Origin: a virus
Direction: 5' to 3' (one strand)
Length of the DNA stretch: 64,000 bases
IMG/VR virus record: IMGVR_UViG_3300025168_011805
Location: 1 to 64,000 of that record
In this document: positions 1-64,000 of the stretch, one piece after another
Layout of the letters: each line of letters begins with the position of its first letter
Position numbering within the stretch: the first letter of the stretch is position 1
Notes under the pieces: generated by a model
The model's database searches: none
The model's input: only the letters and a program-made list of their open reading frames with translations
What the model was told of the DNA's origin: nothing
Program-made: the position numbers and the translations under genes

Positions 1-206
1 ATGCTGGATTCTTCTACTGCCCATACGTTCCACTCCAGATGGTACGTGCGGTTGGTGAAGACACCTTCCAGCCCAAGATCGGGTTCAAGACTCGATATGG
101 AATGGTAGCCAACCCATTCGCACAGAACACCGACCTCGATGTTCTGGGTGGAAACCAGTATTACAGAATCTTTGCAGTCCAGAACCTCCACGGTAACGGC
201 TCCTGA
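1..206 (+). CDS. 23: Major capsid protein gp23, C-terminal end (5' partial)
   Basis: The open frame enters from the left edge (first full codon at base 3) and stops at 204-206, giving 67 visible residues. The motifs CPYVPLQ, MVRA, FQPKIGFKTRYG and NPFA match the C-terminal end of T4-family major capsid protein, which forms the hexamers of the head shell. Codons often end in C, unlike the AT-rich genes that follow, as expected for a very highly expressed protein. A strong terminator lies 30 bases downstream, so gp23 transcripts probably end there. The identification rests on recalled family sequence and is firm despite the short fragment. Confidence 0.93.
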   Translation, partial: AGFFYCPYVPLQMVRAVGEDTFQPKIGFKTRYGMVANPFAQNTDLDVLGGNQYYRIFAVQNLHGNGS

Positions 207-236
207 TCCTGACAATACTAGTAACTAAAAGAATCA

Positions 237-268
237 GGGGCGTCCCGTTTGGGGCGCCCCTTTTTTTT
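237..268 (+). terminator. Rho-independent terminator after gp23
   Basis: A GC-rich 10-bp stem (237-246 with 251-260, one G-T wobble) has the loop GTTT and is followed by eight T residues (261-268). It ends the capsid transcription unit. The next late promoter starts two bases after the T tract. Confidence 0.95.
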
Positions 269-269
269 A

Positions 270-277
270 TATAAATA
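270..277 (+). promoter_or_regulatory. T4-type late promoter TATAAATA
   Basis: This is an exact match to the T4 late promoter octamer, followed by CTA as in the extended T4 form. It lies 16 bases before the tail-tube-like gene and directly abuts the gp23 terminator. It would be read by host RNA polymerase carrying the phage late sigma factor gp55, which is encoded at 5590-6102. Confidence 0.88.
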
Positions 278-292
278 CTACGGAGGAAATGT

Positions 293-1057
293 ATGTCACT
301 CACTAACCCATCAGAAGCTCCCAGTGGACTCACATTCGGTTTAAACACACCAATGGTGTCTGACTATGAGTTGCGGACTCAAGGAGCTTATACAGGTTCT
401 CACAACGCCCTCGGTGTAAATTACTTCCAGTTCAATACACCAAGAATTCCGAATCTGTCTGAATTTGTACAACAGGTTAATTTACCATCAATAAGCAATC
501 TTCAAGTTGATCACCCAACCTCTTTTGGTGTCAATGTACCACACCCTTCCGGTAAGTATATTTTTGAAGACCTAACTGTTACTTTCTTGGTAGATGAAAC
601 TATGAAAAACTGGTTGGAAATATATGATTGGATTACTTCCATTGGTAGTCCGGGTGTATCAAACTATGATGAAAGAATATCACCAGAGCAGTTTCATAGT
701 ACAGGTCTTTTCACTATATTAAATAGTTCTTATCAACCAAAATTTCAAGTAGAAATATTTAATTTGTTTCCAGTTGGTTTGAGTGGTGTCCAGTTCTCTA
801 CCGTAAGTTCGGACTCAGAACCTGTGTTTTGCACGGTAACATTTGCCTATAGTCACTATGAAATAACACCAGTTAAAAATGCATCAAATATTCCTGCAAT
901 ATCAGAGCCAGTAAATATTACTGACGTTTCGCTTTCTACTACTAGTTTCTCTCCTTCTGAGGAAGAGATAATAACTGCTAATGTGAACATAGGTGATGAA
1001 GCAGGTGAAGCACAACGCATTGAATACACTTGGTATTCGGAGCCTTATATTTCATAA
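293..1057 (+). CDS. Tail-tube-like structural protein with C-terminal Ig-like extension
   Basis: The protein has 254 residues. Roughly residues 40-200 have the layout of the T4 gp19/gp54 tail-tube fold: an N-terminal NYFQFNTPRIP strand, a FEDLTVTFLVDE segment near residue 100, then NWLEIYDWI, and a final strand FCTVTFAYSHYEI. T4 gp19 has 163 residues, so the last 50 or so (from VNITDVS) are an addition that looks like part of an Ig-like beta domain. The start follows a strong GGAGGA site and the late promoter at 270. The neighbouring protease gene also ends in Ig-like domains. A role in the tail tube or baseplate is inferred; the exact T4 equivalent is unclear. Confidence 0.6.
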   Translation: MSLTNPSEAPSGLTFGLNTPMVSDYELRTQGAYTGSHNALGVNYFQFNTPRIPNLSEFVQQVNLPSISNLQVDHPTSFGVNVPHPSGKYIFEDLTVTFLVDETMKNWLEIYDWITSIGSPGVSNYDERISPEQFHSTGLFTILNSSYQPKFQVEIFNLFPVGLSGVQFSTVSSDSEPVFCTVTFAYSHYEITPVKNASNIPAISEPVNITDVSLSTTSFSPSEEEIITANVNIGDEAGEAQRIEYTWYSEPYIS

Positions 1058-1071
1058 AGGAAGTTTAAAAA

Positions 1072-2844
1072 ATGGTCGCAATAGAAGAATACAAACCATC
1101 ATTACATGATCTATATCTTTATGAACCCGAAGCGTCTTTCAACAGACAAACCGGGGAAAAGATAGAAGGAATACCCATTGGATATAATCCAAAATGTTAT
1201 ACGGAGCTTCTCCAAGACTATCCTGTAGATTTTACTGGACTAGCGGTATTACCAAGAAGATACAATAATAAATGCACCAGAAACAACGCAGTGAATAACG
1301 GCTGGGAAGATGAGTGGGATGCAGATCAAGCTTCAGAAGATGCAAACATAAATTTTTATAACTCTGGTTATGTTGCAATGATGTTAGTAAGTCCTAAACA
1401 TGTTGCTGCATGTAAACATTATTGGACAGCAGCACAAAATCAACTTGGCAAAGTAGTGACGTTTATGAATAAGGAGGGTAAAAAGTTTGAAACTACTTTT
1501 ATTCCCCCTCCTCCGGAAAATCAATTTAATGACACTGTTATTCTTGAGTTGAGAGATGAAGTTCCCGCTGATCTTGGTATAAGAATATACAATAAAGTTC
1601 CAGTTATCCCCGCGACGGCGATGAGCGGAGGATATAAAGGGTGGTTAAAAAATACTTTAATTTTCACTAAGTCCCCACAAGGTGCAATATGGCAAACCAC
1701 ATGCAAACAAAAAAAAGATGTGAACGGTAATCCCATTTCCGATTGTCCTGACTGTGGATCAAGCAACTTCACCCTTCCAGTGAAGGATAAAATAAATCGA
1801 GGTCTGAAGGCAAACGTGTGGAGTGGAGATAGTGGGAGTCCAGCTTTCATGGTATCAAAACAACATGGTACTCTGTTAGTGACAGGTCGGTATGGTGGAC
1901 CCGTTCCTAGTGCCAAAATCGATGACGATGGATTGATAACGCCTTCGTCGGACTTTTTAAAAATGAAAGAAATACTAGAATCATTTGGATATACCTATGA
2001 GATAATAGAAATTTTTGATGCAGTCAGAGTCCAGATACAACAAAGAAGCACAAGCGAAAAGTTTGAGACTGTAGAAGGACACGAAGGACAAAAAATTTAT
2101 TGCGATGTAAAAATAATTGGAAAAGATAATACTGTTGTAGAAGAAAGTTCTAATGTGGCTTTTTCTACAATAACTGGAGTGACACCTGAGATACAAAATA
2201 TCTTAATACCATCGTCTCGTCCAAACAGCGGCAACTTAGGAGCCGAGCACACGAATGAAGGACTACGTGCTTTTATCAATATTCAAGATAATGCAGGCTC
2301 ATATCCATCAAGCACCACAACTGTAACTTGGACAATTGATGATGAAGAATATAATGATCTTGAAGATACGCTAGAACATACTTTCATTATTCCTGACAAC
2401 ACCGCAGGGAAAACACTAAAGGCATCAGTCATATTATCAAATCCATTAGGAAGTGATAGTGAGACTATAACTTATGGTGAAATAGAACCTAGAGGTTACA
2501 AAGCTTCACTTACAAATCCAACCTTCACACCGAACCCACCTGTTCGAGGACAATCCTGTACTTTCGATGCGAGTATAGATGATGGAGAACCTTACGGAGC
2601 GATTTGGAACTGGGCAATCTATACTCTAGATAAAAACTCAGCACCTAGTGTAAAATTAGCTGGCGTAGATGCTCCAGATTTTGTAACCGAACCATTGTCT
2701 AGTGCATTCCCGGTAACTTTTACTATACCAGATTCTGATATTCCGGTGGGAAATCGTTTAATTCTTATTGGAACAATTAGAAATGCTTATGATAGAGATG
2801 GAGAGAGCTTAGAAATATACTCCGCTGACGTTGTAGAGTCCTAG
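1072..2844 (+). CDS. Chymotrypsin-like serine protease with C-terminal Ig-like domains
   Basis: The protein has 590 residues. Its N-terminal half shows the trypsin-fold triad: SPKHVAACKHY, which aligns with the usual SPRHVLTAAHC and places the catalytic His at residue 116; NDTVILEL with Asp 154; and SGDSGSP with Ser 254. A CPDC pair sits near residue 226. Residues about 320-590 are a beta-rich, Thr/Ser-rich region that looks like two or three Ig-like domains. No signal peptide is visible. It lies 14 bases after the tail-tube-like gene, probably under the same late promoter, so it is likely virion-associated. T4 prohead protease gp21 is a different fold, so capsid processing is not assumed. 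Target and timing are unknown. Confidence 0.7.
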   Translation: MVAIEEYKPSLHDLYLYEPEASFNRQTGEKIEGIPIGYNPKCYTELLQDYPVDFTGLAVLPRRYNNKCTRNNAVNNGWEDEWDADQASEDANINFYNSGYVAMMLVSPKHVAACKHYWTAAQNQLGKVVTFMNKEGKKFETTFIPPPPENQFNDTVILELRDEVPADLGIRIYNKVPVIPATAMSGGYKGWLKNTLIFTKSPQGAIWQTTCKQKKDVNGNPISDCPDCGSSNFTLPVKDKINRGLKANVWSGDSGSPAFMVSKQHGTLLVTGRYGGPVPSAKIDDDGLITPSSDFLKMKEILESFGYTYEIIEIFDAVRVQIQQRSTSEKFETVEGHEGQKIYCDVKIIGKDNTVVEESSNVAFSTITGVTPEIQNILIPSSRPNSGNLGAEHTNEGLRAFINIQDNAGSYPSSTTTVTWTIDDEEYNDLEDTLEHTFIIPDNTAGKTLKASVILSNPLGSDSETITYGEIEPRGYKASLTNPTFTPNPPVRGQSCTFDASIDDGEPYGAIWNWAIYTLDKNSAPSVKLAGVDAPDFVTEPLSSAFPVTFTIPDSDIPVGNRLILIGTIRNAYDRDGESLEIYSADVVES

Positions 2845-2874
2845 TAAATGTTCATATATATTATGAGGTAAATT

Positions 2875-3309
2875 ATGAATATAAGTGAAATTAAACAAAT
2901 GGTATCTAAGGATATCACTCTAAATGAAACGCAGCTCGACATAGAGTCCCTGAAGACTCCCCAGATACACAACAAGTATCTTGTCATCTTAATGGAAGAG
3001 AAGTTAATTCTAGAAAAGATGTATTCTGAATTGAAGATTATGAAGAGAGATAAGTGGTTGTACTACACTGGAAAAATGGGCGAAGATGATCTCAAGAAAC
3101 ATAATTGGGAGCCTTTTCCTTTGACTATTCTGAAAACAGACATAGACAGATTTTTACAAAGTGATTCTGATGTACACAGAATAGAAGCCAAAATTATTCT
3201 CCAAAAAGAAAAAGTGAATTACTTAGAAGAGGTAATTAAAATTGTATCAAATAGACAGTGGAATATCAGGGCTGCCTTGGACTGGATCAAGTTCACTCAA
3301 GGTCAGTAA
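2875..3309 (+). CDS. uvsY: Recombination mediator UvsY
   Basis: This small protein of 144 residues (T4 UvsY has 137) is rich in charged helices. The pattern LLYYTGK-like near residue 63 and the helical C-terminal half match UvsY, which loads UvsX recombinase onto single-stranded DNA coated with gp32. The start is preceded by GAGG. The gene sits directly upstream of uvsW, as in T4-like genomes, and works with UvsX (47894-48949) and gp46/gp47 in recombination-dependent replication. Sequence identity to T4 is low, so the call leans on length, composition and gene order as well as motifs. Confidence 0.8.
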   Translation: MNISEIKQMVSKDITLNETQLDIESLKTPQIHNKYLVILMEEKLILEKMYSELKIMKRDKWLYYTGKMGEDDLKKHNWEPFPLTILKTDIDRFLQSDSDVHRIEAKIILQKEKVNYLEEVIKIVSNRQWNIRAALDWIKFTQGQ

Positions 3310-3311
3310 CC

Positions 3312-3332
3312 CTCATACATATAGTGTATGAG
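3312..3332 (+). promoter_or_regulatory. Hairpin covering the uvsW start codon
   Basis: An 8-bp perfect inverted repeat, CTCATACA with TGTATGAG, has the loop TATAG. The 3' arm contains the annotated uvsW ATG (3328-3330). It could block ribosome access, a type of control known for several T4 genes whose early transcripts are kept silent. No experimental support is available from sequence alone. Confidence 0.5.
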
Positions 3333-4839
3333 CGATATGACTATACAACATCTCGATTCTGTGGATCTGCTTGTGGATTGTGATAGATCTTTAGCAAAAG
3401 AGCTAAGTCAATTCTTTACATTCGAAGTCCCAAATTATCAATTTACACCAGCTTACAAAAATAAGCTGTGGGATGGTCAAATTAGATTATTTAATTTATA
3501 TCGACATACCATATATTCAGGTCTTCTTGACTACGTTGTTCAGTTTGCCAAAGATAGAAAATATACCGTGGAGTATAAACAACCTTTGTTTGAACAGTTC
3601 AAAACAAACCAAGGTGAGCTAATAGATTTTGTTGAAAATGAAATCAAACCCTGCTCTAAAGGAAAAAGAATATCTCCACACGATCATCAAATAAATGGTC
3701 TTTTACATGCATTAAATAAGAATAGGTGTTTGTTGCTTTCTCCTACGGGTAGCGGCAAATCTTTGATAATATATCTACTCACCAGATTTTATCTAAGCAA
3801 ATTAGAGTCAGACAAAAAAGTATTAGTCGTAGTTCCCACCACTGGTTTGGTTAATCAAATGTATAACGACTTCAAAGATTACTCGGATGGTTCTTGGGAT
3901 GTTGATAAAAATTGTCATGTTATATTTTCAGGACAAGATAAGACATCCGATAAACGAGTTGTGATTTCCACATGGCAAAGCATTTATAAAATGCCTCAAG
4001 AGTATTTCGATCAATACTCTGTGGTATTTGGTGATGAGTGCCATTTGTTTAAGGCCAAGTCTTTGACATCACTAATGACTAAACTAAAAAATTGTCCTTA
4101 TAGGATAGGAACAACAGGAACTTTAGATGGCACACAAACACACAAATTAGTCATTGAAGGTCTTTTTGGTAGAGTGTATAATGTGACCACAACAAAAGAT
4201 CTTATTGAAAAAGATCTATTGTCAAATCTAAAGATAGATTGTCTAGTATTGGAACACAGTGAAAAAGATAAAGAAGAAATGAAACGCTGCAAATATAATG
4301 ATGAAATAAAATGGATTGTTGAAAACAAATCCAGAAATAAGTTTATATCAAATTTAGTTTCTTCATTGAAGGGGAATACTTTACTTCTTTATAATTATGT
4401 CGAGCTACACGGCAAACCTCTATATGAAGAAATAAAAAAAGTTGTACCAGAAGATGATGTTTATTTTATTCATGGTGGAACTGAAGTAGATCAGAGAGAA
4501 GAAATACGTCAATTGATAAGTTCACAGGACAGTGATGGTAAGGTTCTAGTTGCCTCTTATGGAACATGTTCAACGGGAATAAATATTCCAAATATAGAAA
4601 ATGTAATTTTTGCATCTCCATCTAAGTCTGTCGTGAGAGTTCTTCAGTCTATTGGTAGAGGCTTGAGAAAATCTGAAAATAAAAAAATAACAAAATTATA
4701 TGATATAGCAGATGATTTGTCTTACAAGAAGCATAGAAACCACACTCTCAATCATCTGAATGAAAGAATAAAGATATATAATAAAGAGAAATTTGATTTT
4801 AATCTTATTAAAATCCGAATCAAAGGAGAAAGTGTATGA
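3328..4839 (+). CDS. uvsW: UvsW DNA/RNA helicase
   Basis: This is a 503-residue superfamily 2 helicase, the same size as T4 UvsW. Walker A SPTGSGKS is at about residues 138-145, the Walker B box DECH at 236-239, motif III GTTGT near 266, and a C-terminal helicase domain contains the SIGRGLRKS motif VI. UvsW unwinds branched DNA and R-loops and switches replication from origins to recombination-primed forks. The first ATG lies inside a hairpin (3312-3332). A second ATG at 3337 is a possible alternative start. The gene overlaps the next by four bases (ATGA), implying coupled translation. Confidence 0.92.
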   Translation: MSDMTIQHLDSVDLLVDCDRSLAKELSQFFTFEVPNYQFTPAYKNKLWDGQIRLFNLYRHTIYSGLLDYVVQFAKDRKYTVEYKQPLFEQFKTNQGELIDFVENEIKPCSKGKRISPHDHQINGLLHALNKNRCLLLSPTGSGKSLIIYLLTRFYLSKLESDKKVLVVVPTTGLVNQMYNDFKDYSDGSWDVDKNCHVIFSGQDKTSDKRVVISTWQSIYKMPQEYFDQYSVVFGDECHLFKAKSLTSLMTKLKNCPYRIGTTGTLDGTQTHKLVIEGLFGRVYNVTTTKDLIEKDLLSNLKIDCLVLEHSEKDKEEMKRCKYNDEIKWIVENKSRNKFISNLVSSLKGNTLLLYNYVELHGKPLYEEIKKVVPEDDVYFIHGGTEVDQREEIRQLISSQDSDGKVLVASYGTCSTGINIPNIENVIFASPSKSVVRVLQSIGRGLRKSENKKITKLYDIADDLSYKKHRNHTLNHLNERIKIYNKEKFDFNLIKIRIKGESV

Positions 4840-5474
4840 GAACTTCTTATCGGATCCTAAAATTAAAAAATGGTGATGAATTGATTGCTAAAATAAAAGG
4901 ACAAATTTCCGGTAAATTGATCCTAGAAAGACCTATGGTTTTTAGAACTCTTCTTATGGCAGATCCTATGACAGGTATGCAAAGAGAAATTACAGTTCTT
5001 AAGAATTGGATTTCTTATTCTGATCATTCTTTGGATACAAAAATTCCACAAGATTATATCGTAACATATTCAACTCCAGCTAATGAAGCGGCTGAGCTTT
5101 ATGATATTGAAAAAGAAAAAGAAGACACTAATCCAAAATCCAGAGAGATAAAAGATCACACCGAGATCCAAAAACAAAAAAGTAAAGACTTAGAGAATAT
5201 GCTCAAGTCTTTGGATGATCTATTAAATAAAGATCCAAGTGAAGATAGCGAAACTGAATATCATTTTTCAATGATGCTACCTCCTAGTATATTACAAGAT
5301 CTTATCAAATCTGGAATGGTAGATCCTAGTTTGATCGATTTTGAAAATGATGATGACGAAGATTTTGATGGTGATGTTGCGGATGAAGAATATACTGGAG
5401 AAGAAACAGATCATCCTAATTTTGGAAACAGATGGACTGATTGGAATTCTGATCCTGATGAATACTTTGAATAG
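4836..5474 (+). CDS. Hypothetical protein with Sm-like N-terminus and acidic tail
   Basis: This 212-residue protein is not recognised as a T4 gene. The N-terminal 70 residues (ILKLKNGDELIAKIKG, then LERPM) look like an Sm/LSm-type beta barrel. The middle is a charged coiled-coil-like stretch, and residues about 150-212 are strongly acidic (runs such as DDDEDFDGD). It overlaps uvsW by ATGA and precedes the gp55 promoter, so it is probably co-translated with the helicase. A binding or scaffold role with nucleic acid or a partner is possible but cannot be shown. Nothing in the sequence suggests an enzyme. Confidence 0.55.
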   Translation: MRTSYRILKLKNGDELIAKIKGQISGKLILERPMVFRTLLMADPMTGMQREITVLKNWISYSDHSLDTKIPQDYIVTYSTPANEAAELYDIEKEKEDTNPKSREIKDHTEIQKQKSKDLENMLKSLDDLLNKDPSEDSETEYHFSMMLPPSILQDLIKSGMVDPSLIDFENDDDEDFDGDVADEEYTGEETDHPNFGNRWTDWNSDPDEYFE

Positions 5475-5541
5475 AGACTATTCCTTTTCTCTCACTACAT
5501 AGTGAATTGTAAAGGGGTTCTTAAAATTGTCAAGAAAAAAG

Positions 5542-5569
5542 TTGATAAAATAAATATTTCGTGTATACT
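5542..5569 (+). promoter_or_regulatory. Sigma70-type promoter before gp55
   Basis: TTGATA (5542-5547), a 16-base spacer and TATACT (5564-5569) lie 20 bases before the gp55 start. This fits early or middle expression by host polymerase, before late promoters can be used. A small palindrome TCACTA-CA-TAGTGA (5492-5505) lies upstream with no assigned role. Confidence 0.6.
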
Positions 5570-5589
5570 CTGTGTGGAGAATTAAATAA

Positions 5590-6102
5590 ATGGCCAAAGC
5601 AAATAATTATATTGATAATACAGTCTTCTTCGAAGCAATGTGTGAGTGGAAGACTCAAATTAAAGAAGCAGAAGAAGTTGATGAAGGAAGACCTCCAGTT
5701 AGTAATTACATTGGAGAGTGCTTCGTCAAGATAGCAGAACACTTGTCATACAAACCAAACTTTGCAAACTATCCATTCAGAGAAGAAATGGTTGGTGATG
5801 CAATTGAAAACTGTATAACTTATGCACACAATTTTGATCCAGAAAAATCAAAAAATCCTTTTTCTTATTTTACTCAAATAACTTACTATGCCTTCATACG
5901 AAGAATAGAAAAAGAAAAGAAACAAAACTTCATTAAGTTTAAAATGATGGAACAGTTAGATACAGATGGATCTATGAGCAGTTGGTTTAAACATAATTAT
6001 TTTGAAAAAACCGATACAAAAAAAGCAATGGCAACTTATTTTTCTCTAAGTGATAATGATCTAGACAAGTTCACGACAAAGAATAAAAAGAAACCTAAAT
6101 GA
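5590..6102 (+). CDS. 55: Late-transcription sigma factor gp55
   Basis: The protein has 170 residues (T4 gp55 has 185). The segment YPFREEMVGDAIENC followed by NPFSYFTQITYYAFIRRI is the region 2-like core of the gp55 family, which binds RNA polymerase and recognises the TATAAATA late box. Such boxes occur several times in this window (270, 52874, 62002, 63327), consistent with an active late programme. The start follows a GTGGAG site. The gene overlaps gp47 by ATGA. I could not identify a gene for the co-activator gp33 in the window. Confidence 0.92.
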   Translation: MAKANNYIDNTVFFEAMCEWKTQIKEAEEVDEGRPPVSNYIGECFVKIAEHLSYKPNFANYPFREEMVGDAIENCITYAHNFDPEKSKNPFSYFTQITYYAFIRRIEKEKKQNFIKFKMMEQLDTDGSMSSWFKHNYFEKTDTKKAMATYFSLSDNDLDKFTTKNKKKPK

Positions 6103-7148
6103 AAATAGCACTCATAACAGATACACACTTTGGCGTTAGAAATGATTCTCCACATTTCATGGATTATTTTTCTAGATTTTTTAATAACATATTTTTTCCA
6201 TATTGTAAAGAAAATGGAATAACACAATCAATCCATCTTGGTGATTTGATGGACAGAAGAAAGTATGTTAATTATAATACCCTTCATGGTATCCAGAATG
6301 ATTTCATTAAAAATCTAAAAGATAATAATATAAAAATGCATTGTCTCATAGGAAACCATGATGCTTTTTATAAAAACACAAACAAAATAAATTCACTACA
6401 AGAACTCTTTAGTAAAAATGATAATCTTGTAATTTATGACGAACCAACAGAGTTAGTTTTTGACGATCTTTGTATTGGTTTGGTTTCTTGGATCAACAAA
6501 GAAAATTATGATGATTCGATGGAGTTCTTGCAGAATTGTAAATGTCCTATAATTTGCGGACACTTTGAATTGACTGGGTACGAAGTTATGCGAGGAGTTA
6601 AATTTCATGGTGGCATGGATGACAATTTCCTAAAAAGATTCGAGATGGTTTTAAGTGGACATTTTCATAGCAAAAGCAGTAAAAATAATGTTCATTACTT
6701 GGGGACTCCTTACCAAATGACATTCAGTGATTTGAATGATAAAAAGGGATTTCATATCTTAGACACAGAAACAAGAGAAATTGAATTCATTGAAAACCCA
6801 GAGAGAATGTTTTTCAGTTTCGAGTATGATGATACAAAAGAAAATAATGAAGTTTTAGATATTGACTTGGAAGAATTTTCTAATAAATACATTAAGTTGT
6901 TCGTGAATAAAAAAGAAAATTCTGTTGAATTTGATTCATTTTTAGATACCCTAATGGATGTTGATAACTTAGATTTGACTGTTATTGAAGATATGGGTGA
7001 TGTTGAATTTGATGAAGATATGATTGATATGGGACAAGATACGATCAGTATAATTTCTAATGAAATAGATTTGAATACTGATTTAGATAATAAAGATTCT
7101 TTAAAACAATTAGCAAAAATGCTTTATATGGAGAGCTTATCACTATGA
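6099..7148 (+). CDS. 47: Recombination endonuclease subunit gp47 (Mre11-like)
   Basis: The 349-residue protein (T4 gp47 has 339) carries the calcineurin-type phosphodiesterase motifs in order: DTHFG near residue 8, GDLMDRR near 48, GNHDAF near 87, GHFE near 150 and GHFHS near 187. With gp46 it forms the nuclease that resects broken DNA ends to give 3' tails for UvsX. The last 100 residues are acidic and helical. The gene overlaps gp55 and the following SET-like gene by four bases each, so it is in one translational chain, while its partner gp46 is separated by that extra gene. Confidence 0.93.
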   Translation: MKIALITDTHFGVRNDSPHFMDYFSRFFNNIFFPYCKENGITQSIHLGDLMDRRKYVNYNTLHGIQNDFIKNLKDNNIKMHCLIGNHDAFYKNTNKINSLQELFSKNDNLVIYDEPTELVFDDLCIGLVSWINKENYDDSMEFLQNCKCPIICGHFELTGYEVMRGVKFHGGMDDNFLKRFEMVLSGHFHSKSSKNNVHYLGTPYQMTFSDLNDKKGFHILDTETREIEFIENPERMFFSFEYDDTKENNEVLDIDLEEFSNKYIKLFVNKKENSVEFDSFLDTLMDVDNLDLTVIEDMGDVEFDEDMIDMGQDTISIISNEIDLNTDLDNKDSLKQLAKMLYMESLSL

Positions 7149-7858
7149 GTGAAGACACACAAAGAAGACAAATGGTTTGGAAAAGACATATCAGCGGCGC
7201 TGAATTCTTTACTAAGGAAAATGGTAGACCGCATAAGAATGCGTTCGAAACTCCTGATTGTAAAATTAAATTCAGTGATGAAAAGCAGAGCTATGGTGTC
7301 TATGCAGAAAGAAATTACGAAGCCGGTGAAGTTATCGAAGAAGTTCCAGCACTTGTTCTTCATACTACAGTTGAATCATTCGGCAAAAACTTTAATGATT
7401 TGATGGCTGCATCATTTCTCTATAAGTTTAGTTCCAACAATCCTATTGTGGATGAGCTTGGACACCCCTTTGTCATTCCTATGGGAAATGGATTGGCTTA
7501 TTCTAGATCAGAAGTTCCTAACGTTCACTGGAGTTTTGATAATACTTTCTCCACTATTGTATATCGAGCATCTAGAAATATTGAAGATGGTCAGGAACTT
7601 ACTATACTAACAATTCCGGGACAGCTCGGTCCTTCTGGAATTGAAGTTGCTTCTTTGAAGAAGAGTTCAGGTGGTTGTTCTAGCTGTGCAGAACGAGCAA
7701 AGCAAAAGAAAGAAGCAAAGCTCAAGAAGCAAGAAAAGTTTAAGTCCATGGAAAGTGATGAGGTTTTAGAAACTGTAGTAGTTGAAGACGCATCAACTGA
7801 AGTTGTTGATACCAAAGAAAAAGAAACAATCACAGAGGCAACTGAAGAAACTAAGTAG
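7145..7858 (+). CDS. SET-domain-like protein between gp47 and gp46
   Basis: The protein has 237 residues. Residues about 50-160 resemble a SET fold: YGVYAERNYEAGEVI near residue 50, NVHWSFD near 126, and ASRNIEDGQELTI near 143, the last matching the DIxxGEELT strand of SET lysine methyltransferases. The usual NH pair of the SET cofactor site is not clear, so activity is uncertain. A CxxC (178, 181) is followed by a Lys-rich helix and an acidic, Thr-rich tail to the end. It overlaps gp47 by ATGA and sits 12 bases before gp46, so it is made together with both nuclease subunits. A role in modifying or stabilising them is only a guess. Confidence 0.55.
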   Translation: MSEDTQRRQMVWKRHISGAEFFTKENGRPHKNAFETPDCKIKFSDEKQSYGVYAERNYEAGEVIEEVPALVLHTTVESFGKNFNDLMAASFLYKFSSNNPIVDELGHPFVIPMGNGLAYSRSEVPNVHWSFDNTFSTIVYRASRNIEDGQELTILTIPGQLGPSGIEVASLKKSSGGCSSCAERAKQKKEAKLKKQEKFKSMESDEVLETVVVEDASTEVVDTKEKETITEATEETK

Positions 7859-7870
7859 TCGGTTTAATTT

Positions 7871-9586
7871 ATGATCACATTTAATAATGTTCGATTTAAA
7901 AATTTTGGATCATTCGGAAATTATTTTACTGAAATAAACTTGGGTGGGAAGACAACCACTCTTGTCACCGGAGCAAATGGTCATGGTAAGTCTTACGCTT
8001 TGTTGGACTCCATTACCTTTGCTTTGTTTGGCAAACCATTCCGTAGAATAAACATTCCACAATTAATTAATAGTATCAACAATAAAGATTGTTTAGTTGA
8101 ACTTTCCTTTTCTGTTGGGACACACGAGTATAAGATAATACGAGGATTGAATCCCAAGATATTTGAAATCTATAAAGATGGAAAGTTATTGGATCAAAAT
8201 GCAAAAGCTAAAGATTATCAACGAATGCTCGAAGAACAAGTTGTAAGAATGAACTATAAAACATTCACTCAAATAGTTACTCTTGGTAGCTCCTCTTTTA
8301 TTCCGTTCATGCAGTTGAGTGCCTCCGAAAGAAGATCTGTCATTGAAGATATTTTGGACTTGAATGTTTTTAGTTTGATGAATGATGTGTTAAAAGAAAA
8401 AAGATCTTTACTTAGAGAAAAAATAAACAAAATTGATTCTGCTGTTTCCACGGTTAAAGAAAAAATTAATCTTCAGAAGAATCATATAGAGAGTCTAAAA
8501 GAAAAAGGTAAAGAAACCTTAGAAAATAATCAAAGTAAGATTGAAGAGTCTCAAAGTAAAATCGAAGAGTTTCAAAACAAAATTACTAGTTCAGAAAATA
8601 AAATAAAAGATCTAGAAGTTAACATAGAAGATAGATCATCAATTGAAAATTCTTTGAGTAAACTTGAGGAATTGGAATCGCAGATGAAAAGAAACATGAA
8701 GTCAATAAAGAAAGAAATTTCATTCTTTAATACCAACACTTCATGCCCTACTTGTGATCAACCAATTGATTCTTCCTTCTGTGATGAAAAAACAAGTAAT
8801 CTAGAAAAAAACATAACCGATTTACATCTTGGTTTGGAAAAAATTGACGATTCTATTGTAGAGAAAAAAGAAACATTATTTTCTTATCAAGATTTTATTA
8901 ACAAGATCAAGGTTATTCAGGGTGAGATAACCAACTACAATTCTTCTGTTTCTGCAATCTTTAAGTACATAAAAAAGATACAGGATGAAAACAACGAATT
9001 GCAATTGAGTGATTATGATGTCTCTGCCGAAGTTTCTCAGTTAGAAGATTTTAATTCTGAGTTAGAATCATTTCTTGACGAAAAGGAAAGTGTTCTGTCT
9101 ACAAGAAGTGAATATCAATTTATGACAACTCTACTGAAAGACTCTGGGATTAAGGCAAAAATTATAAAACATTATTTGCCTATCATGAATAAACTGATCA
9201 ATAAAAACTTAACTGAAATGGATTTCTTTGTTCAGTTTACTTTAGATGAAGAGTTCAATGAAACAATCAAGAGTAGATTCAGAGATAATTTTACATATAT
9301 GAGTTTTAGCGAAGGCGAAAAAATGAGAATAGACTTGGCTTTATTGTTAGCTTGGAGAGAAGTCGCCAAACTAAAAAATAGTGCAAGTTGCAATCTTTTG
9401 ATTCTTGATGAAATTTTTGATTCTTCTCTGGACTCTGTTGGTACTGATGACTTAATGAAAATTTTAGATGGTCTCAGCCAAAAAAATAATATTTTTGTAA
9501 TAAGTCATAAGGCAGATCAACTTGTAGATAAATTCAAAAATCATATTAAGTTTAAAAAGGTGAATAATTTTAGTAGGATGAAGTAA
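7871..9586 (+). CDS. 46: Recombination endonuclease subunit gp46 (Rad50-like ATPase)
   Basis: The protein has 571 residues (T4 gp46 has 560). The N-terminal Walker A is GANGHGKS at 34-41, followed by a coiled coil from about 180, a zinc-hook CPTC near residue 292, a second coiled coil, the ABC signature FSEGEKMR near 479 and Walker B LLILDEIFD near 511. It is the ATPase partner of gp47 in end resection. It follows the SET-like gene by 12 bases. All functional motifs are intact, so the protein should be active. Confidence 0.95.
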   Translation: MITFNNVRFKNFGSFGNYFTEINLGGKTTTLVTGANGHGKSYALLDSITFALFGKPFRRINIPQLINSINNKDCLVELSFSVGTHEYKIIRGLNPKIFEIYKDGKLLDQNAKAKDYQRMLEEQVVRMNYKTFTQIVTLGSSSFIPFMQLSASERRSVIEDILDLNVFSLMNDVLKEKRSLLREKINKIDSAVSTVKEKINLQKNHIESLKEKGKETLENNQSKIEESQSKIEEFQNKITSSENKIKDLEVNIEDRSSIENSLSKLEELESQMKRNMKSIKKEISFFNTNTSCPTCDQPIDSSFCDEKTSNLEKNITDLHLGLEKIDDSIVEKKETLFSYQDFINKIKVIQGEITNYNSSVSAIFKYIKKIQDENNELQLSDYDVSAEVSQLEDFNSELESFLDEKESVLSTRSEYQFMTTLLKDSGIKAKIIKHYLPIMNKLINKNLTEMDFFVQFTLDEEFNETIKSRFRDNFTYMSFSEGEKMRIDLALLLAWREVAKLKNSASCNLLILDEIFDSSLDSVGTDDLMKILDGLSQKNNIFVISHKADQLVDKFKNHIKFKKVNNFSRMK

Positions 9587-9589
9587 TTT

Positions 9590-10345
9590 ATGCCAAGTCT
9601 ATTCGATGATGATTGTGATATTGGTGATTGGATAGATCCAAATCCCGCCCCAGTGATAGAAGAACACGAAGGATTTTCTATTGTTCGAGATGATCTTCTC
9701 GGAGGCGGATCTAAAGTTAGATTTGCAGATTATTTAATACAAAGTCAACCGGAGATAGAAGAATGGGTATATGGGAGTTCTCCCGCAACTGGGTACGCAC
9801 AGATTTCTCTTTCGTACTTATGCCGCAAATATGGTAAAAAGGCAATTGTCTTTATGGCTGAACGTTCGATGGATAAACTACATGATTATCAGTTGCGGGC
9901 CATTGAAGAAGGTGCTATAATGAACTGGGTTCCAAATGGGATGCTGTCGGTGACAGAGAAAAGAGCAAGAGATTATGTGCAAGAAAGTCCTATCAATCGT
10001 AGATTACTTCCTATTGGGTTTGACCATCCTAGTGTTATTGCTTCCGTTACTAGGGTTGCTTTACGGTGCGATGTTCGACCAAACGAAGTATGGACAGTCG
10101 GTTCATCCGGAACCCTCACTAGAGGATTACAGCAAGCATGGCCAGATGCATCGTTCCATTGTGTTGCTGTTGGACACAAAGGAGACTACGGAAGAGCAAA
10201 AGTCTATCACTGTGAAATCCCCTTCAACAAAGAAACAAAAGTGAAACCACCCTTTCCTTCTGCACCAACATACGATGCAAAGGCATGGGAATTTATGAAA
10301 AGGTATGCAAGTCCGGGTGCTTTATTTTGGAATGTAGGATCATGA
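9590..10345 (+). CDS. PLP-dependent fold type II enzyme-like protein
   Basis: The 251-residue protein resembles the ACC deaminase / D-cysteine desulfhydrase branch of fold type II PLP enzymes: VRDDLLGGGSKVRFAD near residue 31 (candidate Schiff-base Lys in GGGSK), YGSSPATGYAQ where the family has its substrate loop, and VGSSGTLTRGL as phosphate-binding loop. It is shorter than the usual 320-340 residues, so the small domain is reduced. It overlaps the downstream DNA methyltransferase by ATGA, which suggests a shared pathway, perhaps base modification or amino-acid chemistry. Substrate is unknown. The family call is moderate; no phage homologue was checked. Confidence 0.55.
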   Translation: MPSLFDDDCDIGDWIDPNPAPVIEEHEGFSIVRDDLLGGGSKVRFADYLIQSQPEIEEWVYGSSPATGYAQISLSYLCRKYGKKAIVFMAERSMDKLHDYQLRAIEEGAIMNWVPNGMLSVTEKRARDYVQESPINRRLLPIGFDHPSVIASVTRVALRCDVRPNEVWTVGSSGTLTRGLQQAWPDASFHCVAVGHKGDYGRAKVYHCEIPFNKETKVKPPFPSAPTYDAKAWEFMKRYASPGALFWNVGS

Positions 10346-11931
10346 AACAATTTTATGAACGAAATGATTATGTCATAAATTCAAAGGTGAATTGTAAGTT
10401 TGAAGATCTTCTTGCAATGACACCAGATGAATTTAAAGACTGGGTTATTGAATTGAGAAAAGTTTTGACTTACTCATGGGACAATTATGGTTGTCCTCCT
10501 CGCACTGGGAAGTCTGAAACTGATATCATCAAAGCATTCAATAAGCTTGCGGAATATCCAGTTCATACATTTACAAACACTGATGAATTATCAGATATAG
10601 ATGATGATGTGATCATAAACAAATCAAGACTGGGAGTGGAAGTCGATCAGTTTTTTGATAATATGTTTAAGACTAGAATAAATTATTCCGACAAAGACAA
10701 TGGACACTCCATCTATGACTTGATTGCAAATGATGATTATTTGGATCGAGTTGTAAAAGGTGCGTCTAGGCATTTCAGAAGAGATTCATTTTACTCACAT
10801 GCTCTTTCTACTATAAAAAATAGTAAGAAGTATTCCGTTGTTGATGTTGACTCTGGTGAGGAATGGATTGATATATTTTTTACAAACCAAAGTCTGTTTG
10901 ATGGATATGATTTCTTCTTAGAAGAAGTAAAAATCAGAGAGGGTTTGAATACTAGTTATTTTCAGATTGAACAGTCAGAGATTCTGCAACTAACAAAAGA
11001 TGAAGTTCAAAAGTATAAAGATTGTGGTTGGTTGCAATATAAACACTACTCTACATTTGATATTGAAAATATGGCTGACGATAAGGTTTATTCTATTAGA
11101 CTCTATAAAAAAGATAAACCAATGTTCCCCGGAGGCTTCAAAGCTTTTCGTATAGGTTATATCCAACCAGCGGTAAACTTTCCTCCCACTACAGCTAAAT
11201 ATTTGTATGAGAGATATACTGAACAAATTAAACAACAAGAACAAATCAGAATTTACGATCCAAGTTCAGGCTGGGGTGGTAGAATTTTGGGTGCTATGTG
11301 TGCTCGTGATGATAGGAATATTCTTTATATTGGCACTGATCCCAATCCTGACAATTTCTTTCCTGATAACACTTCTAAATATAGTCTGGTTGCCGATTTC
11401 TATAATACTAAAACGTACCGTGGAAATCCTTTCTTTAGCTCTACAAACAATTACGAACTATATCAACTTGGCTCCGAAGTAATTCATGAAGATCCGGGGT
11501 TCCAGAAACACAAAGGAAAACTTGATTTAATATTCACTTCACCTCCCTACTTCAATAGAGAGGCATATAGTGAAGATGAGAATCAATCATTTAAGAAGTT
11601 TGGTTCTTCGTATGAATCATGGAGAGATGGATTTCTTGAACCCACACTAAAGACTTGTGTTGAATATTTAAAAAATGATAGATATCTCCTGTGGAATGTC
11701 GCAGACATTTTAGTCAAAGGTGAGTATCTGCCTATAGAGAAAGATTCTATTGAAATTCTTGAATCTTATGGTATGATATTCAAGTACAAGTTAAAAATGG
11801 GATTGGAATCCATGCCAGGTCAAAACCGAGTGGACGAAAACGGAATCCCAAAGTGTAAGAATTATTGTCAAGTCAAAGGAAAATATCTAAAGTATGAACC
11901 AGTGTTTGTATTTTGGAAGCCAGGAGATTAA
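10342..11931 (+). CDS. DNA methyltransferase (N6-adenine/N4-cytosine type)
   Basis: The 529-residue protein has SAM-binding motif I DPSSGWGG at 306-313 and catalytic motif IV TSPPYF at 399-404, which mark amino-methyltransferases acting on DNA. The motif order (I before IV) suits the gamma or alpha class. The N-terminal 280 residues have no recognised domain and may read the target site. The start was placed at the ATG overlapping the upstream stop (ATGA), not at an earlier in-frame ATG at 10285. No restriction endonuclease gene is nearby, so protection against host restriction or base marking is more likely than a restriction system. Confidence 0.75.
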   Translation: MKQFYERNDYVINSKVNCKFEDLLAMTPDEFKDWVIELRKVLTYSWDNYGCPPRTGKSETDIIKAFNKLAEYPVHTFTNTDELSDIDDDVIINKSRLGVEVDQFFDNMFKTRINYSDKDNGHSIYDLIANDDYLDRVVKGASRHFRRDSFYSHALSTIKNSKKYSVVDVDSGEEWIDIFFTNQSLFDGYDFFLEEVKIREGLNTSYFQIEQSEILQLTKDEVQKYKDCGWLQYKHYSTFDIENMADDKVYSIRLYKKDKPMFPGGFKAFRIGYIQPAVNFPPTTAKYLYERYTEQIKQQEQIRIYDPSSGWGGRILGAMCARDDRNILYIGTDPNPDNFFPDNTSKYSLVADFYNTKTYRGNPFFSSTNNYELYQLGSEVIHEDPGFQKHKGKLDLIFTSPPYFNREAYSEDENQSFKKFGSSYESWRDGFLEPTLKTCVEYLKNDRYLLWNVADILVKGEYLPIEKDSIEILESYGMIFKYKLKMGLESMPGQNRVDENGIPKCKNYCQVKGKYLKYEPVFVFWKPGD

Positions 11932-11933
11932 AA

Positions 11934-12632
11934 ATGAACGGTGACACGCCGGGTGCTATAGTCGAAACATGGATTGATGAATATATCGCCTCCCTACAAA
12001 ACAATACAACTCTTCGTAAGAGAAGCGCAAAAGGTTTGTGCAGCGCATACAAAATGCCAAAAAAAGAAGCTAGATTCATTGCAGAAAGATTTAGAACTTT
12101 TGAAAATGAATTGGAGTGTAGTATAAATGAAACTGATCCTGATTTAGTAGAGGGTTGGTCTTATTTGTCAAAAACAAAACAAAAGAAACTTCTTCTTTAT
12201 GTCACTTCTATTGCAGATGAATTCGAATCGAGGAGTAAGATTGTAAGAAAGAAGAAAAAGATAACTCCAGAAAAGATGGTTAAGAATGTAAAGTACCAAG
12301 AGTCTTGGGACGAGCACTCAGTTGAATCGGTAGATTCAACAAAAGTAGTTGGTGCTAATGGTTTGATCGCATTCAATACTAAACAGAATAAAATATTCTA
12401 TTACGAATGTTCGGAAAAAGAAGGATTTGTTTTTAAGGGAACAACCATACAAAACTACAACCCTGAGTTGTCTTTTTGTAAATCTGCCGGAAGAAATATA
12501 AAAACTCTTCTGGGGAGTTGTTGTTCAGGAGGAAAGAATTTTTCTTTAAATACATTAGACAAGATAAATACTAAAAAGCTTCCTGTCACTGGAAGAATAA
12601 ATGACAAGACTCTTTTGTTGAGGTGCTTTTAA
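11934..12632 (+). CDS. Hypothetical protein
   Basis: The 232-residue protein is not recognised. The N-terminal half is helical and basic (KRSAKGLCSAY, then KKEARFIAERFR and a Lys-rich RKKKKITPEK near residue 110). The C-terminal half is beta-rich with several Cys (LGSCCSGG near 200). The start at 11934 follows a CAGGAG site, while an upstream ATG inside the methyltransferase gene lacks one. It is the third gene of a chain PLP enzyme, methyltransferase, this gene, and ends in a TAATG overlap with the next. Its basic patch would suit nucleic acid contact, but no function can be given. Confidence 0.6.
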   Translation: MNGDTPGAIVETWIDEYIASLQNNTTLRKRSAKGLCSAYKMPKKEARFIAERFRTFENELECSINETDPDLVEGWSYLSKTKQKKLLLYVTSIADEFESRSKIVRKKKKITPEKMVKNVKYQESWDEHSVESVDSTKVVGANGLIAFNTKQNKIFYYECSEKEGFVFKGTTIQNYNPELSFCKSAGRNIKTLLGSCCSGGKNFSLNTLDKINTKKLPVTGRINDKTLLLRCF

Positions 12633-12949
12633 TGGTACAATTTGACTCTTTTAATTTTATAGGCAACTACAAATTTTCAAATGAAAATGGAGTTCCTATC
12701 ACATATGAATATGGCGATCTTGTAATAAAAAATTCTAGATTGTATGCCGCGTCAAAAACAATAACTGGTGTATCTCCCGAAGTGGGAGAACGAGAAGGTT
12801 GGATTATGATGGGCAAATCACAAAACTTTTTCAATGACAATACAGTTCCCTTTTCCGCAAAGGTTGGTGACGAGTGGATAGATTCTGCCACAGGTAGGGT
12901 TTATAAGTACATCAAAGATGACAATGGAAAACACTGGGTTGAGACTTGA
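12632..12949 (+). CDS. Small virion-like protein with carbohydrate-binding-like motif
   Basis: This 105-residue protein starts at the ATG that overlaps the previous stop (TAATG). The segment YGDLVIKNSRLYAAS followed by EREGWIMMG resembles the small beta domains found in chitin-binding modules and phage fibre tips (a pattern of entry strand, aromatic LY, then a W). The second half, VGDEWIDSATGRVYKY, is a motif common in phage tail-fibre and collar proteins. It is out of place among replication genes, with the RNase H promoter starting inside its end. A small structural or adhesion protein is likely, but the particle location is unknown. Confidence 0.45.
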   Translation: MVQFDSFNFIGNYKFSNENGVPITYEYGDLVIKNSRLYAASKTITGVSPEVGEREGWIMMGKSQNFFNDNTVPFSAKVGDEWIDSATGRVYKYIKDDNGKHWVET

Positions 12950-12968
12950 TTTTTAATTAAATTATGAT
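12939..12968 (+). promoter_or_regulatory. Sigma70-type promoter before RNase H gene
   Basis: TTGAGA (12939-12944), an 18-base spacer and TATGAT (12963-12968). The -35 box lies in the end of the previous gene. The transcript would begin near 12975, so the first ATG at 12972 may be missed and the ATG at 12981 would be close to the 5' end. Confidence 0.45.
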
Positions 12969-12971
12969 AGA

Positions 12972-13820
12972 ATGTATAACATGATACTAATAGACAACAA
13001 CCAAATTATCTTATCGAATATTTTCCAATCTATAAAATACAATAATGAAATGGATATCGATTTTATTCGTCATCTAGTTCTGAACACTTACAGATCTTAT
13101 AGAAAAAAGTTCTCTGCTGAATATGGTGAAATTATTATTTGTCACGACTCTCCTGATTGCTGGAGAAAAAATGTATTTTCATATTACAAAGCACAGAGAA
13201 GAAAAAAGCAAAAAGACTCTGATGTTGATTGGAATAAAATTTTCGAATACTTACATATCATTAGAAATGAAGTAGAAGAAAATCTACCCTACAAAAATAT
13301 CTCAGCACAAAATACAGAAGCTGATGATGTCATTGCAGTTATAGCAAAACGATTCTACAAACAGGAAAAGATTCTTATCATCTCTAGTGATAAAGACTTC
13401 CAACAACTTCAAAGATATGGAAATATAAAACAATACAGTCCAAGTAAAAAAGACTTTGTTGTGTGTGAAGATCCGGAAACATATCTTCTGGAACATGTGT
13501 TGAGGGGAGATTCGTCTGATGGAATCCCAAATGTTCTTTCGGACGATGATTGTTTCATAGAGGAAACTAAAAAGCAACGTCCTCTAACAAAGAAGAAGCT
13601 CGCACAATATAAAGAAACCACAATAGGTGAAGATGATCCAATGTTTAAGAATTGGAATAGAAATAAAGTCTTGGTTGATTTCGAAGAAATACCCAATGAT
13701 ATTCAGGATAGGATACATCTCAACTTTGATGATTCAACCTATGGTGATCGTTCGAAAATTTTAAATTACTTTATAACCAAGAAATTAGTAAAGCTTGTTA
13801 ATTATTTGGAGGATTTTTAA
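12972..13820 (+). CDS. rnh: RNase H (FEN-1-like 5'-3' exonuclease)
   Basis: The 282-residue protein (T4 RNase H has 305) has the flap-nuclease pattern: an N-terminal LIDNNQ with a metal-binding Asp, ICHDSPDCWRK near residue 57, EADDVIAVIA near 117, SSDKDFQQL near 138, and LRGDSSDGIPNV near 180. It removes RNA primers and trims lagging-strand fragments ahead of gp43 and ligase. The start is uncertain: ATG 12972 or ATG 12981, the latter favoured if the overlapping promoter is used. The gene ends beside a GGAGGA site that serves the next small gene. Confidence 0.88.
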   Translation: MYNMILIDNNQIILSNIFQSIKYNNEMDIDFIRHLVLNTYRSYRKKFSAEYGEIIICHDSPDCWRKNVFSYYKAQRRKKQKDSDVDWNKIFEYLHIIRNEVEENLPYKNISAQNTEADDVIAVIAKRFYKQEKILIISSDKDFQQLQRYGNIKQYSPSKKDFVVCEDPETYLLEHVLRGDSSDGIPNVLSDDDCFIEETKKQRPLTKKKLAQYKETTIGEDDPMFKNWNRNKVLVDFEEIPNDIQDRIHLNFDDSTYGDRSKILNYFITKKLVKLVNYLEDF

Positions 13821-14018
13821 TTGAAAAACAAATCCACCCGTGGTAAGATCAAGTCTACCTCAAGTGAGGAAGATTATTCTTTTGGAAAAAAAGGTAGTCA
13901 AAGAAGAAAATCAAGCAGACATCAAGCAAAAAAATTGCTTAGAGATGTTAAACAAGGAAATATAGATGACAGTGATTATGAAGAAAACATGGAAAATTTT
14001 GATCAGTGGAGTGATTAA
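13821..14018 (+). CDS. Small basic hypothetical protein (TTG start)
   Basis: The protein has 65 residues and reads from a TTG at 13821 placed eight bases after a strong GGAGGA. No ATG is available in the frame. The first 45 residues are very basic (KGSQRRKSSRHQAKK), while the last 20 are acidic, ending in NFDQWSD. It overlaps the sliding-clamp gene by TAATG. The size, basic body and position before gp45 suit a clamp- or DNA-binding accessory, but no family is recognised. Confidence 0.55.
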   Translation: MKNKSTRGKIKSTSSEEDYSFGKKGSQRRKSSRHQAKKLLRDVKQGNIDDSDYEENMENFDQWSD

Positions 14019-14698
14019 TGAAATTAAGTAAAAACACATTTTCGATTCTAAAAAACTTTTCTAGTCTAAACTCAAATATTCTAGTTAAAGAAGGAAATGT
14101 TTTGAAGACCCTTACCCCCGCCAAGAATGTAATGGCAGAAGCTACTGTTGAAGAAGACTTCGCAACACAATTTGGAATCTGGGATCTTGGTAAATTCTTA
14201 GGAACAATTTCTCTTTTCTCAGATCCTGATTTTGAATTTGAAGAAGGGTATGTTTCTATCAAGGGATCTAATAATTCTTTGATTAAGTATTTTTATTCAG
14301 AACCAAGTCTGCTTACAGTACCCACCAAAGAAATTGATATGCCTGATACTGTTGTTAGTTTCGGTTGGAAGCAAGATATATTCAATGACTTGCAAAGAGC
14401 TGCGGCTGTTCTTCAGCTCCCCGATCTTTGTATCCACAATACTGATGATGGTGTCTTCGCTGAAGTTCTGGATAAAGCTGATCGAACTACTAACTCGTAC
14501 TCGGTTGAGTTGGGAGATGCTGTATATGATGAGTCTGCTGCCTTTAAATATTACTTCAAGGTAGAGAACCTGAAAATGCTTCAGGGAGATTATACAGTGA
14601 ATATTACAGAAAAGGTTGTTAGTGAATTTTGTAATGCTAGTGGACTTGATCTAAAGTATTGGGTTGCTCTTGAATCTGACTCTGTTTACTCTGTTTGA
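14018..14698 (+). CDS. 45: Sliding clamp gp45
   Basis: The 226-residue protein (T4 gp45 has 228) starts MKLSKNTFSILKNFSSLNSN, typical of the gp45 family, and continues with the two PCNA-like half-domains (FGIWDLGKFLGTISLF near residue 50). The trimer ring tethers gp43 to DNA and also serves as the mobile activator of late transcription with gp55. It overlaps the preceding small basic gene by TAATG and is followed by the clamp-loader genes gp44 and gp62. Confidence 0.93.
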   Translation: MKLSKNTFSILKNFSSLNSNILVKEGNVLKTLTPAKNVMAEATVEEDFATQFGIWDLGKFLGTISLFSDPDFEFEEGYVSIKGSNNSLIKYFYSEPSLLTVPTKEIDMPDTVVSFGWKQDIFNDLQRAAAVLQLPDLCIHNTDDGVFAEVLDKADRTTNSYSVELGDAVYDESAAFKYYFKVENLKMLQGDYTVNITEKVVSEFCNASGLDLKYWVALESDSVYSV

Positions 14699-14713
14699 TT
14701 AAAAAATTATAAT
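14685..14713 (+). promoter_or_regulatory. Sigma70-type promoter before gp44
   Basis: TTTACT (14685-14690), a 17-base spacer and a perfect TATAAT (14708-14713) span the end of gp45. The -10 box lies 12 bases before the gp44 ATG, so a transcript from it would have almost no leader and could lose the GAGG site. The call is tentative. Confidence 0.4.
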
Positions 14714-14724
14714 GAGGAATCATA

Positions 14725-15675
14725 ATGACCATCGTGGAAACTCAACACTACTTGTGGGTTGAAAAATATAGACCATCTAAAATTGAAGAGTGTGTCTTAC
14801 CAGAAGACATAAAAAAGATTTTCTCTGACATTGTAGCAAGTGGAGAATCTCAAAACCTTCTTCTATGTGGAGGACCTGGTTGCGGAAAAACTACTGTTGC
14901 AAAGGCTCTTTGTAAAGAACTGGGTACAGACTACCTAATGATCAACTGTTCGGAGGATGGAAACATCGATACTCTCCGAACAAAGATTAGAAATTTTGCC
15001 AGCACGGTTTCTTTGACAAACCAAAAGAAGGTTGTAATTCTTGATGAGTTTGATTATTCAAATGCACAGTCAACTCAACCTGCACTCAGAGGATTCATAG
15101 AAGAGTTCTCTAAAAACTGTAGGTTTATCTTGACTTGCAATTTCAAGAATCGAATCATCGAACCAATTCATTCTAGATGTACCGTTGTAAACTTCAACAT
15201 AGCATCGAAAGAGAAACCAAAACTCGCCATACAAATTCTAGATAGGATCAAAACAATCCTTGACAATGAAGGCGTTCCTTATGAAGAAAAGGTTTTGGTT
15301 GGATTGGTAATGAAATATTTTCCTGATTTCAGGAGAATCATAAATGAATTGCAAAAGTATTCTGTCTCTGGTACAATTGATGTTGGTATATTGTCAGATG
15401 TTTCTGAAATTAAAATCAAAGAATTGGCTTCTTCAATGAAGAAGAAAGATTTTACTTCAGTTAGGAAGTGGGTTATTGAAAACTTAGATAACGATCAAAC
15501 CCACATATTCAGAAAGATCTACGATGGAATGAATACATATGTTATTGCATCTTCAGTTCCACAGTCTATTTTGATTTTGGCTGATTATCAATACAAATCT
15601 GCGTTTGTTGCAGATCACGAAATTAACTTAACCGCATGTTTAGTAGAACTAATGATGGAGTGTGAATTCAAATGA
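14725..15675 (+). CDS. 44: Clamp loader large subunit gp44
   Basis: This AAA+ ATPase has 316 residues (T4 gp44 has 319). It has the RFC-like WVEKYRP start at residues 9-15, Walker A GGPGCGKTT at 49-57, Walker B VVILDEFDYS near 102-111 and the arginine-finger SRC motif near 151-153. With gp62 it opens gp45 and loads it on primed DNA. The GAGG site lies eight bases before the ATG. The gene overlaps by ATGA with a co-chaperonin gene inserted before gp62. Confidence 0.94.
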   Translation: MTIVETQHYLWVEKYRPSKIEECVLPEDIKKIFSDIVASGESQNLLLCGGPGCGKTTVAKALCKELGTDYLMINCSEDGNIDTLRTKIRNFASTVSLTNQKKVVILDEFDYSNAQSTQPALRGFIEEFSKNCRFILTCNFKNRIIEPIHSRCTVVNFNIASKEKPKLAIQILDRIKTILDNEGVPYEEKVLVGLVMKYFPDFRRIINELQKYSVSGTIDVGILSDVSEIKIKELASSMKKKDFTSVRKWVIENLDNDQTHIFRKIYDGMNTYVIASSVPQSILILADYQYKSAFVADHEINLTACLVELMMECEFK

Positions 15676-15971
15676 AATATTCTGCACAGGGTGACTATAT
15701 CCTAGTACAAAAAATCGATTACAACGAAGAACAAAAAACTGATTCTGGTATTATTTTCAAGACAAGTCAGGTACTGAGTACATCTTTTGCTCAAGCCACT
15801 GTTATTACCATGGGACCCGGAACTCCAGGTCTCGATGGAAAGGTAGCTAAAGTGGATTATAAAGTGGGGGACATTGTTCTCTACGAAGTAAGTAAGAGAA
15901 TTGGTATTCATGATAAATTTGACCTACTCAAAAGAGAAGATATTGTGGCGGTAGTTGATGAATCTGAGTGA
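15672..15971 (+). CDS. GroES-like co-chaperonin
   Basis: The 99-residue protein shows the GroES layout: GDYILVQKI at the start, a mobile loop around residues 20-35 (DSGIIFKTSQ), then ATVITMGPG, KVGDIVLYE and a final REDIVAVV strand. It would cap host GroEL. In T4, gp31 does this job for gp23 folding but has little sequence similarity, so this is a separate GroES-type solution. It is embedded between the two clamp-loader genes, overlapping gp44 (ATGA) and gp62. Its early placement fits a need for chaperonin before capsid synthesis. Confidence 0.85.
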   Translation: MKYSAQGDYILVQKIDYNEEQKTDSGIIFKTSQVLSTSFAQATVITMGPGTPGLDGKVAKVDYKVGDIVLYEVSKRIGIHDKFDLLKREDIVAVVDESE

Positions 15972-16350
15972 ATATCTTAATTCAATTAATTTTTCGAAGT
16001 CTCCACTGATGGACGGAGATCCCACTGGTTTGTATGAAAAGGAATATGTTCCCTTTGTCATCAACAAGTGTTTGTCTTATTTTCCAGACAGCATTCTGTA
16101 TGCAAATCAATGTAATCAAATGTCTCATCTCGGCAGTAAAATGCAATTCGACTATCTTAGATTGTCTCTCAGAAAGAGAAAGCGATTTAGTAAGTGGTTG
16201 AAAAGAGAGGACGATGATAAATTGGCTCTCATAAAAAAGCATTATAACTATTCAAATCACAGAGCAAGGGAAGTTTTATCTCTGTTGTCAGATGAACAGC
16301 TCAGAAATATAGAAGCGTTATATGACACTGGCGGTGTTAAAAAGGGATAA
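15958..16350 (+). CDS. 62: Clamp loader small subunit gp62
   Basis: The 130-residue protein is shorter than T4 gp62 (187). The segment YFPDSILYANQCNQMSHLG followed by FDYLRLSLRKRKRFSKW matches the gp62 core, including the basic KRFSKW. It forms the clamp loader with four gp44 subunits. The start chosen is ATG 15958, overlapping the end of the GroES-like gene; a TTG three bases earlier is less likely. The position between gp44 and regA is the T4 order, interrupted only by the co-chaperonin. Confidence 0.85.
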   Translation: MNLSEYLNSINFSKSPLMDGDPTGLYEKEYVPFVINKCLSYFPDSILYANQCNQMSHLGSKMQFDYLRLSLRKRKRFSKWLKREDDDKLALIKKHYNYSNHRAREVLSLLSDEQLRNIEALYDTGGVKKG

Positions 16351-16405
16351 GATCTATATATTATGCCATATTATATTGAAGCGAATATGTATTGGAGATA
16401 ATATT

Positions 16406-16822
16406 ATGGATAGTGAAGAAGAAAATGATATTTTTGAGGGCTTGGGCGTAGAGATAGAACTTCCAGAAGAAGATTCTTTTTTGAAAGTGAGAGAAACTCT
16501 CACACGTATAGGTGTCTCATCAAGAAAAGAAAACAAATTATATCAGTCTTGCCATATTCTACACAAAAGAGGTAGATATGCCATACTGCACTTTAAAGAA
16601 TTATTCTTGCTAGATGGATTGTCTAGCGATGTTTCTGACAATGATCTAGGAAGAAGAAATACTATTGTTAAACTTTTAAAAGAATGGGGTTTAGTTGTTC
16701 CAATCGAAGGAGAGGAATATGATGAACCACAATCAGGTTTGGCACAAATTAAAATTATCCCACACAGAGAAAAAACTGACTGGGAACTAATACCAAAATA
16801 CCATATAGGAAAAAATAGGTAA
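16406..16822 (+). CDS. regA: Translational repressor RegA
   Basis: The 138-residue protein (T4 RegA has 122) contains FLKVRETLTRIGV, LYQSCHILHKRG, ILHFKELF and WELIPKYHIG, nearly the T4 sequence at these points. RegA binds early phage mRNAs near their start codons and shuts off translation. The ATG at 16406 follows TTGGAGAT; an upstream in-frame extension to 16322 overlaps gp62 and has no ribosome site. In T4 the next gene is gp43. Here gp43 is displaced about 28 kb downstream by the glycan and fibre insert that begins seven bases after regA. Confidence 0.95.
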   Translation: MDSEEENDIFEGLGVEIELPEEDSFLKVRETLTRIGVSSRKENKLYQSCHILHKRGRYAILHFKELFLLDGLSSDVSDNDLGRRNTIVKLLKEWGLVVPIEGEEYDEPQSGLAQIKIIPHREKTDWELIPKYHIGKNR

Positions 16823-16828
16823 TTGATA

Positions 16829-17521
16829 ATGAAACTAGTGATAAAATTTCCTTCTCGTAATCGTCCTGAAAAATTCAAACAAATTTTAACCAAATATATT
16901 TCTTTACTTTCTGGTAAACATGAAGTATCATTTATCATAACTTTAGATGAAGATGATTCGACAATGAATACACCAAAAATGAGAATGTGGTTAGATGAGT
17001 TAGCACAGGCTAATGATATACAATATTTCTACGGTAACTCAAAATCTAAAGTAGAAGCTTGTAACGCAAATATGGACGGTGCGGAGGGTGATGTTCTTTT
17101 ACTGATTTCAGATGATATGTTCCCCGTCCAAGAAGATTATGATGATATCATCTATAGGACATATCAAAACACCTTCCCTGATTATGATGGGGCAATAAAG
17201 TTTAATGATGGAATAAGAAAAGATCCATTGATGACATTGCCTTGTTTGGGATGGAAGCTCTATGAGAGATTTGGATATATCTACCACCCAGATTATACTT
17301 CTGTGTTTTGTGATAACGAGCAAACTTCGGCGTGTATGCTAATGGGTAAGTTTGCAGTTAGTGATATTTGTATTGCAAAACATCTTTGGATTCCCGGAAA
17401 CCACGATCAAGCTGATGAGTTACATCAAAGAAATGACAGTGGTGAAATGTATGAAAAAGATGGAAAGGTATTTGAAGAAAGAAAAAATAATAACTTCGGG
17501 GTTCTTAGAGAAGTTAGTTAG
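16829..17521 (+). CDS. Family 2-like glycosyltransferase
   Basis: The 230-residue protein has a GT-A-like N-terminus: LVIKFPSRNRPEKF, a FIITLDEDDSTM segment, and LLISDDMFP near residue 90 in the place of the metal-binding DXD. No membrane segment is visible, so it acts in the cytoplasm on a nucleotide sugar. It is the first gene of the glycan island and starts seven bases after regA. The ATG at 16829 was chosen over a TTG six bases earlier. Donor and acceptor are unknown. Confidence 0.65.
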   Translation: MKLVIKFPSRNRPEKFKQILTKYISLLSGKHEVSFIITLDEDDSTMNTPKMRMWLDELAQANDIQYFYGNSKSKVEACNANMDGAEGDVLLLISDDMFPVQEDYDDIIYRTYQNTFPDYDGAIKFNDGIRKDPLMTLPCLGWKLYERFGYIYHPDYTSVFCDNEQTSACMLMGKFAVSDICIAKHLWIPGNHDQADELHQRNDSGEMYEKDGKVFEERKNNNFGVLREVS

Positions 17522-17530
17522 GAAAATATA

Positions 17531-18208
17531 ATGAAAACATATACGTTCTACTCCGACTCACACAAACAAATATTAGATGATTATTACCTCAAGTCGTTTC
17601 CTTATGAAAAAGATCTTGAGCTTGTTATTAGAAACATCCCACAGGACTGTCCTTCGGCATCATTTATGCACGCCGGATGGATGTCTGCGATGAGAAAAAA
17701 GATGGAATATGTTGTAGATTCTATCTTAGAAACAAAAGGTCGAGATGAATTTTTTGTACATTCTGATTGTGATATAATTTTCTTCGATAAGTTCAAAGAT
17801 AATATCATCGAAGAAATTGGTGACAATGATATAGCTTGTATAGATGATGTAAATATGCTTTGTGCTGGTTTCTTTATTGCTAGATCAAACGATAAAATTC
17901 TCAATCTATTCGAAAACGTCCTGAAAAACATGGATAACTTTAGTCAAAGTGGTAGTGGTGATCAAATAGCAATGAATTACTATATCAAAGATATGGGAAT
18001 AAAAGCAAAACCACTGGGTAAACGATACCACAACGTTTTTCATTCTTTAGAAAAAGAATGGACGCGAGATATTGCATGGAATTTTGATGTACCAAAAGAC
18101 ATCATTATGCATCATGCTAACTTTACTAGAGGCATTGAAACTAAGATGTCTCTCATGGATATAATGGTAGGTAAATGTGATTATACTAAAACCCCGGCAG
18201 GGACATAA
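17531..18208 (+). CDS. Nucleotide-diphospho-sugar transferase-like protein
   Basis: The 225-residue protein has the layout of pfam03407-type transferases: TYTFYSDSH at the start, an HSDCDIIFF motif near residue 77 as candidate metal-binding DXD, then MLCAGFFIARSN and a GDQIAMNYYI helix near 146, and HHANFTRG near 193. This family transfers a sugar from a nucleotide sugar to a glycan or protein. It lies nine bases after the previous transferase and overlaps the next gene by 32 bases in another frame. The acceptor is not known. Confidence 0.6.
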   Translation: MKTYTFYSDSHKQILDDYYLKSFPYEKDLELVIRNIPQDCPSASFMHAGWMSAMRKKMEYVVDSILETKGRDEFFVHSDCDIIFFDKFKDNIIEEIGDNDIACIDDVNMLCAGFFIARSNDKILNLFENVLKNMDNFSQSGSGDQIAMNYYIKDMGIKAKPLGKRYHNVFHSLEKEWTRDIAWNFDVPKDIIMHHANFTRGIETKMSLMDIMVGKCDYTKTPAGT

Positions 18209-18977
18209 GGGCGATTCTTTTAGAGAGTTGCTAGATATTTGGGAATCTGAAGGGTTGTGTAAACTTGGAGACAGCCCAGATGGATTTTGTTGGGTAGATA
18301 AGCCTGGCAAAATTTTATTATACGATCATCCAAGAGTTGATGATCGACCAGTCTCTCCTTTTGAATATGGATTATTTGGTAATACGATTCCTAACTGTGC
18401 AGACGACAGATGCAAGCCTTGGATTTTTTGGGGAAGAAAACCAAAGCTAATAGAAAAATATAAAAAAGAATTTAGACGTTCTTACCAAGACAGAAAAATC
18501 GAAAGTATTTTCTTGGGTAAGATAGAAAATCAAGTACAATTAGATAAAAGATCATCACATGATTGGTCTGATTGTATAGAACTGTTTAGTATGCCCGTTA
18601 TGATGGGGGACACCAACAGGTGGCCTTACACACAAGAAGAGTATTTGGAAAAACTTTCCTATTCTAAATTTGGATTATGTCTGCCAGGCTACGGTCCAAA
18701 ATGTAATAGAGAAATAGAGTACATGGCTTTTGGTGTGGTTCCAATCGTAACACCCGGTGTGGATACTACCTACTATAATAAACTGGTAGAAAATACACAC
18801 TTTATAAAAATCTCTTCTCCAGAAGAGATAGATAAACTAAGAGAAGTCAAAGAGGAAGAGTGGAAAACTCTTTCTGATAATTGCATATCTTGGTACGAGG
18901 AAAACTGTTCCTCATATGGATCCTTTTCAACTACATGTAAAATTTTAAATGAGGTATTTCAGTATGAATGCGAATGA
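18177..18977 (+). CDS. Exostosin-like (GT47) glycosyltransferase
   Basis: The 266-residue protein has exostosin-family features in its C-terminal half: YSKFGLCLPGYGPKCNREIEYMAFGVVPIV near residue 162-192, where the family has the FCLxPxG, E and G-xIPV pattern. The start is uncertain. A GTG at 18177 opens the frame 32 bases inside the previous gene, and no ATG is available before the conserved part. It would be a GT-B enzyme, probably adding a sugar during polysaccharide or glycoprotein assembly. Confidence 0.55.
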   Translation: MIILKPRQGHKGDSFRELLDIWESEGLCKLGDSPDGFCWVDKPGKILLYDHPRVDDRPVSPFEYGLFGNTIPNCADDRCKPWIFWGRKPKLIEKYKKEFRRSYQDRKIESIFLGKIENQVQLDKRSSHDWSDCIELFSMPVMMGDTNRWPYTQEEYLEKLSYSKFGLCLPGYGPKCNREIEYMAFGVVPIVTPGVDTTYYNKLVENTHFIKISSPEEIDKLREVKEEEWKTLSDNCISWYEENCSSYGSFSTTCKILNEVFQYECE

Positions 18978-19788
18978 AGGTAATGAGAAATTAAAGCAAA
19001 TGGTTTTATCAGGTGAAGCTTTTTGTGCAGGAAAGATTGGAAATTCTGAGCAGTTGGCTCTTATTCAAAATCTAATGGAAGCACCCACTTGGAACCAGCA
19101 GGTGATTTATTTTATCACTGTTATTGCTGGAGTTTTTCCCGAAGATCAGGATACACTAAACGAGTTTGCTGAAGTATTTTATGAGTGTTTAGATCAAGTT
19201 GATCTCTCTCCAAAGTGGTTAGATCATGATGAAGAAATTCTCACCGCGAGAAATCCAGAAGTTCTCTTGACTGAACTTAGAGGTCTTGAACCATACTACC
19301 ACGATAACCCTTGGACAGAAGCTCTTGCTGGTAAAAAGGTTTTGGTTATGTCACCATTTGCCAAAACAATTAAAGAGCAGTATGATAACAACAGGGAGTC
19401 GCTCTGGGAAGATGGAAGAGTTCTTCCTGAGTTTGATTTAGAAGTTGTAGAAACACCACAGTCACATTACTTAACCGAATCCCCTTACGAGAATTGGTTT
19501 GAGGGACTGGATGATCTCAAGTCGAAGATCGAAGACTCTGACGCTGACGTTGTTCTCACTGGTTGTGGAGCTTGGTCACTTCCTCTTGCTGTACATGCGA
19601 AGAGATTCAACAAGCAGGGTATTCACATAGGTGGTCCAACACAGATTCTCTTTGGTGTTAAGGGTGGTAGATGGGATACTCACCCAATCATTTCAGAGTT
19701 CTATAATGAAAACTGGAAAAGGCCATCGGCAGAAGAAACTCCTGAAAAAGAAAAAACAGAACTCGTAGAAAACAGTTGTTACTGGTGA
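18964..19788 (+). CDS. GT-D-like glycosyltransferase
   Basis: The 274-residue protein resembles GT-D (DUF1792-type) transferases: LSGEAFCAGKIGNSEQ near residue 20, KKVLVMSPFAKTIKEQ near 120, ADVVLTGCGAWSLPLA near 190, GIHIGGPTQILFGVKGGRW near 215 and a C-terminal SCYW. The start is ATG 18964, after GAGG, and overlaps the previous gene by 14 bases. A first ATG at 18949 is less well placed. GT-D enzymes add glucose to protein-linked sugars in streptococci, so action on a glycoprotein is possible here, but the acceptor is unknown. Confidence 0.55.
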   Translation: MNANEGNEKLKQMVLSGEAFCAGKIGNSEQLALIQNLMEAPTWNQQVIYFITVIAGVFPEDQDTLNEFAEVFYECLDQVDLSPKWLDHDEEILTARNPEVLLTELRGLEPYYHDNPWTEALAGKKVLVMSPFAKTIKEQYDNNRESLWEDGRVLPEFDLEVVETPQSHYLTESPYENWFEGLDDLKSKIEDSDADVVLTGCGAWSLPLAVHAKRFNKQGIHIGGPTQILFGVKGGRWDTHPIISEFYNENWKRPSAEETPEKEKTELVENSCYW

Positions 19789-19796
19789 GGTGAACT

Positions 19797-20639
19797 ATGA
19801 AGATATGGGATTGCTTTAATTTTTATAATGAGTTAGACTTACTAGAGCTTAGACTTGAAGAGTTATATGATGTCGTAGATCATTTTGTTCTATGTGAAAA
19901 TACCGTCACTCACATGGGTGATGATAAACCTCTTTACTTCGAAGAAAACAAAGAGAGATATTCTAAGTACCTCGATAAGATCGTTCATGTTGTGGTTGAT
20001 GACATGAAAGGTAAAGGAAGAGCATACATTGACATAGAACAAAAGAATAGATGTATAGACGGTTTGAGTAACTGTACTCGTGATGATCTTATTCTTTATT
20101 CTGATTTAGATGAGATACCAATCAGAAGTAAACTAAAAGAAGTAATAGAGGAATATAAAGTAACTAAACAACCCTTTTGTCTACAGGGTAACTTCCATTG
20201 CTATTTCTTGAATGGTATTAGATCTAGTGAAGGCGAATTCCAAAAGTGGAATGGACCTACCGGGATATCACACGCCACTCTGGAAACTTCAGGTTTAACA
20301 CTAAACCAGTTGCGTGACTTGAGAGATAAACATCCTCAGATAAAAATCTTTAAGGAAACGGCGTGTCACCTTACATACATTGGAACTCCTGAGCAGATAG
20401 AAATTAAGTTGAGGAACTGGGGACATGCAGTTGATCTGGGTAAGAATTTCATGGAGGGTGTTGATGATGTGCCTGCAAAAATACAATCTTTCATAGACGA
20501 AGGTAAGTTTTTGTTCAATGAACATCGAGTTAGATATGTTGATCCAGATGAAATACCAATGTTAGAATCTTACACAGAGAACAAAGAAAAGTATTACCAT
20601 CTTATTTCATCTTACAATCCGTCTCTAAAGGAGACTTGA
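19797..20639 (+). CDS. Family 17 (GT17) glycosyltransferase
   Basis: The 280-residue protein has the GT17 signature: MKIWDCFNFYNELDLLELRL at the start, VDHFVLCENTVTHMG near residue 40, and LILYSDLDEIPI near 98 with the DLDE metal site. GT17 includes beta-1,4-N-acetylglucosaminyltransferases, and bacterial members lie in surface glycan clusters. A second GT17-like gene occurs at 24260-25039. The gene starts after GAGGTG and is followed by a methyltransferase one base later. Confidence 0.75.
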   Translation: MKIWDCFNFYNELDLLELRLEELYDVVDHFVLCENTVTHMGDDKPLYFEENKERYSKYLDKIVHVVVDDMKGKGRAYIDIEQKNRCIDGLSNCTRDDLILYSDLDEIPIRSKLKEVIEEYKVTKQPFCLQGNFHCYFLNGIRSSEGEFQKWNGPTGISHATLETSGLTLNQLRDLRDKHPQIKIFKETACHLTYIGTPEQIEIKLRNWGHAVDLGKNFMEGVDDVPAKIQSFIDEGKFLFNEHRVRYVDPDEIPMLESYTENKEKYYHLISSYNPSLKET

Positions 20640-20640
20640 T

Positions 20641-21258
20641 ATGACACATGGGCAACTTAAACAGTATGGATCCGGTACATGTGCATGGGTGGTGGATCCG
20701 GAATTAATAAACCCCCACTCTGTTGTTTATTCGTTTGGGGTTGGCGAAGATATTTCTTTTGATGACGATCTTTATAAGAATCACGGTTGCACTGTTTATT
20801 TGTTTGATCCCACTCCTCGCTCAGTCAAGTACTATTCCGATCAGGACACACCTTCTTCTTTTGTTTTTGAAACAATAGGTCTTTCAGATCATGACGGAGA
20901 TCTTTTGATGGAACAACCAGATCGGGCTGAGTGGGTTTCCTACAGAGAAGTGATTGGTGAATCTAACACTACCATACGGTGTGAAGTAAAGAAGTTAAAA
21001 ACTATAATGGAATCGAAAGGTCATAGCCATATCGATCTTCTTAAGATGGACATAGAGGGATCTGAATTTTCTGTTGTTGAGGATATGATTAAGGATGAAA
21101 TATTCCCAACACAACTACTAGTAGAATATCACGAAAGATTTGATGATTATTCAGTTGAAGATAAAGAAAAATCTGTTAAACTATTAGTTGATAATGGTTA
21201 TGACATTGTATGGACAAACATGCAAGAGTTTACATTCGTCAGAGGAGAACCAACTTGA
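20641..21258 (+). CDS. FkbM-family methyltransferase
   Basis: The 205-residue protein has the FkbM pattern: VVYSFGVGEDISFD near residue 30 as SAM motif I variant, VYLFDPTPRS near 54, and IDLLKMDIEGSEFSVVEDM near 136, the family hallmark. Such enzymes O-methylate sugars, often on surface polysaccharides. The start is one base after the GT17 stop. It overlaps the next glycosyltransferase by TTGA. A second FkbM-like gene lies at 27873-28541. Confidence 0.75.
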   Translation: MTHGQLKQYGSGTCAWVVDPELINPHSVVYSFGVGEDISFDDDLYKNHGCTVYLFDPTPRSVKYYSDQDTPSSFVFETIGLSDHDGDLLMEQPDRAEWVSYREVIGESNTTIRCEVKKLKTIMESKGHSHIDLLKMDIEGSEFSVVEDMIKDEIFPTQLLVEYHERFDDYSVEDKEKSVKLLVDNGYDIVWTNMQEFTFVRGEPT

Positions 21259-21971
21259 GTAGCCTTACAGTAATATTGACAGTTTGGAAAAGAAATTATC
21301 TTGAAGATCAGCTTCAATCAATTTATAATCAGTCAATCCAGGCAGATGAAATTATAGTTTATCAAAATGATTCTCACATTGATATCTCGGATCTTCGGGA
21401 AAGGTATGGATTTACTCACATACACAATGTGAATAGAAACTTCAAATTCCACGGCAGATTTACTCTTCCACTTATTTTAGACACAGACTACGTTGCAATT
21501 TTCGATGACGATACTATTCCTAATCCCGGATGGTTGGAGTACGCGGTAAATAAATCAAAACAACTTAACTCCATTATAGGTGCAAACGGAAGATACTCTC
21601 ATATTAAGGTTGGTGGCATTGATTTTGGTGCATTCAATACTGAAGATGTCGAGGTTGACTTCGTTGGACACTGTTGGGTTTTCAAAAGGGACTGGGTGAA
21701 AAACTTCTGGAGAGAGGATCAAGTTACTCTCGATAACGCAGAGGACATTCAGTTTTGTGCATCACTCAAGGTAAATGGTGACATAAGAAGTTTTGTCCCT
21801 GCACAACCAAAAGATAACCCTGCTATTTGGTCTGATCCCCACAACTGTGTTTTAGGTGATGATGATTTGGCTTCATATAAACAACAAGGTCATTCTGATC
21901 TTAGAGAAAATGTAATGGGTTACTGGAAAGATAGAGGCTGGAAACCTGTTGCTCTGGAGAAGTCAAAATGA
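21255..21971 (+). CDS. Family 2 glycosyltransferase (TTG start)
   Basis: The 238-residue protein begins SSLTVILTVWKRN, with IYNQSIQADEIIVYQND and VAIFDDDTIPNPGW (DDD metal site near residue 77), the classic GT2 fold. NAEDIQFCASLKV near 158 supplies the acceptor-side ED motif. The start is TTG 21255, overlapping the FkbM stop and preceded by GAGGAG, better than an ATG at 21210 inside the previous gene. It ends in an ATGA overlap with a fucosyltransferase-like gene. Confidence 0.7.
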   Translation: MSSLTVILTVWKRNYLEDQLQSIYNQSIQADEIIVYQNDSHIDISDLRERYGFTHIHNVNRNFKFHGRFTLPLILDTDYVAIFDDDTIPNPGWLEYAVNKSKQLNSIIGANGRYSHIKVGGIDFGAFNTEDVEVDFVGHCWVFKRDWVKNFWREDQVTLDNAEDIQFCASLKVNGDIRSFVPAQPKDNPAIWSDPHNCVLGDDDLASYKQQGHSDLRENVMGYWKDRGWKPVALEKSK

Positions 21972-22687
21972 TAATCATACCAGATTTTACGCCCTGTGGT
22001 TTTGGGAATAAAGTTCTCTACTACAATAACATGAGACAGTTAGCAGCGAAACAAGGTGTTGGTTATGCATGTCCCCCTTGGGAAGGACTAAGTGTCTTTG
22101 ATTTACCTCTGGAAAATATTACACAAACAGAACCACAATATCTACCGTTCTGTTTGGGTGAAAAGTATTTTGACTGGAAAACAATATCAACTAGAGATAT
22201 TTTCAAGTTCGCAGTAGAAGAACCACCATTAATTAAAAATTCATGTGCTGTTCATTTCAGAGGAACTGATAAGTTCAGAGTGGACAAAGATGCAATTTAC
22301 GTTGGACAAAAGACTCAATACTATTTGGATGCAATTGATAGACTCAAAGAAGAAGTAAACCATTTTTATATTTTCACTGATGATTTAGAAATGGATCAAT
22401 TCAAAGCAGTGGTAGAGAGACTAAAGGAACTTAAGTTAGGCTATTCCTTTGGTGATAATACTTGGGATAGAGAATATTTTGCTGAAGACTTTGTTAGGAT
22501 GTCGCACTGTGATTATATGATATCAAGTCCATCTACTTTTAATATTGTCGCTGGTATGGTAGGAAAAAATAAAAAGATAATTCATTCAAAAGAATGGCTA
22601 GATAACAGGAAAAACAAAAATGATCGGTTCTGGGTTGAGTTGTTAGAAAATCAAGATGAAGATTATTCAGTATGGGAACTTATATAA
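21968..22687 (+). CDS. Family 11-like (fucosyltransferase) glycosyltransferase
   Basis: The 239-residue protein shows the GT11 layout: GFGNKVLYYNNMRQLA near residue 12, CAVHFRGTDKF near 92 in place of the usual HxRRGD, FYIFTDD near 129, and MSSPSTFNIVAGMVG-like text near 196. GT11 enzymes transfer fucose in alpha-1,2 linkage. Whether the donor is GDP-fucose here is unknown, since no GDP-fucose synthesis gene was seen. A second copy of the family is at 29935-30771. It overlaps neighbours on both sides (ATGA and TAATG). Confidence 0.6.
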   Translation: MIIIPDFTPCGFGNKVLYYNNMRQLAAKQGVGYACPPWEGLSVFDLPLENITQTEPQYLPFCLGEKYFDWKTISTRDIFKFAVEEPPLIKNSCAVHFRGTDKFRVDKDAIYVGQKTQYYLDAIDRLKEEVNHFYIFTDDLEMDQFKAVVERLKELKLGYSFGDNTWDREYFAEDFVRMSHCDYMISSPSTFNIVAGMVGKNKKIIHSKEWLDNRKNKNDRFWVELLENQDEDYSVWELI

Positions 22688-23340
22688 TGTTAAAAAGAAC
22701 TGATAGAGATCATGTAATGCAAACACTCTCAGACAATCCACAATGGAACGTGGTTGATTTGGGGTGTGGTGCGAAGAGCGGATGTGAGTATGCGGATGTG
22801 TTGGTTGATCACGATGATCACACAGACAATTATCCAAATAAGAAGTTTGTCAAACACGAATTGAATTCATATCCATATCCATTTAAAGATAAAGAATTTG
22901 ATTATTGTTTTGCTAGTCATATATTAGAACATATTCATGAACCAGTTAAATTTCTCAATGAGATTGTGAGAATATCAAAGAGGGGTTATATTGAAGTACC
23001 ATCCCCCTTGTTTGATAACTTAGTTTCATCTTTTGATCCAAGAGAAGAGTTTGGACATAAGTGGTGGATATCTTTCAGTGATGCTAAGTTCACACTTCAG
23101 TTTAGACATAGGCAAAATATTTTACACAACACAATCGATATACCAGAATGTAATAAGTTATATCCTTTCTTCAGAAAGAGTATGGTTGTTGAGTTGTATT
23201 GGGAAGATCGTATATCTGCTGAATTATGCGATGATACGTATTCATACGAAGAAAAGACATACGATCTGAGTTCTGAAAGTGTGACACCATGGGTTATAGG
23301 TCAGAATATTTTGAGTAAACTTGGAATCAAATTTAACTAG
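22687..23340 (+). CDS. SAM-dependent methyltransferase (type 11-like)
   Basis: The 217-residue protein has SAM motif I VVDLGCGAKSG near residue 22, then FDYCFASHILEHIHEP near 78 and IVRISKRGYIEVPSP near 100, as in class I methyltransferases that act on small molecules or glycans. The start is set at ATG 22687 by the TAATG overlap; ATG 22672 is an alternative five codons earlier. It precedes an epimerase gene by eight bases. Target is unknown; O-methylation of a sugar fits the context. Confidence 0.65.
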   Translation: MLKRTDRDHVMQTLSDNPQWNVVDLGCGAKSGCEYADVLVDHDDHTDNYPNKKFVKHELNSYPYPFKDKEFDYCFASHILEHIHEPVKFLNEIVRISKRGYIEVPSPLFDNLVSSFDPREEFGHKWWISFSDAKFTLQFRHRQNILHNTIDIPECNKLYPFFRKSMVVELYWEDRISAELCDDTYSYEEKTYDLSSESVTPWVIGQNILSKLGIKFN

Positions 23341-23348
23341 GAGCGATT

Positions 23349-24263
23349 ATGCGATATCTTGTAACTGGCGGCGCCGGTTTTATTGGAAGTAATTTAGTAA
23401 ATAGATTGATTGACGAAGGTCATGAAGTTGTTGTAATAGACAATGAATCATCTGACTGTCATGATAATTTTTACTGGAACGAAGAAGCAGAAAATTACAA
23501 GTATGACATTTGTGAATATGATAAAATTTTTCCTCTGTTCGAGGATGTCGATACTGTCTTTCATATTGCAGCACAAGCTAGAATTCAAATCTGTATAAAC
23601 AATCCAACCACCGCTGCTAAAACAAATGTATATGGAACAAGTTGTGTTCTGCAAGCAGCAAAGGAAAACGGAGTAAGACGATTAGTTTATTCTTCTACAT
23701 CATCTGCATACGGTTTGTCAAACACCCCTCCTTTGGTAGAGACAATGCCAAAAGATTGTCTGAATCCATACTCAGTGACCAAAGTTTGTGGTGAAGAGTT
23801 GTGTGAGATGTATACTAAGTTATTTGGTTTCGAGACAGTGATCTTCAGATACTTTAATGTATATGGAGAGAATCAGCCATTGAAGGGGCAGTACGCACCT
23901 GTGGTTGGTATCTTCCAGCGCCAAGTTGATGCTGGTATTCCAATGACAGTCGTTGGCGATGGACTTCAAACTAGAGACTATACTCATGTATCTGATGTGG
24001 TAGAAGCTAATATTCTTGCTTCTAGAACATATAATGGTGCTGCTTTGGGTCAAATTTTTAATATTGGTTATGGAGAGAATTTGAGTGTCATGGATCTTGT
24101 TAAGATGATTGGTAAGGGTGATTCTCCGAAAGAGTTTGAAGATTATGTCTACATTGGACGAAGACCGGGAGAAGCTCGTGATACTCTTTCTGATTGCTCT
24201 AAAGCAGAACAAATTCTTAATTGGAAAGCTAAGATAAGATTGGAAGATTGGTTAGGAAAATGA
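23349..24263 (+). CDS. NAD-dependent sugar-nucleotide epimerase (GalE-like)
   Basis: The 304-residue short-chain dehydrogenase has TGGAGFIGSNL at residues 6-16 for NAD binding, STSSAYG near 115, and the catalytic YSVTK with Tyr 141 and Lys 145. The SSTSS motif favours a C4-epimerase over a 4,6-dehydratase, which would show TDE. It would interconvert UDP-sugars for the cluster's transferases. The GGAG site precedes the ATG. Exact substrate (UDP-glucose, UDP-GlcNAc or a uronate) cannot be told. Confidence 0.8.
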   Translation: MRYLVTGGAGFIGSNLVNRLIDEGHEVVVIDNESSDCHDNFYWNEEAENYKYDICEYDKIFPLFEDVDTVFHIAAQARIQICINNPTTAAKTNVYGTSCVLQAAKENGVRRLVYSSTSSAYGLSNTPPLVETMPKDCLNPYSVTKVCGEELCEMYTKLFGFETVIFRYFNVYGENQPLKGQYAPVVGIFQRQVDAGIPMTVVGDGLQTRDYTHVSDVVEANILASRTYNGAALGQIFNIGYGENLSVMDLVKMIGKGDSPKEFEDYVYIGRRPGEARDTLSDCSKAEQILNWKAKIRLEDWLGK

Positions 24264-25039
24264 TCTACTTAAAGACTTATTTCTATAGACCTCACGAAAT
24301 GAGATTTCTTCAGATGAATTTGATCGAGTCATATGATCATATTGATCGCTTTGTGATATGCGAGTGCAACAGAACACACACGGGTATGCCAAATGAATTG
24401 TTGTGGGAAAAGGAAAATCTAATTGAACATTTTCCGAAGAATCTTCGCGACAAGATTCTATATCTTCCATGTGATGTATCTGAAACTACAGTGGAAGCTT
24501 ATGAAAATGAAGATGATATTCATAGAATAAATGAACCTGCCATGAGAAGTCACTTCATGAAAATGATTAATTTCGAAGACGATGATATTATTATTTCAAT
24601 AGACGCGGATGAAATAATTTACGAGCAGGCATATGAACATATAATAAATGAAACTGCTATACATGATCTGGTTCGTTTAAATTTGAATCAATTTTTTTGG
24701 AAGATGAATTATCTTTGGGAAAATAAAGATTTTACATCTGCAATATCAGCTAAGTATAAAGTATTTAAAAACAACTACCCATGCAATTGGAGAGATGTCG
24801 GTCCTATTTTACCAATGAAAGCAGGTTGTCATTTCTCTTGGTGTATGCATCCAGAGGACATGGTATATAAATTGCATACCTACAGTCACCCTCAGTATAG
24901 AAAATTTGCAGACGCTGATCTATTGGAAAAGGTTATAGAAAACAAAGAGTATCCGTTTGATCCCAATATAGAATTTAATATAAGAGAGTTAGATTGGCAT
25001 GACGAAATACTACCAAAATCAATTCACACTGCCTGGTAA
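24260..25039 (+). CDS. GT17-like glycosyltransferase, second copy
   Basis: The 259-residue protein repeats the family 17 plan of the gene at 19797: YLKTYFYRPHEMRFLQMNL, HIDRFVICECNRTHTG and IISIDADEIIY (DADE metal site). It is diverged from the first copy over the rest of its length. The start is ATG 24260, overlapping the epimerase stop (ATGA). It overlaps the following HAD gene by 41 bases in another frame, an unusually long overlap for this region. Acceptor specificity is unknown. Confidence 0.65.
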   Translation: MIYLKTYFYRPHEMRFLQMNLIESYDHIDRFVICECNRTHTGMPNELLWEKENLIEHFPKNLRDKILYLPCDVSETTVEAYENEDDIHRINEPAMRSHFMKMINFEDDDIIISIDADEIIYEQAYEHIINETAIHDLVRLNLNQFFWKMNYLWENKDFTSAISAKYKVFKNNYPCNWRDVGPILPMKAGCHFSWCMHPEDMVYKLHTYSHPQYRKFADADLLEKVIENKEYPFDPNIEFNIRELDWHDEILPKSIHTAW

Positions 25040-25664
25040 AATCTCAGTAGTACTTTTTGATTTAGATGGAGTTCTTGTTGATGCCTGTGATTGGCACTTT
25101 GTTGCTTTAAATAAAGCACTCAGAGATACAGTCGATATAGAAATTAGTAGACATGATCACGAAAAGAAGTATAATGGATTACCGACAAAAGTTAAATTGG
25201 AAATGTTGGGTATAGATAATGAGACTTCCAATAAGATTTGGAAAACAAAACAGGACTTGACTCTGGGGATAATAAAGAAAAATTCTTGTCCTGCGTATGA
25301 TAAAATTTATTTGCATGATGTTCTAAAAGAAAATTCAATTAAAATTGGTTGTGTTACAAATTCAATAAGAGAAACATCAGAAGCGATGTTAAAGTCAACT
25401 TCACAGTATGATTTCATAGACTTGTTGATAACAAATGAAGATGTAAAAAACAATAAACCATCTCCTGATTGTTATGATCTGGCAGTAGAAAAATTTGGGG
25501 TTGATCCAAAGAATGTTTTGATTGTAGAGGATTCTGATAAAGGATTTGAAGCAGCTACTACCTCCGTTGTGCCAAACATATGGAAGGTAGACAATTGTAA
25601 AGAAGTTAATTATAAAAATTTCAAGGAGTTTCTCGATGAAAATTTTAATACCAATGGCGGGTGA
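24999..25664 (+). CDS. HAD-superfamily hydrolase
   Basis: The 221-residue protein has the HAD motif I VVLFDLDGVLVDA near residue 18 (nucleophile Asp), the Thr of GCVTNS near 118, a Lys in NNKPSPD near 152 and VEDSDKG near 174. It resembles beta-phosphoglucomutase and related sugar phosphatases. It overlaps the previous gene by 41 bases and the next, a sugar nucleotidyltransferase, by 29 bases. Working together they could process a sugar phosphate before activation. Confidence 0.75.
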   Translation: MTKYYQNQFTLPGKISVVLFDLDGVLVDACDWHFVALNKALRDTVDIEISRHDHEKKYNGLPTKVKLEMLGIDNETSNKIWKTKQDLTLGIIKKNSCPAYDKIYLHDVLKENSIKIGCVTNSIRETSEAMLKSTSQYDFIDLLITNEDVKNNKPSPDCYDLAVEKFGVDPKNVLIVEDSDKGFEAATTSVVPNIWKVDNCKEVNYKNFKEFLDENFNTNGG

Positions 25665-26352
25665 AGGAAGTCGTTTTGCTAAAGAAGGATATACTTTCCC
25701 AAAACCACTGATTGATGTTGATGGTAAATCGATGATTCAAACTGTTGTTGAAAACTTAGACTTCGATGCAGATTATATTTTCCTTGTGAGAAAACAACAC
25801 CTAGAAGAATACTCTGGTCTCAAGGAAACCCTTTATGAAATTACAAATGGTAGAACAACAATTGTTGAGGTTGATGGTTTAACCGAGGGAGCTGCATGTA
25901 CAGCTCTCTTAGCAAAAGAATTTATTGATAATGATGATGATTTGTTGATTGCAAATTCAGATCAGTTCATTGAATATCAAAATCAAAACTTCAATCTTAT
26001 AAAAAATATGACTGACGTTGACTCTATGGTTTTCACCTTTACATCTGTTCACCCAAAATGGTCTTTTGTTAAAACAAATTCTAGAGGATTTGTTACAGAG
26101 GTCGCTGAAAAGAAACCTATATCTAATATAGCAACGTGTGGTATTTATTGGTACAGAAACGGTTCTGACTTTGTGAAGTATGCAGAAGATATGATCTCTA
26201 AAAACATCAGAGTGAATAATGAATTCTACATTGCTCCTGTATATAATGAACTGATTCAAGATAAAAAAACATTAGTGCCTTTCTTTGTTCATGCGATGCA
26301 TGGACTGGGAACTCCAGAAGATCTTAGAACATATTTGGGTAAAATTAAATGA
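25636..26352 (+). CDS. Sugar-phosphate nucleotidyltransferase
   Basis: The 238-residue protein begins MKILIPMAGEGSRF, followed by FPKPLIDVDGKSMIQ, the GxGxRF and KPL signature of enzymes that join NTPs with sugar 1-phosphates (RfbA or LicC type). NSDQFIE near residue 112 holds the metal-binding Asp. The start follows AAGGAG within the previous gene. It supplies an NDP-activated precursor, of unknown base and sugar, for the transferases of this island. Confidence 0.75.
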   Translation: MKILIPMAGEGSRFAKEGYTFPKPLIDVDGKSMIQTVVENLDFDADYIFLVRKQHLEEYSGLKETLYEITNGRTTIVEVDGLTEGAACTALLAKEFIDNDDDLLIANSDQFIEYQNQNFNLIKNMTDVDSMVFTFTSVHPKWSFVKTNSRGFVTEVAEKKPISNIATCGIYWYRNGSDFVKYAEDMISKNIRVNNEFYIAPVYNELIQDKKTLVPFFVHAMHGLGTPEDLRTYLGKIK

Positions 26353-27035
26353 AATCGATTGTTGTAATAGGTAAAGGTCCAAGTGTCAGGAGATCATCAA
26401 AAGAATTTATAGACTCTTTTGATGAAGTCGCCATATGTAATCATCCGCCTTATAGTGGACATGAACACTTAATTTCAAACAGAGCAAATTATCATTTTTT
26501 GAACGCTGGTGATCCCCACCCATACGAAAGACATATTCTAGATGGCTTAGGAATAACTCATATCTTTAATACTTCCCGATGGGAGAAACCTCCTGTCAAA
26601 GAGATATGTCCATCACAAGGTGTGGAATATTATCATGACTTTGGTGTCAAGACTATCGAGGATTTTAAAAAATATGGTTTTGATGAATGGGGTCCTTCTA
26701 GTGGCATACAAGCATTTTCTTTGTTTGTTGATAACGAAGAATATAATAAGATAGCTTTGGTTGGGTTTGACTTTTTTCAGAAAGGTAAAAAAAATTACTA
26801 TTTCGAAAAAGAAGAAGCGAACCCGAGTCTACACTATCTTTGGAATAATGGCACATACTCACCGGATGGAACCGTCATGAAAAGTACACATGGCGGTCCG
26901 GAGAAAACTATAGACTACATTTTAAATAAAATGACTAGTCTCCCAGACAAAGAATTTTTATTGATGACCGATTATGACTTTGAAAATAGCCCCTATGAAC
27001 TAGGGGATAAGCTACAAAACTTAAAACTACTGTGA
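26349..27035 (+). CDS. GT29-like sialyltransferase candidate
   Basis: The 228-residue protein has an N-terminal VVIGKGPSVRRSS followed by SFDEVAICNHPP, like the large sialylmotif of family 29, and GPSSGIQAFSLF with KIALVGFDFF near residues 117-140, like the small sialylmotif. No signal anchor is present, as expected for a cytoplasmic phage enzyme. CMP-nonulosonate could come from the NeuB/NeuA-like products encoded at 34010-35478. Other GT29-like or DUF115-like functions are possible, so the specificity is inferred. Confidence 0.5.
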   Translation: MKSIVVIGKGPSVRRSSKEFIDSFDEVAICNHPPYSGHEHLISNRANYHFLNAGDPHPYERHILDGLGITHIFNTSRWEKPPVKEICPSQGVEYYHDFGVKTIEDFKKYGFDEWGPSSGIQAFSLFVDNEEYNKIALVGFDFFQKGKKNYYFEKEEANPSLHYLWNNGTYSPDGTVMKSTHGGPEKTIDYILNKMTSLPDKEFLLMTDYDFENSPYELGDKLQNLKLL

Positions 27036-27041
27036 GGAAAT

Positions 27042-27866
27042 ATGGATTTTACATTTGGTATAATAACCGCAGCTCAAGAAAATGAGAGCAGTCTTGGTTG
27101 GCGAGATAACATGCTTTGTATTTTTGATTCTATACGAAAATTAAAAATACCCAATTATGAAATTGTAGTTGTTGGTGGACCGTTCCCAGAAGATGGCAGA
27201 AATCACTTACACTTACACAAGAGACCAGATGTTGTTCATGTTCCCTTTGATGATAATGTTGTATTAGATATTCTTCAGAAAGAAGGTAATCCTTTTTTAG
27301 AATCTAGAACATTGATTGATAAAAATGGACAGAAGCATACAACCAAAATCCCAACCAAAGACGGAGTTAGAATGCCCGGTGTGTTGTCTGGTTGGATCAC
27401 CAAGAAGAAGAACTTGATAACACAAAATGCAAAATATGAAAACGTAGTTTTTATGCATGACTACCACATGTTTGATCAAGACTGGTATAGTAACTTTTTG
27501 AGATTTGGAAACGATTGGGACGTTTGCATGAACAGAATAGAAAATTTCTGGGGTGAACGTTTCCGGGACTGGGTTTCTTGGGATCATCCAGAATATGGAA
27601 CAAGAAAAACAATGCCTTACGAAGATATACATGCAGGCAAATGGGCGTATATTTCAGGTTCTTATTGGGTTGCAAAGAAAAAGTTTATGGAACAAAATCC
27701 TCTAGACGAAGGATTCCTGTGGGGACAAGGTGAAGATTTGGAGTGGTCATTTAGAGTTAGAGATAAGTGTAACTACGTTGCAAATCCCATGTCAATAGTC
27801 CGACACACTCGTCCTAAATACACAGGTGATGAGCATTATGCGCCCTCATTTGCAGGGAGAAAGTGA
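27042..27866 (+). CDS. GT-A glycosyltransferase
   Basis: The 274-residue protein has FTFGIITAAQ at the start, YEIVVVGGPFPEDGR near residue 43, VVFMHDYHMFDQDWY near 139 (HDYH in the DXD place) and a GQGEDLEWSFRVRD motif near 232, typical of galactosyltransferase-like GT2 or GT7 enzymes (ED near the end). It follows the sialyltransferase-like gene by six bases with a GAGG site. Donor and acceptor are unknown. Confidence 0.6.
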   Translation: MDFTFGIITAAQENESSLGWRDNMLCIFDSIRKLKIPNYEIVVVGGPFPEDGRNHLHLHKRPDVVHVPFDDNVVLDILQKEGNPFLESRTLIDKNGQKHTTKIPTKDGVRMPGVLSGWITKKKNLITQNAKYENVVFMHDYHMFDQDWYSNFLRFGNDWDVCMNRIENFWGERFRDWVSWDHPEYGTRKTMPYEDIHAGKWAYISGSYWVAKKKFMEQNPLDEGFLWGQGEDLEWSFRVRDKCNYVANPMSIVRHTRPKYTGDEHYAPSFAGRK

Positions 27867-27872
27867 TTTATT

Positions 27873-28541
27873 ATGAAGAATATTCAACCAGTATTGATTG
27901 AAAACATATGGAGTGAGTACTTAGTAGAAACCTATCCTAGTAACTACTTTGATTTCTTCATAGACATCGGCGCTCGTGGGACAAAACATCCTTGGCATGT
28001 TCACAACATTGCAAAAAATAATCCGCAAACTAAAATCATAGCTTTGGAACCTGACCTTCCTTATTATAACGAGATAGTGAAAAAGAAAGATGAGCTTGGA
28101 TTGGAAAATCTAACCATTATTCCTTATGGTCTTGGTGCCGGAGAAAGTATACAGATCCCAGACGGAAAGACGGAAACAATTTCTCTTCCTGATATTTTAG
28201 AAAAATATGACTTGGATATCTCTAAAACATGGGCTTTCAAAATTGACTGTGAGGGTTGCGAAAGACATGTAATGAACGAAGAGTGTGTTGACATACTGAA
28301 GCAGTGCGATCATTTCGGTGTAGAGTTTCATGGCACAAACTGTGGTGCTAACTATTTTACTGACAAGTATGAATTGTTTGACAATATGTCTGAAGCTGAG
28401 TCTTGGTTGACTGATAACTTTGACTCATCACATGAGATGTTTGTGACGGATATGGTTTCTGGTTTAGCTAGTTATGTTGTTGTAAATAGAGAGATTCTTA
28501 ATTCAGAAAATCGTCCAGAGTTTTGGGACTCTATCACATGA
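27873..28541 (+). CDS. FkbM-like methyltransferase, second copy
   Basis: The 222-residue protein has DFFIDIGARGTKHPWH near residue 28 as SAM motif I, KIIALEPDLPYYNEI near 52, and WAFKIDCEGCERHVM near 118, matching the IDxEGxE hallmark of FkbM methyltransferases. It is diverged from the copy at 20641. It overlaps the next glycosyltransferase gene by ATGA. O-methylation of a glycan residue is likely, and having two such enzymes suggests two different methylated positions. Confidence 0.7.
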   Translation: MKNIQPVLIENIWSEYLVETYPSNYFDFFIDIGARGTKHPWHVHNIAKNNPQTKIIALEPDLPYYNEIVKKKDELGLENLTIIPYGLGAGESIQIPDGKTETISLPDILEKYDLDISKTWAFKIDCEGCERHVMNEECVDILKQCDHFGVEFHGTNCGANYFTDKYELFDNMSEAESWLTDNFDSSHEMFVTDMVSGLASYVVVNREILNSENRPEFWDSIT

Positions 28542-29311
28542 AAAATAAAGTTGTTGCGTGTATACCATCCAAAGATTCTGCTTGGATACTAAAACAAACA
28601 CTTCCTCACCTCAGTAAGTTTTGCTATAAGATTATAGTGAGTGATGACGGAAGTATGGATAACACACAAGAAGTTTGTTCGGAACATACATCAGTTGAGT
28701 ATTATAGAAGATCAGAAAGAGATTATGCCGATCGTCAGGGTGGTCTTCAAAGACAAGAATTATTGGAGAGAGCATACAAGCACGATCCAGATTACTTTTT
28801 CTTTTTGGATGCAGACGAAATGCCATCTCCTGATATTATCGATTGGATAAATTCGCTTGGATCTAGACACGAAGAACAAAATAATCTATGGACGTTTCCT
28901 TGGGTTCACCTGTGGACTGATGAAGATCATTATAGAGTAGATTCATATAACGCTGGAGCTTCTAGGATAGAATGGGATCCATTCAGCACTAAGTATAGAA
29001 AAGGTTTTTTTGTTCGAAACATACCTGACTATACTTTAAAGTATGACTCAAATCAAAATAGAGTTAGACCATCAAATCAACCAGTCAATGTTCCCGGATC
29101 GCCGGTTGATGTAATGAATAATCCAGTTATAATTCACTATGGAAAAATAAGCGAGTACTTTACTAGTGAACAAAATTGGAAAGATAGGGCGGAGTGGGAT
29201 AAGAAACAAAAAAAATCTGATTACAATTCTACGATAAACCATCATAGATCAGCTAACTCAGAAAACACATTGAAATTAGAAAGGACAGATCCATCATGGA
29301 AGTGGGATTAA
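28538..29311 (+). CDS. Family 2 glycosyltransferase
   Basis: The 257-residue protein has VVACIPSKDSAWIL, YKIIVSDDGSMDNT near residue 30 and FFFLDADEMPSPD near 90, the GT2 fold with DAD metal site, in the WaaE/KdtX-like subgroup that extends core sugars in lipopolysaccharide. The ATG at 28538 overlaps the upstream stop; a TTG at 28523 is less likely. It overlaps the next gene, a PhyH-type dioxygenase, by 16 bases. Confidence 0.7.
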   Translation: MKNKVVACIPSKDSAWILKQTLPHLSKFCYKIIVSDDGSMDNTQEVCSEHTSVEYYRRSERDYADRQGGLQRQELLERAYKHDPDYFFFLDADEMPSPDIIDWINSLGSRHEEQNNLWTFPWVHLWTDEDHYRVDSYNAGASRIEWDPFSTKYRKGFFVRNIPDYTLKYDSNQNRVRPSNQPVNVPGSPVDVMNNPVIIHYGKISEYFTSEQNWKDRAEWDKKQKKSDYNSTINHHRSANSENTLKLERTDPSWKWD

Positions 29312-29931
29312 AAACAAAAGATGAAATCTTAGATGAGCTAAACGAATATGGTTTTTCTATTATAGAAAATTACTGGGACAGAGAAACTTGCGAGTCAGCT
29401 ATTGACGAACTAAATTCTCTACCTCCACACTTATTTGAAACTGGACAGGGCGGAGATCTTAGGTGTTCCAGATCTAATGATCATTCCCCGACTGCATCTT
29501 CATTTAAGGAAGATACATTTATAATGGAAATCGCTGATAACTACAGCTCTTGTAACGATCCAGACAGAACAGTCGCGGGTATTGTGAAATTTGATACAAA
29601 GAAAAAGGTAGACTCTGGTGGTGGTTGGCATGTAGACAGTGAAGACGATCAGCAGTTCAAGAGTTTCATGTATCTTACTGATGTGGGTTCTGATAATGGA
29701 CCTTTCACTATCGCTCAAAAGTCGAGGGATATTGTCAAGGGTCTTCCTAAATTTTCCAATCTAAGAATATCAGAAGAGATAGTAAAAGAAAATATTTCTG
29801 ATGATGATATTATAGAAATAACAGGTGAAGCAGGAACTTGTATTTTAGTAGACTCCACATATCTTCATCGGGGAAAAGAAATTGAAAGTGGCAATCGATA
29901 TACTCTTACAACATATTTTTATGACAGGTGA
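29296..29931 (+). CDS. Phytanoyl-CoA dioxygenase-like 2OG-Fe(II) oxygenase
   Basis: The 211-residue protein has the PhyH layout: an N-terminal LNEYGFSIIENYWDRETC, the iron ligands HVD in GGWHVDSEDD near residue 114, and a distal His with Arg in YLHRGKEIESGNRYTL near 194-205. Such enzymes hydroxylate small molecules or sugars with 2-oxoglutarate and iron. The place between two glycosyltransferases suggests a sugar or lipid-linked intermediate as substrate. It follows the previous gene with a 16-base overlap and precedes a GT11-like gene by three bases. Confidence 0.7.
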   Translation: MEVGLKTKDEILDELNEYGFSIIENYWDRETCESAIDELNSLPPHLFETGQGGDLRCSRSNDHSPTASSFKEDTFIMEIADNYSSCNDPDRTVAGIVKFDTKKKVDSGGGWHVDSEDDQQFKSFMYLTDVGSDNGPFTIAQKSRDIVKGLPKFSNLRISEEIVKENISDDDIIEITGEAGTCILVDSTYLHRGKEIESGNRYTLTTYFYDR

Positions 29932-29934
29932 TTT

Positions 29935-30771
29935 ATGCTATCGATAGACGTACAAACTAGAGGAAGATTTGGTAATAAAATTTTCCACTTTAACAATCTG
30001 ATGCAGTTGTCTAACTTACTAAATCAGTCTCCTTCTTGTGACAACTGGGATGGTTATGGTCACTTGAAAAAGATTTGTCCTACAACTAAGACTGGTTTTA
30101 CAAGTAATTATTCTGAAATTCCTTTTGATGATTTGTGTGATTTATCGACAGATAGATTAAGAGAAAAATATTCTAAGGGTGATTGGAAACTTCACACATT
30201 GTCTCTACACGGCCCTTTTCACAGACTAACTGCCGTGGATCCTCGTCACTTTTTTATATTCAATCAAGAAAATAATATAGATCCCAGAGTTTTTGCTGTT
30301 GGTATCCATATACGAGGTGGAGATACCAGAGGCGCTGATGGAATGAATGGTAGGGAGATTCATGGACCAGAATATTATATACAGGCTATAGAGTTTATTT
30401 TGTCCGAATATAAGGATAAGAATATTGTATTTTTTGTATGCACTGATGATCCGGATGAAAACTATCCAAGCTATCAAAAGACAATGGACTATCTTAAATA
30501 CAATAACTTACATGTATACCATAAAGCAGCTTCACACATCGAAGATTTTTGTATTCTTTCTGAGTGTGATGTTTTAATTTCTGGATCTAGTACCTTTGTT
30601 CTAGCTGCCGGTTTTGTCGGTAAACATAAAAAGATTATTCATAGTGAAAAATTTGTCAACCAATTCAAAGACTCAGAGGAAAAGTGGTATTCAAGTTTTA
30701 GGAATGGATTGTTCTTCAAAGATCTTCTAAATCAACCCAATCAATATTATCCAATTTTGAAATTGATATGA
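29935..30771 (+). CDS. GT11-like (fucosyltransferase) glycosyltransferase, second copy
   Basis: The 278-residue protein begins MLSIDVQTRGRFGNKIFHFNN with the GRFGN motif, has GIHIRGGDTRG near residue 123 (the HxRRGD-like donor site), FFVCTDD near 165 and SGSSTFVLAAGFVGKHKKIIHSE near 219. The closing GxxKKIIHSE is shared with the GT11-like protein at 21968, showing they are paralogues. It overlaps the next gene by ATGA. The sugar donor is unknown. Confidence 0.65.
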   Translation: MLSIDVQTRGRFGNKIFHFNNLMQLSNLLNQSPSCDNWDGYGHLKKICPTTKTGFTSNYSEIPFDDLCDLSTDRLREKYSKGDWKLHTLSLHGPFHRLTAVDPRHFFIFNQENNIDPRVFAVGIHIRGGDTRGADGMNGREIHGPEYYIQAIEFILSEYKDKNIVFFVCTDDPDENYPSYQKTMDYLKYNNLHVYHKAASHIEDFCILSECDVLISGSSTFVLAAGFVGKHKKIIHSEKFVNQFKDSEEKWYSSFRNGLFFKDLLNQPNQYYPILKLI

Positions 30772-31772
30772 AAGAATTAGTTTTTAAAAACAAAAAAACT
30801 TGTTTCTCTTTATCTTCTCCCGAAGATTCTGTTAAGCATCACGTTGGTGAATACTTTCAGGTAGTGGAACATTGGACAAACCAATACTCTTTGTATTACA
30901 AGGGAGTGGAGAATAATAAAGATGTTGTCAAACTAGCGATGGCAGGAGCTGACTTTGAATTTGTCTCGCCTGGTGTTGCGGATGCTCCTAAAGTTGTTGT
31001 GACAGATTGTCCGGGTGGATCATTTTCTATCATCAAAAAAGATGATTGTCTCTACATGTTGTGTGGTAGTAATATATCAACAGGAGAAGATAGGGATGCC
31101 GATATTCCAGATTTGGTTTGGAATGAAACCAAAAAAAGAAGTTATCCAGATCATCACAGAAAAGATAGAAAAAATGGTTTGTATTTACTTAAGTCTAAGA
31201 ATGGAATGAACTGGGAAGAGGTTCATTCACTGCCAGTCCTTCATTGTTTTCTGCATGGTAATGGTGTTCCTTTTGGTTCAGTTGGTTATGATACAAGACC
31301 CAGCACAATCAAGATAAGCGATCAGTACTTTTTTTATTCCAGACTAAATCCATCTTTAGATGAAAGAGCAGTTTTCTTTACAACTTCTACTGATTTATTT
31401 GGTTGGAGTTCTCCGACTCGGATACATATTACAAATGAACCAGTAGTAGATGGAAAGAATAATTATTATAATTTAGTCGTATTTCCTTTTGGGGATAAAA
31501 TTTGTGCTTTTGCGCCTTACTTTGAGGCATGTGGAACCGAACAAAGACAAACTAAAAACGGAAAGACTTTATTTCTTGTATCTGATAATGGTTTCGATTG
31601 GGAAATTAAAGGATATGCTTTCCCCCATAACGGGAGGTATGACAAAAGGGTGAACTCAGTGATAGAAAAAGATGACAAATTTTTAGTGTTTTTTAGAGAA
31701 AACTTGTTAGAATGTGGTAGTTCAATTTCGTCTTATGAATTAGAGAAAGAAGACATCAGGGAGATTCTATAA
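30768..31772 (+). CDS. Beta-propeller protein, glycoside hydrolase-like
   Basis: The 334-residue protein resembles five-bladed propeller enzymes of families GH32, GH43 and GH117: repeated blades such as YLLKSKNGMNWEEV, FFYSRLNPS, FFTTSTDLFGWSSP and FLVSDNGFDWEI, each ending in the D-x-x-W turn seen in sialidase-like and GH43-like blades. No signal peptide is present. The catalytic acidic residues cannot be placed with certainty. It lies in a chain of glycan genes (ATGA before, TAATG-like overlap after), so a role in trimming or binding sugars is likely. Confidence 0.5.
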   Translation: MKELVFKNKKTCFSLSSPEDSVKHHVGEYFQVVEHWTNQYSLYYKGVENNKDVVKLAMAGADFEFVSPGVADAPKVVVTDCPGGSFSIIKKDDCLYMLCGSNISTGEDRDADIPDLVWNETKKRSYPDHHRKDRKNGLYLLKSKNGMNWEEVHSLPVLHCFLHGNGVPFGSVGYDTRPSTIKISDQYFFYSRLNPSLDERAVFFTTSTDLFGWSSPTRIHITNEPVVDGKNNYYNLVVFPFGDKICAFAPYFEACGTEQRQTKNGKTLFLVSDNGFDWEIKGYAFPHNGRYDKRVNSVIEKDDKFLVFFRENLLECGSSISSYELEKEDIREIL

Positions 31773-32482
31773 TGAAAATTGTAAAGTACGATACTAAAAA
31801 GTATCCATTCAGAGATTTAGTTTCTAGTCTATACGAAAAAGATCTTTCTCTCTTGGACAACGACGATACTAAAGATAATCTAACTCTTGGTAATGATACC
31901 AAGACACAATTCCACAGAACATTCTATGATAGATTAGATGTAGAGGGTGGATGGCCGGAGTTTGAGAAAACATACGAATCATTTCTTCGTGAAGTTATCC
32001 ATCCCATGTTCGAGGATGATGAATTAATCTACCAGAAATATCCGGGTATTCGTTTTTGTAGACCTGGTGCGAAGGCTGTTTATAAATGGCATTCTGATGG
32101 TGATAAAGATCATAAACATCCCCTTGGTGAGGTAAACATATTTTTACCTATGACTAAGTGTTTTGGAAACAATGCAATGTGGAATGAAAGTATTCCGGGT
32201 ATGGGTGACTGGAAACCTCTGGAGCTTGGGTATGGTGAGTTTCTTATTGGATATCTAAATCAGTGTAGACATGGAAATAAAACCAATGACACAGATCACA
32301 CTAGAGTCAGTTTTGATTTCAGAGTTGTTCCGGGGTTTGCTTATGATGAAGATTGTCCATTACAAAGTTGCACAACTAAGCAGAGATTTTTAATCGGTGG
32401 GTATTACAACAAGATGAACAGAAAAGATACCCCTTCGATGTATGATCCTATTGAAAATGCAAAACTTGGAGCAGCATGTTAG
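31772..32482 (+). CDS. StrG-like 2OG-Fe(II) oxygenase
   Basis: The 236-residue protein has WHSDGDKDH near residue 109 with the HSD iron ligands, GEVNIFLPMT, and LNQCRHGNKTNDTDHTRVSFDFRVV near 165-190 with the distal His and the Arg that binds 2-oxoglutarate. This matches the StrG family named from streptomycin biosynthesis, a double-stranded beta-helix oxygenase. With the PhyH-like gene at 29296 it is the second oxygenase of the island. A sugar substrate fits the context. It overlaps the next aminotransferase-like gene by seven bases. Confidence 0.6.
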   Translation: MKIVKYDTKKYPFRDLVSSLYEKDLSLLDNDDTKDNLTLGNDTKTQFHRTFYDRLDVEGGWPEFEKTYESFLREVIHPMFEDDELIYQKYPGIRFCRPGAKAVYKWHSDGDKDHKHPLGEVNIFLPMTKCFGNNAMWNESIPGMGDWKPLELGYGEFLIGYLNQCRHGNKTNDTDHTRVSFDFRVVPGFAYDEDCPLQSCTTKQRFLIGGYYNKMNRKDTPSMYDPIENAKLGAAC

Positions 32483-33150
32483 TAGATCCACTTAAATATG
32501 ATGAACAACTTTTAGATTTTGTTATGAAAAAATATAACTGCTCGGATCCTTGGGGTGTGGTAGATGTATTTGAAAAAACAATTGCAGAGTATGCTGGAAG
32601 CAAATATGCCGTCGCGGTAGACAGTTGTACCGACGCAATGTTTTTGTGTTTGAAATATCTTAAAGCAGATGGTGAAGTTACACTACCACGAAGAACATAT
32701 GTTTCTGTTCCATGCACTGTTATACATGCCGGATGTACAGTCAAGTTTGATGAAATTGAATGGAGTGGTGCATATCCACTAAAACCATATCCAGTTTATG
32801 ATTCAGCCACCAGAATGACAAAGGACATGTACGTTCCCGGATCTTATTATTGCCTTTCCTTTCATCGCAGAAAGCATGTACCCATAGGGAAAGGTGGAAT
32901 GATTCTGACTGACGACAAGGAAGCTTATGAGTGGTTAAAGGTAGTTCGTTATGAAGGAAGACACATGGATCGTTTATATAAAGATGATTCATTTGATACA
33001 ATCGGTTGGAATATGTATATGCCCCCAGAGCAAGCTGCAAGGGGTTTGGTTCTCTTTGATAATATAAATGAAGTGAATGTAGATCTTGAGTCTTCTGGAA
33101 TCCACAAGGATTTATCTGCCTATAAACTATATGAGGAATCTAACAGATGA
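32476..33150 (+). CDS. Short DegT/DnrJ-family aminotransferase
   Basis: The 224-residue protein has the DegT pattern VFEKTIAEYAGSKYAVAVDS near residue 30, VTLPRRTYVSVP near 73 and SFHRRKHVPIGKGGM near 128, with Lys 133 in the place of the PLP-binding lysine. The family usually has 360-400 residues, so much of the small domain is missing, yet the frame is uninterrupted and the neighbours overlap it cleanly (ATGA with the next). It may be a compact active enzyme or a non-catalytic relative. A full-length family member is at 36829. Confidence 0.65.
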   Translation: MLVDPLKYDEQLLDFVMKKYNCSDPWGVVDVFEKTIAEYAGSKYAVAVDSCTDAMFLCLKYLKADGEVTLPRRTYVSVPCTVIHAGCTVKFDEIEWSGAYPLKPYPVYDSATRMTKDMYVPGSYYCLSFHRRKHVPIGKGGMILTDDKEAYEWLKVVRYEGRHMDRLYKDDSFDTIGWNMYMPPEQAARGLVLFDNINEVNVDLESSGIHKDLSAYKLYEESNR

Positions 33151-34007
33151 AAAATAAAACTATTGGTGTTATCGGAAATGGATTTGTTGGCGGCGCTGTT
33201 GCTAATGGATTTAAAAATTACAACCCAGTTAGAGTTTATGACAAGACGCTTTCTAGACGAACACATACAATTGATGAAACTATGAGTTCTGATTTTATTT
33301 TTGTTTGTCTGCCAACTCCGATGAAAGATGAAAACGGCGGTGATGTGGATCTAAAGTATATCATTGATTTCTTTAAGAACACTGTAATAAAGATGAGAGC
33401 TTTCGATCCAATCTATATCATCAAGTCAACAGTCCCTGTTGGAACAACTGAGTCAATCAGAAAGATACATGACGATATTAAAGTAGTTCATAATCCTGAG
33501 TTCTTAACAGCAGCAAATGCTGATGAAGACTTCCTTAACGCAGAACGAACTGTGGTGGGTGGAGAAACAGAACCTGCATCGGAAGTTGCAAAACTTTACA
33601 TGACACATTGGCCAAAAACTCCAGTCATTGTAGTCTCGTCTGACGCATCTGAGATGATCAAGTATACGGCTAATAGTTTTCTTGCACTTAAGGTATCTTA
33701 CTTTAATATGATTTATGATTACTGTATGGCTAAGAATATTAACTTTGCGGATGTTTTAAGTGGAGTTTACACCGACTCCCGAATCGGAGAATCCCACACA
33801 CATGTTCCAGGTCCTGATGGTGATAGAGGATATGGTGGAACTTGTTTTCCCAAAGATATAAATGCAATGAGAGAAATGTTCTTGGAACAAGGACTAAATC
33901 ATGATATACTGACTGCATCATGGATCTATAACAAGTCAGTCAGAGAGAATTGGGATTGGGCTACTAATCCAGCTTCTGTAAGTAAGAACTCATATGATAA
34001 GGAATGA
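33147..34007 (+). CDS. UDP-glucose/GDP-mannose dehydrogenase-like protein
   Basis: The 286-residue protein has TIGVIGNGFVGGAVANG at residues 5-21 for NAD binding, FVCLPTP near 52, KSTVPVGT near 91 and the catalytic Cys 233 in YGGTCFPKDINA. It would oxidise a sugar nucleotide to a uronic acid. Typical members have about 390-440 residues, so the C-terminal UDP-binding domain is absent, a shortening also seen in some phage versions. It overlaps both neighbours by ATGA. Confidence 0.75.
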   Translation: MKNKTIGVIGNGFVGGAVANGFKNYNPVRVYDKTLSRRTHTIDETMSSDFIFVCLPTPMKDENGGDVDLKYIIDFFKNTVIKMRAFDPIYIIKSTVPVGTTESIRKIHDDIKVVHNPEFLTAANADEDFLNAERTVVGGETEPASEVAKLYMTHWPKTPVIVVSSDASEMIKYTANSFLALKVSYFNMIYDYCMAKNINFADVLSGVYTDSRIGESHTHVPGPDGDRGYGGTCFPKDINAMREMFLEQGLNHDILTASWIYNKSVRENWDWATNPASVSKNSYDKE

Positions 34008-34009
34008 TA

Positions 34010-34828
34010 ATGAAAACTAATATTATAGGTGAGATTGGTATAAACCATAACGGGGATGTTGAAATTGCAAAGCAATTGATTGACGTTGCTTGTGTTTCTG
34101 GTTGTGATTATGTCAAGTTTCAAAAAAGAAATCCAGATGTATGTGTTCCAGAAGATCAAAAAAATAAACCCAAGAGCACACCTTGGGGTGATATGACATA
34201 CTTAGAGTATAAGTATAAAACTGAATTTGGTGAGGATGAGTATAAAGAGATTGATTCTTATTGTAAACAGAAGGGCATACAGTGGTTTGCTTCTGTTTGG
34301 GACAAAGACTCTGTTGACTTCATGAGTAAGTTTTCTAACACAATGAAGATTCCATCTGCCCTAATAACAGATTTAGATCTTGTTAAGTATACCAGAGAAC
34401 ATTGTGAAACTCTTTTGGTTTCTACTGGGATGAGTGATGAGGAAGAAGTTGAGGCTGTTGTTGAGATTGGTAAACCAGATATAATTTTCCATACACATTC
34501 GGCATACCCATCGCCAACTAACGAGCTTAATCTAAACTACATCAAATGGCTTTCTAATAAATACCCAGCAAAACAAATTGGTTACAGTGGACATGAGTAT
34601 GGTTTAGTAACAACTTTTGCTGCTGTCGCAATGGGTGCAACTTGGGTAGAGAGACATATTACACTAGATCGAACAATGTGGGGTTCTGATCATTTGGCTT
34701 CAGTTGAACCAATTGGTCTGATGAAACTGGTAAAAGGTATCCGAGATATAGATTCTGCTATTGGTGTTCCGACTGCTCGGAGAGTACATCCTTCTGAATT
34801 AGACAAAAGAAAAAGTCTTAGGAAATGA
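34010..34828 (+). CDS. NeuB-like nonulosonate (sialic acid) synthase
   Basis: The 272-residue protein begins TNIIGEIGINHNGD, the NeuB start motif, with DYVKFQKRNPD near residue 34, SVWDKDSVDF near 95, LLVSTGMSD near 134, HTHSAYPSP near 157, IGYSGHEYG near 185 and GATWVERHITLD near 203. These belong to the TIM barrel that condenses PEP with an N-acyl hexosamine. The usual C-terminal antifreeze-like SAF domain is missing (full length about 340). Start 34010 is preferred over ATG 34004 for ribosome-site spacing. It overlaps the NeuA-like gene by ATGA. Confidence 0.85.
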   Translation: MKTNIIGEIGINHNGDVEIAKQLIDVACVSGCDYVKFQKRNPDVCVPEDQKNKPKSTPWGDMTYLEYKYKTEFGEDEYKEIDSYCKQKGIQWFASVWDKDSVDFMSKFSNTMKIPSALITDLDLVKYTREHCETLLVSTGMSDEEEVEAVVEIGKPDIIFHTHSAYPSPTNELNLNYIKWLSNKYPAKQIGYSGHEYGLVTTFAAVAMGATWVERHITLDRTMWGSDHLASVEPIGLMKLVKGIRDIDSAIGVPTARRVHPSELDKRKSLRK

Positions 34829-35478
34829 ATGATAAAACTGTTGCTGTGATTTTGGCTAGGGGTGGAAGTAAAGGCATCCCTAATAAAAATATAATGACAA
34901 TAAAGAATAGACCTTTACTGTTCTATACAATTCAAACCGCAATAAGGTCTGGTGTTGATGAGGTATGGGTTAGCACAGATTGTTCTAATATAAAATGGGT
35001 TGCTGAACAATCAGGAGCTAGAGTTTTAGATAGACCTGAAAAATATGCAAAAGATGTTTCTTCTAGTGAAGAAGCTTTATTGCACTTTGCAGAGAATGTT
35101 GACTTTGATGTTTTGGTTTTTATACAACCCACATCACCTCTCCTAAAATCTACTGATCTATCGGCTGCTTTGGAGTTGATGGATACGAATGATTATGATT
35201 CTATATTTTCAGTTTACAGAGAACACTGGGTTCCAAGGTGGAGTTTAGATAACAAACCAATTCTATGGGATACAGACAGAAGACCAAGAAGACAAGACAT
35301 GACTGATATGTTTGTCGAGAATGGGGCCTTTTATATAACAAAGAGAGATGATTTGTTGAAGAGTGGTCTTAGATATAGTGGAAAAATTGGGACGTATGAA
35401 ATGCCCCAATCAAGAAGTTTTCAGATTGATACGATGGATGATGTTTACATAATAGAGAAACTTTTAGGAGATTGTTAA
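34825..35478 (+). CDS. NeuA-like CMP-nonulosonate cytidylyltransferase
   Basis: The 217-residue protein has VAVILARGGSKGIPNKNI at residues 6-23, the CMP-sugar synthetase signature, then VWVSTDCSNI near 47, LVFIQPTSPLL near 96 and FVENGAFYIT near 167. It activates a nonulosonic acid with CTP. It directly follows the NeuB-like gene, so the two steps (synthesis and activation) are coupled. The CMP-sugar would serve the GT29-like protein at 26349 or another transferase of the island. Confidence 0.85.
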   Translation: MNDKTVAVILARGGSKGIPNKNIMTIKNRPLLFYTIQTAIRSGVDEVWVSTDCSNIKWVAEQSGARVLDRPEKYAKDVSSSEEALLHFAENVDFDVLVFIQPTSPLLKSTDLSAALELMDTNDYDSIFSVYREHWVPRWSLDNKPILWDTDRRPRRQDMTDMFVENGAFYITKRDDLLKSGLRYSGKIGTYEMPQSRSFQIDTMDDVYIIEKLLGDC

Positions 35479-36444
35479 ATGATTGATGTTATTATTCCCT
35501 CCCATGAAAAAGATAAAGAAACTATAGATCTCTGTATACAGGGAGTAAAAGAAAATATTCAGGATGTACGAAGAATAATTGTAGTTTCAAAGAATAAAAT
35601 GACTGATAATGCTGAATGGATTTCCGAAGAAACTTTTCCTTTCACAATAAAGGATGTCGGTAACACCATAGGTTTTCATAGAAAAACTTTCAACTATTTT
35701 GGTGGACTGATTCAAACAACGTCTGCACTGGTTATTCCTGACTTGTGTGACAATGTTTTAGTTTTGGATTCAGATACAATTTTCTTAACACCAAAACAAT
35801 TTGTTGATGAGGACAATAAAGTTTCTTTTGATGTTAGCTATGATGTTGCCGCCGGTGTTAGTGATCACCCTTACTACGAACACATGGAAAAACTTATACC
35901 GGGACTGAAAAAACAAACAAATTACTCTGGTATCGTACACCACATGTTGATTCAAAAAGATATACTGCGGGACATGTTCAATAGAGTAGAAGAATATCAT
36001 AAGAAACCATTTTGGCAAGCCAACTTAGATGTAACACTGGAAGACTATAGGACTTGGCCAAATAAAGGTTCACATGCCGATGCACCTCTTCTCCTAACCA
36101 CATATGAGTTATACTTTAATTATGCTCTTAAATATTTCCCAGAGAGAGTAAAGATAGAACCAAGAAATAGTATACTTGCATATAAAGGAAGAATGGGAGT
36201 TGACGGCGAGAATATAGAACGAGTGGGATCAAGAACAAATCTCAAGGGTAATGTAAAAATCCTCTCTGTACAAGAAGAGAGTCAATTTAAATTTGATTCG
36301 TTTGGTGACTCGTGTAATTATATTTCTAAAAGGTGTAAGGAACGTGGGTATGATACAGTTACATTCCAAAATCATACCAGAATAGGTAGTTCCAATCACA
36401 AAGATAGGTGTGAGGCAGAAATTCATGAGATATCACAATCTTAG
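35479..36444 (+). CDS. GT-A-like glycosyltransferase (DUF6492-like)
   Basis: The 321-residue protein begins MIDVIIPSHEKDKETID and has VRRIIVVSKNK near residue 30 and NVLVLDSDTIFL near 93, with DSD in the DXD position. NYSGIVHHMLIQKDI near 150 resembles the acceptor region of DUF6492 proteins. It follows the NeuA-like gene with no gap. It may transfer the CMP-activated sugar or another sugar; specificity is unknown. The end overlaps the GNAT gene by 20 bases. Confidence 0.55.
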   Translation: MIDVIIPSHEKDKETIDLCIQGVKENIQDVRRIIVVSKNKMTDNAEWISEETFPFTIKDVGNTIGFHRKTFNYFGGLIQTTSALVIPDLCDNVLVLDSDTIFLTPKQFVDEDNKVSFDVSYDVAAGVSDHPYYEHMEKLIPGLKKQTNYSGIVHHMLIQKDILRDMFNRVEEYHKKPFWQANLDVTLEDYRTWPNKGSHADAPLLLTTYELYFNYALKYFPERVKIEPRNSILAYKGRMGVDGENIERVGSRTNLKGNVKILSVQEESQFKFDSFGDSCNYISKRCKERGYDTVTFQNHTRIGSSNHKDRCEAEIHEISQS

Positions 36445-36832
36445 TTCATCCGAAAAAAGTAAAAGTCTTTTAACAGATTTCTTAAACGACTCTGGAGATT
36501 CATTATCTAATTTTAGATATTATGAAACCAGAAGTTTAGACGTTGTTAAAAATCATGTCATGTCCTTTCTATTGTATGATTGCAATATATGTGTTGGGTA
36601 TGGTCATCTAGATAGAGAAGAAGATAATATCTGGTTAGGTATTTGTGTGAAAGAAAATTATATTGGTATGGGGTATGGTAATATTATCATGAATCAATTG
36701 ACAAATTCCCATGTCGGTAGTATTCTATTAAGTGTAGATAAGGTAAACAAATCTGCTATTAATTTATACAAAAAATATAATTTTGTGGTAAAATCTGAGA
36801 CAGAAGATACTTATATTATGGAAAGAAAATGA
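36425..36832 (+). CDS. GNAT-family acetyltransferase
   Basis: The 135-residue protein has the GNAT acetyl-CoA loop in VKENYIGMGYGNIIMNQL near residue 76-93 (pattern R/Q-x-x-G-x-G/A) and a final NLYKKYNFVVKSETED strand. The start ATG 36425 follows GAGG inside the previous gene. It lies directly before a DegT aminotransferase (ATGA overlap). Aminotransferase plus GNAT is the pairing used to make N-acylated amino sugars, as in legionaminic or pseudaminic acid pathways, so acetylation of the new amino group is the likely job. Confidence 0.7.
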   Translation: MRYHNLSSSEKSKSLLTDFLNDSGDSLSNFRYYETRSLDVVKNHVMSFLLYDCNICVGYGHLDREEDNIWLGICVKENYIGMGYGNIIMNQLTNSHVGSILLSVDKVNKSAINLYKKYNFVVKSETEDTYIMERK

Positions 36833-37917
36833 TACCAATATATCAACCATATCTACCAAAGAAAAGTGTAGAATATGCAAATGAAGCAATTCAATCAAAT
36901 TGGATTTCTTCTCTTGGTAAGTATACTTTTATTGCAGCAGAAAAATTAGCTGAAGTTACAGAGACAAAGTATTGTGTTCTTACAAACAATGGAACATCCG
37001 CAACACATTTGGTAACCAAAAGTCTAAAGAAAAAGTACCCAAATGTTAAGAAAATTTATGTCCCGTCTTCTTGCTTCGTTGCTGCTTACAATTGTTTACT
37101 GTATGATAATATTGGTTGGGAAATAGAAGCTGTAGATCTATGCAACGAAACATGGAATGCAGATTATAGTTCTATAGAACCAGAAAAAAATTCTGCTATA
37201 ATGGTTGTTCATAACTTAGGTAACATTGTTGATGTCCTAAAACTAAAAGAAAAATTTGAAGTCCCTATCATAGAAGACAACTGCGAGGGGTTTTTTGGTA
37301 AATACAGAGGACACCAGTCCGGATCCAAATCTCTTGCATCATCACTTTCATTTTTTGGTAACAAAAACATAACCACTGGTGAGGGTGGGGCATTTCTTAC
37401 TAACGACGAAGCACTATATGACTATGCTAATAAGATAAGAGGACAAGGACAAACTGTAAAACGATACATCCATGATGATTTGGGATATAATTATAGAATG
37501 ACAAATGTACACGCAGCTATTTTGCTTGGACAATTAGAGTCGATGGATTCTGTTTATGATGAAAAGATGAGAGTCTTTGAAAGATACAAAAATAATTTAA
37601 AGAGTAAAGATGGAATAGAGTTGCAGTCCACCGAAGATAATACAGAACACTCGATGTGGATGAACGGTGTTAAGTTTAACGGTTTAGAGTGTTATGAAGA
37701 TGCTGATAAATACTTTACATCAAAAGGAATTGAAACTAGACCTATGTTTTATCCTTTCGATGAACAATCACATTTAAGAACTATACAAGGACCTAGTGAG
37801 AACGCAAGAAACCTAAGTGATAGAATAGTAATTTTTCCCTCTTATCCAGAGTTAAAAAATACTGAAATAGATTATATTTGTTCTTGTATTCTTAAGTTCA
37901 GAGAAGAGTTAGAATAA
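36829..37917 (+). CDS. DegT/DnrJ/EryC1-family sugar aminotransferase
   Basis: The 362-residue protein is full length. IPIYQPYLPKKSVEYANEAI and NWISSLGKYT at the start, NNGTSATHLV near residue 53, IIEDNCEGFFGKYRG near 147 and FFGNKNITTGEGGAF with PLP Lys 179 are all family motifs. It would transfer an amino group to a keto-sugar nucleotide. It overlaps the GNAT gene before it and the 2-epimerase after it, so these three and the NeuB/NeuA-like genes form one likely nonulosonate or amino-sugar block. Confidence 0.85.
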   Translation: MIPIYQPYLPKKSVEYANEAIQSNWISSLGKYTFIAAEKLAEVTETKYCVLTNNGTSATHLVTKSLKKKYPNVKKIYVPSSCFVAAYNCLLYDNIGWEIEAVDLCNETWNADYSSIEPEKNSAIMVVHNLGNIVDVLKLKEKFEVPIIEDNCEGFFGKYRGHQSGSKSLASSLSFFGNKNITTGEGGAFLTNDEALYDYANKIRGQGQTVKRYIHDDLGYNYRMTNVHAAILLGQLESMDSVYDEKMRVFERYKNNLKSKDGIELQSTEDNTEHSMWMNGVKFNGLECYEDADKYFTSKGIETRPMFYPFDEQSHLRTIQGPSENARNLSDRIVIFPSYPELKNTEIDYICSCILKFREELE

Positions 37918-38918
37918 TGATACTAATTTGTTACGGAACCCGTCCAGAATATTTAAAGATAAAACCTCTTATGGAAAAACTCAAAGGAGTTGTACCATTC
38001 AAGTCAGTGTATGTGCAACAACACAACTCTCTTTTGGATGGAATTGAATCTGATGAGGTGTTGCATATAAATTGCAACAATGAAAACAGACTGAATTGTT
38101 TGATTGCAGAAATTTCAAAAAATTTAACTGTAGAACCATACAGTCATGTTTTAGTTCAGGGTGATACAGCAACTGCTTTTGCAGTTGCCCTTGCAGCTTT
38201 TAATAATAAGAAAAAAGTAATACACTTGGAAGCTGGTCTTAGAACAAAAAACATAGACAATCCTTTTCCAGAAGAAGCTTATCGGCAGATGATTAGCAGA
38301 ATAACTTCTTTGCATCTTTGTCCCACGGAACTCGCAAAAACAAATTTACTTGTAGAGTGTTGTGCTGGTGAAGTAGAAGTTGTTGGTAATACTGTCTTAG
38401 ATAATATTGAAAATCCGGATGATATAACACACGAAGATTGTGTTCTTGTGACTCTCCATAGAAGAGAAAATCATGAAGTCATAGAAGATTATTTTACTAT
38501 AATTGATTCTTTGGCAGAAAAATATTCAGACATAGAATTTATTCTTCCTATACACCCGAACCCAGAAGTTATTAAACATGCAAGTTTGTTTAAGAACATT
38601 ACACCAGTAGATCCAATGAACCATAAAGATTTGATTTCAGTCTTAAGAAAAGTCAAGTTGATCATAACAGACAGCGGTGGTATACAAGAGGAGGCTTCTT
38701 TCTTGAGGAAAAAGGCCATAGTCTGTAGGAAGTCTACAGAAAGAAAAGAAAGTGTGGGACAGACTAGTTTTATTTGCTCATCCCCGAGTGAACTGTCTGT
38801 TCTTTTTGATGAGTTGATAAATGATTTTAAAGTTTCGCCTGATTATGTTTGTCCGTATGGCTCTGGCGATTCATCTGAGAAGTGTGTTGATATTTTGGCA
38901 GAGTGGATAAACAAATGA
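37917..38918 (+). CDS. UDP-N-acetylglucosamine 2-epimerase (WecB/NeuC-like)
   Basis: The 333-residue protein has GTRPEYLKIKPLM at residues 7-19, VQGDTATAFAVALAA near 79, HLEAGLRTKNIDNPFPEEAYRQM near 103 and ITDSGGIQEEASFL near 246, the full signature of the 2-epimerase family. The hydrolysing form (NeuC) makes ManNAc, the substrate of NeuB. The non-hydrolysing form makes UDP-ManNAc. Motifs look closer to WecB, but the adjacent NeuB/NeuA-like genes favour supply of ManNAc or a related hexosamine. The start codon overlaps the aminotransferase stop. Confidence 0.8.
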   Translation: MILICYGTRPEYLKIKPLMEKLKGVVPFKSVYVQQHNSLLDGIESDEVLHINCNNENRLNCLIAEISKNLTVEPYSHVLVQGDTATAFAVALAAFNNKKKVIHLEAGLRTKNIDNPFPEEAYRQMISRITSLHLCPTELAKTNLLVECCAGEVEVVGNTVLDNIENPDDITHEDCVLVTLHRRENHEVIEDYFTIIDSLAEKYSDIEFILPIHPNPEVIKHASLFKNITPVDPMNHKDLISVLRKVKLIITDSGGIQEEASFLRKKAIVCRKSTERKESVGQTSFICSSPSELSVLFDELINDFKVSPDYVCPYGSGDSSEKCVDILAEWINK

Positions 38919-39214
38919 TTTATTGTTTCGATCTTGATGGAACTCTGTGTACACAGAGAGATGGTGATTATTCTAAAGCAGAACCCTATGTGAATAGAAT
39001 CGAGAAAGTTAATTCTTTATATGATTCTGGACACACGATATACATAGAAACTGCAAGGGGAACCGAGACTGGTATAGATTGGAATGAAGCGACTAAAAAT
39101 CAACTCAGGACATGGGGTGTTAAGTATCACCAATTAAGAGCTGGTATTAAGTTTGCTGCAACTTACTACATAGATGATAGAGCTGTTCATGTTGATGACT
39201 TTTTTAAAGAATAG
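38915..39214 (+). CDS. Small HAD-type phosphatase
   Basis: The 99-residue protein has IYCFDLDGTLC at its start with the nucleophile Asp, the IYIETARG motif near residue 40 and YYIDDRA near 88, typical of the short capsule-biosynthesis phosphatases that lack a cap domain. Start ATG 38915 overlaps the epimerase stop (ATGA). In sialic acid synthesis a phosphatase step may be needed if NeuB makes a 9-phosphate, which is one possible role here. Confidence 0.7.
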   Translation: MIYCFDLDGTLCTQRDGDYSKAEPYVNRIEKVNSLYDSGHTIYIETARGTETGIDWNEATKNQLRTWGVKYHQLRAGIKFAATYYIDDRAVHVDDFFKE

Positions 39215-39227
39215 AATTTAGGAGTGT

Positions 39228-40487
39228 ATGATGAGTAAAAGACCTAATGGAGTGAGTGTGACTCTTTGTATGATTGTGAAGAACGAGACACACATCATAG
39301 AAGAGTGTCTTCGTTCAATGGCAAAGTATGTTGATCGTTATGATATTACCGACACTGGTTCTGATGATGGAACCCCCGAGCTTATCAAAAAGGTAATGGA
39401 CGAAGAGGGTGTCCCCGGAACTGTCCATCTTTCTGATTGGAAAGGCTTCGGTGATCATGGTGGTAAGATGGGATCAAGAAGTGAAGCAATCAACAATGCA
39501 AAAGCAAGTGGTTCCAAGTATGCGTGGATGATTGACGCAGATGACTTCATCGACGGTGAATTTGAATATCCAAAAAACATGACAGCAGACGGTTATACTT
39601 TAAAGATCGGTAGAGGTGATTTTGTTTGGTGGAGAAACCAAATTTTTAATCTCGATACTGATTGGAGATACGTTGGTGTTTTACATGAGTATGCAGAGTG
39701 TAGAGGTAAACCAAATGCACACATTGAAAAAATTGTAGGGAAGTATTTAATCAATGCCCGCACGGAAGGTAACAGAAATGTTGGCATCACTCCTATTGAA
39801 AAATATTCTCGTGACGCAGATGTGTTGAAAGAAGCTCTGGAAGAAGAACCAGAAAATCACCGCTATTGGTTCTATCTTGGACAGAGTTATTTTGATTCTC
39901 AGCAGTGGGAAAAATCAAGAGATGCTTATAACAAGAGAGCAACTCTAGGTGGATGGAATGAAGAAGTCTACTATTCTCTTCTTCGAGTTGCAATGCTTCA
40001 TGGGATCTTAGAAGATTCCTTTGAGAATATTGCTGCTAAGTTCTTAGAAGCATATCATTGCAGACCTATTCGTGCAGAACCTCTATATCTTCTTTCTAGG
40101 ATGTACAGACAGAAGGATATGCCTGCGATAGCATATCTCTATGCAAAGATGGGACTTGAAATTAATTATCCCGAACATGATATTTTGTTTATTCAAGATG
40201 ACATCTATAAGTATGGGTTGTTGGATGAGATTGGGGCTACTGCATATTATGCAGGAAAACCACATGTTGGGTATCATGCATGTAAGAAACTCCTAGATTC
40301 TAATTTGATTCCTTCTGGTGAGAGAGAACGTGTTATGCAAAATATTAATTCTTATGAAAAGATTTTATCTGAACATCACCAACAAACCGCACAGGTATCA
40401 CTGCAAGATAAACTCAAAGAGAAAGAAAAGAAAGCTTCAATTAAACCAAAGACATACAAAAAGAAAAAGAGAAATTCTAGTAGATAA
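39228..40487 (+). CDS. Family 2 glycosyltransferase with TPR-like C-terminus
   Basis: The 419-residue protein has VSVTLCMIVKNETHIIEECL near residue 9, ITDTGSDDGTPE near 41 and YAWMIDADDFIDG near 97 (DADD metal site). From about residue 205 it is helical with TPR-like repeats (WFYLGQSYFDSQQWEKSRDAYNKRA type). The tail is Lys-rich. GT2-TPR fusions modify proteins or surface glycans with the repeats binding the acceptor. It is the last gene of the island and directly precedes the collagen-like fibre gene, which may be its acceptor, though this is speculative. Confidence 0.75.
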   Translation: MMSKRPNGVSVTLCMIVKNETHIIEECLRSMAKYVDRYDITDTGSDDGTPELIKKVMDEEGVPGTVHLSDWKGFGDHGGKMGSRSEAINNAKASGSKYAWMIDADDFIDGEFEYPKNMTADGYTLKIGRGDFVWWRNQIFNLDTDWRYVGVLHEYAECRGKPNAHIEKIVGKYLINARTEGNRNVGITPIEKYSRDADVLKEALEEEPENHRYWFYLGQSYFDSQQWEKSRDAYNKRATLGGWNEEVYYSLLRVAMLHGILEDSFENIAAKFLEAYHCRPIRAEPLYLLSRMYRQKDMPAIAYLYAKMGLEINYPEHDILFIQDDIYKYGLLDEIGATAYYAGKPHVGYHACKKLLDSNLIPSGERERVMQNINSYEKILSEHHQQTAQVSLQDKLKEKEKKASIKPKTYKKKKRNSSR

Positions 40488-40490
40488 TTG

Positions 40491-41915
40491 ATGTTTAAGC
40501 TTAAGGAAAAATATTTAATTGTTTCGACTTTCAATGAGCTACTGCCAGGCGGTTTGATTGTAGAAACAACCGACGAGGAATGTGGTGAGCAATTCTCTCT
40601 CGGTGGTTTTTCTGTCAACACATTTAAAGTAAAAACTGAACAGGGTGATGTTTTTTGTTTTGATGGGTCACCTAGCAAATTAAAAGAAATCTTCTTACAT
40701 GTTGATGATGATTTTGTTGAATCTTTAAACGTTGAATTTAGACTAACAAAGAATTTATCTGAAGAATTAATTGAGAATCAAAGATTTAAATTATATCCTT
40801 TAGAAAAAGAAGATTATGTCGTTTCTCTAGATGAAGGAACTGATGAAATAAAATTTGTTGATTCAGAGGGAGTTGTTTTCTTATTCAAGGGATCTACTGA
40901 ATTTATAGAAAGTTTGTTTACTCCAGTTATTGAAATGACTCCAGATGAAATAATTTCTGAATTGGCAGGTTCTGATGGATCTGTTGGGGAAACTGGATCA
41001 GAGGGACAACAAGGTGAAATTGGAGAACGTGGTCCAATTGGACGAGAAGGAAAACGAGGTCAACGCGGCGCTAAGGGCAATCCCGGAGAGCGTGGTGAAC
41101 AGGGTGTACAAGGTGAGCAGGGTGTACAAGGTGAGCAGGGTGGACAAGGTGAGCAAGGTGAACGCGGAGAGCAGGGAGAGCGTGGAGAGCAGGGTGAGCA
41201 GGGTGAAAAGGGAGATCTCGGTGATAGAGGAAGCGATGGCAAAGACGGCATCGATGGTTTGGAAGGTCCACAAGGAAAAGGTGGGCGAGCAGGTAAAGAC
41301 GGTAAAGACGGAAACGATGGAGTTGATGGGAAAGATGGAGTTGATGGGAAAGATGGACGAGATGGATCAAAAGGAATCGCCGGAAAAAATGGATCTCCCG
41401 GAAAACCAGGTCCAGTAGGTCCCAAAGGACAACGAGGACTAAATGGTGAACAGGGCGATCAAGGCGAAAAGGGTGATCAGGGTGATGTAGGTGATGTGGG
41501 TTTTGTCAACGCAAAGTATCCACTTACATATGACGCAGAGAAAAAAACAATATCCCTTGATCAAAAATCATTCGAACAACTTTTGTCTTTGCCGGGAACA
41601 GATCCCATGCTGGCTAGTAATTTAATAAACGCCATGTATGGAGGCGGGGGTGGCTTAGGTGCTCTCAAAGATGGCAAAAGATTACGAAAAGATATAACGG
41701 ATCTTGACTTTACCGGAAAGCAAATCAACGCGGATGTGCAGCGAGAGGGAACTAGAGTAGAAGTTAGTTTGAATAAAGTCTCCAGAACCTTTTATAACAC
41801 CCAAAGTGAAATAGAGGCACTTTCTGTGTCTGAATTTGTTGATGGGGATTTTCATGTCAATACCGATACAGGCTCCGTCTATGTTAGAAGTGGTGGATCA
41901 TGGATAGAAATATGA
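40491..41915 (+). CDS. Collagen-like tail-fibre protein
   Basis: The 474-residue protein has a unique N-terminal 159 residues, then about 59 unbroken Gly-X-Y triplets (residues 160-337), then a C-terminal domain ending [13 protein letters not shown]. The repeats form a collagen triple helix, a known build for phage fibres and head decorations. Triplets are mainly charged (GEQ, GER, GKD), as in bacterial collagens stabilised without hydroxyproline. The start is ATG 40491; TTG 40488 just precedes it. The C-terminal [10 protein letters not shown] motif is typical of phage fibre tips. It is placed right after a glycosyltransferase. Confidence 0.8.
41098..41215 (+). repeat. Short direct repeats coding for GEQ/GER collagen triplets
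   Basis: Near-identical 9- and 18-base units of the type GGTGAGCAGGGTGTACAA repeat in tandem within the collagen-like gene. They are likely to change in number by slippage, altering fibre length. Confidence 0.75.
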
Positions 41916-41921
41916 TAAATA
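41914..41921 (+). promoter_or_regulatory. Late-promoter-like GATAAATA
   Basis: GATAAATA followed by GTA lies at the stop codon of the collagen-like gene and 19 bases before the next fibre gene. One base differs from the TATAAATA consensus; the extension GTA matches other late boxes of this genome. Confidence 0.6.
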
Positions 41922-41939
41922 GTATAAAGTGGAGTAGTC

Positions 41940-43493
41940 ATGCCAAGTTTAACTAGTTTTCCCGGAACACCAAGTATAGGACAAAAGTACGCCATTGGAA
42001 ATGTACAATGGAAGTACAATGGTTATGCTTGGGATAAAGAATTTCACGGACATACAGGTGAGCAGCTCATTGGCTCTATTGGTGGGACTACGGGCGATAT
42101 TGATTTATGTTATCCCGGTTTAACTATCTCTGGTCAAACACTTTGTATTGATAACACTGCACATATTCATGTTGCAGGAATTTCCTCTGATGGTGGTGCA
42201 ACTTTTGGTGGCGGCGTGAAGATCACTTCCGGTGACCTCGATCTTTCCAACAATCTCATCTTCGGAAGTGCTAATGGTATTCAAGTTGGTGGGGATGAGC
42301 CAACAATTAAATTTGAATCTGATAATAAAATATCAATAGGTGACCCCGAAGACGGAGGCAACTCAACTTTTCTTGTGGTTGATGATCCTCAAGGGGAGAT
42401 TGTCTTCAATGCCGGCTTAGCTAAAAGACTAGAAATAAACTCTACTGGTGTTTCCGCAGGAGTAACTCTATCTGTAGGTAAAGATATTGTCGTCGCAAGT
42501 GGACAAGATATCATCCTCGCTGGATCTGCTGGTATTTCTGCTTCTAATATTCGTGGTGTTAATAATCTGGCATTTGGGGATGGCACAACACAGGATACGG
42601 CCTCCAGAGGACCAGGTGGTCTTAAGTATATCGTAACCTCAACTACATTCGGTGCTGCGCCTACCGCTCAGGGTCAAGCTACAATCGTGAGTAATCTTGG
42701 TGGTGCAATTGATAGTGTTAATATCTTTGATACAGATCTAAACGGAAATGATGTCGCTACAATCATGGAGCTTATGGCAGCCAATGGTGGTGTAATTCAG
42801 TTCCAGAATGATGCAGGAACCGAATTCATGTTTGCTGGTGTTGCTTTTAGTGACATCACCGCATACAACCTCGCTTTTAGTAGCAATGTTCTTACCCTTA
42901 CCAATATGACTGGATTTCAAGTTGATACGTCACCATCACTTGGTGATACAATGTACATCACAATAATTCCCAACCTTTCACAAGCTGTTACTGGTCTTGG
43001 TGGAACTAATTTATGGAATAAAAATCTTATCATTGTCCCTGCGAACGGTGGAATCACCGTCGAGAATCAAACCAATGTAGGTCAACTTCGTTTACAAGAT
43101 AATATTGGGAAGGGTGTTACTTTCGAAAAGGGGATTATAGTCGGAGCAAGTGGAGTTACTTTTAGTGACGGCACCTCTACATCGACTTCATTGAGAACAG
43201 ATTCATATACTGGTCAGATAGAAACAGCAGCAGACAAAACATATACCATAGATCCACTGGTTTCAACTGCAAGAACTATTACTGGATATTTTATTAAATC
43301 TGGTTCTGGTACGGTGACAGCAACTCTGAAAAATGCAGCCGCCACAATTAAAGCTGCTAGTGTTAGTACCACTAGTGGTGATCAGAGTTCATTGGGGAAT
43401 ACTTCAGTGGCTGCGGGGGCAACCTTGAGTATCATTACATCCAGTAACTCATCTGCAACGGATGTCATCTTTAATGTGGAATATACTTCATGA
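41940..43493 (+). CDS. Tail-fibre-like structural protein
   Basis: The 517-residue protein is Gly-, Ser- and Thr-rich with many short beta repeats (LAFGDGT, GVTFSDGTST, IIVGASGVTFSDG), the composition of phage fibre shafts. The N-terminus PGTPSIGQKYAIGNVQWKYNGYAWD is a motif that occurs at the start of several marine phage structural proteins. It follows a late-promoter-like box and GGAG. The gene overlaps the next by four bases. Adsorption or fibre assembly is inferred from composition and place. Confidence 0.6.
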   Translation: MPSLTSFPGTPSIGQKYAIGNVQWKYNGYAWDKEFHGHTGEQLIGSIGGTTGDIDLCYPGLTISGQTLCIDNTAHIHVAGISSDGGATFGGGVKITSGDLDLSNNLIFGSANGIQVGGDEPTIKFESDNKISIGDPEDGGNSTFLVVDDPQGEIVFNAGLAKRLEINSTGVSAGVTLSVGKDIVVASGQDIILAGSAGISASNIRGVNNLAFGDGTTQDTASRGPGGLKYIVTSTTFGAAPTAQGQATIVSNLGGAIDSVNIFDTDLNGNDVATIMELMAANGGVIQFQNDAGTEFMFAGVAFSDITAYNLAFSSNVLTLTNMTGFQVDTSPSLGDTMYITIIPNLSQAVTGLGGTNLWNKNLIIVPANGGITVENQTNVGQLRLQDNIGKGVTFEKGIIVGASGVTFSDGTSTSTSLRTDSYTGQIETAADKTYTIDPLVSTARTITGYFIKSGSGTVTATLKNAAATIKAASVSTTSGDQSSLGNTSVAAGATLSIITSSNSSATDVIFNVEYTS

Positions 43494-43957
43494 CTCCTCC
43501 ACGCTGGTTATTTTTTCCTACACAGTCAACGGATCCGCAGTACATATATGTCGTCGCGACGAGTCGCACGGTCTCCAAAGGCTCCGCCAGCCCCGAGAAC
43601 AGAAATCAGGACAGCACAGGAACAGAAAGCGGAGATCTTGCCGATCAGTTCGCTCCGTTTGACACAAGTGCCCAATTCCAATTAGCCAACTCAAATCTGA
43701 TCAGATTCAAAATGAACAACTCGGACACTACGTCAGATTTATACGGATCAAAAACAGCAATTGGTAATAATATTACTTCTGCTACATTGACTGTTGGATC
43801 TAATACGTATACCGCAGAATCTATTAGTATAGGTGGTCAAGATGCAAGACCTAGAATTGATATGGCAACATCCAGCAACGCTGCTCAAACTTTTTGGGAA
43901 GCAAATGGTCTAGACGACACTGATAATATCACCATTACCGTTACATTAACTTTCTGA
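43490..43957 (+). CDS. Hypothetical structural protein
   Basis: The 155-residue protein overlaps the fibre-like gene before it by ATGA. The sequence is Ser/Thr/Asn-rich with beta character (NNITSATLTVGSNTYTAES) and has no signal peptide. About residues 20-55 use more GC-rich codons than the rest. It probably forms part of the same fibre or its tip, but no family is recognised. Confidence 0.55.
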   Translation: MTPPRWLFFPTQSTDPQYIYVVATSRTVSKGSASPENRNQDSTGTESGDLADQFAPFDTSAQFQLANSNLIRFKMNNSDTTSDLYGSKTAIGNNITSATLTVGSNTYTAESISIGGQDARPRIDMATSSNAAQTFWEANGLDDTDNITITVTLTF

Positions 43958-43970
43958 TAAGGAATATCCA

Positions 43971-44189
43971 ATGATTAATATCCAACACTACGCCGCTCTT
44001 ATTGCAGATGTCAATAAGATGCAATCGAGGCTTGAAGCCATCGCATACAACTTTAAAGAAGAAGCACCTAAAACTGATCTAGACACTCAGTTGATCGACG
44101 CTTTGGTAGCTACTGCGACTGGTCTGTTGGCAAATGCAGAAACCATCAAAACTATTGCTTACGATCCAACCCCAGTCGATGAAGGTTAG
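43971..44189 (+). CDS. Small helical hypothetical protein
   Basis: The 72-residue protein starts after AAGGA and is helical (HYAALIADVNKMQSRLEAIAYNF, then LIDALVATATGLLANAETI). Ala and Leu heptads suggest a short coiled coil. It is the last gene of the fibre group, before the strong promoter for dUTPase. It may be a fibre chaperone or hinge piece; no family is recognised. Confidence 0.5.
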   Translation: MINIQHYAALIADVNKMQSRLEAIAYNFKEEAPKTDLDTQLIDALVATATGLLANAETIKTIAYDPTPVDEG

Positions 44190-44201
44190 TAGCAAAATAA
44201 C

Positions 44202-44230
44202 TTGACAACATAACTTTTTTACCGTATAAT
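44202..44230 (+). promoter_or_regulatory. Perfect sigma70 promoter TTGACA-N17-TATAAT
   Basis: TTGACA at 44202-44207 and TATAAT at 44225-44230 with a 17-base spacer match the host consensus exactly. Transcription would start near 44237 and read dUTPase, the DUF1599-like gene and DNA polymerase, with likely extension through uvsX, gp41 and gp61. Confidence 0.9.
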
Positions 44231-44260
44231 TCATATAAACCATGTGGAGATTCTATACTT

Positions 44261-44830
44261 ATGTCAGAGACTATGAAAATATACAAATTGTATTCGAATG
44301 TGATACAAGTAAAAAAGGGCAGTGAAGGTGCTGCTTGTTTTGATGTTCATGCACACATGCGTGGACCTGTTCTTGCTGAAGATATCCCCCCAACAATCCG
44401 ATCAATAAATTGGTTTGATTCTTATAATCAACCACATGAAACAATCCCCGAAGTTACATTCATGAGTGATGATCCTGTAACCACTTTCCAACTCGGACCC
44501 AAATGTCGTGCGTTGATTCCAACTGGTATGGTATTGGATATTCCCGCTGGTTTCTCTGGTAGAATCCACCCTCGATCAGGTAACGCATGGAAAAATGGTG
44601 TTACTTTGATAAATGCAGAAGGTGTTATTGATTCAGACTATTGCAATGAATTGCTTGTCCCCTTATACAACACCACAAACATTCCATTTGTCATTACACA
44701 TGGTGATAGGATTGCACAACTTGAAATTACAAAACCATATAATGAAATAAGTCTTATAACTTACACAGAAGCAAAACCAAAAAATCAAAAAACCAACCGG
44801 AAGGGTGGGTTTGGATCTACAGGAGTATGA
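44261..44830 (+). CDS. dut: dUTPase
   Basis: The 189-residue protein has the trimeric dUTPase motifs in order: GAACFDVHA near residue 22, PTGMVLDIPAGFSGRIHPRSGNAWKNGV near 87-114, NAEGVIDSDYCNELLVPLYN near 118-137, GDRIAQLEI near 146, and the C-terminal RKGGFGSTG that closes the active site. It hydrolyses dUTP to dUMP, keeping uracil out of DNA and feeding dUMP to ThyX (52161-52886). An insert of about 30 residues between motifs 1 and 2 is longer than usual. It is driven by the perfect sigma70 promoter upstream. Confidence 0.93.
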   Translation: MSETMKIYKLYSNVIQVKKGSEGAACFDVHAHMRGPVLAEDIPPTIRSINWFDSYNQPHETIPEVTFMSDDPVTTFQLGPKCRALIPTGMVLDIPAGFSGRIHPRSGNAWKNGVTLINAEGVIDSDYCNELLVPLYNTTNIPFVITHGDRIAQLEITKPYNEISLITYTEAKPKNQKTNRKGGFGSTGV

Positions 44831-45153
44831 ATATGAATCGTGACGAATTACTAAAATTTCATGAAGAAATTTGTGGAACTGCTAGAGATCTGATGAATCT
44901 TAAAAATAGAGATTATGCAGGCAATGATGGAACCGAACCATTTGCAAATTTTACCCGATGTGAATCTATGGGTATATGTGAAACTGAACAAGGTTTTATG
45001 GTTAGAGTTACCGACAAGATGAGTAGGTTGAGTTCTTTCCTCAAATCAGGAAAAATGCATGTTGAAGATGAGAGTTTTTCTGATACAATAGTTGATGTAA
45101 TAAATTACATGGTTCTTTTGGCTGCTTACGTTAAGGATAAAGATAGTGAATGA
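44827..45153 (+). CDS. DUF1599-like nucleotide-modification-associated protein
   Basis: The 108-residue protein contains KNRDYAGNDG, FANFTRCESMG, GFMVRVTDKMSRLSSFL and FSDTIVDVINYMVLLAAY, matching the DUF1599 family (also called Nmad-type, helical, related to MazG-like nucleotide pyrophosphatases). A nucleotide-handling job suits its place between dUTPase and polymerase. It overlaps dUTPase by ATGA; ATG 44833 is an alternative start. The gene overlaps the polymerase start by eight bases. Confidence 0.7.
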   Translation: MNMNRDELLKFHEEICGTARDLMNLKNRDYAGNDGTEPFANFTRCESMGICETEQGFMVRVTDKMSRLSSFLKSGKMHVEDESFSDTIVDVINYMVLLAAYVKDKDSE

Positions 45154-47692
45154 AACTTTCTATACAAATGTTTCTTTAGTTGGTGATGGAATTTTATACA
45201 GAGGAATTAAAAATGGTGTCCCTGTAAAAAAAGTTGACAAGTATAGACCAACTCTGTTTGTTCCATCTCTCGAAAACAAGACAGAATACAAAACACTAGC
45301 AGGTGAATATGTAGAACCTTTCCAGCCTGGCTATGTTACCGACTGTAGAAGATTTGTAGAACAATACAAGGGTGTTGGTAATTTTAAAATTTATGGAAAC
45401 ACTGATTATGTTTATCAATTCATAGGAGATAGTTTTCCTAATGAAGTTCCTTATGATTTTTCAAAAATTCCTATTGCTTATATTGATATTGAAACAACAT
45501 GTGAAGATGGTTTCCCCGACATAGACGATCCAAATGAAGAAGTCATAGCGATAACATTTACAGTAAATGAAAAGACATTTGTTTTTGGATCTAAACATTA
45601 CGAACTACCAGATGAAGAAAATTTAGAAGTCTTCGTCTCTGATAATGAAACTGAATTATTGAATTCGTTTATATCTGTGTGGGAGAAAAATTGTCCACAT
45701 GCTATAACCGGGTGGAACATAAAGTTTTTCGACATCCCCTATCTCGTTCAAAGAATACAGAGAGTTTTGGGTCCTGTGGAATCTTCTAGGCTTTCACCTT
45801 GGAAAAAGATACGAGAGAAGCAAATCGAAAGACAAGGTAAGAAGCACACAACTTTTCAGATACTGGGTGTTTCCATTCTAGATTACCTTGATTTGTACAA
45901 GACGTTTACCTATGTAAATCAAGAATCATATCGTCTCGATCATATTGCTTTTGTGGAACTGGGAGAGAGAAAGCTTTCATATTCTGAATTCGATTCCATC
46001 AAAGATTTCTATAAAAAAGATTTCCAAAAATTTGTTGAGTATAATGTCAAAGATGTTCGTCTAGTTCAAAGACTAGAGGAGAAGTTGAAGCTAATTGAAC
46101 TTGCGATGGCACTCGCATACTCTGCGAAGGTAAATTACGAAGATGTATTTTCTCAAGTTAGAACTTGGGATCAAATCATATATCATTATCTTCGTAGTCA
46201 CAATGTAATTATTCCTCCGAAAAAGGAGGGCAATAAAGATGATCAGTATGTTGGTGCATATGTTAAGGATCCCATTGTCGGACAGCATGAATGGATCGTT
46301 TCTTTGGACTTGAACAGTCTGTATCCTCACCTTATCATGCAATATAATATCAGTACAGAAACCAAAGTCTATCCGGGTGAAGATACTTTTGGCATAAGTG
46401 TGGATAATATTTTGAAGACATCACCAGAAACTTATCATCACGGTTGTCATAAAAAACTAGAAAAGTTTAAGTCTATGGGATATTCTGTTGCTGCTAATGG
46501 TACATGTTACACAAAACAGCATCAAGGATTCTTGCCTGCGCTCATGGAGAAAATGTACAAAGAACGTAAGCACTACAAGAAATTGATGATCGAAGCACAG
46601 AAAAAGAAACAAAAAAATCCCGATGATCAAAGTATTGACTTCGAGATTGCCAAGTATCACAACTTCCAACTGGTTAGAAAAATTCAACTTAACTCAGCTT
46701 ATGGTGCGATTGGTAACCAATACTTTCGTTATTATGATGTTCAAATGGCAGAAGCAATTACAACATCCGGACAACTTAGTATTCGATGGATAGCAAACAA
46801 ACTAAATGAATTTTTGAACAAAACAATTGGTACGGAGAATTACGATTATGTGGTTGCAAGTGATACCGATTCTGTATATCTTCGCCTTTGCAATCTTGTT
46901 GACAAGGTGTGTGGTGGGAAAACCAAGTCAGAGATCGTGGAATTTCTCGACAAAGCATCACAAGAAATAATTCTTCCATTCATCGAGAAACAGTACGATG
47001 AACTTGCAAAGTTAATGAATGCTTATGATAACAAGATGATCATGGAACGAGAGTGTATTGCAGACAAGGGAATCTGGACTGCAAAGAAAAGGTACATGCT
47101 TAATGTCTTAGATAATGAGGGGATTCGATACACAGAGCCTAAACTTAAAATCATGGGTATAGAAACCACACGTTCTTCTACACCAGCAATAGTCCGCGAG
47201 AAACTCAAGAAAGCAATATCACTGATCATGTTGACTGATGAGACTACTGTTCAATCTTTCATAGCTAAATTTAGAAAGGAATTCAATGGATTGGATCCGG
47301 AGGAGGTTTCATTTCCTCGTGGTGTTTCTAACTTAGAAAAGTATAGAAGTTCTTCAGAGATTTATTCCAAAGGAACTCCGATTGCAGTGAAGGGAGCACT
47401 TTTGTATAATCATTACATCAAGAGTAAAAAATTAGATAGAAAGTACAATCTCATTGTGGAGGGTGAGAAGGTTAAGTTTACTTACCTGAAAGAACCAAAT
47501 CCTATCTCTGGTCCTAAAGGTGATAAGGTTATTTCTTTTGTAAATTCTCTACCGAAAGAGCTTGATCTTCACAGATTTGTCGATTATAATAAGCAGTTCG
47601 AAGTTGCTTTTCTTGATCCAATTATGAAGATTTTGACTGTCATTAATTGGGACTTTGAGAAGAAATCTACATTGGAAAGTTTATTTTGTTGA
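45146..47692 (+). CDS. 43: DNA polymerase gp43 (family B)
   Basis: The 848-residue protein (T4 gp43 has 898) carries exonuclease motif DIET at 114, polymerase motif A DLNSLYP at 388, motif B KIQLNSAYGAIGNQ near 511 and motif C DTDS at 573. The C-terminal LESLF resembles the clamp-binding tail. It starts with GTG at 45146 after AAGGA, overlapping the previous gene. In T4 this gene follows regA; here the glycan island and fibre genes lie between. It works with gp45, gp44, gp62, gp41 and gp61. Confidence 0.96.
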   Translation: MNETFYTNVSLVGDGILYRGIKNGVPVKKVDKYRPTLFVPSLENKTEYKTLAGEYVEPFQPGYVTDCRRFVEQYKGVGNFKIYGNTDYVYQFIGDSFPNEVPYDFSKIPIAYIDIETTCEDGFPDIDDPNEEVIAITFTVNEKTFVFGSKHYELPDEENLEVFVSDNETELLNSFISVWEKNCPHAITGWNIKFFDIPYLVQRIQRVLGPVESSRLSPWKKIREKQIERQGKKHTTFQILGVSILDYLDLYKTFTYVNQESYRLDHIAFVELGERKLSYSEFDSIKDFYKKDFQKFVEYNVKDVRLVQRLEEKLKLIELAMALAYSAKVNYEDVFSQVRTWDQIIYHYLRSHNVIIPPKKEGNKDDQYVGAYVKDPIVGQHEWIVSLDLNSLYPHLIMQYNISTETKVYPGEDTFGISVDNILKTSPETYHHGCHKKLEKFKSMGYSVAANGTCYTKQHQGFLPALMEKMYKERKHYKKLMIEAQKKKQKNPDDQSIDFEIAKYHNFQLVRKIQLNSAYGAIGNQYFRYYDVQMAEAITTSGQLSIRWIANKLNEFLNKTIGTENYDYVVASDTDSVYLRLCNLVDKVCGGKTKSEIVEFLDKASQEIILPFIEKQYDELAKLMNAYDNKMIMERECIADKGIWTAKKRYMLNVLDNEGIRYTEPKLKIMGIETTRSSTPAIVREKLKKAISLIMLTDETTVQSFIAKFRKEFNGLDPEEVSFPRGVSNLEKYRSSSEIYSKGTPIAVKGALLYNHYIKSKKLDRKYNLIVEGEKVKFTYLKEPNPISGPKGDKVISFVNSLPKELDLHRFVDYNKQFEVAFLDPIMKILTVINWDFEKKSTLESLFC

Positions 47693-47701
47693 AAGGATAT
47701 T

Positions 47702-47884
47702 ATGGCACTAACAAAAGAACAAAGTTCATTTTTGGCAGATTTTTTGAGTGACATAACTGATAAGAAAAAAAAGTTTATTAAGAGTAAAATGTTAGATGAG
47801 ACATCCAATTTACAATCAATAGAAGTTGAGTTGGATGTTTCTAAAAAATTGAATGAAATCATCTTGGAATTAAAGTCTACTTGA
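47702..47884 (+). CDS. Small charged hypothetical protein
   Basis: The 60-residue protein starts after AAAGGA, nine bases after gp43. It is fully helical and Lys/Glu-rich (TDKKKKFIKSKM). It sits between gp43 and uvsX, where many T4-like genomes carry small unlinked genes. The function is unknown; the proximity and the clear ribosome site are the only support that it is translated. Confidence 0.55.
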   Translation: MALTKEQSSFLADFLSDITDKKKKFIKSKMLDETSNLQSIEVELDVSKKLNEIILELKST

Positions 47885-47893
47885 GGAGACAGT

Positions 47894-48949
47894 ATGTCAG
47901 AATTTTTGAATAATTTAGTGAAAGAGTCGGGTAATGAATATGCAACTATTGCAAGCAAAGGGATAGAGGGATCTGATGTACGAGGATTTTGTGATACTGG
48001 TAGCTTTTCTTTTAATAGTCTCGTTAGTGGATCTCTATACGGAGGTATTCCAGACAATAAAATCACGGCTCTCGCAGGTGAGTCCTCGACTGGAAAAACT
48101 TATTTTGCTCTTGGTATTGTTTCTAAGTTTCTTAACAGCAATCCTGATAGTGTCGTACTTTATTTTGATAGTGAGCAGGCCGTTACAAGTAACATGTTTG
48201 CTGAACGAGGAATCGATCCGAATAGGGTTGCTGTTTTTCCAGTAGCGACTGTAGAAAGATTTAGACATCAGGCAATATCAATCGCAGATAATTACATAGA
48301 GAACAAAGAAAAGAAACCTGTTATGATTGTTCTCGATTCCCTTGGTATGCTTTCTACCGAGAAAGAAATGACTGACACGGCAGAAGGAAAAGGAACTCGT
48401 GATATGACACGAGCACAACTTGTCAAATCTACATTTAGAGTTTTAACTTTGAAGCTGGGTAAAGCAGGAATTCCGATGATCATGACAAACCATACGTATG
48501 ATGTGGTGGGTTCTATGTTCCCCACAAAAACTATGGGTGGTGGTTCTGGTCTCAAGTATGCCGCTTCTACCATTGTATATCTTTCAAAGAAGAAGGTGAA
48601 AGAAGGAACAGACGTAATCGGAAACATCATTCACTGTAAGTTATTCAAGAGTAGATTCACAAAAGAAAATTCTATGATTGACGTAATGCTTAATTATGAA
48701 ACTGGACTACATCCTTACTATGGATTGGTTGACATTGCTATAAAACATGGTATACTGAAGAAGGTTTCTACTAGGATAGAATTTCCTGATGGAAGGAAAG
48801 CTTATGAGAAAGCAATCTATAAAGATCCTGAAAAGTATTTCACTCCAGACATCATGGAAAAACTAGAAGTCGCAGTCGGCAAAGAATTTTGTTATGGAAA
48901 TAGTAAAGATGTTGAGGACTCCACAGAGGAAATAAATGAAAACGATTGA
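47894..48949 (+). CDS. uvsX: UvsX recombinase (RecA-like)
   Basis: The 351-residue protein (T4 UvsX has 391) has Walker A GESSTGKT near residues 63-70, Walker B PVMIVLDSLGML near 142-153, and TNHTYDVVGSMFPTKTMGGGSGLKY near 199, the UvsX L2-like loop. It forms filaments on single-stranded DNA and drives strand invasion with UvsY. It follows GAGG. The gene overlaps gp41 by 14 bases. C-terminal acidic residues (EDSTEEINEND) match the family's acidic tail. Confidence 0.94.
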   Translation: MSEFLNNLVKESGNEYATIASKGIEGSDVRGFCDTGSFSFNSLVSGSLYGGIPDNKITALAGESSTGKTYFALGIVSKFLNSNPDSVVLYFDSEQAVTSNMFAERGIDPNRVAVFPVATVERFRHQAISIADNYIENKEKKPVMIVLDSLGMLSTEKEMTDTAEGKGTRDMTRAQLVKSTFRVLTLKLGKAGIPMIMTNHTYDVVGSMFPTKTMGGGSGLKYAASTIVYLSKKKVKEGTDVIGNIIHCKLFKSRFTKENSMIDVMLNYETGLHPYYGLVDIAIKHGILKKVSTRIEFPDGRKAYEKAIYKDPEKYFTPDIMEKLEVAVGKEFCYGNSKDVEDSTEEINEND

Positions 48950-50348
48950 AGAATTAATTTTATCGAATTTAGTTTACAATGAAGCGTATTCTCGAAAAGT
49001 TATACCTTTCATCAGTGAAGAATATTTTCATGATCATGACCACAAAACGGTTTTCAAAATTATTCAAAAGTTTATTTTAGATTATGGTAATATTCCGACA
49101 ACAGAAGTTATCTTAATTCAAGCAGATAAAGAAAAGAATATAAACGAAGAGAAATTTAAAACCATAACTGGTATTGTGTCTAACCTGAGTATTGATGAGG
49201 ACACCGATAATGAGTGGTTAGCTAAAGAAACCGAGTCTTTTTGTAAAGACAAGGCGGTTTATAATGCGATCATGCAATCAATTCATATCATTGATGGGAA
49301 GAGTCAAACACAAACAGAAAATGCGATTCCAGAGATTCTCTCTGACGCACTTTCGGTCTCTTTCGATGTTCACATCGGACATGATTACCTCGAAGATGCA
49401 AACGAAAGATTTGAATTCTACCATAAAGTAGAAAAGAGAATTCCGTTTGATTTGGAATTTTTCAATACCATAACAAACGGAGGTACACCCCAAAAGACTT
49501 TGAATATAGTCATGGCAGGAACTGGTGTGGGTAAATCTCTCTTCCTCTGTCACCACGCAGCTAATTGTTTATCACAAAATCAAAATGTTTTGTATATTAC
49601 ATGTGAGATGGCAGAAGAAAGAATCGCAGAGAGAATTGATGCAAATTTGTTTGACATTACAATTGATGAGGTTAGAGATCTACCGAAACAGATCTACCAG
49701 TCAAAACTAAACAAGCTTTCTGGTGATATTAAGGGAAAACTCATAGTCAAAGAGTATCCTACAGCAACAGCAAATTCAAATCATTTTAGATCTTTGCTGG
49801 ATGAACTTTGGATAAAGAAGAAGTTTAAACCAGATATTGTTTTTATTGACTACTTAAATATTTGTGCATCAGCAAGATTAAAGAATACTGGTAATGTAAA
49901 CTCCTATACTTACATAAAAGCAATTGCAGAGGAACTCAGAGGTCTTGCAGTAGAAAGATCTGTTCCTATATTCTCTGCAACACAGGTGAACCGTAGTGGT
50001 TTCAATAGTACTGATATTGGACTAGAGGACACATCGGAGTCTTTTGGTTTGCCAGCGACAGCAGATTTCATGTTTGCTCTTATATCAACAGAAGAGTTAG
50101 AAGAATCAAATCAGATTTTGATTAAGCAATTGAAAAACAGATACAATGATGTATTTTCTAACAAGAAATTTATCGTTGGAATAAACAGAGGTAAGATGAA
50201 GCTATATGACATCGAGAAAAATGAACAAGATGGTTTGTTGATGTCAAATCAGACAGAGGAACAAACTTTGGGTTCTGGTTTTGATGGTAAGAATTTTGAA
50301 GATAAGTTCTCACAAAGAAAAGAAAAATTCAGTCAGTGGAAGATATGA
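48936..50348 (+). CDS. 41: Replicative DNA helicase gp41 (DnaB-like)
   Basis: The 470-residue protein (T4 gp41 has 475) has Walker A MAGTGVGKS near 192-200, Walker B PDIVFIDYLNIC near 298-309, and the SATQVNRSGFN motif near 348, as in DnaB-family helicases. The N-terminal domain shows LIQADKEKNINEEKF type helices. It unwinds the fork and works with gp61 as primosome. The gene overlaps uvsX by 14 bases and is followed immediately by gp61. Confidence 0.94.
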   Translation: MKTIEELILSNLVYNEAYSRKVIPFISEEYFHDHDHKTVFKIIQKFILDYGNIPTTEVILIQADKEKNINEEKFKTITGIVSNLSIDEDTDNEWLAKETESFCKDKAVYNAIMQSIHIIDGKSQTQTENAIPEILSDALSVSFDVHIGHDYLEDANERFEFYHKVEKRIPFDLEFFNTITNGGTPQKTLNIVMAGTGVGKSLFLCHHAANCLSQNQNVLYITCEMAEERIAERIDANLFDITIDEVRDLPKQIYQSKLNKLSGDIKGKLIVKEYPTATANSNHFRSLLDELWIKKKFKPDIVFIDYLNICASARLKNTGNVNSYTYIKAIAEELRGLAVERSVPIFSATQVNRSGFNSTDIGLEDTSESFGLPATADFMFALISTEELEESNQILIKQLKNRYNDVFSNKKFIVGINRGKMKLYDIEKNEQDGLLMSNQTEEQTLGSGFDGKNFEDKFSQRKEKFSQWKI

Positions 50349-51404
50349 ATGTCTAGTTACATCGATAAAAAATTTATAAATATATTGTCAGGAACTTTGG
50401 ATAAGTTTTCTTGGAAACGCGAGAATTTGGCAAACTGTAGATGTCCAATTTGTGGTGACTCCCAGAAACACAAAACAAAGACCAGATTGTATTTTTATCA
50501 AAAAGAAAATGCTTTCTTAATAAAGTGTCATAATTGTAGTTACTCTTCAAATTTATATAACTTCATCAAGGAGGTTAGTCCGTCTTTGATTAAAGAGTAT
50601 GCGGTAGAGACATGGAAAGAAAAAAATGTATCGAAGACAAATAAGTCGGATAAAATAAGAGAAAACGAAATGATATCTTTGCTCAAGAAAAATAAATTCA
50701 AACCCAAACAAAAGTTACTAAAAGATTTGACTAGAGTATGTGACTTGGACAAAGATCATGTGGGTTATAAATTTATTTCGATGAGAAAAATTCCAAAGAA
50801 GTTTTATGATATTTTATATTACACTTCTGATTTTGGTTCATGGATGAGAAAAGTTGATCCAGATTGTGCGCCAGTTGGCAAAGAAGAAAGACTCATAATA
50901 CCTTTCTTCAACAAAAATGGTGATCTTGTAGCAGCACAGGGAAGAGCATTAAACTTCAAAGACGAAGCTAAAGCAAGAACCACCGCTAGGTATATAACTG
51001 TTAAGGCAGATAAAAGTATCGATCGTCTTTGGTATGGCATGTGGAGAGCGGATCCAAAGAAAAAGGTTTATGTTGTAGAAGGTCCTCTTGATAGTCTTTT
51101 CTTGGACAACTGTATAGCTATGGTGGGAGCCGGTGCGATAGAGAATGTTCATCCTAGATTTGAGAACAGTGAAATTGTATATGCACTTGACAACGAACCA
51201 AGAAATAAACAAATTTGCAATTACATAAGCAGGTTAATAGAAAAGGGTTGTAGCGTTTGTATCTGGCCAGATAAGATCAAAGAAAAAGATATAAACGATA
51301 TGATATATAATAGAAAACCATCAAAGATTAAAAAGATAATTGATGAAAATACTTTCAGTGGACTAGAAGCAACTTTGAGGTTTAGACAATGGAAAAAAGT
51401 TTAG
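50349..51404 (+). CDS. 61: DNA primase gp61
   Basis: The 351-residue protein (T4 gp61 has 342) has the N-terminal zinc ribbon CPICGDSQKHKTKTRLYFY near residue 32 and KCHNCSYSS near 59, and a Toprim core with VEGPLDSLFLD near 242 and YALDNEP near 277. It makes the short RNA primers for lagging-strand synthesis with gp41. It starts one base after gp41 and overlaps the next gene by 16 bases. That next gene is a shorter paralogue of its C-terminal part. Confidence 0.9.
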   Translation: MSSYIDKKFINILSGTLDKFSWKRENLANCRCPICGDSQKHKTKTRLYFYQKENAFLIKCHNCSYSSNLYNFIKEVSPSLIKEYAVETWKEKNVSKTNKSDKIRENEMISLLKKNKFKPKQKLLKDLTRVCDLDKDHVGYKFISMRKIPKKFYDILYYTSDFGSWMRKVDPDCAPVGKEERLIIPFFNKNGDLVAAQGRALNFKDEAKARTTARYITVKADKSIDRLWYGMWRADPKKKVYVVEGPLDSLFLDNCIAMVGAGAIENVHPRFENSEIVYALDNEPRNKQICNYISRLIEKGCSVCIWPDKIKEKDINDMIYNRKPSKIKKIIDENTFSGLEATLRFRQWKKV

Positions 51405-52180
51405 ATGATTTTCTTGATATTCTCACACCCGTAACTTCTTTACCAGAAAATCACAATATAACAACGTATCTAAGTAAAAGAAAAATCCCAACTGATCGTT
51501 GGGTTGATATTTTTTACACGGAAGATTTTTTTGAAATTCTTAGAAGAGTTTCGATAGATACGTATAATATTCTTCTGGAACAACTCATGTTTCCTGAAGG
51601 AAGTTTGTTACCAAAAGAAAAACGAATCATAATGGTAACAAGAAAACGAAATGGAACACTGCATTGTTTTGTGGGAAGAGCATTAGGACACAACCATATT
51701 CATAATAAGTACAGAAGTGTCTCTACTGACACTAAACAAGCCTTATTCTATAACATAGAGAGAATAGATCCTCAAAAAACAGTTTATATCTGTGAGGGTG
51801 TGTTCGATGCTATGCAATTGGATAATGCTGTTGCACAGTGTACCATAGCAGCACCAGAAACAATGATATCTGGTGGTACTTACATGCAGTCTCTCAAAAA
51901 CTGCAAATCATCACCATATCTTGATTTGCCTTTTGATGATATTGTTTTTGTGTTTGATAACCAATTATCATTCACACCAGTAAACTATGCCTATAGTAAG
52001 TTCGTTGAGTGGGGACATAAAGTATTTATTTGGCCCAAGGGACTCAAAAAGTATAAAGATATAAATGACTTAATTTTTGGTTACACCAAAGAACAAATAC
52101 ATGATATAATTACTGAAAATACTTTCAGTGGTGATGCAGCTATGAAGATAATAAGGAGTTATGATGTCCAAAGTTCTTAA
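51389..52180 (+). CDS. Primase-like paralogue of gp61 without zinc ribbon
   Basis: The 263-residue protein aligns along its length with the C-terminal two-thirds of gp61: RKIPTDRWVDIFYTEDF vs RKIPKKFYDILYYTSDF, GRAL, VYICEGVFDAMQLDN vs VYVVEGPLDSLFLDN, FVFDNQ vs YALDNEP, KDINDLI vs KDINDMI and ENTFSG in both. The zinc ribbon is missing. The WPD of gp61 is WPK here, so one Toprim acidic residue is changed. An 18-base stretch coding for ENTFSG is identical in the two genes. It lies directly after gp61, as expected for a tandem duplication. A regulatory or altered priming role is possible. Confidence 0.8.
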   Translation: MEKSLDDFLDILTPVTSLPENHNITTYLSKRKIPTDRWVDIFYTEDFFEILRRVSIDTYNILLEQLMFPEGSLLPKEKRIIMVTRKRNGTLHCFVGRALGHNHIHNKYRSVSTDTKQALFYNIERIDPQKTVYICEGVFDAMQLDNAVAQCTIAAPETMISGGTYMQSLKNCKSSPYLDLPFDDIVFVFDNQLSFTPVNYAYSKFVEWGHKVFIWPKGLKKYKDINDLIFGYTKEQIHDIITENTFSGDAAMKIIRSYDVQSS

Positions 52181-52886
52181 TAAGGGTTATGTAGATTTAG
52201 TTGATCACATGGGTAGTGATCTGACTGTCTGTAACGCAGCAAGAGTTTCTTTCAATAAGGAAACTGATTGGGGAATTGATGAGGATGCTAAGACTAGATT
52301 GGAAAAATCTGGTTCAAATTACCACCAAAAAGATTTACAAAAACTCAAAGGATCTGATAAGAAGTTGCTCCACTATCTTGCTAAACACAATCATTGGACA
52401 CCATTCGCCCACCCACAGATTACATTAAGGATAAAGGCACCGATCTCGATCCGCACTCAGTTCTTCAAGCATAAGCAGGGATTCGTCGAGAATGAAATTA
52501 GTCGTCGTTATGTTTCATTTAAACCTGACTTCTATATACCACAATGGAGAGGAAAGCCCAAGGGCAGTGCAAAGCAGGGTAGTGATGAGTTTATTGCGAT
52601 AAAGGGTGACAATGTTCGCTCTTATGGGAACGCTTTAGAATTGTGTCTGTACACATACGATCAATTGATCGAAGAAGGTGTTGCACCAGAACAAGCACGG
52701 TTTGTTTTGCCACAGGCAATGTACACAGAATGGTACTGGACTGGTTCTCTTGCAGCATATGCCAGATTTTATGCCCAAAGAATTGATGAACATGCACAAT
52801 GGGAAATCAGGGAATATGCAAGAGTTATAGGTGAACTTATCCAACCTCTATATCCTGAGTGTTGGAAGTGTCTTATAAATAAATAG
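52161..52886 (+). CDS. thyX: Flavin-dependent thymidylate synthase ThyX
   Basis: The 241-residue protein has RTQFFKHKQGFVENEISRRY at about residues 97-116, close to the ThyX signature RHRxxSxNExSxRY, and HNHWTPFAHPQ near 76. It makes dTMP from dUMP with FAD, NADPH and methylene-tetrahydrofolate, using the product of dUTPase encoded at 44261. The start follows AAGGAG; ATG 52164 is an alternative. The stop is four bases after the late promoter at 52874, so that promoter lies inside this gene. Confidence 0.92.
   Translation: MMSKVLNKGYVDLVDHMGSDLTVCNAARVSFNKETDWGIDEDAKTRLEKSGSNYHQKDLQKLKGSDKKLLHYLAKHNHWTPFAHPQITLRIKAPISIRTQFFKHKQGFVENEISRRYVSFKPDFYIPQWRGKPKGSAKQGSDEFIAIKGDNVRSYGNALELCLYTYDQLIEEGVAPEQARFVLPQAMYTEWYWTGSLAAYARFYAQRIDEHAQWEIREYARVIGELIQPLYPECWKCLINK
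52874..52881 (+). promoter_or_regulatory. T4-type late promoter TATAAATA
   Basis: An exact TATAAATA followed by AATAGTA lies within the 3' end of thyX, 26 bases before the next structural gene. It probably drives the four fibre genes from 52907 to 58511. Confidence 0.85.
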
Positions 52887-52906
52887 TACAGAAGCTGGAG
52901 CAACAA

Positions 52907-53329
52907 ATGGCGTCTAATTACGACATAGAAATGTTTAGAGGAGATGATCTATCTCTATTTTTAGTATACCAAATAGACGGAAGTAACTTTGATTTTAGTG
53001 GATACTCTGCCGATATGGATATCCGCAGAAGCACCCACTCTGATAATAAAGTTGCAGAGTTATCTACTGCTGGTGGAGTTACTGGGGCTGGAATATCAGG
53101 AGAATATTTTTCAGGTGGTATTCAGGCATCAACCGGGGGTATTGTTCTTAACGTAGATCCATCTCTTGTCGATTATACTGGTGGTGTTCTAATAAAAGTT
53201 CCAAACGAAACAACCAAGCATTTCCCAGCAGGACTAAATTTCTATACTCTTAGGATTCAGTCTCCAACAGGAACAAAGGAAACCTTATTCTCTGGGAGAA
53301 TAAAGGTAAATAGATCGGTAACTGATTAA
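52907..53329 (+). CDS. Small tail/fibre structural protein
   Basis: The 140-residue protein has MFRGDDLSLFLVYQIDGSNFDFSGYSADMDI at its start, the pattern of small phage baseplate or tail proteins in which a polar strand is followed by YSADM. A Gly-rich middle (GGVTGAGISGEYFSGG) and a VLIKVPNE strand follow. It is the first gene after the late promoter at 52874, and it shares its stop base with the next start. It is likely a virion protein at the base of the fibre module. Confidence 0.55.
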   Translation: MASNYDIEMFRGDDLSLFLVYQIDGSNFDFSGYSADMDIRRSTHSDNKVAELSTAGGVTGAGISGEYFSGGIQASTGGIVLNVDPSLVDYTGGVLIKVPNETTKHFPAGLNFYTLRIQSPTGTKETLFSGRIKVNRSVTD

Positions 53330-54303
53330 TGTCAAAAATACCGGGAAGAATAGATGTTAGAGGAGTCACTGGTCCTGATGGACCGATAAAAGGAACTTTT
53401 ATCACAGGTGATTCTTTGTTATCTAGTTACTCTAGTAGTGACTATAAAATTTTGCCTTCAGGTATAACGATTGATTATGTCAATAAAAAAGTCATAGTGC
53501 ATGATAAAGTTATTTTTGCGAAAAATGCGGATATAAAATTATCACAGTCAGGACAAACTTTAGAAAACTTTAGTCTGTCTAGTGGTTTTATAAATTATCG
53601 TCTCAATCACTATTATTTTCCAATGAATCTTATTGACTTTAATAAGTGTTTTTCTTGGATCCCACCACACCCTTTCATAACACCGGCCGGAGAACCTCCA
53701 GCACCCGAGCTTACTGCAAGAACAGATAGAGCTTATTATCTTCCATTTGAAATAAAAAGGGCGATGACATTTTCTGCTGGTGTTATAGCAGAAAATTATC
53801 AAAACTATGGACTTAGAACTCACAGAGGAAATGGATTAACTGCCTCTTGCCAGGTGAGAATGGCATTATACTCAAACAATGATAAACATTTTCTTCCTGC
53901 TAAAAGAATTGCACAAGCTCTCAATGGTATTACTTTTGGTGCCACCGCTGGTGATTTCGGTAGACCCGTTGATGTTCTACAGAACAAGATAGCATTCAAG
54001 CCAGGTGTTTATTGGATAGGTGTGGAAGTAAATCAAGACGTTCCTCAAAGTCTAGGTAAAGTCAATTTTAAAATGATGGACTCCAGACATGTCAAACCAA
54101 TTCTGGGACAAAATGAATCCATAGATTTTTTACCAAAGGCTTGTGTTTGTTTGACAGGGTGTTATCCAGCTTCATTCCCATTCTTTATTAGTGATGACAG
54201 AGGAATTACGGGTAGTGTTACCGAACTTAGTGGAACTGACACGGCAGCAGCACCATTAATTTACATCAAACCAACCAGTTTCAGTGCGATAGCGGAGACT
54301 TGA
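53329..54303 (+). CDS. Probable tail-fibre protein
   Basis: The 324-residue protein opens with a collagen-like VRGVTGPDGPIKG, then beta-rich text. From about residue 138, RAYYLPFEIKRAMTFSAGVIAEN, MALYSNNDKHFLPAKRIA and FKPGVYWIGVEVN follow the pattern of a beta-jelly-roll domain often found in phage tail fibres. The stop lies three bases before the next gene. Role in receptor binding is inferred from composition and neighbours. Confidence 0.55.
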   Translation: MSKIPGRIDVRGVTGPDGPIKGTFITGDSLLSSYSSSDYKILPSGITIDYVNKKVIVHDKVIFAKNADIKLSQSGQTLENFSLSSGFINYRLNHYYFPMNLIDFNKCFSWIPPHPFITPAGEPPAPELTARTDRAYYLPFEIKRAMTFSAGVIAENYQNYGLRTHRGNGLTASCQVRMALYSNNDKHFLPAKRIAQALNGITFGATAGDFGRPVDVLQNKIAFKPGVYWIGVEVNQDVPQSLGKVNFKMMDSRHVKPILGQNESIDFLPKACVCLTGCYPASFPFFISDDRGITGSVTELSGTDTAAAPLIYIKPTSFSAIAET

Positions 54304-54306
54304 GCA

Positions 54307-56382
54307 ATGGCAATCAATAAGCTAACTTTTGATACTGATAAAAAAACTATAATTCTTGGCGGAATCACTCCTGTCTTTAATTCTTTTATTGGTTTTACTG
54401 GTGCAAGTATATCTGGAGCACCGTCTGGCAATCCAATACTAGGTTCAAGTTTTGCTAAATTTTCTCAAGCTGGTTCTATTCTTATGAGTGCATCCGGCGG
54501 TACTGGGATTACAGCATTAAATGAAGTCAGATACAATGAGTCCACCAATTCCCTTATTTTTGAAGGTTATTCTTTGGAGATAACAGGAGAAGCGGGTGCG
54601 AGTGCGTACATCGGTGGGCATACATTTTCTCTCCCGACTAGATATCGCTCAGACAATAGCAATGATTATAGTGAAGCAACTAGTCCAGTAAATCCATATG
54701 GAAATCATGACTGTGGACAACCCATCCAGTTAAGACCTGGAAAATTTCAGCATCTGAATACTTATAGAGGTATTGGATGTCAGACAAGCGCATTTATTTT
54801 GCAGAGTGCCATCTCTAGCTTCAGTCCTCTTCCAGATTCTATACCAAGTGGGTTTGGTAGATGGTGGAATGCTGGATATTTTCCTGGCAAGAGCAGAAGT
54901 TTTACACAGACAAATTATCCAACAAGAATCGGACTGAACTACATTTCGGTTTTGAGTCTTATTTTTCTGCCCAGTGGGGTGCCAACAATTTTCTTTGGGG
55001 GAACAGCAGAACTTGCTTTAGGTTGCAACAGTAATATTACTGGAGGATTTTCTCCAGCCGCACCATTACAAACGCAACGATTTACTATAACAGAACCAAT
55101 TCAGGGACTGCCGTCCCAGCCCACATCCTTTAACTATTCTGGAACTGGAGAGGGTTCGTTTGGATTCGCTGCTAGTGGAGGTTCTGGTGGAACCGCAGGC
55201 AGAACTGGCGAAGGTTACTCTGGTGGTTCTCTGTTTGCCGGCTTTTCTGGATCTTCGTTTAATGCAGCACTGCCCATACAATCTAAAACCTCTGTAACCA
55301 CAAAACCAGGCAAAAGAAATACTTATGGTCCGGGAGATTATAAAGATTCGTTGATGATGCAAGGTATGGAATCATCTCCGTTTGATGATGATCATCTTGG
55401 TGATCAACAGTACCTTGTATCTGATGCTTGGACAGATCACCAACCTTACGAAACTGGTTTTAGTGTGTATGGGTTTCATTCTACTACGGGTGGTGTTGGG
55501 TTCACTGGTCCATCAACTGGACCTGGTGGTTTAATTCCATCAGGAGTCAGTGGTACATCAGCAGATGGATTCCTAGTGGGACAAAATTATACCGGACTGA
55601 TGCAGGGGACTTTAAGAAGTTCTATCGGACATGGGTCTATACCAAAAGATTTTGATTTTAATGATATTAATGGAATGGCATTCGGAGGTGAATCTCTCGG
55701 AATATCAGGTTCTAATGATTTCCAATCTAGTATTAATAATATTCTGCCCACTGTAGCTAGTATGTTTACAAACAGAGATGTTAAAAATTACTGCAAAAAT
55801 GGTGGTTATTTGTGGACCTGGTTTGATTTTCAATCACACGCTTACTTTGTTGATGTGGATGGTCAAAAATGTCCTGCATTCTCTATGCTTTATTTACCGG
55901 CTCATTCCTTTACGAATACCGATGAGCTTCTTTTTGGTGGAGTTGCAGATAAAAGAGCTTTCTCAGGAAGTCAAAATAAACTTTTTGGTAACACACGGTT
56001 TGTTGTTACCACTTTTCCCGGAGTTATGGCATCATTCAATAACGAAAATGCCCCCACCATGTATTCATGGCACTATGAAATGACTAAAATGGTTGACTAT
56101 AGTAAAGGTTATACCGCTGACTTAGACACAGAGAAAAGATATAGAGATGGAACTCTTCTAGCAGAAGGATTGGGCGGCGAGGGATTGACAGCCATTGGAC
56201 CTTATGATGTTCTTAGTACACAGCACCATAGAGCTAGTCATGGTGCTCGTTTACCTGATCGATCAGGCTATGGAAATTCCTTTAGTAATGGGTTCCCTTG
56301 GATTTCTGAGGATCTGGGTGGAGCAATTCAAGAGGCAACTCCAGTATTTCTTGTTCGATACGACAATGAGGATGAAACATGA
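54307..56382 (+). CDS. Large probable tail-spike or fibre protein
   Basis: The 691-residue protein is rich in Gly, Ser, Thr and Phe. The start AINKLTFDTDKKTIILGGITPVFNSF is like other fibre genes of this group. A Gly/Ser-rich stretch (SGGSGGTAGRTGEGYSGG near residue 296) and several aromatic clusters follow. No enzymatic motif was recognised. It overlaps the following gene by four bases. It has no similarity that I recognise to T4 gp34-gp37. Confidence 0.5.
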   Translation: MAINKLTFDTDKKTIILGGITPVFNSFIGFTGASISGAPSGNPILGSSFAKFSQAGSILMSASGGTGITALNEVRYNESTNSLIFEGYSLEITGEAGASAYIGGHTFSLPTRYRSDNSNDYSEATSPVNPYGNHDCGQPIQLRPGKFQHLNTYRGIGCQTSAFILQSAISSFSPLPDSIPSGFGRWWNAGYFPGKSRSFTQTNYPTRIGLNYISVLSLIFLPSGVPTIFFGGTAELALGCNSNITGGFSPAAPLQTQRFTITEPIQGLPSQPTSFNYSGTGEGSFGFAASGGSGGTAGRTGEGYSGGSLFAGFSGSSFNAALPIQSKTSVTTKPGKRNTYGPGDYKDSLMMQGMESSPFDDDHLGDQQYLVSDAWTDHQPYETGFSVYGFHSTTGGVGFTGPSTGPGGLIPSGVSGTSADGFLVGQNYTGLMQGTLRSSIGHGSIPKDFDFNDINGMAFGGESLGISGSNDFQSSINNILPTVASMFTNRDVKNYCKNGGYLWTWFDFQSHAYFVDVDGQKCPAFSMLYLPAHSFTNTDELLFGGVADKRAFSGSQNKLFGNTRFVVTTFPGVMASFNNENAPTMYSWHYEMTKMVDYSKGYTADLDTEKRYRDGTLLAEGLGGEGLTAIGPYDVLSTQHHRASHGARLPDRSGYGNSFSNGFPWISEDLGGAIQEATPVFLVRYDNEDET

Positions 56383-58511
56383 TTAGGAAAAATGTAAATA
56401 AAACTGTAACTGTTTTCCCGAATACCGAAGTCTTCAAAAAAGAGTTCACACAAAGCATAACGATTACTGGTGGAACTGGCGGAGAAGTTTTTCGTGGAGA
56501 ATCAGTAAATAATATTTTATATAAATCTGATTTATACGGTAATGAAGTATCTGGTTTGAGTGTTGGAACAGTAGGAGAACTTAGTCTTGATACACCAATA
56601 GAAGTTGAAAGTATCAATATTCAGGGAGTCTCCTTTACACACAGACCAAAAGAAATGATGGCAGGTAAAGACTCGGGTGGCCGCAGCGGGGCTTTTCCTA
56701 TAGGACCCGGACATTATTTGGGTGGTATGGATGACAGTGTTGGTTTGTATTTTTGGCTTAAGATGACGACAAGTCCATCATCTTATCAACCATATTTTTC
56801 AGAGAATCCTGAGATAGGTCTTACTTTTTGTGGAGTGGATCCCACGGTCCATACCAATTTTAGGATAAATGGTAGCAATGCAAGTCCGTGGGCCTGTAAT
56901 GGTCAGAACGGGAACACAAACGAAGTGTGGAAGAGTTTTTATGAGGTATTATATCATCCTCCATACAACAAAATAATTTATGTACCTCTTTTCATAGAAC
57001 AAAGAACAAGAATATCTGATCTGGTATTTAATTACCCACAAGGTCTAATACACCTTGGGTGGCAATTTAGATATCCGGGTATCTATGTTGCTGGCGCTAG
57101 TGGAAATGTGGTTCTTTCCACATCCGCACTCGAAAGATGTAATGAGGTACTTGCAGGAACCAGACATCCGGGACCAACTAGCGGGTGTCCGTGGTGTATT
57201 TGCACAAGAGAATCTTGGGCTTCTGTAGACGCCACTGGGGGATATGTAAGAGCCGATCATCCAGCTTTTGTTAACGAGCCACCATACAGTAAGACTAAAG
57301 AACTTAGATTTAGCTCTGCTATCTACAATATGGATTATGAAAATGTCAGACCCACTACAAAAATTTCAGATCTTTGTGCAACTGACACTTTGTATCCAGT
57401 CAAGCATGGATTAGAGGCACCAGAGGCAGAGTTTTTATGGCTTCAAGGTTTGACTGGAGAAAAAACTAGAATCTTGAACCTACTCGGCTCCTCATATTCA
57501 ACTTATCGACAAGCACAGAGAATACCGCATCCCACTCAGGGTAGATTAAACCATAGAGTTTCTTGGCCAACACCAGAAATAGATTTGGATAGAGGATGGT
57601 ATTGGGTAGCTTTCCTCCATGGAGCAACTGGCGGACCCACTTATGGTGACCCCCTCACTGCTGCAACCGCATCCTTCGGTGTACACAAGGGTGTATTTGG
57701 TGATCAATTCGATCCACAAGGTTGGGGTGGATATTATAATAACTCCTCAACTGATCCCAACATACTCGGTATGGATTACAAAGCTTTCACACAAAAGAGA
57801 AGGTTTGATCTAAATAAAGACAATTTCTCTTTTGGTAAAAACGCTGGTTATACTAATGATTATGAATTTTTCTATGGTGTTTCAGTTTTAGCTCTGGGTG
57901 CTACTTATGAGTTTAGCGAAACACTACCAGATAACGCCGGTGTGTCTTTCTCTAACGAGTACAGATACCCTGAATTTGAGCTTCATGCTTCTCAAGGAAC
58001 TGATGGAACTAAACGGATATCAAATACTGAAAAAACTGAAAATTACTTATCTAATATTAACAGACAGAGCACCTTGGCTTTTGACGTTGCAAATGCAGGA
58101 TTGACACAGTTTGGACATTTCCCACAAAACCTAACAGAGAGTGTATATGGGTTTGCTTCGGATCTCTTCTCTCCTAGCTCTTCTTTGCTCCGTGATGTTC
58201 CTTTGTTGCCATCACAGAGAGCAGAACTTGAGAAACACATCGGATCTGAATTTTCTCATCCACTTGGTGTAACAAACATGATTGCATCCACTGTCGCACA
58301 CAAAGCAATATACAGAGGCCTTACATTCGAATCAGGTTTGGCTGGAACCCCGCCCGGTGGGGATATTCTTGGCAGAAATTTGAACGACATGCGAAGGGGA
58401 CACTCAGCCGAAACTTGGCCTTTCTATCTACCGAATTACTATGATGGAACTGCATCTAATTACTTGTTCAAGCGTGATCTTGAGGCGCAAGGACTAACTC
58501 TTTCTGGTTGA
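56379..58511 (+). CDS. Large probable fibre/spike protein
   Basis: The 710-residue protein is similar in composition to the one before it and overlaps it by ATGA. The N-terminus (NKTVTVFPNTEVFKKEF) and a KEMMAGKDSGGRSG segment near 90 precede a long beta-rich part with WCICTRESWASV near 280 (two close Cys). It is the last gene of the late fibre group, followed by a sigma70 promoter for the reductase. A host-recognition role is likely from its length and place, but no domain was recognised. Confidence 0.5.
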   Translation: MIRKNVNKTVTVFPNTEVFKKEFTQSITITGGTGGEVFRGESVNNILYKSDLYGNEVSGLSVGTVGELSLDTPIEVESINIQGVSFTHRPKEMMAGKDSGGRSGAFPIGPGHYLGGMDDSVGLYFWLKMTTSPSSYQPYFSENPEIGLTFCGVDPTVHTNFRINGSNASPWACNGQNGNTNEVWKSFYEVLYHPPYNKIIYVPLFIEQRTRISDLVFNYPQGLIHLGWQFRYPGIYVAGASGNVVLSTSALERCNEVLAGTRHPGPTSGCPWCICTRESWASVDATGGYVRADHPAFVNEPPYSKTKELRFSSAIYNMDYENVRPTTKISDLCATDTLYPVKHGLEAPEAEFLWLQGLTGEKTRILNLLGSSYSTYRQAQRIPHPTQGRLNHRVSWPTPEIDLDRGWYWVAFLHGATGGPTYGDPLTAATASFGVHKGVFGDQFDPQGWGGYYNNSSTDPNILGMDYKAFTQKRRFDLNKDNFSFGKNAGYTNDYEFFYGVSVLALGATYEFSETLPDNAGVSFSNEYRYPEFELHASQGTDGTKRISNTEKTENYLSNINRQSTLAFDVANAGLTQFGHFPQNLTESVYGFASDLFSPSSSLLRDVPLLPSQRAELEKHIGSEFSHPLGVTNMIASTVAHKAIYRGLTFESGLAGTPPGGDILGRNLNDMRRGHSAETWPFYLPNYYDGTASNYLFKRDLEAQGLTLSG

Positions 58512-58517
58512 TTTTAC

Positions 58518-58545
58518 TTGACTTACCTAATCGATGCTATATAAT
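58518..58545 (+). promoter_or_regulatory. Sigma70-type promoter before the reductase
   Basis: TTGACT (58518-58523), a 16-base spacer and a perfect TATAAT (58540-58545) lie 29 bases before the start of the ribonucleotide reductase. It marks the change from late fibre genes to an early gene. Confidence 0.75.
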
Positions 58546-58574
58546 ACTACAATAAATGTGCTTTGGAGTTATGA

Positions 58575-60533
58575 ATGTTTGAATTACCGTCTTTATATCA
58601 ATCTTTTATTCACCTTTCCCGATACTCTCGTTGGCTTCCAGAAGAAGGAAGACGAGAAACTTGGGAAGAGACAGTAAAAAGATACTTTGATTTTTTTGAA
58701 AGTCACCTCAAGGAAAATAATAATTACAAAGTTTCTTCTAAGGAAAGAAAAGAATTAGAAGAAGCTGTTTTGAATTTGGAAATTATGCCTTCAATGCGAG
58801 CATTGATGACGGCAGGCGAAGCATTGAAGCGTGACAATGTAGCTGGATACAATTGTGCTTATGTTAGTTCAGGTAGAGTTCGATCCTTTGATGAAATTTT
58901 ATATGTGCTCATGTGTGGCACAGGGGTTGGGTTTAGTGTTGAACGTGATTTCCTAAAGAAGCTACCAACAATTGCAGAGGAGTTTGAGGACAGTGACACG
59001 ACCATTGTTGTTCAAGATAGTAAGATGGGTTGGGCGAAAGCATACAAAGAACTCACCTCGCTTCTTATTGGAGGTCAGGTTCCGAAATGGGACGTATCAA
59101 AGGTTCGACCTGCCGGAGAAAGACTCAAGACTTTCGGTGGTAGAGCTTCGGGTCCGCAACCACTGGACGATTTATTCAAATTCACAGTGGAAACCTATAA
59201 GAGAGCTTCTGGAAGAAAACTCACATCCATCGAATGTCACGATATCATCTGCAAGATTGCTGAAATTGTCGTGGTGGGGGGAGTACGAAGAAGTGCGCTT
59301 ATCTCATTGTCTTCACTTACCGATGAGCGGATGCGTGATGCGAAGCACGGACAGTGGTGGATTTCCGACTCGCAAAGAGCATTATCGAATAACTCGGTAG
59401 CATACAAAGAGAAACCAGAAATTGGTACATTCATGGAAGAGTGGGTTTCACTATACAAGAGTAAGTCTGGTGAGCGTGGTATCTTCAACCGAGACGCTGC
59501 AAAGAAACAGACTGATAAATCAAACGAATTCAGAAGTTCATTGGGTGATTCATATAGACATAGAGATCTCAATTACGATTTTGGTACAAATCCTTGTAGT
59601 GAAATTATTCTTCGTGATAAGCAGTTTTGTAATCTTACGGAAATCGTTGTCAGAGGAAATGATACGAAGGAATCTCTTGAGAGAAAAGTTAAACTTGCAA
59701 CTATTCTCGGGACATGGCAGTCCACTCTCACAAACTTCAAATACCTTTCGAGTGACTGGGAAAAGAACTGTGAAGATGAACGTCTTCTTGGTGTGTCTAT
59801 GACTGGTATCATGGACTGTAAGCTAACAAATGGAAAGACAAAGGGACTAGATGATCTACTAAAAGATCTTAAGACTTGTGCAATTAAACAGAACAAGTCT
59901 AGTGCAAAAAGCATTGGTATTAATGAATCAGTTGCAATTACCTGTGTCAAACCATCTGGAACTGTCTCGCAGCTTGTAGACGCTGCGTCAGGGATCCACG
60001 CAAGACACAGTGAGCACTACATCAGAACTGTCAGAGCTGATACCAAAGATTCTCTTTGTGTCTTTATGCAGAAGGAAGGATTCCCCTGTGAACCTGATGT
60101 AATGAAGCCAGATCACACCATGGTGTTTTCTTTCCCAATAAAAACACCAAAGAATGCAGTTTTTAGAACTGATATGACTGCTATTGAACAACTAGAATTG
60201 TGGTTAGAATATCAAAGGAATTGGTGTGAGCATAAGCCTTCCGTTACTGTTTCAGTGAAAGAAGATGAGTGGTTACAGGTAGGATCTTGGGTATATGACC
60301 ACTTTGATGAAGTATCTGGGGTGTCTTTCTTACCTTTCTCGGATCATACATATAAGCAAGCTCCATATCAGGAGTGTTCCGAAGAAGAATATAAGATGCT
60401 TTTGAAAAAGATGCCAAATAATGTTGACTGGAGTGAATTGGGAAAATATGAAGAAGAAGATAATACAGCAGGGAGTCAGTCTTTTGCCTGTTCAGGCAAT
60501 TCCTGTGAATTAGTAGACTTGACAAACAACTAA
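58575..60533 (+). CDS. nrdJ: Class II (B12-dependent) ribonucleotide reductase
   Basis: The 652-residue protein resembles the monomeric adenosylcobalamin-dependent reductase. Key Cys are present: Cys 94 in AGYNCAY, the thiyl-radical Cys 341 in NPCSEI, Cys 352 in FCNL, and a C-terminal redox pair C639-x4-C644. MCGTGVGFSVE near residue 115 and CVKPSGTVSQLVDAASGIHARH near 456 are further family motifs. It makes dNTP precursors in one polypeptide without a NrdB partner and needs host B12. T4 uses class I NrdAB instead. It is expressed from a sigma70 promoter at 58518. Confidence 0.9.
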   Translation: MFELPSLYQSFIHLSRYSRWLPEEGRRETWEETVKRYFDFFESHLKENNNYKVSSKERKELEEAVLNLEIMPSMRALMTAGEALKRDNVAGYNCAYVSSGRVRSFDEILYVLMCGTGVGFSVERDFLKKLPTIAEEFEDSDTTIVVQDSKMGWAKAYKELTSLLIGGQVPKWDVSKVRPAGERLKTFGGRASGPQPLDDLFKFTVETYKRASGRKLTSIECHDIICKIAEIVVVGGVRRSALISLSSLTDERMRDAKHGQWWISDSQRALSNNSVAYKEKPEIGTFMEEWVSLYKSKSGERGIFNRDAAKKQTDKSNEFRSSLGDSYRHRDLNYDFGTNPCSEIILRDKQFCNLTEIVVRGNDTKESLERKVKLATILGTWQSTLTNFKYLSSDWEKNCEDERLLGVSMTGIMDCKLTNGKTKGLDDLLKDLKTCAIKQNKSSAKSIGINESVAITCVKPSGTVSQLVDAASGIHARHSEHYIRTVRADTKDSLCVFMQKEGFPCEPDVMKPDHTMVFSFPIKTPKNAVFRTDMTAIEQLELWLEYQRNWCEHKPSVTVSVKEDEWLQVGSWVYDHFDEVSGVSFLPFSDHTYKQAPYQECSEEEYKMLLKKMPNNVDWSELGKYEEEDNTAGSQSFACSGNSCELVDLTNN

Positions 60534-60547
60534 ATTTAAAGTATAAT
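60519..60547 (+). promoter_or_regulatory. Perfect sigma70 promoter TTGACA-N17-TATAAT
   Basis: TTGACA (60519-60524) lies inside the end of the reductase gene, and TATAAT (60542-60547) is 17 bases on. This exact consensus drives the small membrane gene and the porin, with transcription starting near 60554. Confidence 0.9.
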
Positions 60548-60562
60548 AGAACTAATTAGTGA

Positions 60563-60578
60563 ATCCACATTTGTGGAT
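60563..60578 (+). promoter_or_regulatory. Leader hairpin near the 5' end of the porin transcript
   Basis: ATCCAC and GTGGAT pair around an ATTT loop, about 10 bases after the expected transcript start. Hairpins here often protect mRNA from decay, which would fit strong porin expression. Confidence 0.45.
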
Positions 60579-60607
60579 CATGTACCTCTAACAAAAGGAG
60601 AAATGCT

Positions 60608-60808
60608 ATGAGTGCAAACACTAAAGATTGCCCGGTTTCGGGTTGTGGTAATGATGTAGTAGGTAAGTTTTTTGGAAAATTTGGAGTAACCCGATCAACT
60701 CTGGTTAGTCTTGCTCTTGTTCCCTTCGCGTGGGACGGAGTTCTTTGGTTCCGAGATGCCATTTCGGCTGTCTGGACCGCAGTCACTGCTTGGAACATTG
60801 GCGGTTGA
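60608..60808 (+). CDS. Small membrane-associated protein
   Basis: The 66-residue protein starts after AAAAGGAG. A short Cys-containing head (KDCPVSGCGND) is followed by a basic turn and a hydrophobic helix (STLVSLALVPFAW) and a second amphipathic stretch rich in Trp. It resembles small inner-membrane proteins or holins, but no family is recognised. It is the first gene of the porin transcript, 23 bases upstream, and its codons are GC-richer than most of the window. Confidence 0.6.
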   Translation: MSANTKDCPVSGCGNDVVGKFFGKFGVTRSTLVSLALVPFAWDGVLWFRDAISAVWTAVTAWNIGG

Positions 60809-60831
60809 TAAACCATAACAGGAGAATACTT

Positions 60832-61989
60832 ATGAGTATTATTAAAATTGGCGCGACATGTCTCGCCCTATGCACTTGCGGAGTTGCAAGTGCAGATGAT
60901 TCAGACATGATGGGTGACAACAATGTCACCCCCGAGATGATGCAGCAGCGAATGAATCGTATGGTTGATCAAGGTATGATCACACCCGATATGATGCAGC
61001 AGCGAATGGATCGTATGGAGATGGGTGAAGCAGTTCGTTCGGATGCTTCCACTCGAATTAGTCTTAGTCCTTCGACTGAAGGCTTTTCGTTGGATCTGGG
61101 TGGATTTATCCAGACAGGATACAGCTACAATGGCGGTGCAGATCTCGATGCTGAGTATGGATTCTCAGTTGATCGTGCTCGTCTAATTCTATCTGGTGAC
61201 TTTGGTAAGGATGCAAGTTACCTCCTGAGTGGACAGTGGAGTGATGTAACTTCCACGTTTGATCTTCTCGACGCTCGTGTTGATTTTAGAGCGTTTGGTG
61301 TTACCAATGTTCGAGTTGGTCAGTTCGTTCCTGCTTTCTATAGTGGTTTCGTCACTGATCCTCGTTCTCTTATCACCAACAACTATAGCGTTTCTGCCCT
61401 TACATACGGACAGGGACGAGGTCAGGGTGTAGAACTTTCGGACTTCATTGTATCTGATGTTGTTGAACTTTCTGCATTTTACACCAATGGTTTTGGTGAC
61501 ACTAATGGTGTTGACGCAGATAATGATTATGCAGTTGGTGCTCGCGCATCTGTCGGACTCGGTGGTGGATTTTCCATCGGTGCTGGTTATGCATACAACA
61601 ATAATAATGTAACGGATTACAGCAGTTATACTGTTGATCTCGAATACACTAGTGGTAAGCTCGATTTCAACGCTGCATGGATTGCAAACAACGAAACTGA
61701 GGATTGGGATAATTATTCCATCGTTGGTACTCTTGCATATCAGTGTCTGGACAACCTTCAGGGTTTTGTTCAGTATGAGTATGGTGCTCTTGGTGGTGTC
61801 AGCGACAAGCTGAATATTGCAACTATTGGTTGTAACTACACCATCCACGAGAATATCGTATGGACCAACACTGTTGGATATGCTTTCGAAGGTATTGACT
61901 CTGGTTTCAACACAGATAACACAGGTTGGCGTTCCAGTGCCGACGACGGACAGTATGTCGTTCGTAGTGTTATTCAGGTCAGTTTCTGA
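60832..61989 (+). CDS. Outer-membrane porin (phosphate-selective porin O/P-like)
   Basis: The 385-residue protein has a signal peptide (KIGATCLALCTCGVASA, cut after residue 21), a short helical part with two copies of MMQQRM-x-RM (about residues 36-62), then a beta barrel from about residue 78 (FSLDLGGFIQTGYSYNGG, FSVDRARLILSGDFG, NVRVGQFVPAF) and a C-terminal VIQVSF with the final Phe used by the BAM machinery. These are features of OprO/OprP-type 16-stranded porins. The start is ATG 60832 after AGGAG, not the earlier in-frame ATG at 60730. Codons are C-ending like gp23, suggesting high expression. It would be inserted in the host outer membrane during infection. The substrate is not known. 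Confidence 0.85.
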   Translation: MSIIKIGATCLALCTCGVASADDSDMMGDNNVTPEMMQQRMNRMVDQGMITPDMMQQRMDRMEMGEAVRSDASTRISLSPSTEGFSLDLGGFIQTGYSYNGGADLDAEYGFSVDRARLILSGDFGKDASYLLSGQWSDVTSTFDLLDARVDFRAFGVTNVRVGQFVPAFYSGFVTDPRSLITNNYSVSALTYGQGRGQGVELSDFIVSDVVELSAFYTNGFGDTNGVDADNDYAVGARASVGLGGGFSIGAGYAYNNNNVTDYSSYTVDLEYTSGKLDFNAAWIANNETEDWDNYSIVGTLAYQCLDNLQGFVQYEYGALGGVSDKLNIATIGCNYTIHENIVWTNTVGYAFEGIDSGFNTDNTGWRSSADDGQYVVRSVIQVSF

Positions 61990-61996
61990 AAAAAAA

Positions 61997-62016
61997 TATC
62001 TTATAAATATAAGATA
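61997..62016 (+). promoter_or_regulatory. Inverted repeat containing a late promoter box
   Basis: A perfect 8-bp inverted repeat (TATCTTAT and ATAAGATA) around AAAT contains TATAAATA at 62002-62009. It lies eight bases after the porin stop. It may act as late promoter, weak hairpin or both. Confidence 0.5.
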
Positions 62017-62022
62017 ACTAAA

Positions 62023-62062
62023 TCGCGGAGTGCAAAAGAGCTGGATCACCCTTTTCCCGCGA
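62023..62062 (+). ncRNA. Two-part hairpin exposing a 16S-3'-end-like loop
   Basis: Stem TCGCGG (62023-62028) with CCGCGA (62057-62062), inner stem AAAAG with CTTTT, and a 12-base loop AGCTGGATCACC (62039-62050). Eleven loop bases equal the sequence just before the CCUCC at the 16S rRNA 3' end and are the exact complement of 63250-63260. It could be a 3' UTR element or part of a small RNA. No expression evidence exists. Confidence 0.5.
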
Positions 62063-62066
62063 ATAA

Positions 62067-62102
62067 GAGAACCCTTTACCTTTATTGGTGAGGGGTTTTC
62101 TC
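62067..62102 (+). terminator. Hairpin before the late promoter, terminator-like
   Basis: GAGAACCCTTTACC pairs with the 3' arm ending GGGGTTTTCTC (two-base bulge, loop TTTATT). The T-rich 3' arm is weak as a classic U tract, so termination is plausible but not certain. It ends the porin region directly before a late promoter. Confidence 0.5.
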
Positions 62103-62109
62103 ATAAATA
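62102..62109 (+). promoter_or_regulatory. Late-promoter-like CATAAATA
   Basis: CATAAATA followed by GTA, with GGAG close behind, lies 16 bases before the RuvC-like gene. It differs by one base from the T4 consensus. Confidence 0.65.
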
Positions 62110-62125
62110 GTACCGGAGACTTATT

Positions 62126-62686
62126 ATGATAATAGCCGGTATTGACTACAGTTTAAATGGTCCAGCAATTTGTGTTTTTAATTCAGATGAAGGTTTTACT
62201 TTCAATAATTGTTCTTTTTATTATCTGACAGATACAAAGAACCTAGCAAAAACATTTTTGTCTAGAATTCATGGGAAATTATTTGAGACATACAATCATG
62301 ATTGTGAAAGGTATGATACCATATCAGAGTGGGCAGTTGAAATGTGTCAGGGGTGTGAACAAGTTGCTATTGAGGGCTATGCATATGCCGCAAAGGGTAG
62401 GGTTTTCAATATAGCAGAGAATACAGGGTTACTTAAGTATAAGTTTTTTCAACAGTCTGTGCCAATTGATGTGATTGCTCCGTCTGTGGTTAAAAAACTA
62501 GCTACCGGAAAGGGAAATGCTGATAAGACAGCGATGCATGACGCTTTTGTCAAGGAAACAAAACACAATTTATTCAACCTGATAACTCCAAATAGAAAAG
62601 GTATAGGAAACCCTATATCAGACATAGTTGATTCATATTATGTTTGTAAAGGTCTTTACTATGACATAATTTCACAGAATTCATAA
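62126..62686 (+). CDS. RuvC-like Holliday junction resolvase
   Basis: The 186-residue protein has the RNase H-fold acidic set: Asp 7 in GIDYS, Glu 83 in VAIEGYAY, and Asp 166 and Asp 169 in NPISDIVDSYYV, with NADKTAMHDAF near 131. It would cut branched DNA before packaging, doing the job of T4 endonuclease VII (gp49), which was not found in the window. The start follows a GGAG site after a late-promoter-like box, fitting late expression. Confidence 0.75.
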   Translation: MIIAGIDYSLNGPAICVFNSDEGFTFNNCSFYYLTDTKNLAKTFLSRIHGKLFETYNHDCERYDTISEWAVEMCQGCEQVAIEGYAYAAKGRVFNIAENTGLLKYKFFQQSVPIDVIAPSVVKKLATGKGNADKTAMHDAFVKETKHNLFNLITPNRKGIGNPISDIVDSYYVCKGLYYDIISQNS

Positions 62687-62689
62687 ATA
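62682..62689 (+). promoter_or_regulatory. Late-promoter-like CATAAATA
   Basis: CATAAATA followed by GTA overlaps the stop codon of the RuvC-like gene (62684-62686) and lies 26 bases before the next gene. It is one base off the T4 octamer. Confidence 0.6.
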
Positions 62690-62715
62690 GTAATGTATCT
62701 TTAAGGAGCACAACA

Positions 62716-63066
62716 ATGAGATTAAACGAAGTCAACGATTCAATCACCAGAACTTATGCACTTTGCAACGATGAAAAAGTGGGTAAAAAGTACAGAGGTA
62801 GATTTGAACGTGAATATGGCGGAACTTTTTTTAATTATAGAGGTAAGTGGATATGGGACAAAAGAAGTTTAAACGAAACTGAGCTTTCTTTTATCGAAAA
62901 AGAAGGTGATCTGCCACTAATCAATGATTTAGCTAGTTCAGAGAAAACGAAGGAAAAGCCAGCGAAAAAAAGAAAGAAAAAAAGCACGTTTGGCTTCAAA
63001 AAGGACATATATAATAGTGACGTTTCAAAAGCTTTTGAAAATAAAAGCCTAGACGAAAAGGAGTGA
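62716..63066 (+). CDS. Basic hypothetical protein
   Basis: The 116-residue protein starts after AAGGAG. The first 70 residues are mixed alpha/beta (TRTYALCNDE, YGGTFFNYRGKWIWDKR), and residues 80-95 are very basic (KEKPAKKRKKKSTFGFKK), so it may touch DNA or RNA. It lies behind a late-promoter-like box and is followed at once by a very short membrane gene. No family is recognised; late structural or packaging use is a guess. Confidence 0.55.
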   Translation: MRLNEVNDSITRTYALCNDEKVGKKYRGRFEREYGGTFFNYRGKWIWDKRSLNETELSFIEKEGDLPLINDLASSEKTKEKPAKKRKKKSTFGFKKDIYNSDVSKAFENKSLDEKE

Positions 63067-63069
63067 ATT

Positions 63070-63201
63070 ATGTCACCAGAGCCATTTAGCGGAATTTTAG
63101 GAACTGTGTTTTATAGCGTATTATTATTCGCCGCCGGAGCTTGGATAGGACCTTCTTTTTGGACATGGGTGAAGGGTTACCTTCCTTGGACTAAACCGTA
63201 A
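63070..63201 (+). CDS. Very short membrane protein
   Basis: The 43-residue protein starts after AAAAGGAG, three bases after the previous stop. It has a single hydrophobic helix (TVFYSVLLFAAGAWI) and a Trp-rich tail (FWTWVKGYLPWTKP). It has the size of small phage membrane proteins such as lysis accessories, but no family is recognised. Its last codons are part of an inverted repeat with the downstream terminator (63196-63204). Confidence 0.6.
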   Translation: MSPEPFSGILGTVFYSVLLFAAGAWIGPSFWTWVKGYLPWTKP

Positions 63202-63310
63202 ACGATAAATCTGGCTTTACTGCCAAGTATCTTTTGCACACAGTCAGGAGGTGATCCAGCACTTTCCCCTATTTACTCGCATAAAGCCAGTGTTTGGGCC
63301 CCGTTTACGG
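63196..63310 (+). ncRNA. Candidate structured RNA with nested inverted repeats
   Basis: Outer repeat CCGTAAACG (63196-63204) with CGTTTACGG (63302-63310), and inner repeat CTGGCTTTA (63211-63219) with TAAAGCCAG (63282-63290), both perfect over nine bases. The outer 3' arm overlaps the loop and stem of the terminator at 63296, so the two structures exclude each other, as in an attenuator. The inner loop holds a 15-base perfect complement of the 16S rRNA 3' end (63246-63260) with no start codon at a usable distance. It is not a tRNA. It may be a small RNA or a 3' UTR control element. Confidence 0.55.
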
Positions 63311-63328
63311 GGCCCATTCTTTTTTTTA
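63296..63328 (+). terminator. Rho-independent terminator
   Basis: A perfect 8-bp GC-rich stem, GGGCCCCG with CGGGGCCC, and the loop TTTA, followed by ATTC and a run of T residues. It ends the RuvC-like unit directly before another late promoter, the same arrangement as at 237-277. Confidence 0.95.
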
Positions 63329-63334
63329 TAAATA
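63327..63334 (+). promoter_or_regulatory. T4-type late promoter TATAAATA
   Basis: An exact TATAAATA that begins in the terminator T tract, followed by GAAGTA. It lies 23 bases before the last gene of the window. Confidence 0.88.
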
Positions 63335-63356
63335 GAAGTAGTCTTTGGAGTAAAGA

Positions 63357-64000
63357 ATGTCTGATTATTCAACAAAAAAACCCATATTTGAAGCAGATTG
63401 GTTTGATCCGATGGAATTTTTAGAATTTTTGCAGTTAGACGAAGCGAACCCAATATCGAAATCATTTGCTGATAAAGAAGCTCTAGATAAAGAAAAAGCA
63501 AAAGAAGATGCTAGAGCTGTTGGTGGTGACAAAAAAGACGTTGATAGCGCCAGAAAGCGTGTAGAGAGAAAAGCATCAGAGCAACAAGAAAAGACAAACC
63601 CTTGGAAGGGGGTTATTGTTGTAAAAACTTTGGATGACAACAAAACTAGATTGATTCCAAAAACTGATTACGAACCAAATAAACATGAACTCCTATATGG
63701 ACGAGTCCCTGGTCAGAGAAACAAACCAGAAGTAACTCCAAACGCAGCAAGAGAAATTTCCAGAAGACCTGATTTCGAAGCAACAAAAACATCCAACAGA
63801 CTTCTGGGTAATGTAGAGAAAACAGAAGATCCATCAGCTCCCGAAGTCGCCACACAAGAAGGCGAAGTTGCTGATGACATTATGGATTCTCAGGAACAAA
63901 AAAGAATTCCATCAAACGGAAAAGAAATAACATCAGCAGGATCAGTTTATCCTGATTGGGATCATGAATCAGAAGACATGGCTTCAAGCATAGCGAGCAC
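63357..64000 (+). CDS. Late hypothetical protein (3' partial)
   Basis: The frame starts after GGAG (63347-63350) and runs off the right edge with 214 residues visible. It opens with ADWFDPMEFLEFLQLDEAN, has a highly charged helical part (KEKAKEDARAVGG, then DSARKRVERKASEQ), then a mixed stretch with NPWKGVIVVKTLDDNKTRLIP and YGRVPGQRNKPE, and a Glu/Thr-rich tail. The strong late promoter and charged helical make-up suggest a structural or scaffolding protein. No family is recognised. Confidence 0.6.
   Translation, partial: MSDYSTKKPIFEADWFDPMEFLEFLQLDEANPISKSFADKEALDKEKAKEDARAVGGDKKDVDSARKRVERKASEQQEKTNPWKGVIVVKTLDDNKTRLIPKTDYEPNKHELLYGRVPGQRNKPEVTPNAAREISRRPDFEATKTSNRLLGNVEKTEDPSAPEVATQEGEVADDIMDSQEQKRIPSNGKEITSAGSVYPDWDHESEDMASSIAS

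Follow-up and report, generated by a model that had tools for sequence, protein, structure and literature searches.

Phage-encoded porins are already known, both from Lc of the lambdoid phage PA-2, a temperate phage whose porin is of the enterobacterial type, and from predicted entries in the BFVD. Among cellular porins, the OmpM tether-porins of diderm Firmicutes carry a helical periplasmic stalk that binds peptidoglycan (PMC10628300). The papers that we searched contained no report of a phage porin cassette such as the one described here, the 'outer membrane porin' of PMC12285232 being the bacterial KdgM step in a scheme and not a phage porin. Searches of GenBank phages likewise gave no relative for the porin, the small partner protein, a second porin (L095) or the PiT-like permease that accompanies the cassette in some relatives.

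The cassette lies in IMG/VR virus record IMGVR_UViG_3300025168_011805, a fragment of 70,557 bases, and the stretch analysed here (the window) comprises bases 1 to 64,000 of that record. The phages that carry the cassette are marine. Two genes on the plus strand, one encoding a protein of 66 residues (P0002; 60,608-60,808) and one a porin of 385 residues (P0001; 60,832-61,989, coding part to 61,986), are flanked upstream by a class II ribonucleotide reductase (RNR; 58,575-60,533, plus strand; phrog_367, E 5.7e-189) and downstream by a RuvC-like Holliday junction resolvase (62,126-62,686, plus strand; phrog_159, E 2.2e-30). Most related loci likewise have an RNR gene 5' of the cassette, the typical gene row being ThyX, class II RNR, cassette and RuvC. 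After the porin gene a strong hairpin (62,066-62,101, plus strand; -23.5 kcal/mol), with no clear T run behind its stem, is a possible terminator. The record also encodes a helicase, an SbcCD-like pair, a clamp loader, a DnaB-like helicase, a DNA polymerase and a tail tube protein. About 25 genes at 16,322-38,918 form a glycan or surface-sugar synthesis island of a size unusual for a phage, including an epimerase/dehydratase, UDP-glucose dehydrogenase, UDP-GlcNAc 2-epimerase, FkbM methyltransferase, nucleotide-sugar transferase and aminotransferase, and a glycosyltransferase gene lies just past the island at 39,228.

An earlier note, made from the letters alone, had read the larger gene as an outer-membrane porin from its signal peptide, beta-barrel pattern and terminal Phe, and all three features were borne out, the barrel by structure prediction. 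The 385-residue open reading frame begins with a signal peptide, MSIIKIGATCLALCTCGVASA, of residues 1-21 (60,832-60,894, plus strand), which ends in GVASA with cleavage before DD and in which G17, V18, A19 and A21 are invariant among four homologues, and it ends in Phe385, invariant in 37 homologues. Structure prediction with AlphaFold, on the window protein together with 36 relatives, gave a 16-stranded closed barrel of residues 88-385 (61,093-61,989, plus strand; pLDDT 81, pTM 0.73) with a long loop 3 (residues 166-195) directed inward. OprP (2o4v) is the best match to this fold in the PDB (Foldseek, E 2.4e-14), followed by BpsOmp38, Omp32, PorB and OmpC-type porins; 317 PDB structures match at E <= 0.001, and the top ones are all porins. 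A sequence search of solved structures with the porin returned no meaningful match, so that the fold search alone succeeded, and in Pfam the window porin falls below the cut-offs, with 24 bits against 27 for Porin_4 and no match to PF07396. Its relatives are more readily classified: 10 of the 37 match PF07396 (best E 6e-10) and 16 match PF13609, and the host porin L116 scores 32.5 bits against the PF07396 cut-off of 20.9. The predicted structure, these matches among relatives and the existence of a similar porin family in hosts together support the assignment of a phage-encoded outer-membrane porin with an OprP/OprO-like fold. Between signal peptide and barrel lies a predicted helical stalk (residues 34-74; 60,931-61,053, plus strand; helices 34-46 and 52-74), which comparison with host porins identifies as a degenerate version of their coiled coil and VLADADTR linker. 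The stalk contains an in-frame tandem duplication (60,925-61,020; TPEMMQQRMNRM / TPDMMQQRMDRM) that is missing in L003, a homologue of 94% identity.

The ratio dN/dS of the porin lies between 0.11 and 0.19 in close pairs, indicating that the gene is under purifying selection. Conservation on either side of loop 3 (VRVGQF and the GQGRSQG stretch) is among the highest in the protein, and the outer loops are conserved nearly as well as the strands. This pattern favours a working pore over a variable decoy, and conservation strongest around loop 3 is consistent with selection acting on the pore and thus with a channel. We consider it slightly better than an even bet that the porin is a working channel which keeps solute entry open in the infected host, acting with the small partner protein in a cassette of planctomycete phages. 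The main rival is receptor replacement, in which the phage porin would replace or dilute a receptor porin while the small protein blocks DNA entry, giving two-layer superinfection exclusion. Such a surface takeover is attractive in that the phage porin resembles the host porin in its layout, has a small helical partner, shares its genome with the large glycan-synthesis island as a sign of other surface remodelling, and has a precedent in the Lc porin. The conservation of outer loops and loop 3 flanks speaks against it, as selection seems to fall on the pore, and it leaves the permease linkage described below unexplained; we judge it possible, on the unlikely side.

The small protein bears on both readings. 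It consists of an N-terminal part containing Cys, a short helix and one long hydrophobic helix (residues 29-65), the last predicted at modest confidence (AlphaFold, pLDDT 61). Hydropathy likewise gives one moderately hydrophobic stretch, no signal peptide is present, and the protein probably sits in the membrane. An alignment of 30 members has the conserved core RSxLxxLALxPFAWDGVxW. Searches of Pfam, PHROGs and NCBIfam, including superinfection and holin families, gave no significant match, the nearest being the superinfection immunity family PF14373, reached by one of the 30 members at E 0.054 and by the window protein not at all; this again weighs against exclusion of superinfecting phages. 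The protein was not found among 298 Phycisphaerae genomes, in a query run without a positive control, and on this evidence it looks phage-specific.

The earlier note had placed the porin on a transcript of its own; this does not hold, as the promoter is followed first by the small gene, which has a ribosome-binding site of its own, and the two genes form a conserved pair. In a scan for the porin alone (80 loci kept), 62 of the 66 distinct loci with room for the small gene had it no more than 300 bases away. Scanning for the small protein alone (74 loci, 58 distinct small genes), we found an adjoining barrel gene in 48, namely the porin in 38 and a shorter barrel in 10; five of the remaining ten loci stop at a contig edge and five are without a barrel. 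One branch has the gene order reversed with porin and small gene still adjacent, and a few phages have either gene without the other. By these counts porin and small gene are a conserved pair, almost always found together. That the same barrel always stands beside the small gene proved wrong, given the ten distinct loci with the shorter form. This alternative barrel, of about 257 residues with a C-terminal Phe (L054:6194-6964 and L080:3539-4312), has no Pfam match and appears to be distantly related to the porin (profile E down to 2e-5; hhalign probability 90%). In L091, L098 and L102 (around 5600-6165) the small gene has no adjoining barrel; a lipoprotein gene and a gene for a small membrane protein precede it and a nuclease-like gene follows. 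Wider scans of IMG/VR raised the totals to at least 149 small-protein loci and at least 136 porin loci. It could be argued that the porin is bound to the virion, or that it is carried along as a passenger and does nothing in infected cells, as the genes 5' of RNR are large and possibly structural. We regard this as very improbable, in view of the retained signal peptide and C-terminal Phe, the low dN/dS, a linkage kept in many phages and in both gene orders, and the position of the cassette among genes of nucleotide metabolism and replication.

The pair is preceded by an exact consensus sigma70 promoter (TTGACA-17-TATAAT; 60,519-60,547, plus strand), as had been claimed, the -35 box of which overlaps the last RNR codons. 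Only two exact consensus promoters occur in the 70.6-kb record, with 0.03 expected per strand; the other (44,202-44,230) lies upstream of the genes for dUTPase (44,261-44,830) and DNA polymerase (45,146-47,692). Among 54 distinct related loci, 30 have at least 11 of 12 consensus positions just 5' of the small gene (0.22 expected from shuffled sequence) and 13 have the exact promoter (0 expected), and both boxes are kept in relatives while the spacer diverges. These observations support control of the cassette by an exact consensus promoter of host type. Expression is probably early, since the promoter type is the same as that of the dUTPase/DNA polymerase operon. This timing bears on a further reading, that the small protein is a holin-like helix and the porin a late envelope leak, the two weakening the envelope as an aid to lysis. 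A single long hydrophobic helix in a 66-residue protein would suit such a function, whereas a promoter type common to early replication genes would not, no holin profile matches the small protein, and a mere leak would not call for a porin of high fidelity that purifying selection maintains. A separate candidate lysis pair, a 150-residue membrane protein followed by an 82-residue lipoprotein, is encoded at L006:7551-8248 (record bases 67,551-68,248), and we think an envelope-weakening function improbable. A C-ending codon bias had also been attributed to the porin gene; it is present in weak form, the share of C among C/T-ending codons being 0.32 where the median is 0.26 (rank 3 among 55 open reading frames), and neighbouring genes have similar shares (RNR 0.30, small gene 0.31).

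Between promoter and small gene lies a structured 5' leader. The hairpin claimed there is present (60,559-60,581, plus strand), just after the likely transcription start, and equivalent hairpins of different sequence stand at the same place in L003, L004 and 22 more leaders. A predicted small hairpin (CUCU-AACAAAA-GGAG; 60,586-60,600, plus strand) pairs with the small gene's ribosome-binding site, and is also predicted in L003, L037, L041, L045 and others. The window thus has a short form of the leader, with one hairpin and the small hairpin at the ribosome-binding site, which as a whole folds at -11.9 kcal/mol. As a group, 25 leaders are more stable than their shuffled copies (mean z -2.7). 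Compensatory changes in two hairpins were found only in a subgroup of 15 longer leaders, in which 98.5% of cells are paired and five pairs have changed on both sides, and slid controls collapse. Tandem-hairpin leaders of 100-140 bases occur at L066:2014-2118, L071:5887-5991, L095:5899-6003 and in 12 more loci, and on comparative evidence this form is a candidate new RNA element. Rfam yielded no family for the leader, either at E <= 1 in the stretch from the window or at gathering score in any of six relatives. The leader probably serves to stabilise the mRNA or to control its translation, its hairpins being the elements that would do so.

Relatives of the porin in cellular genomes point to its source. 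The search of host genomes that the earlier note had proposed, made with the porin alignment across all phyla (84,980 prokaryote genomes), gave five confirmed relatives, all in Phycisphaerae/Planctomycetota metagenome-assembled genomes (MAGs). Within Planctomycetota, 129 of 294 sampled genomes have a porin match, the strongest being in genomes sampled from the class to which G001 belongs. In a quick tree with long branches and a midpoint root, whose host sequences come solely from Planctomycetota, the 37 phage porins group in a single clade (SH-aLRT 100) that adjoins porins of marine, small-genome Phycisphaerae MAGs (SH-aLRT 84 for the join). Phage and Phycisphaerae porins have in common the linker VLADADTRASLQG; this linker (VLADADTRxSLQG) and the coiled coil are clear in the phage relatives L029, L071, L081, L088 and L095, and the linker is degenerate in the window porin (EAVRSDASTRISL). 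From the tree and the shared motifs, the porin apparently derives from OprP-like coiled-coil porins of Phycisphaerae-type hosts by a single old capture. In some relatives (L076:2822-4423, L079 and L005) the gene for a secreted dockerin-type protein lies beside the cassette, with long matches of 48-63% identity to Phycisphaerae chromosomal proteins, and is a probable recent transfer of a host gene. Given the porin relatives, the tree and the dockerin-type matches, it is likely that the host is a Phycisphaerae planctomycete.

If the porin is a channel, the genes that travel with it may indicate its solute. A PiT-like permease family was found at 61 IMG/VR loci of marine phages (for example L080:4453-5397, L054:7104-8048 and L302-L360). 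The gene, encoding 315 residues, follows the barrel in the shorter-barrel phages and in L086, which has the long porin; other phages, among them L050 and L064, have it farther upstream in the gene row of the cassette, between primase and ThyX. The duplicated PiT signatures (AND..GT and PxSTT) can be read in the alignment as IANDSIQTLGT, GVPVSTS, HDMANIA and DIPMSTTW, and a profile comparison with the solved TmPiT (6l85) gave E 1.1e-5; the match to PF01384 is weak (15-17 bits against a cut-off of 33.7). The occurrence of this permease in the same module of some relatives, with a cassette within 6 kb in 15 of 53 distinct permease loci, provides circumstantial support for uptake of a nutrient, possibly phosphate. 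Several observations count against a channel or uptake function: the record of the window, itself a fragment, has no such permease gene; the other 38 permease loci have no cassette within that distance; the window porin is strongly acidic (net charge -29; host porins are acidic too, at -10 to -31); and it scores below the Pfam cut-offs, and some phages have one gene of the pair alone.

Under the channel reading, which we favour, the RNA polymerase of the host, guided by the main sigma factor, would transcribe the two-gene cassette early from the consensus promoter. The host would export the porin and fold it into the outer membrane, a localisation suggested by signal peptide, barrel and C-terminal Phe, where it would stand open as a channel and maintain or increase the influx of solutes, with phosphate or other anions as leading candidate. 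This influx would continue during phage DNA synthesis, for which the phage has an RNR of its own, and the small helical protein would most likely reside in the inner membrane and serve there as a partner dedicated to the porin. Taken together, the data suggest that these phages rebuild the outer envelope of the host early in infection, perhaps for uptake of nutrients such as phosphate. The fuller proposal, that of a host-derived envelope uptake route comprising an early OprP-like porin and an obligatory small membrane protein, in some phages with a PiT-like permease, all under a consensus promoter and a structured leader, we put forward tentatively. The porin appears old in phages and is kept by purifying selection, and it is tied to a previously undescribed family of small proteins. 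If the proposed role is true, the locus would clearly exemplify how a virus can reshape the outer membrane of its host, the cassette would give a genomic handle on the phages of Phycisphaerae, a class whose viruses are little known, and phage upkeep of nutrient entry during infection would become a directly testable question.

Comparison with known systems sets the cassette apart from each of them. The porin shares with OprP/OprO (PF07396, Porin_O_P) the 16-stranded barrel and the region of the GQFK..F..E / DRS motifs, and differs in having 15% sequence identity, an acidic character and a different N-terminal stalk. Its likeness to the best viral fold matches, the phage-encoded outer-membrane barrels A0A8S5S2G8 and A0A6J5L4P1 of the BFVD, is at 12-17% identity, and with Lc of PA-2 it shares being an outer-membrane barrel encoded by a phage. 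OmpM is likened to it by architecture only, as a porin with a helical stalk. The Phycisphaerae coiled-coil porins (for example L105, L106, L108 and L116) have the same succession of signal peptide, coiled coil, linker (RAxEVRSLVxDVLADADTRASLQG, also in phage porins) and barrel, and the same C-terminal motif VKWTTDxGYA..GWR..QLQLxF. From these the phage porins differ at about 22% identity and in lacking the segment xATAGYNGGFFxxSADGN after the linker, as well as in the small partner gene, which the genomes of the host class did not yield. What is new, in comparison with all of these, is a conserved, promoter-driven cassette of porin and small protein of planctomycete origin.
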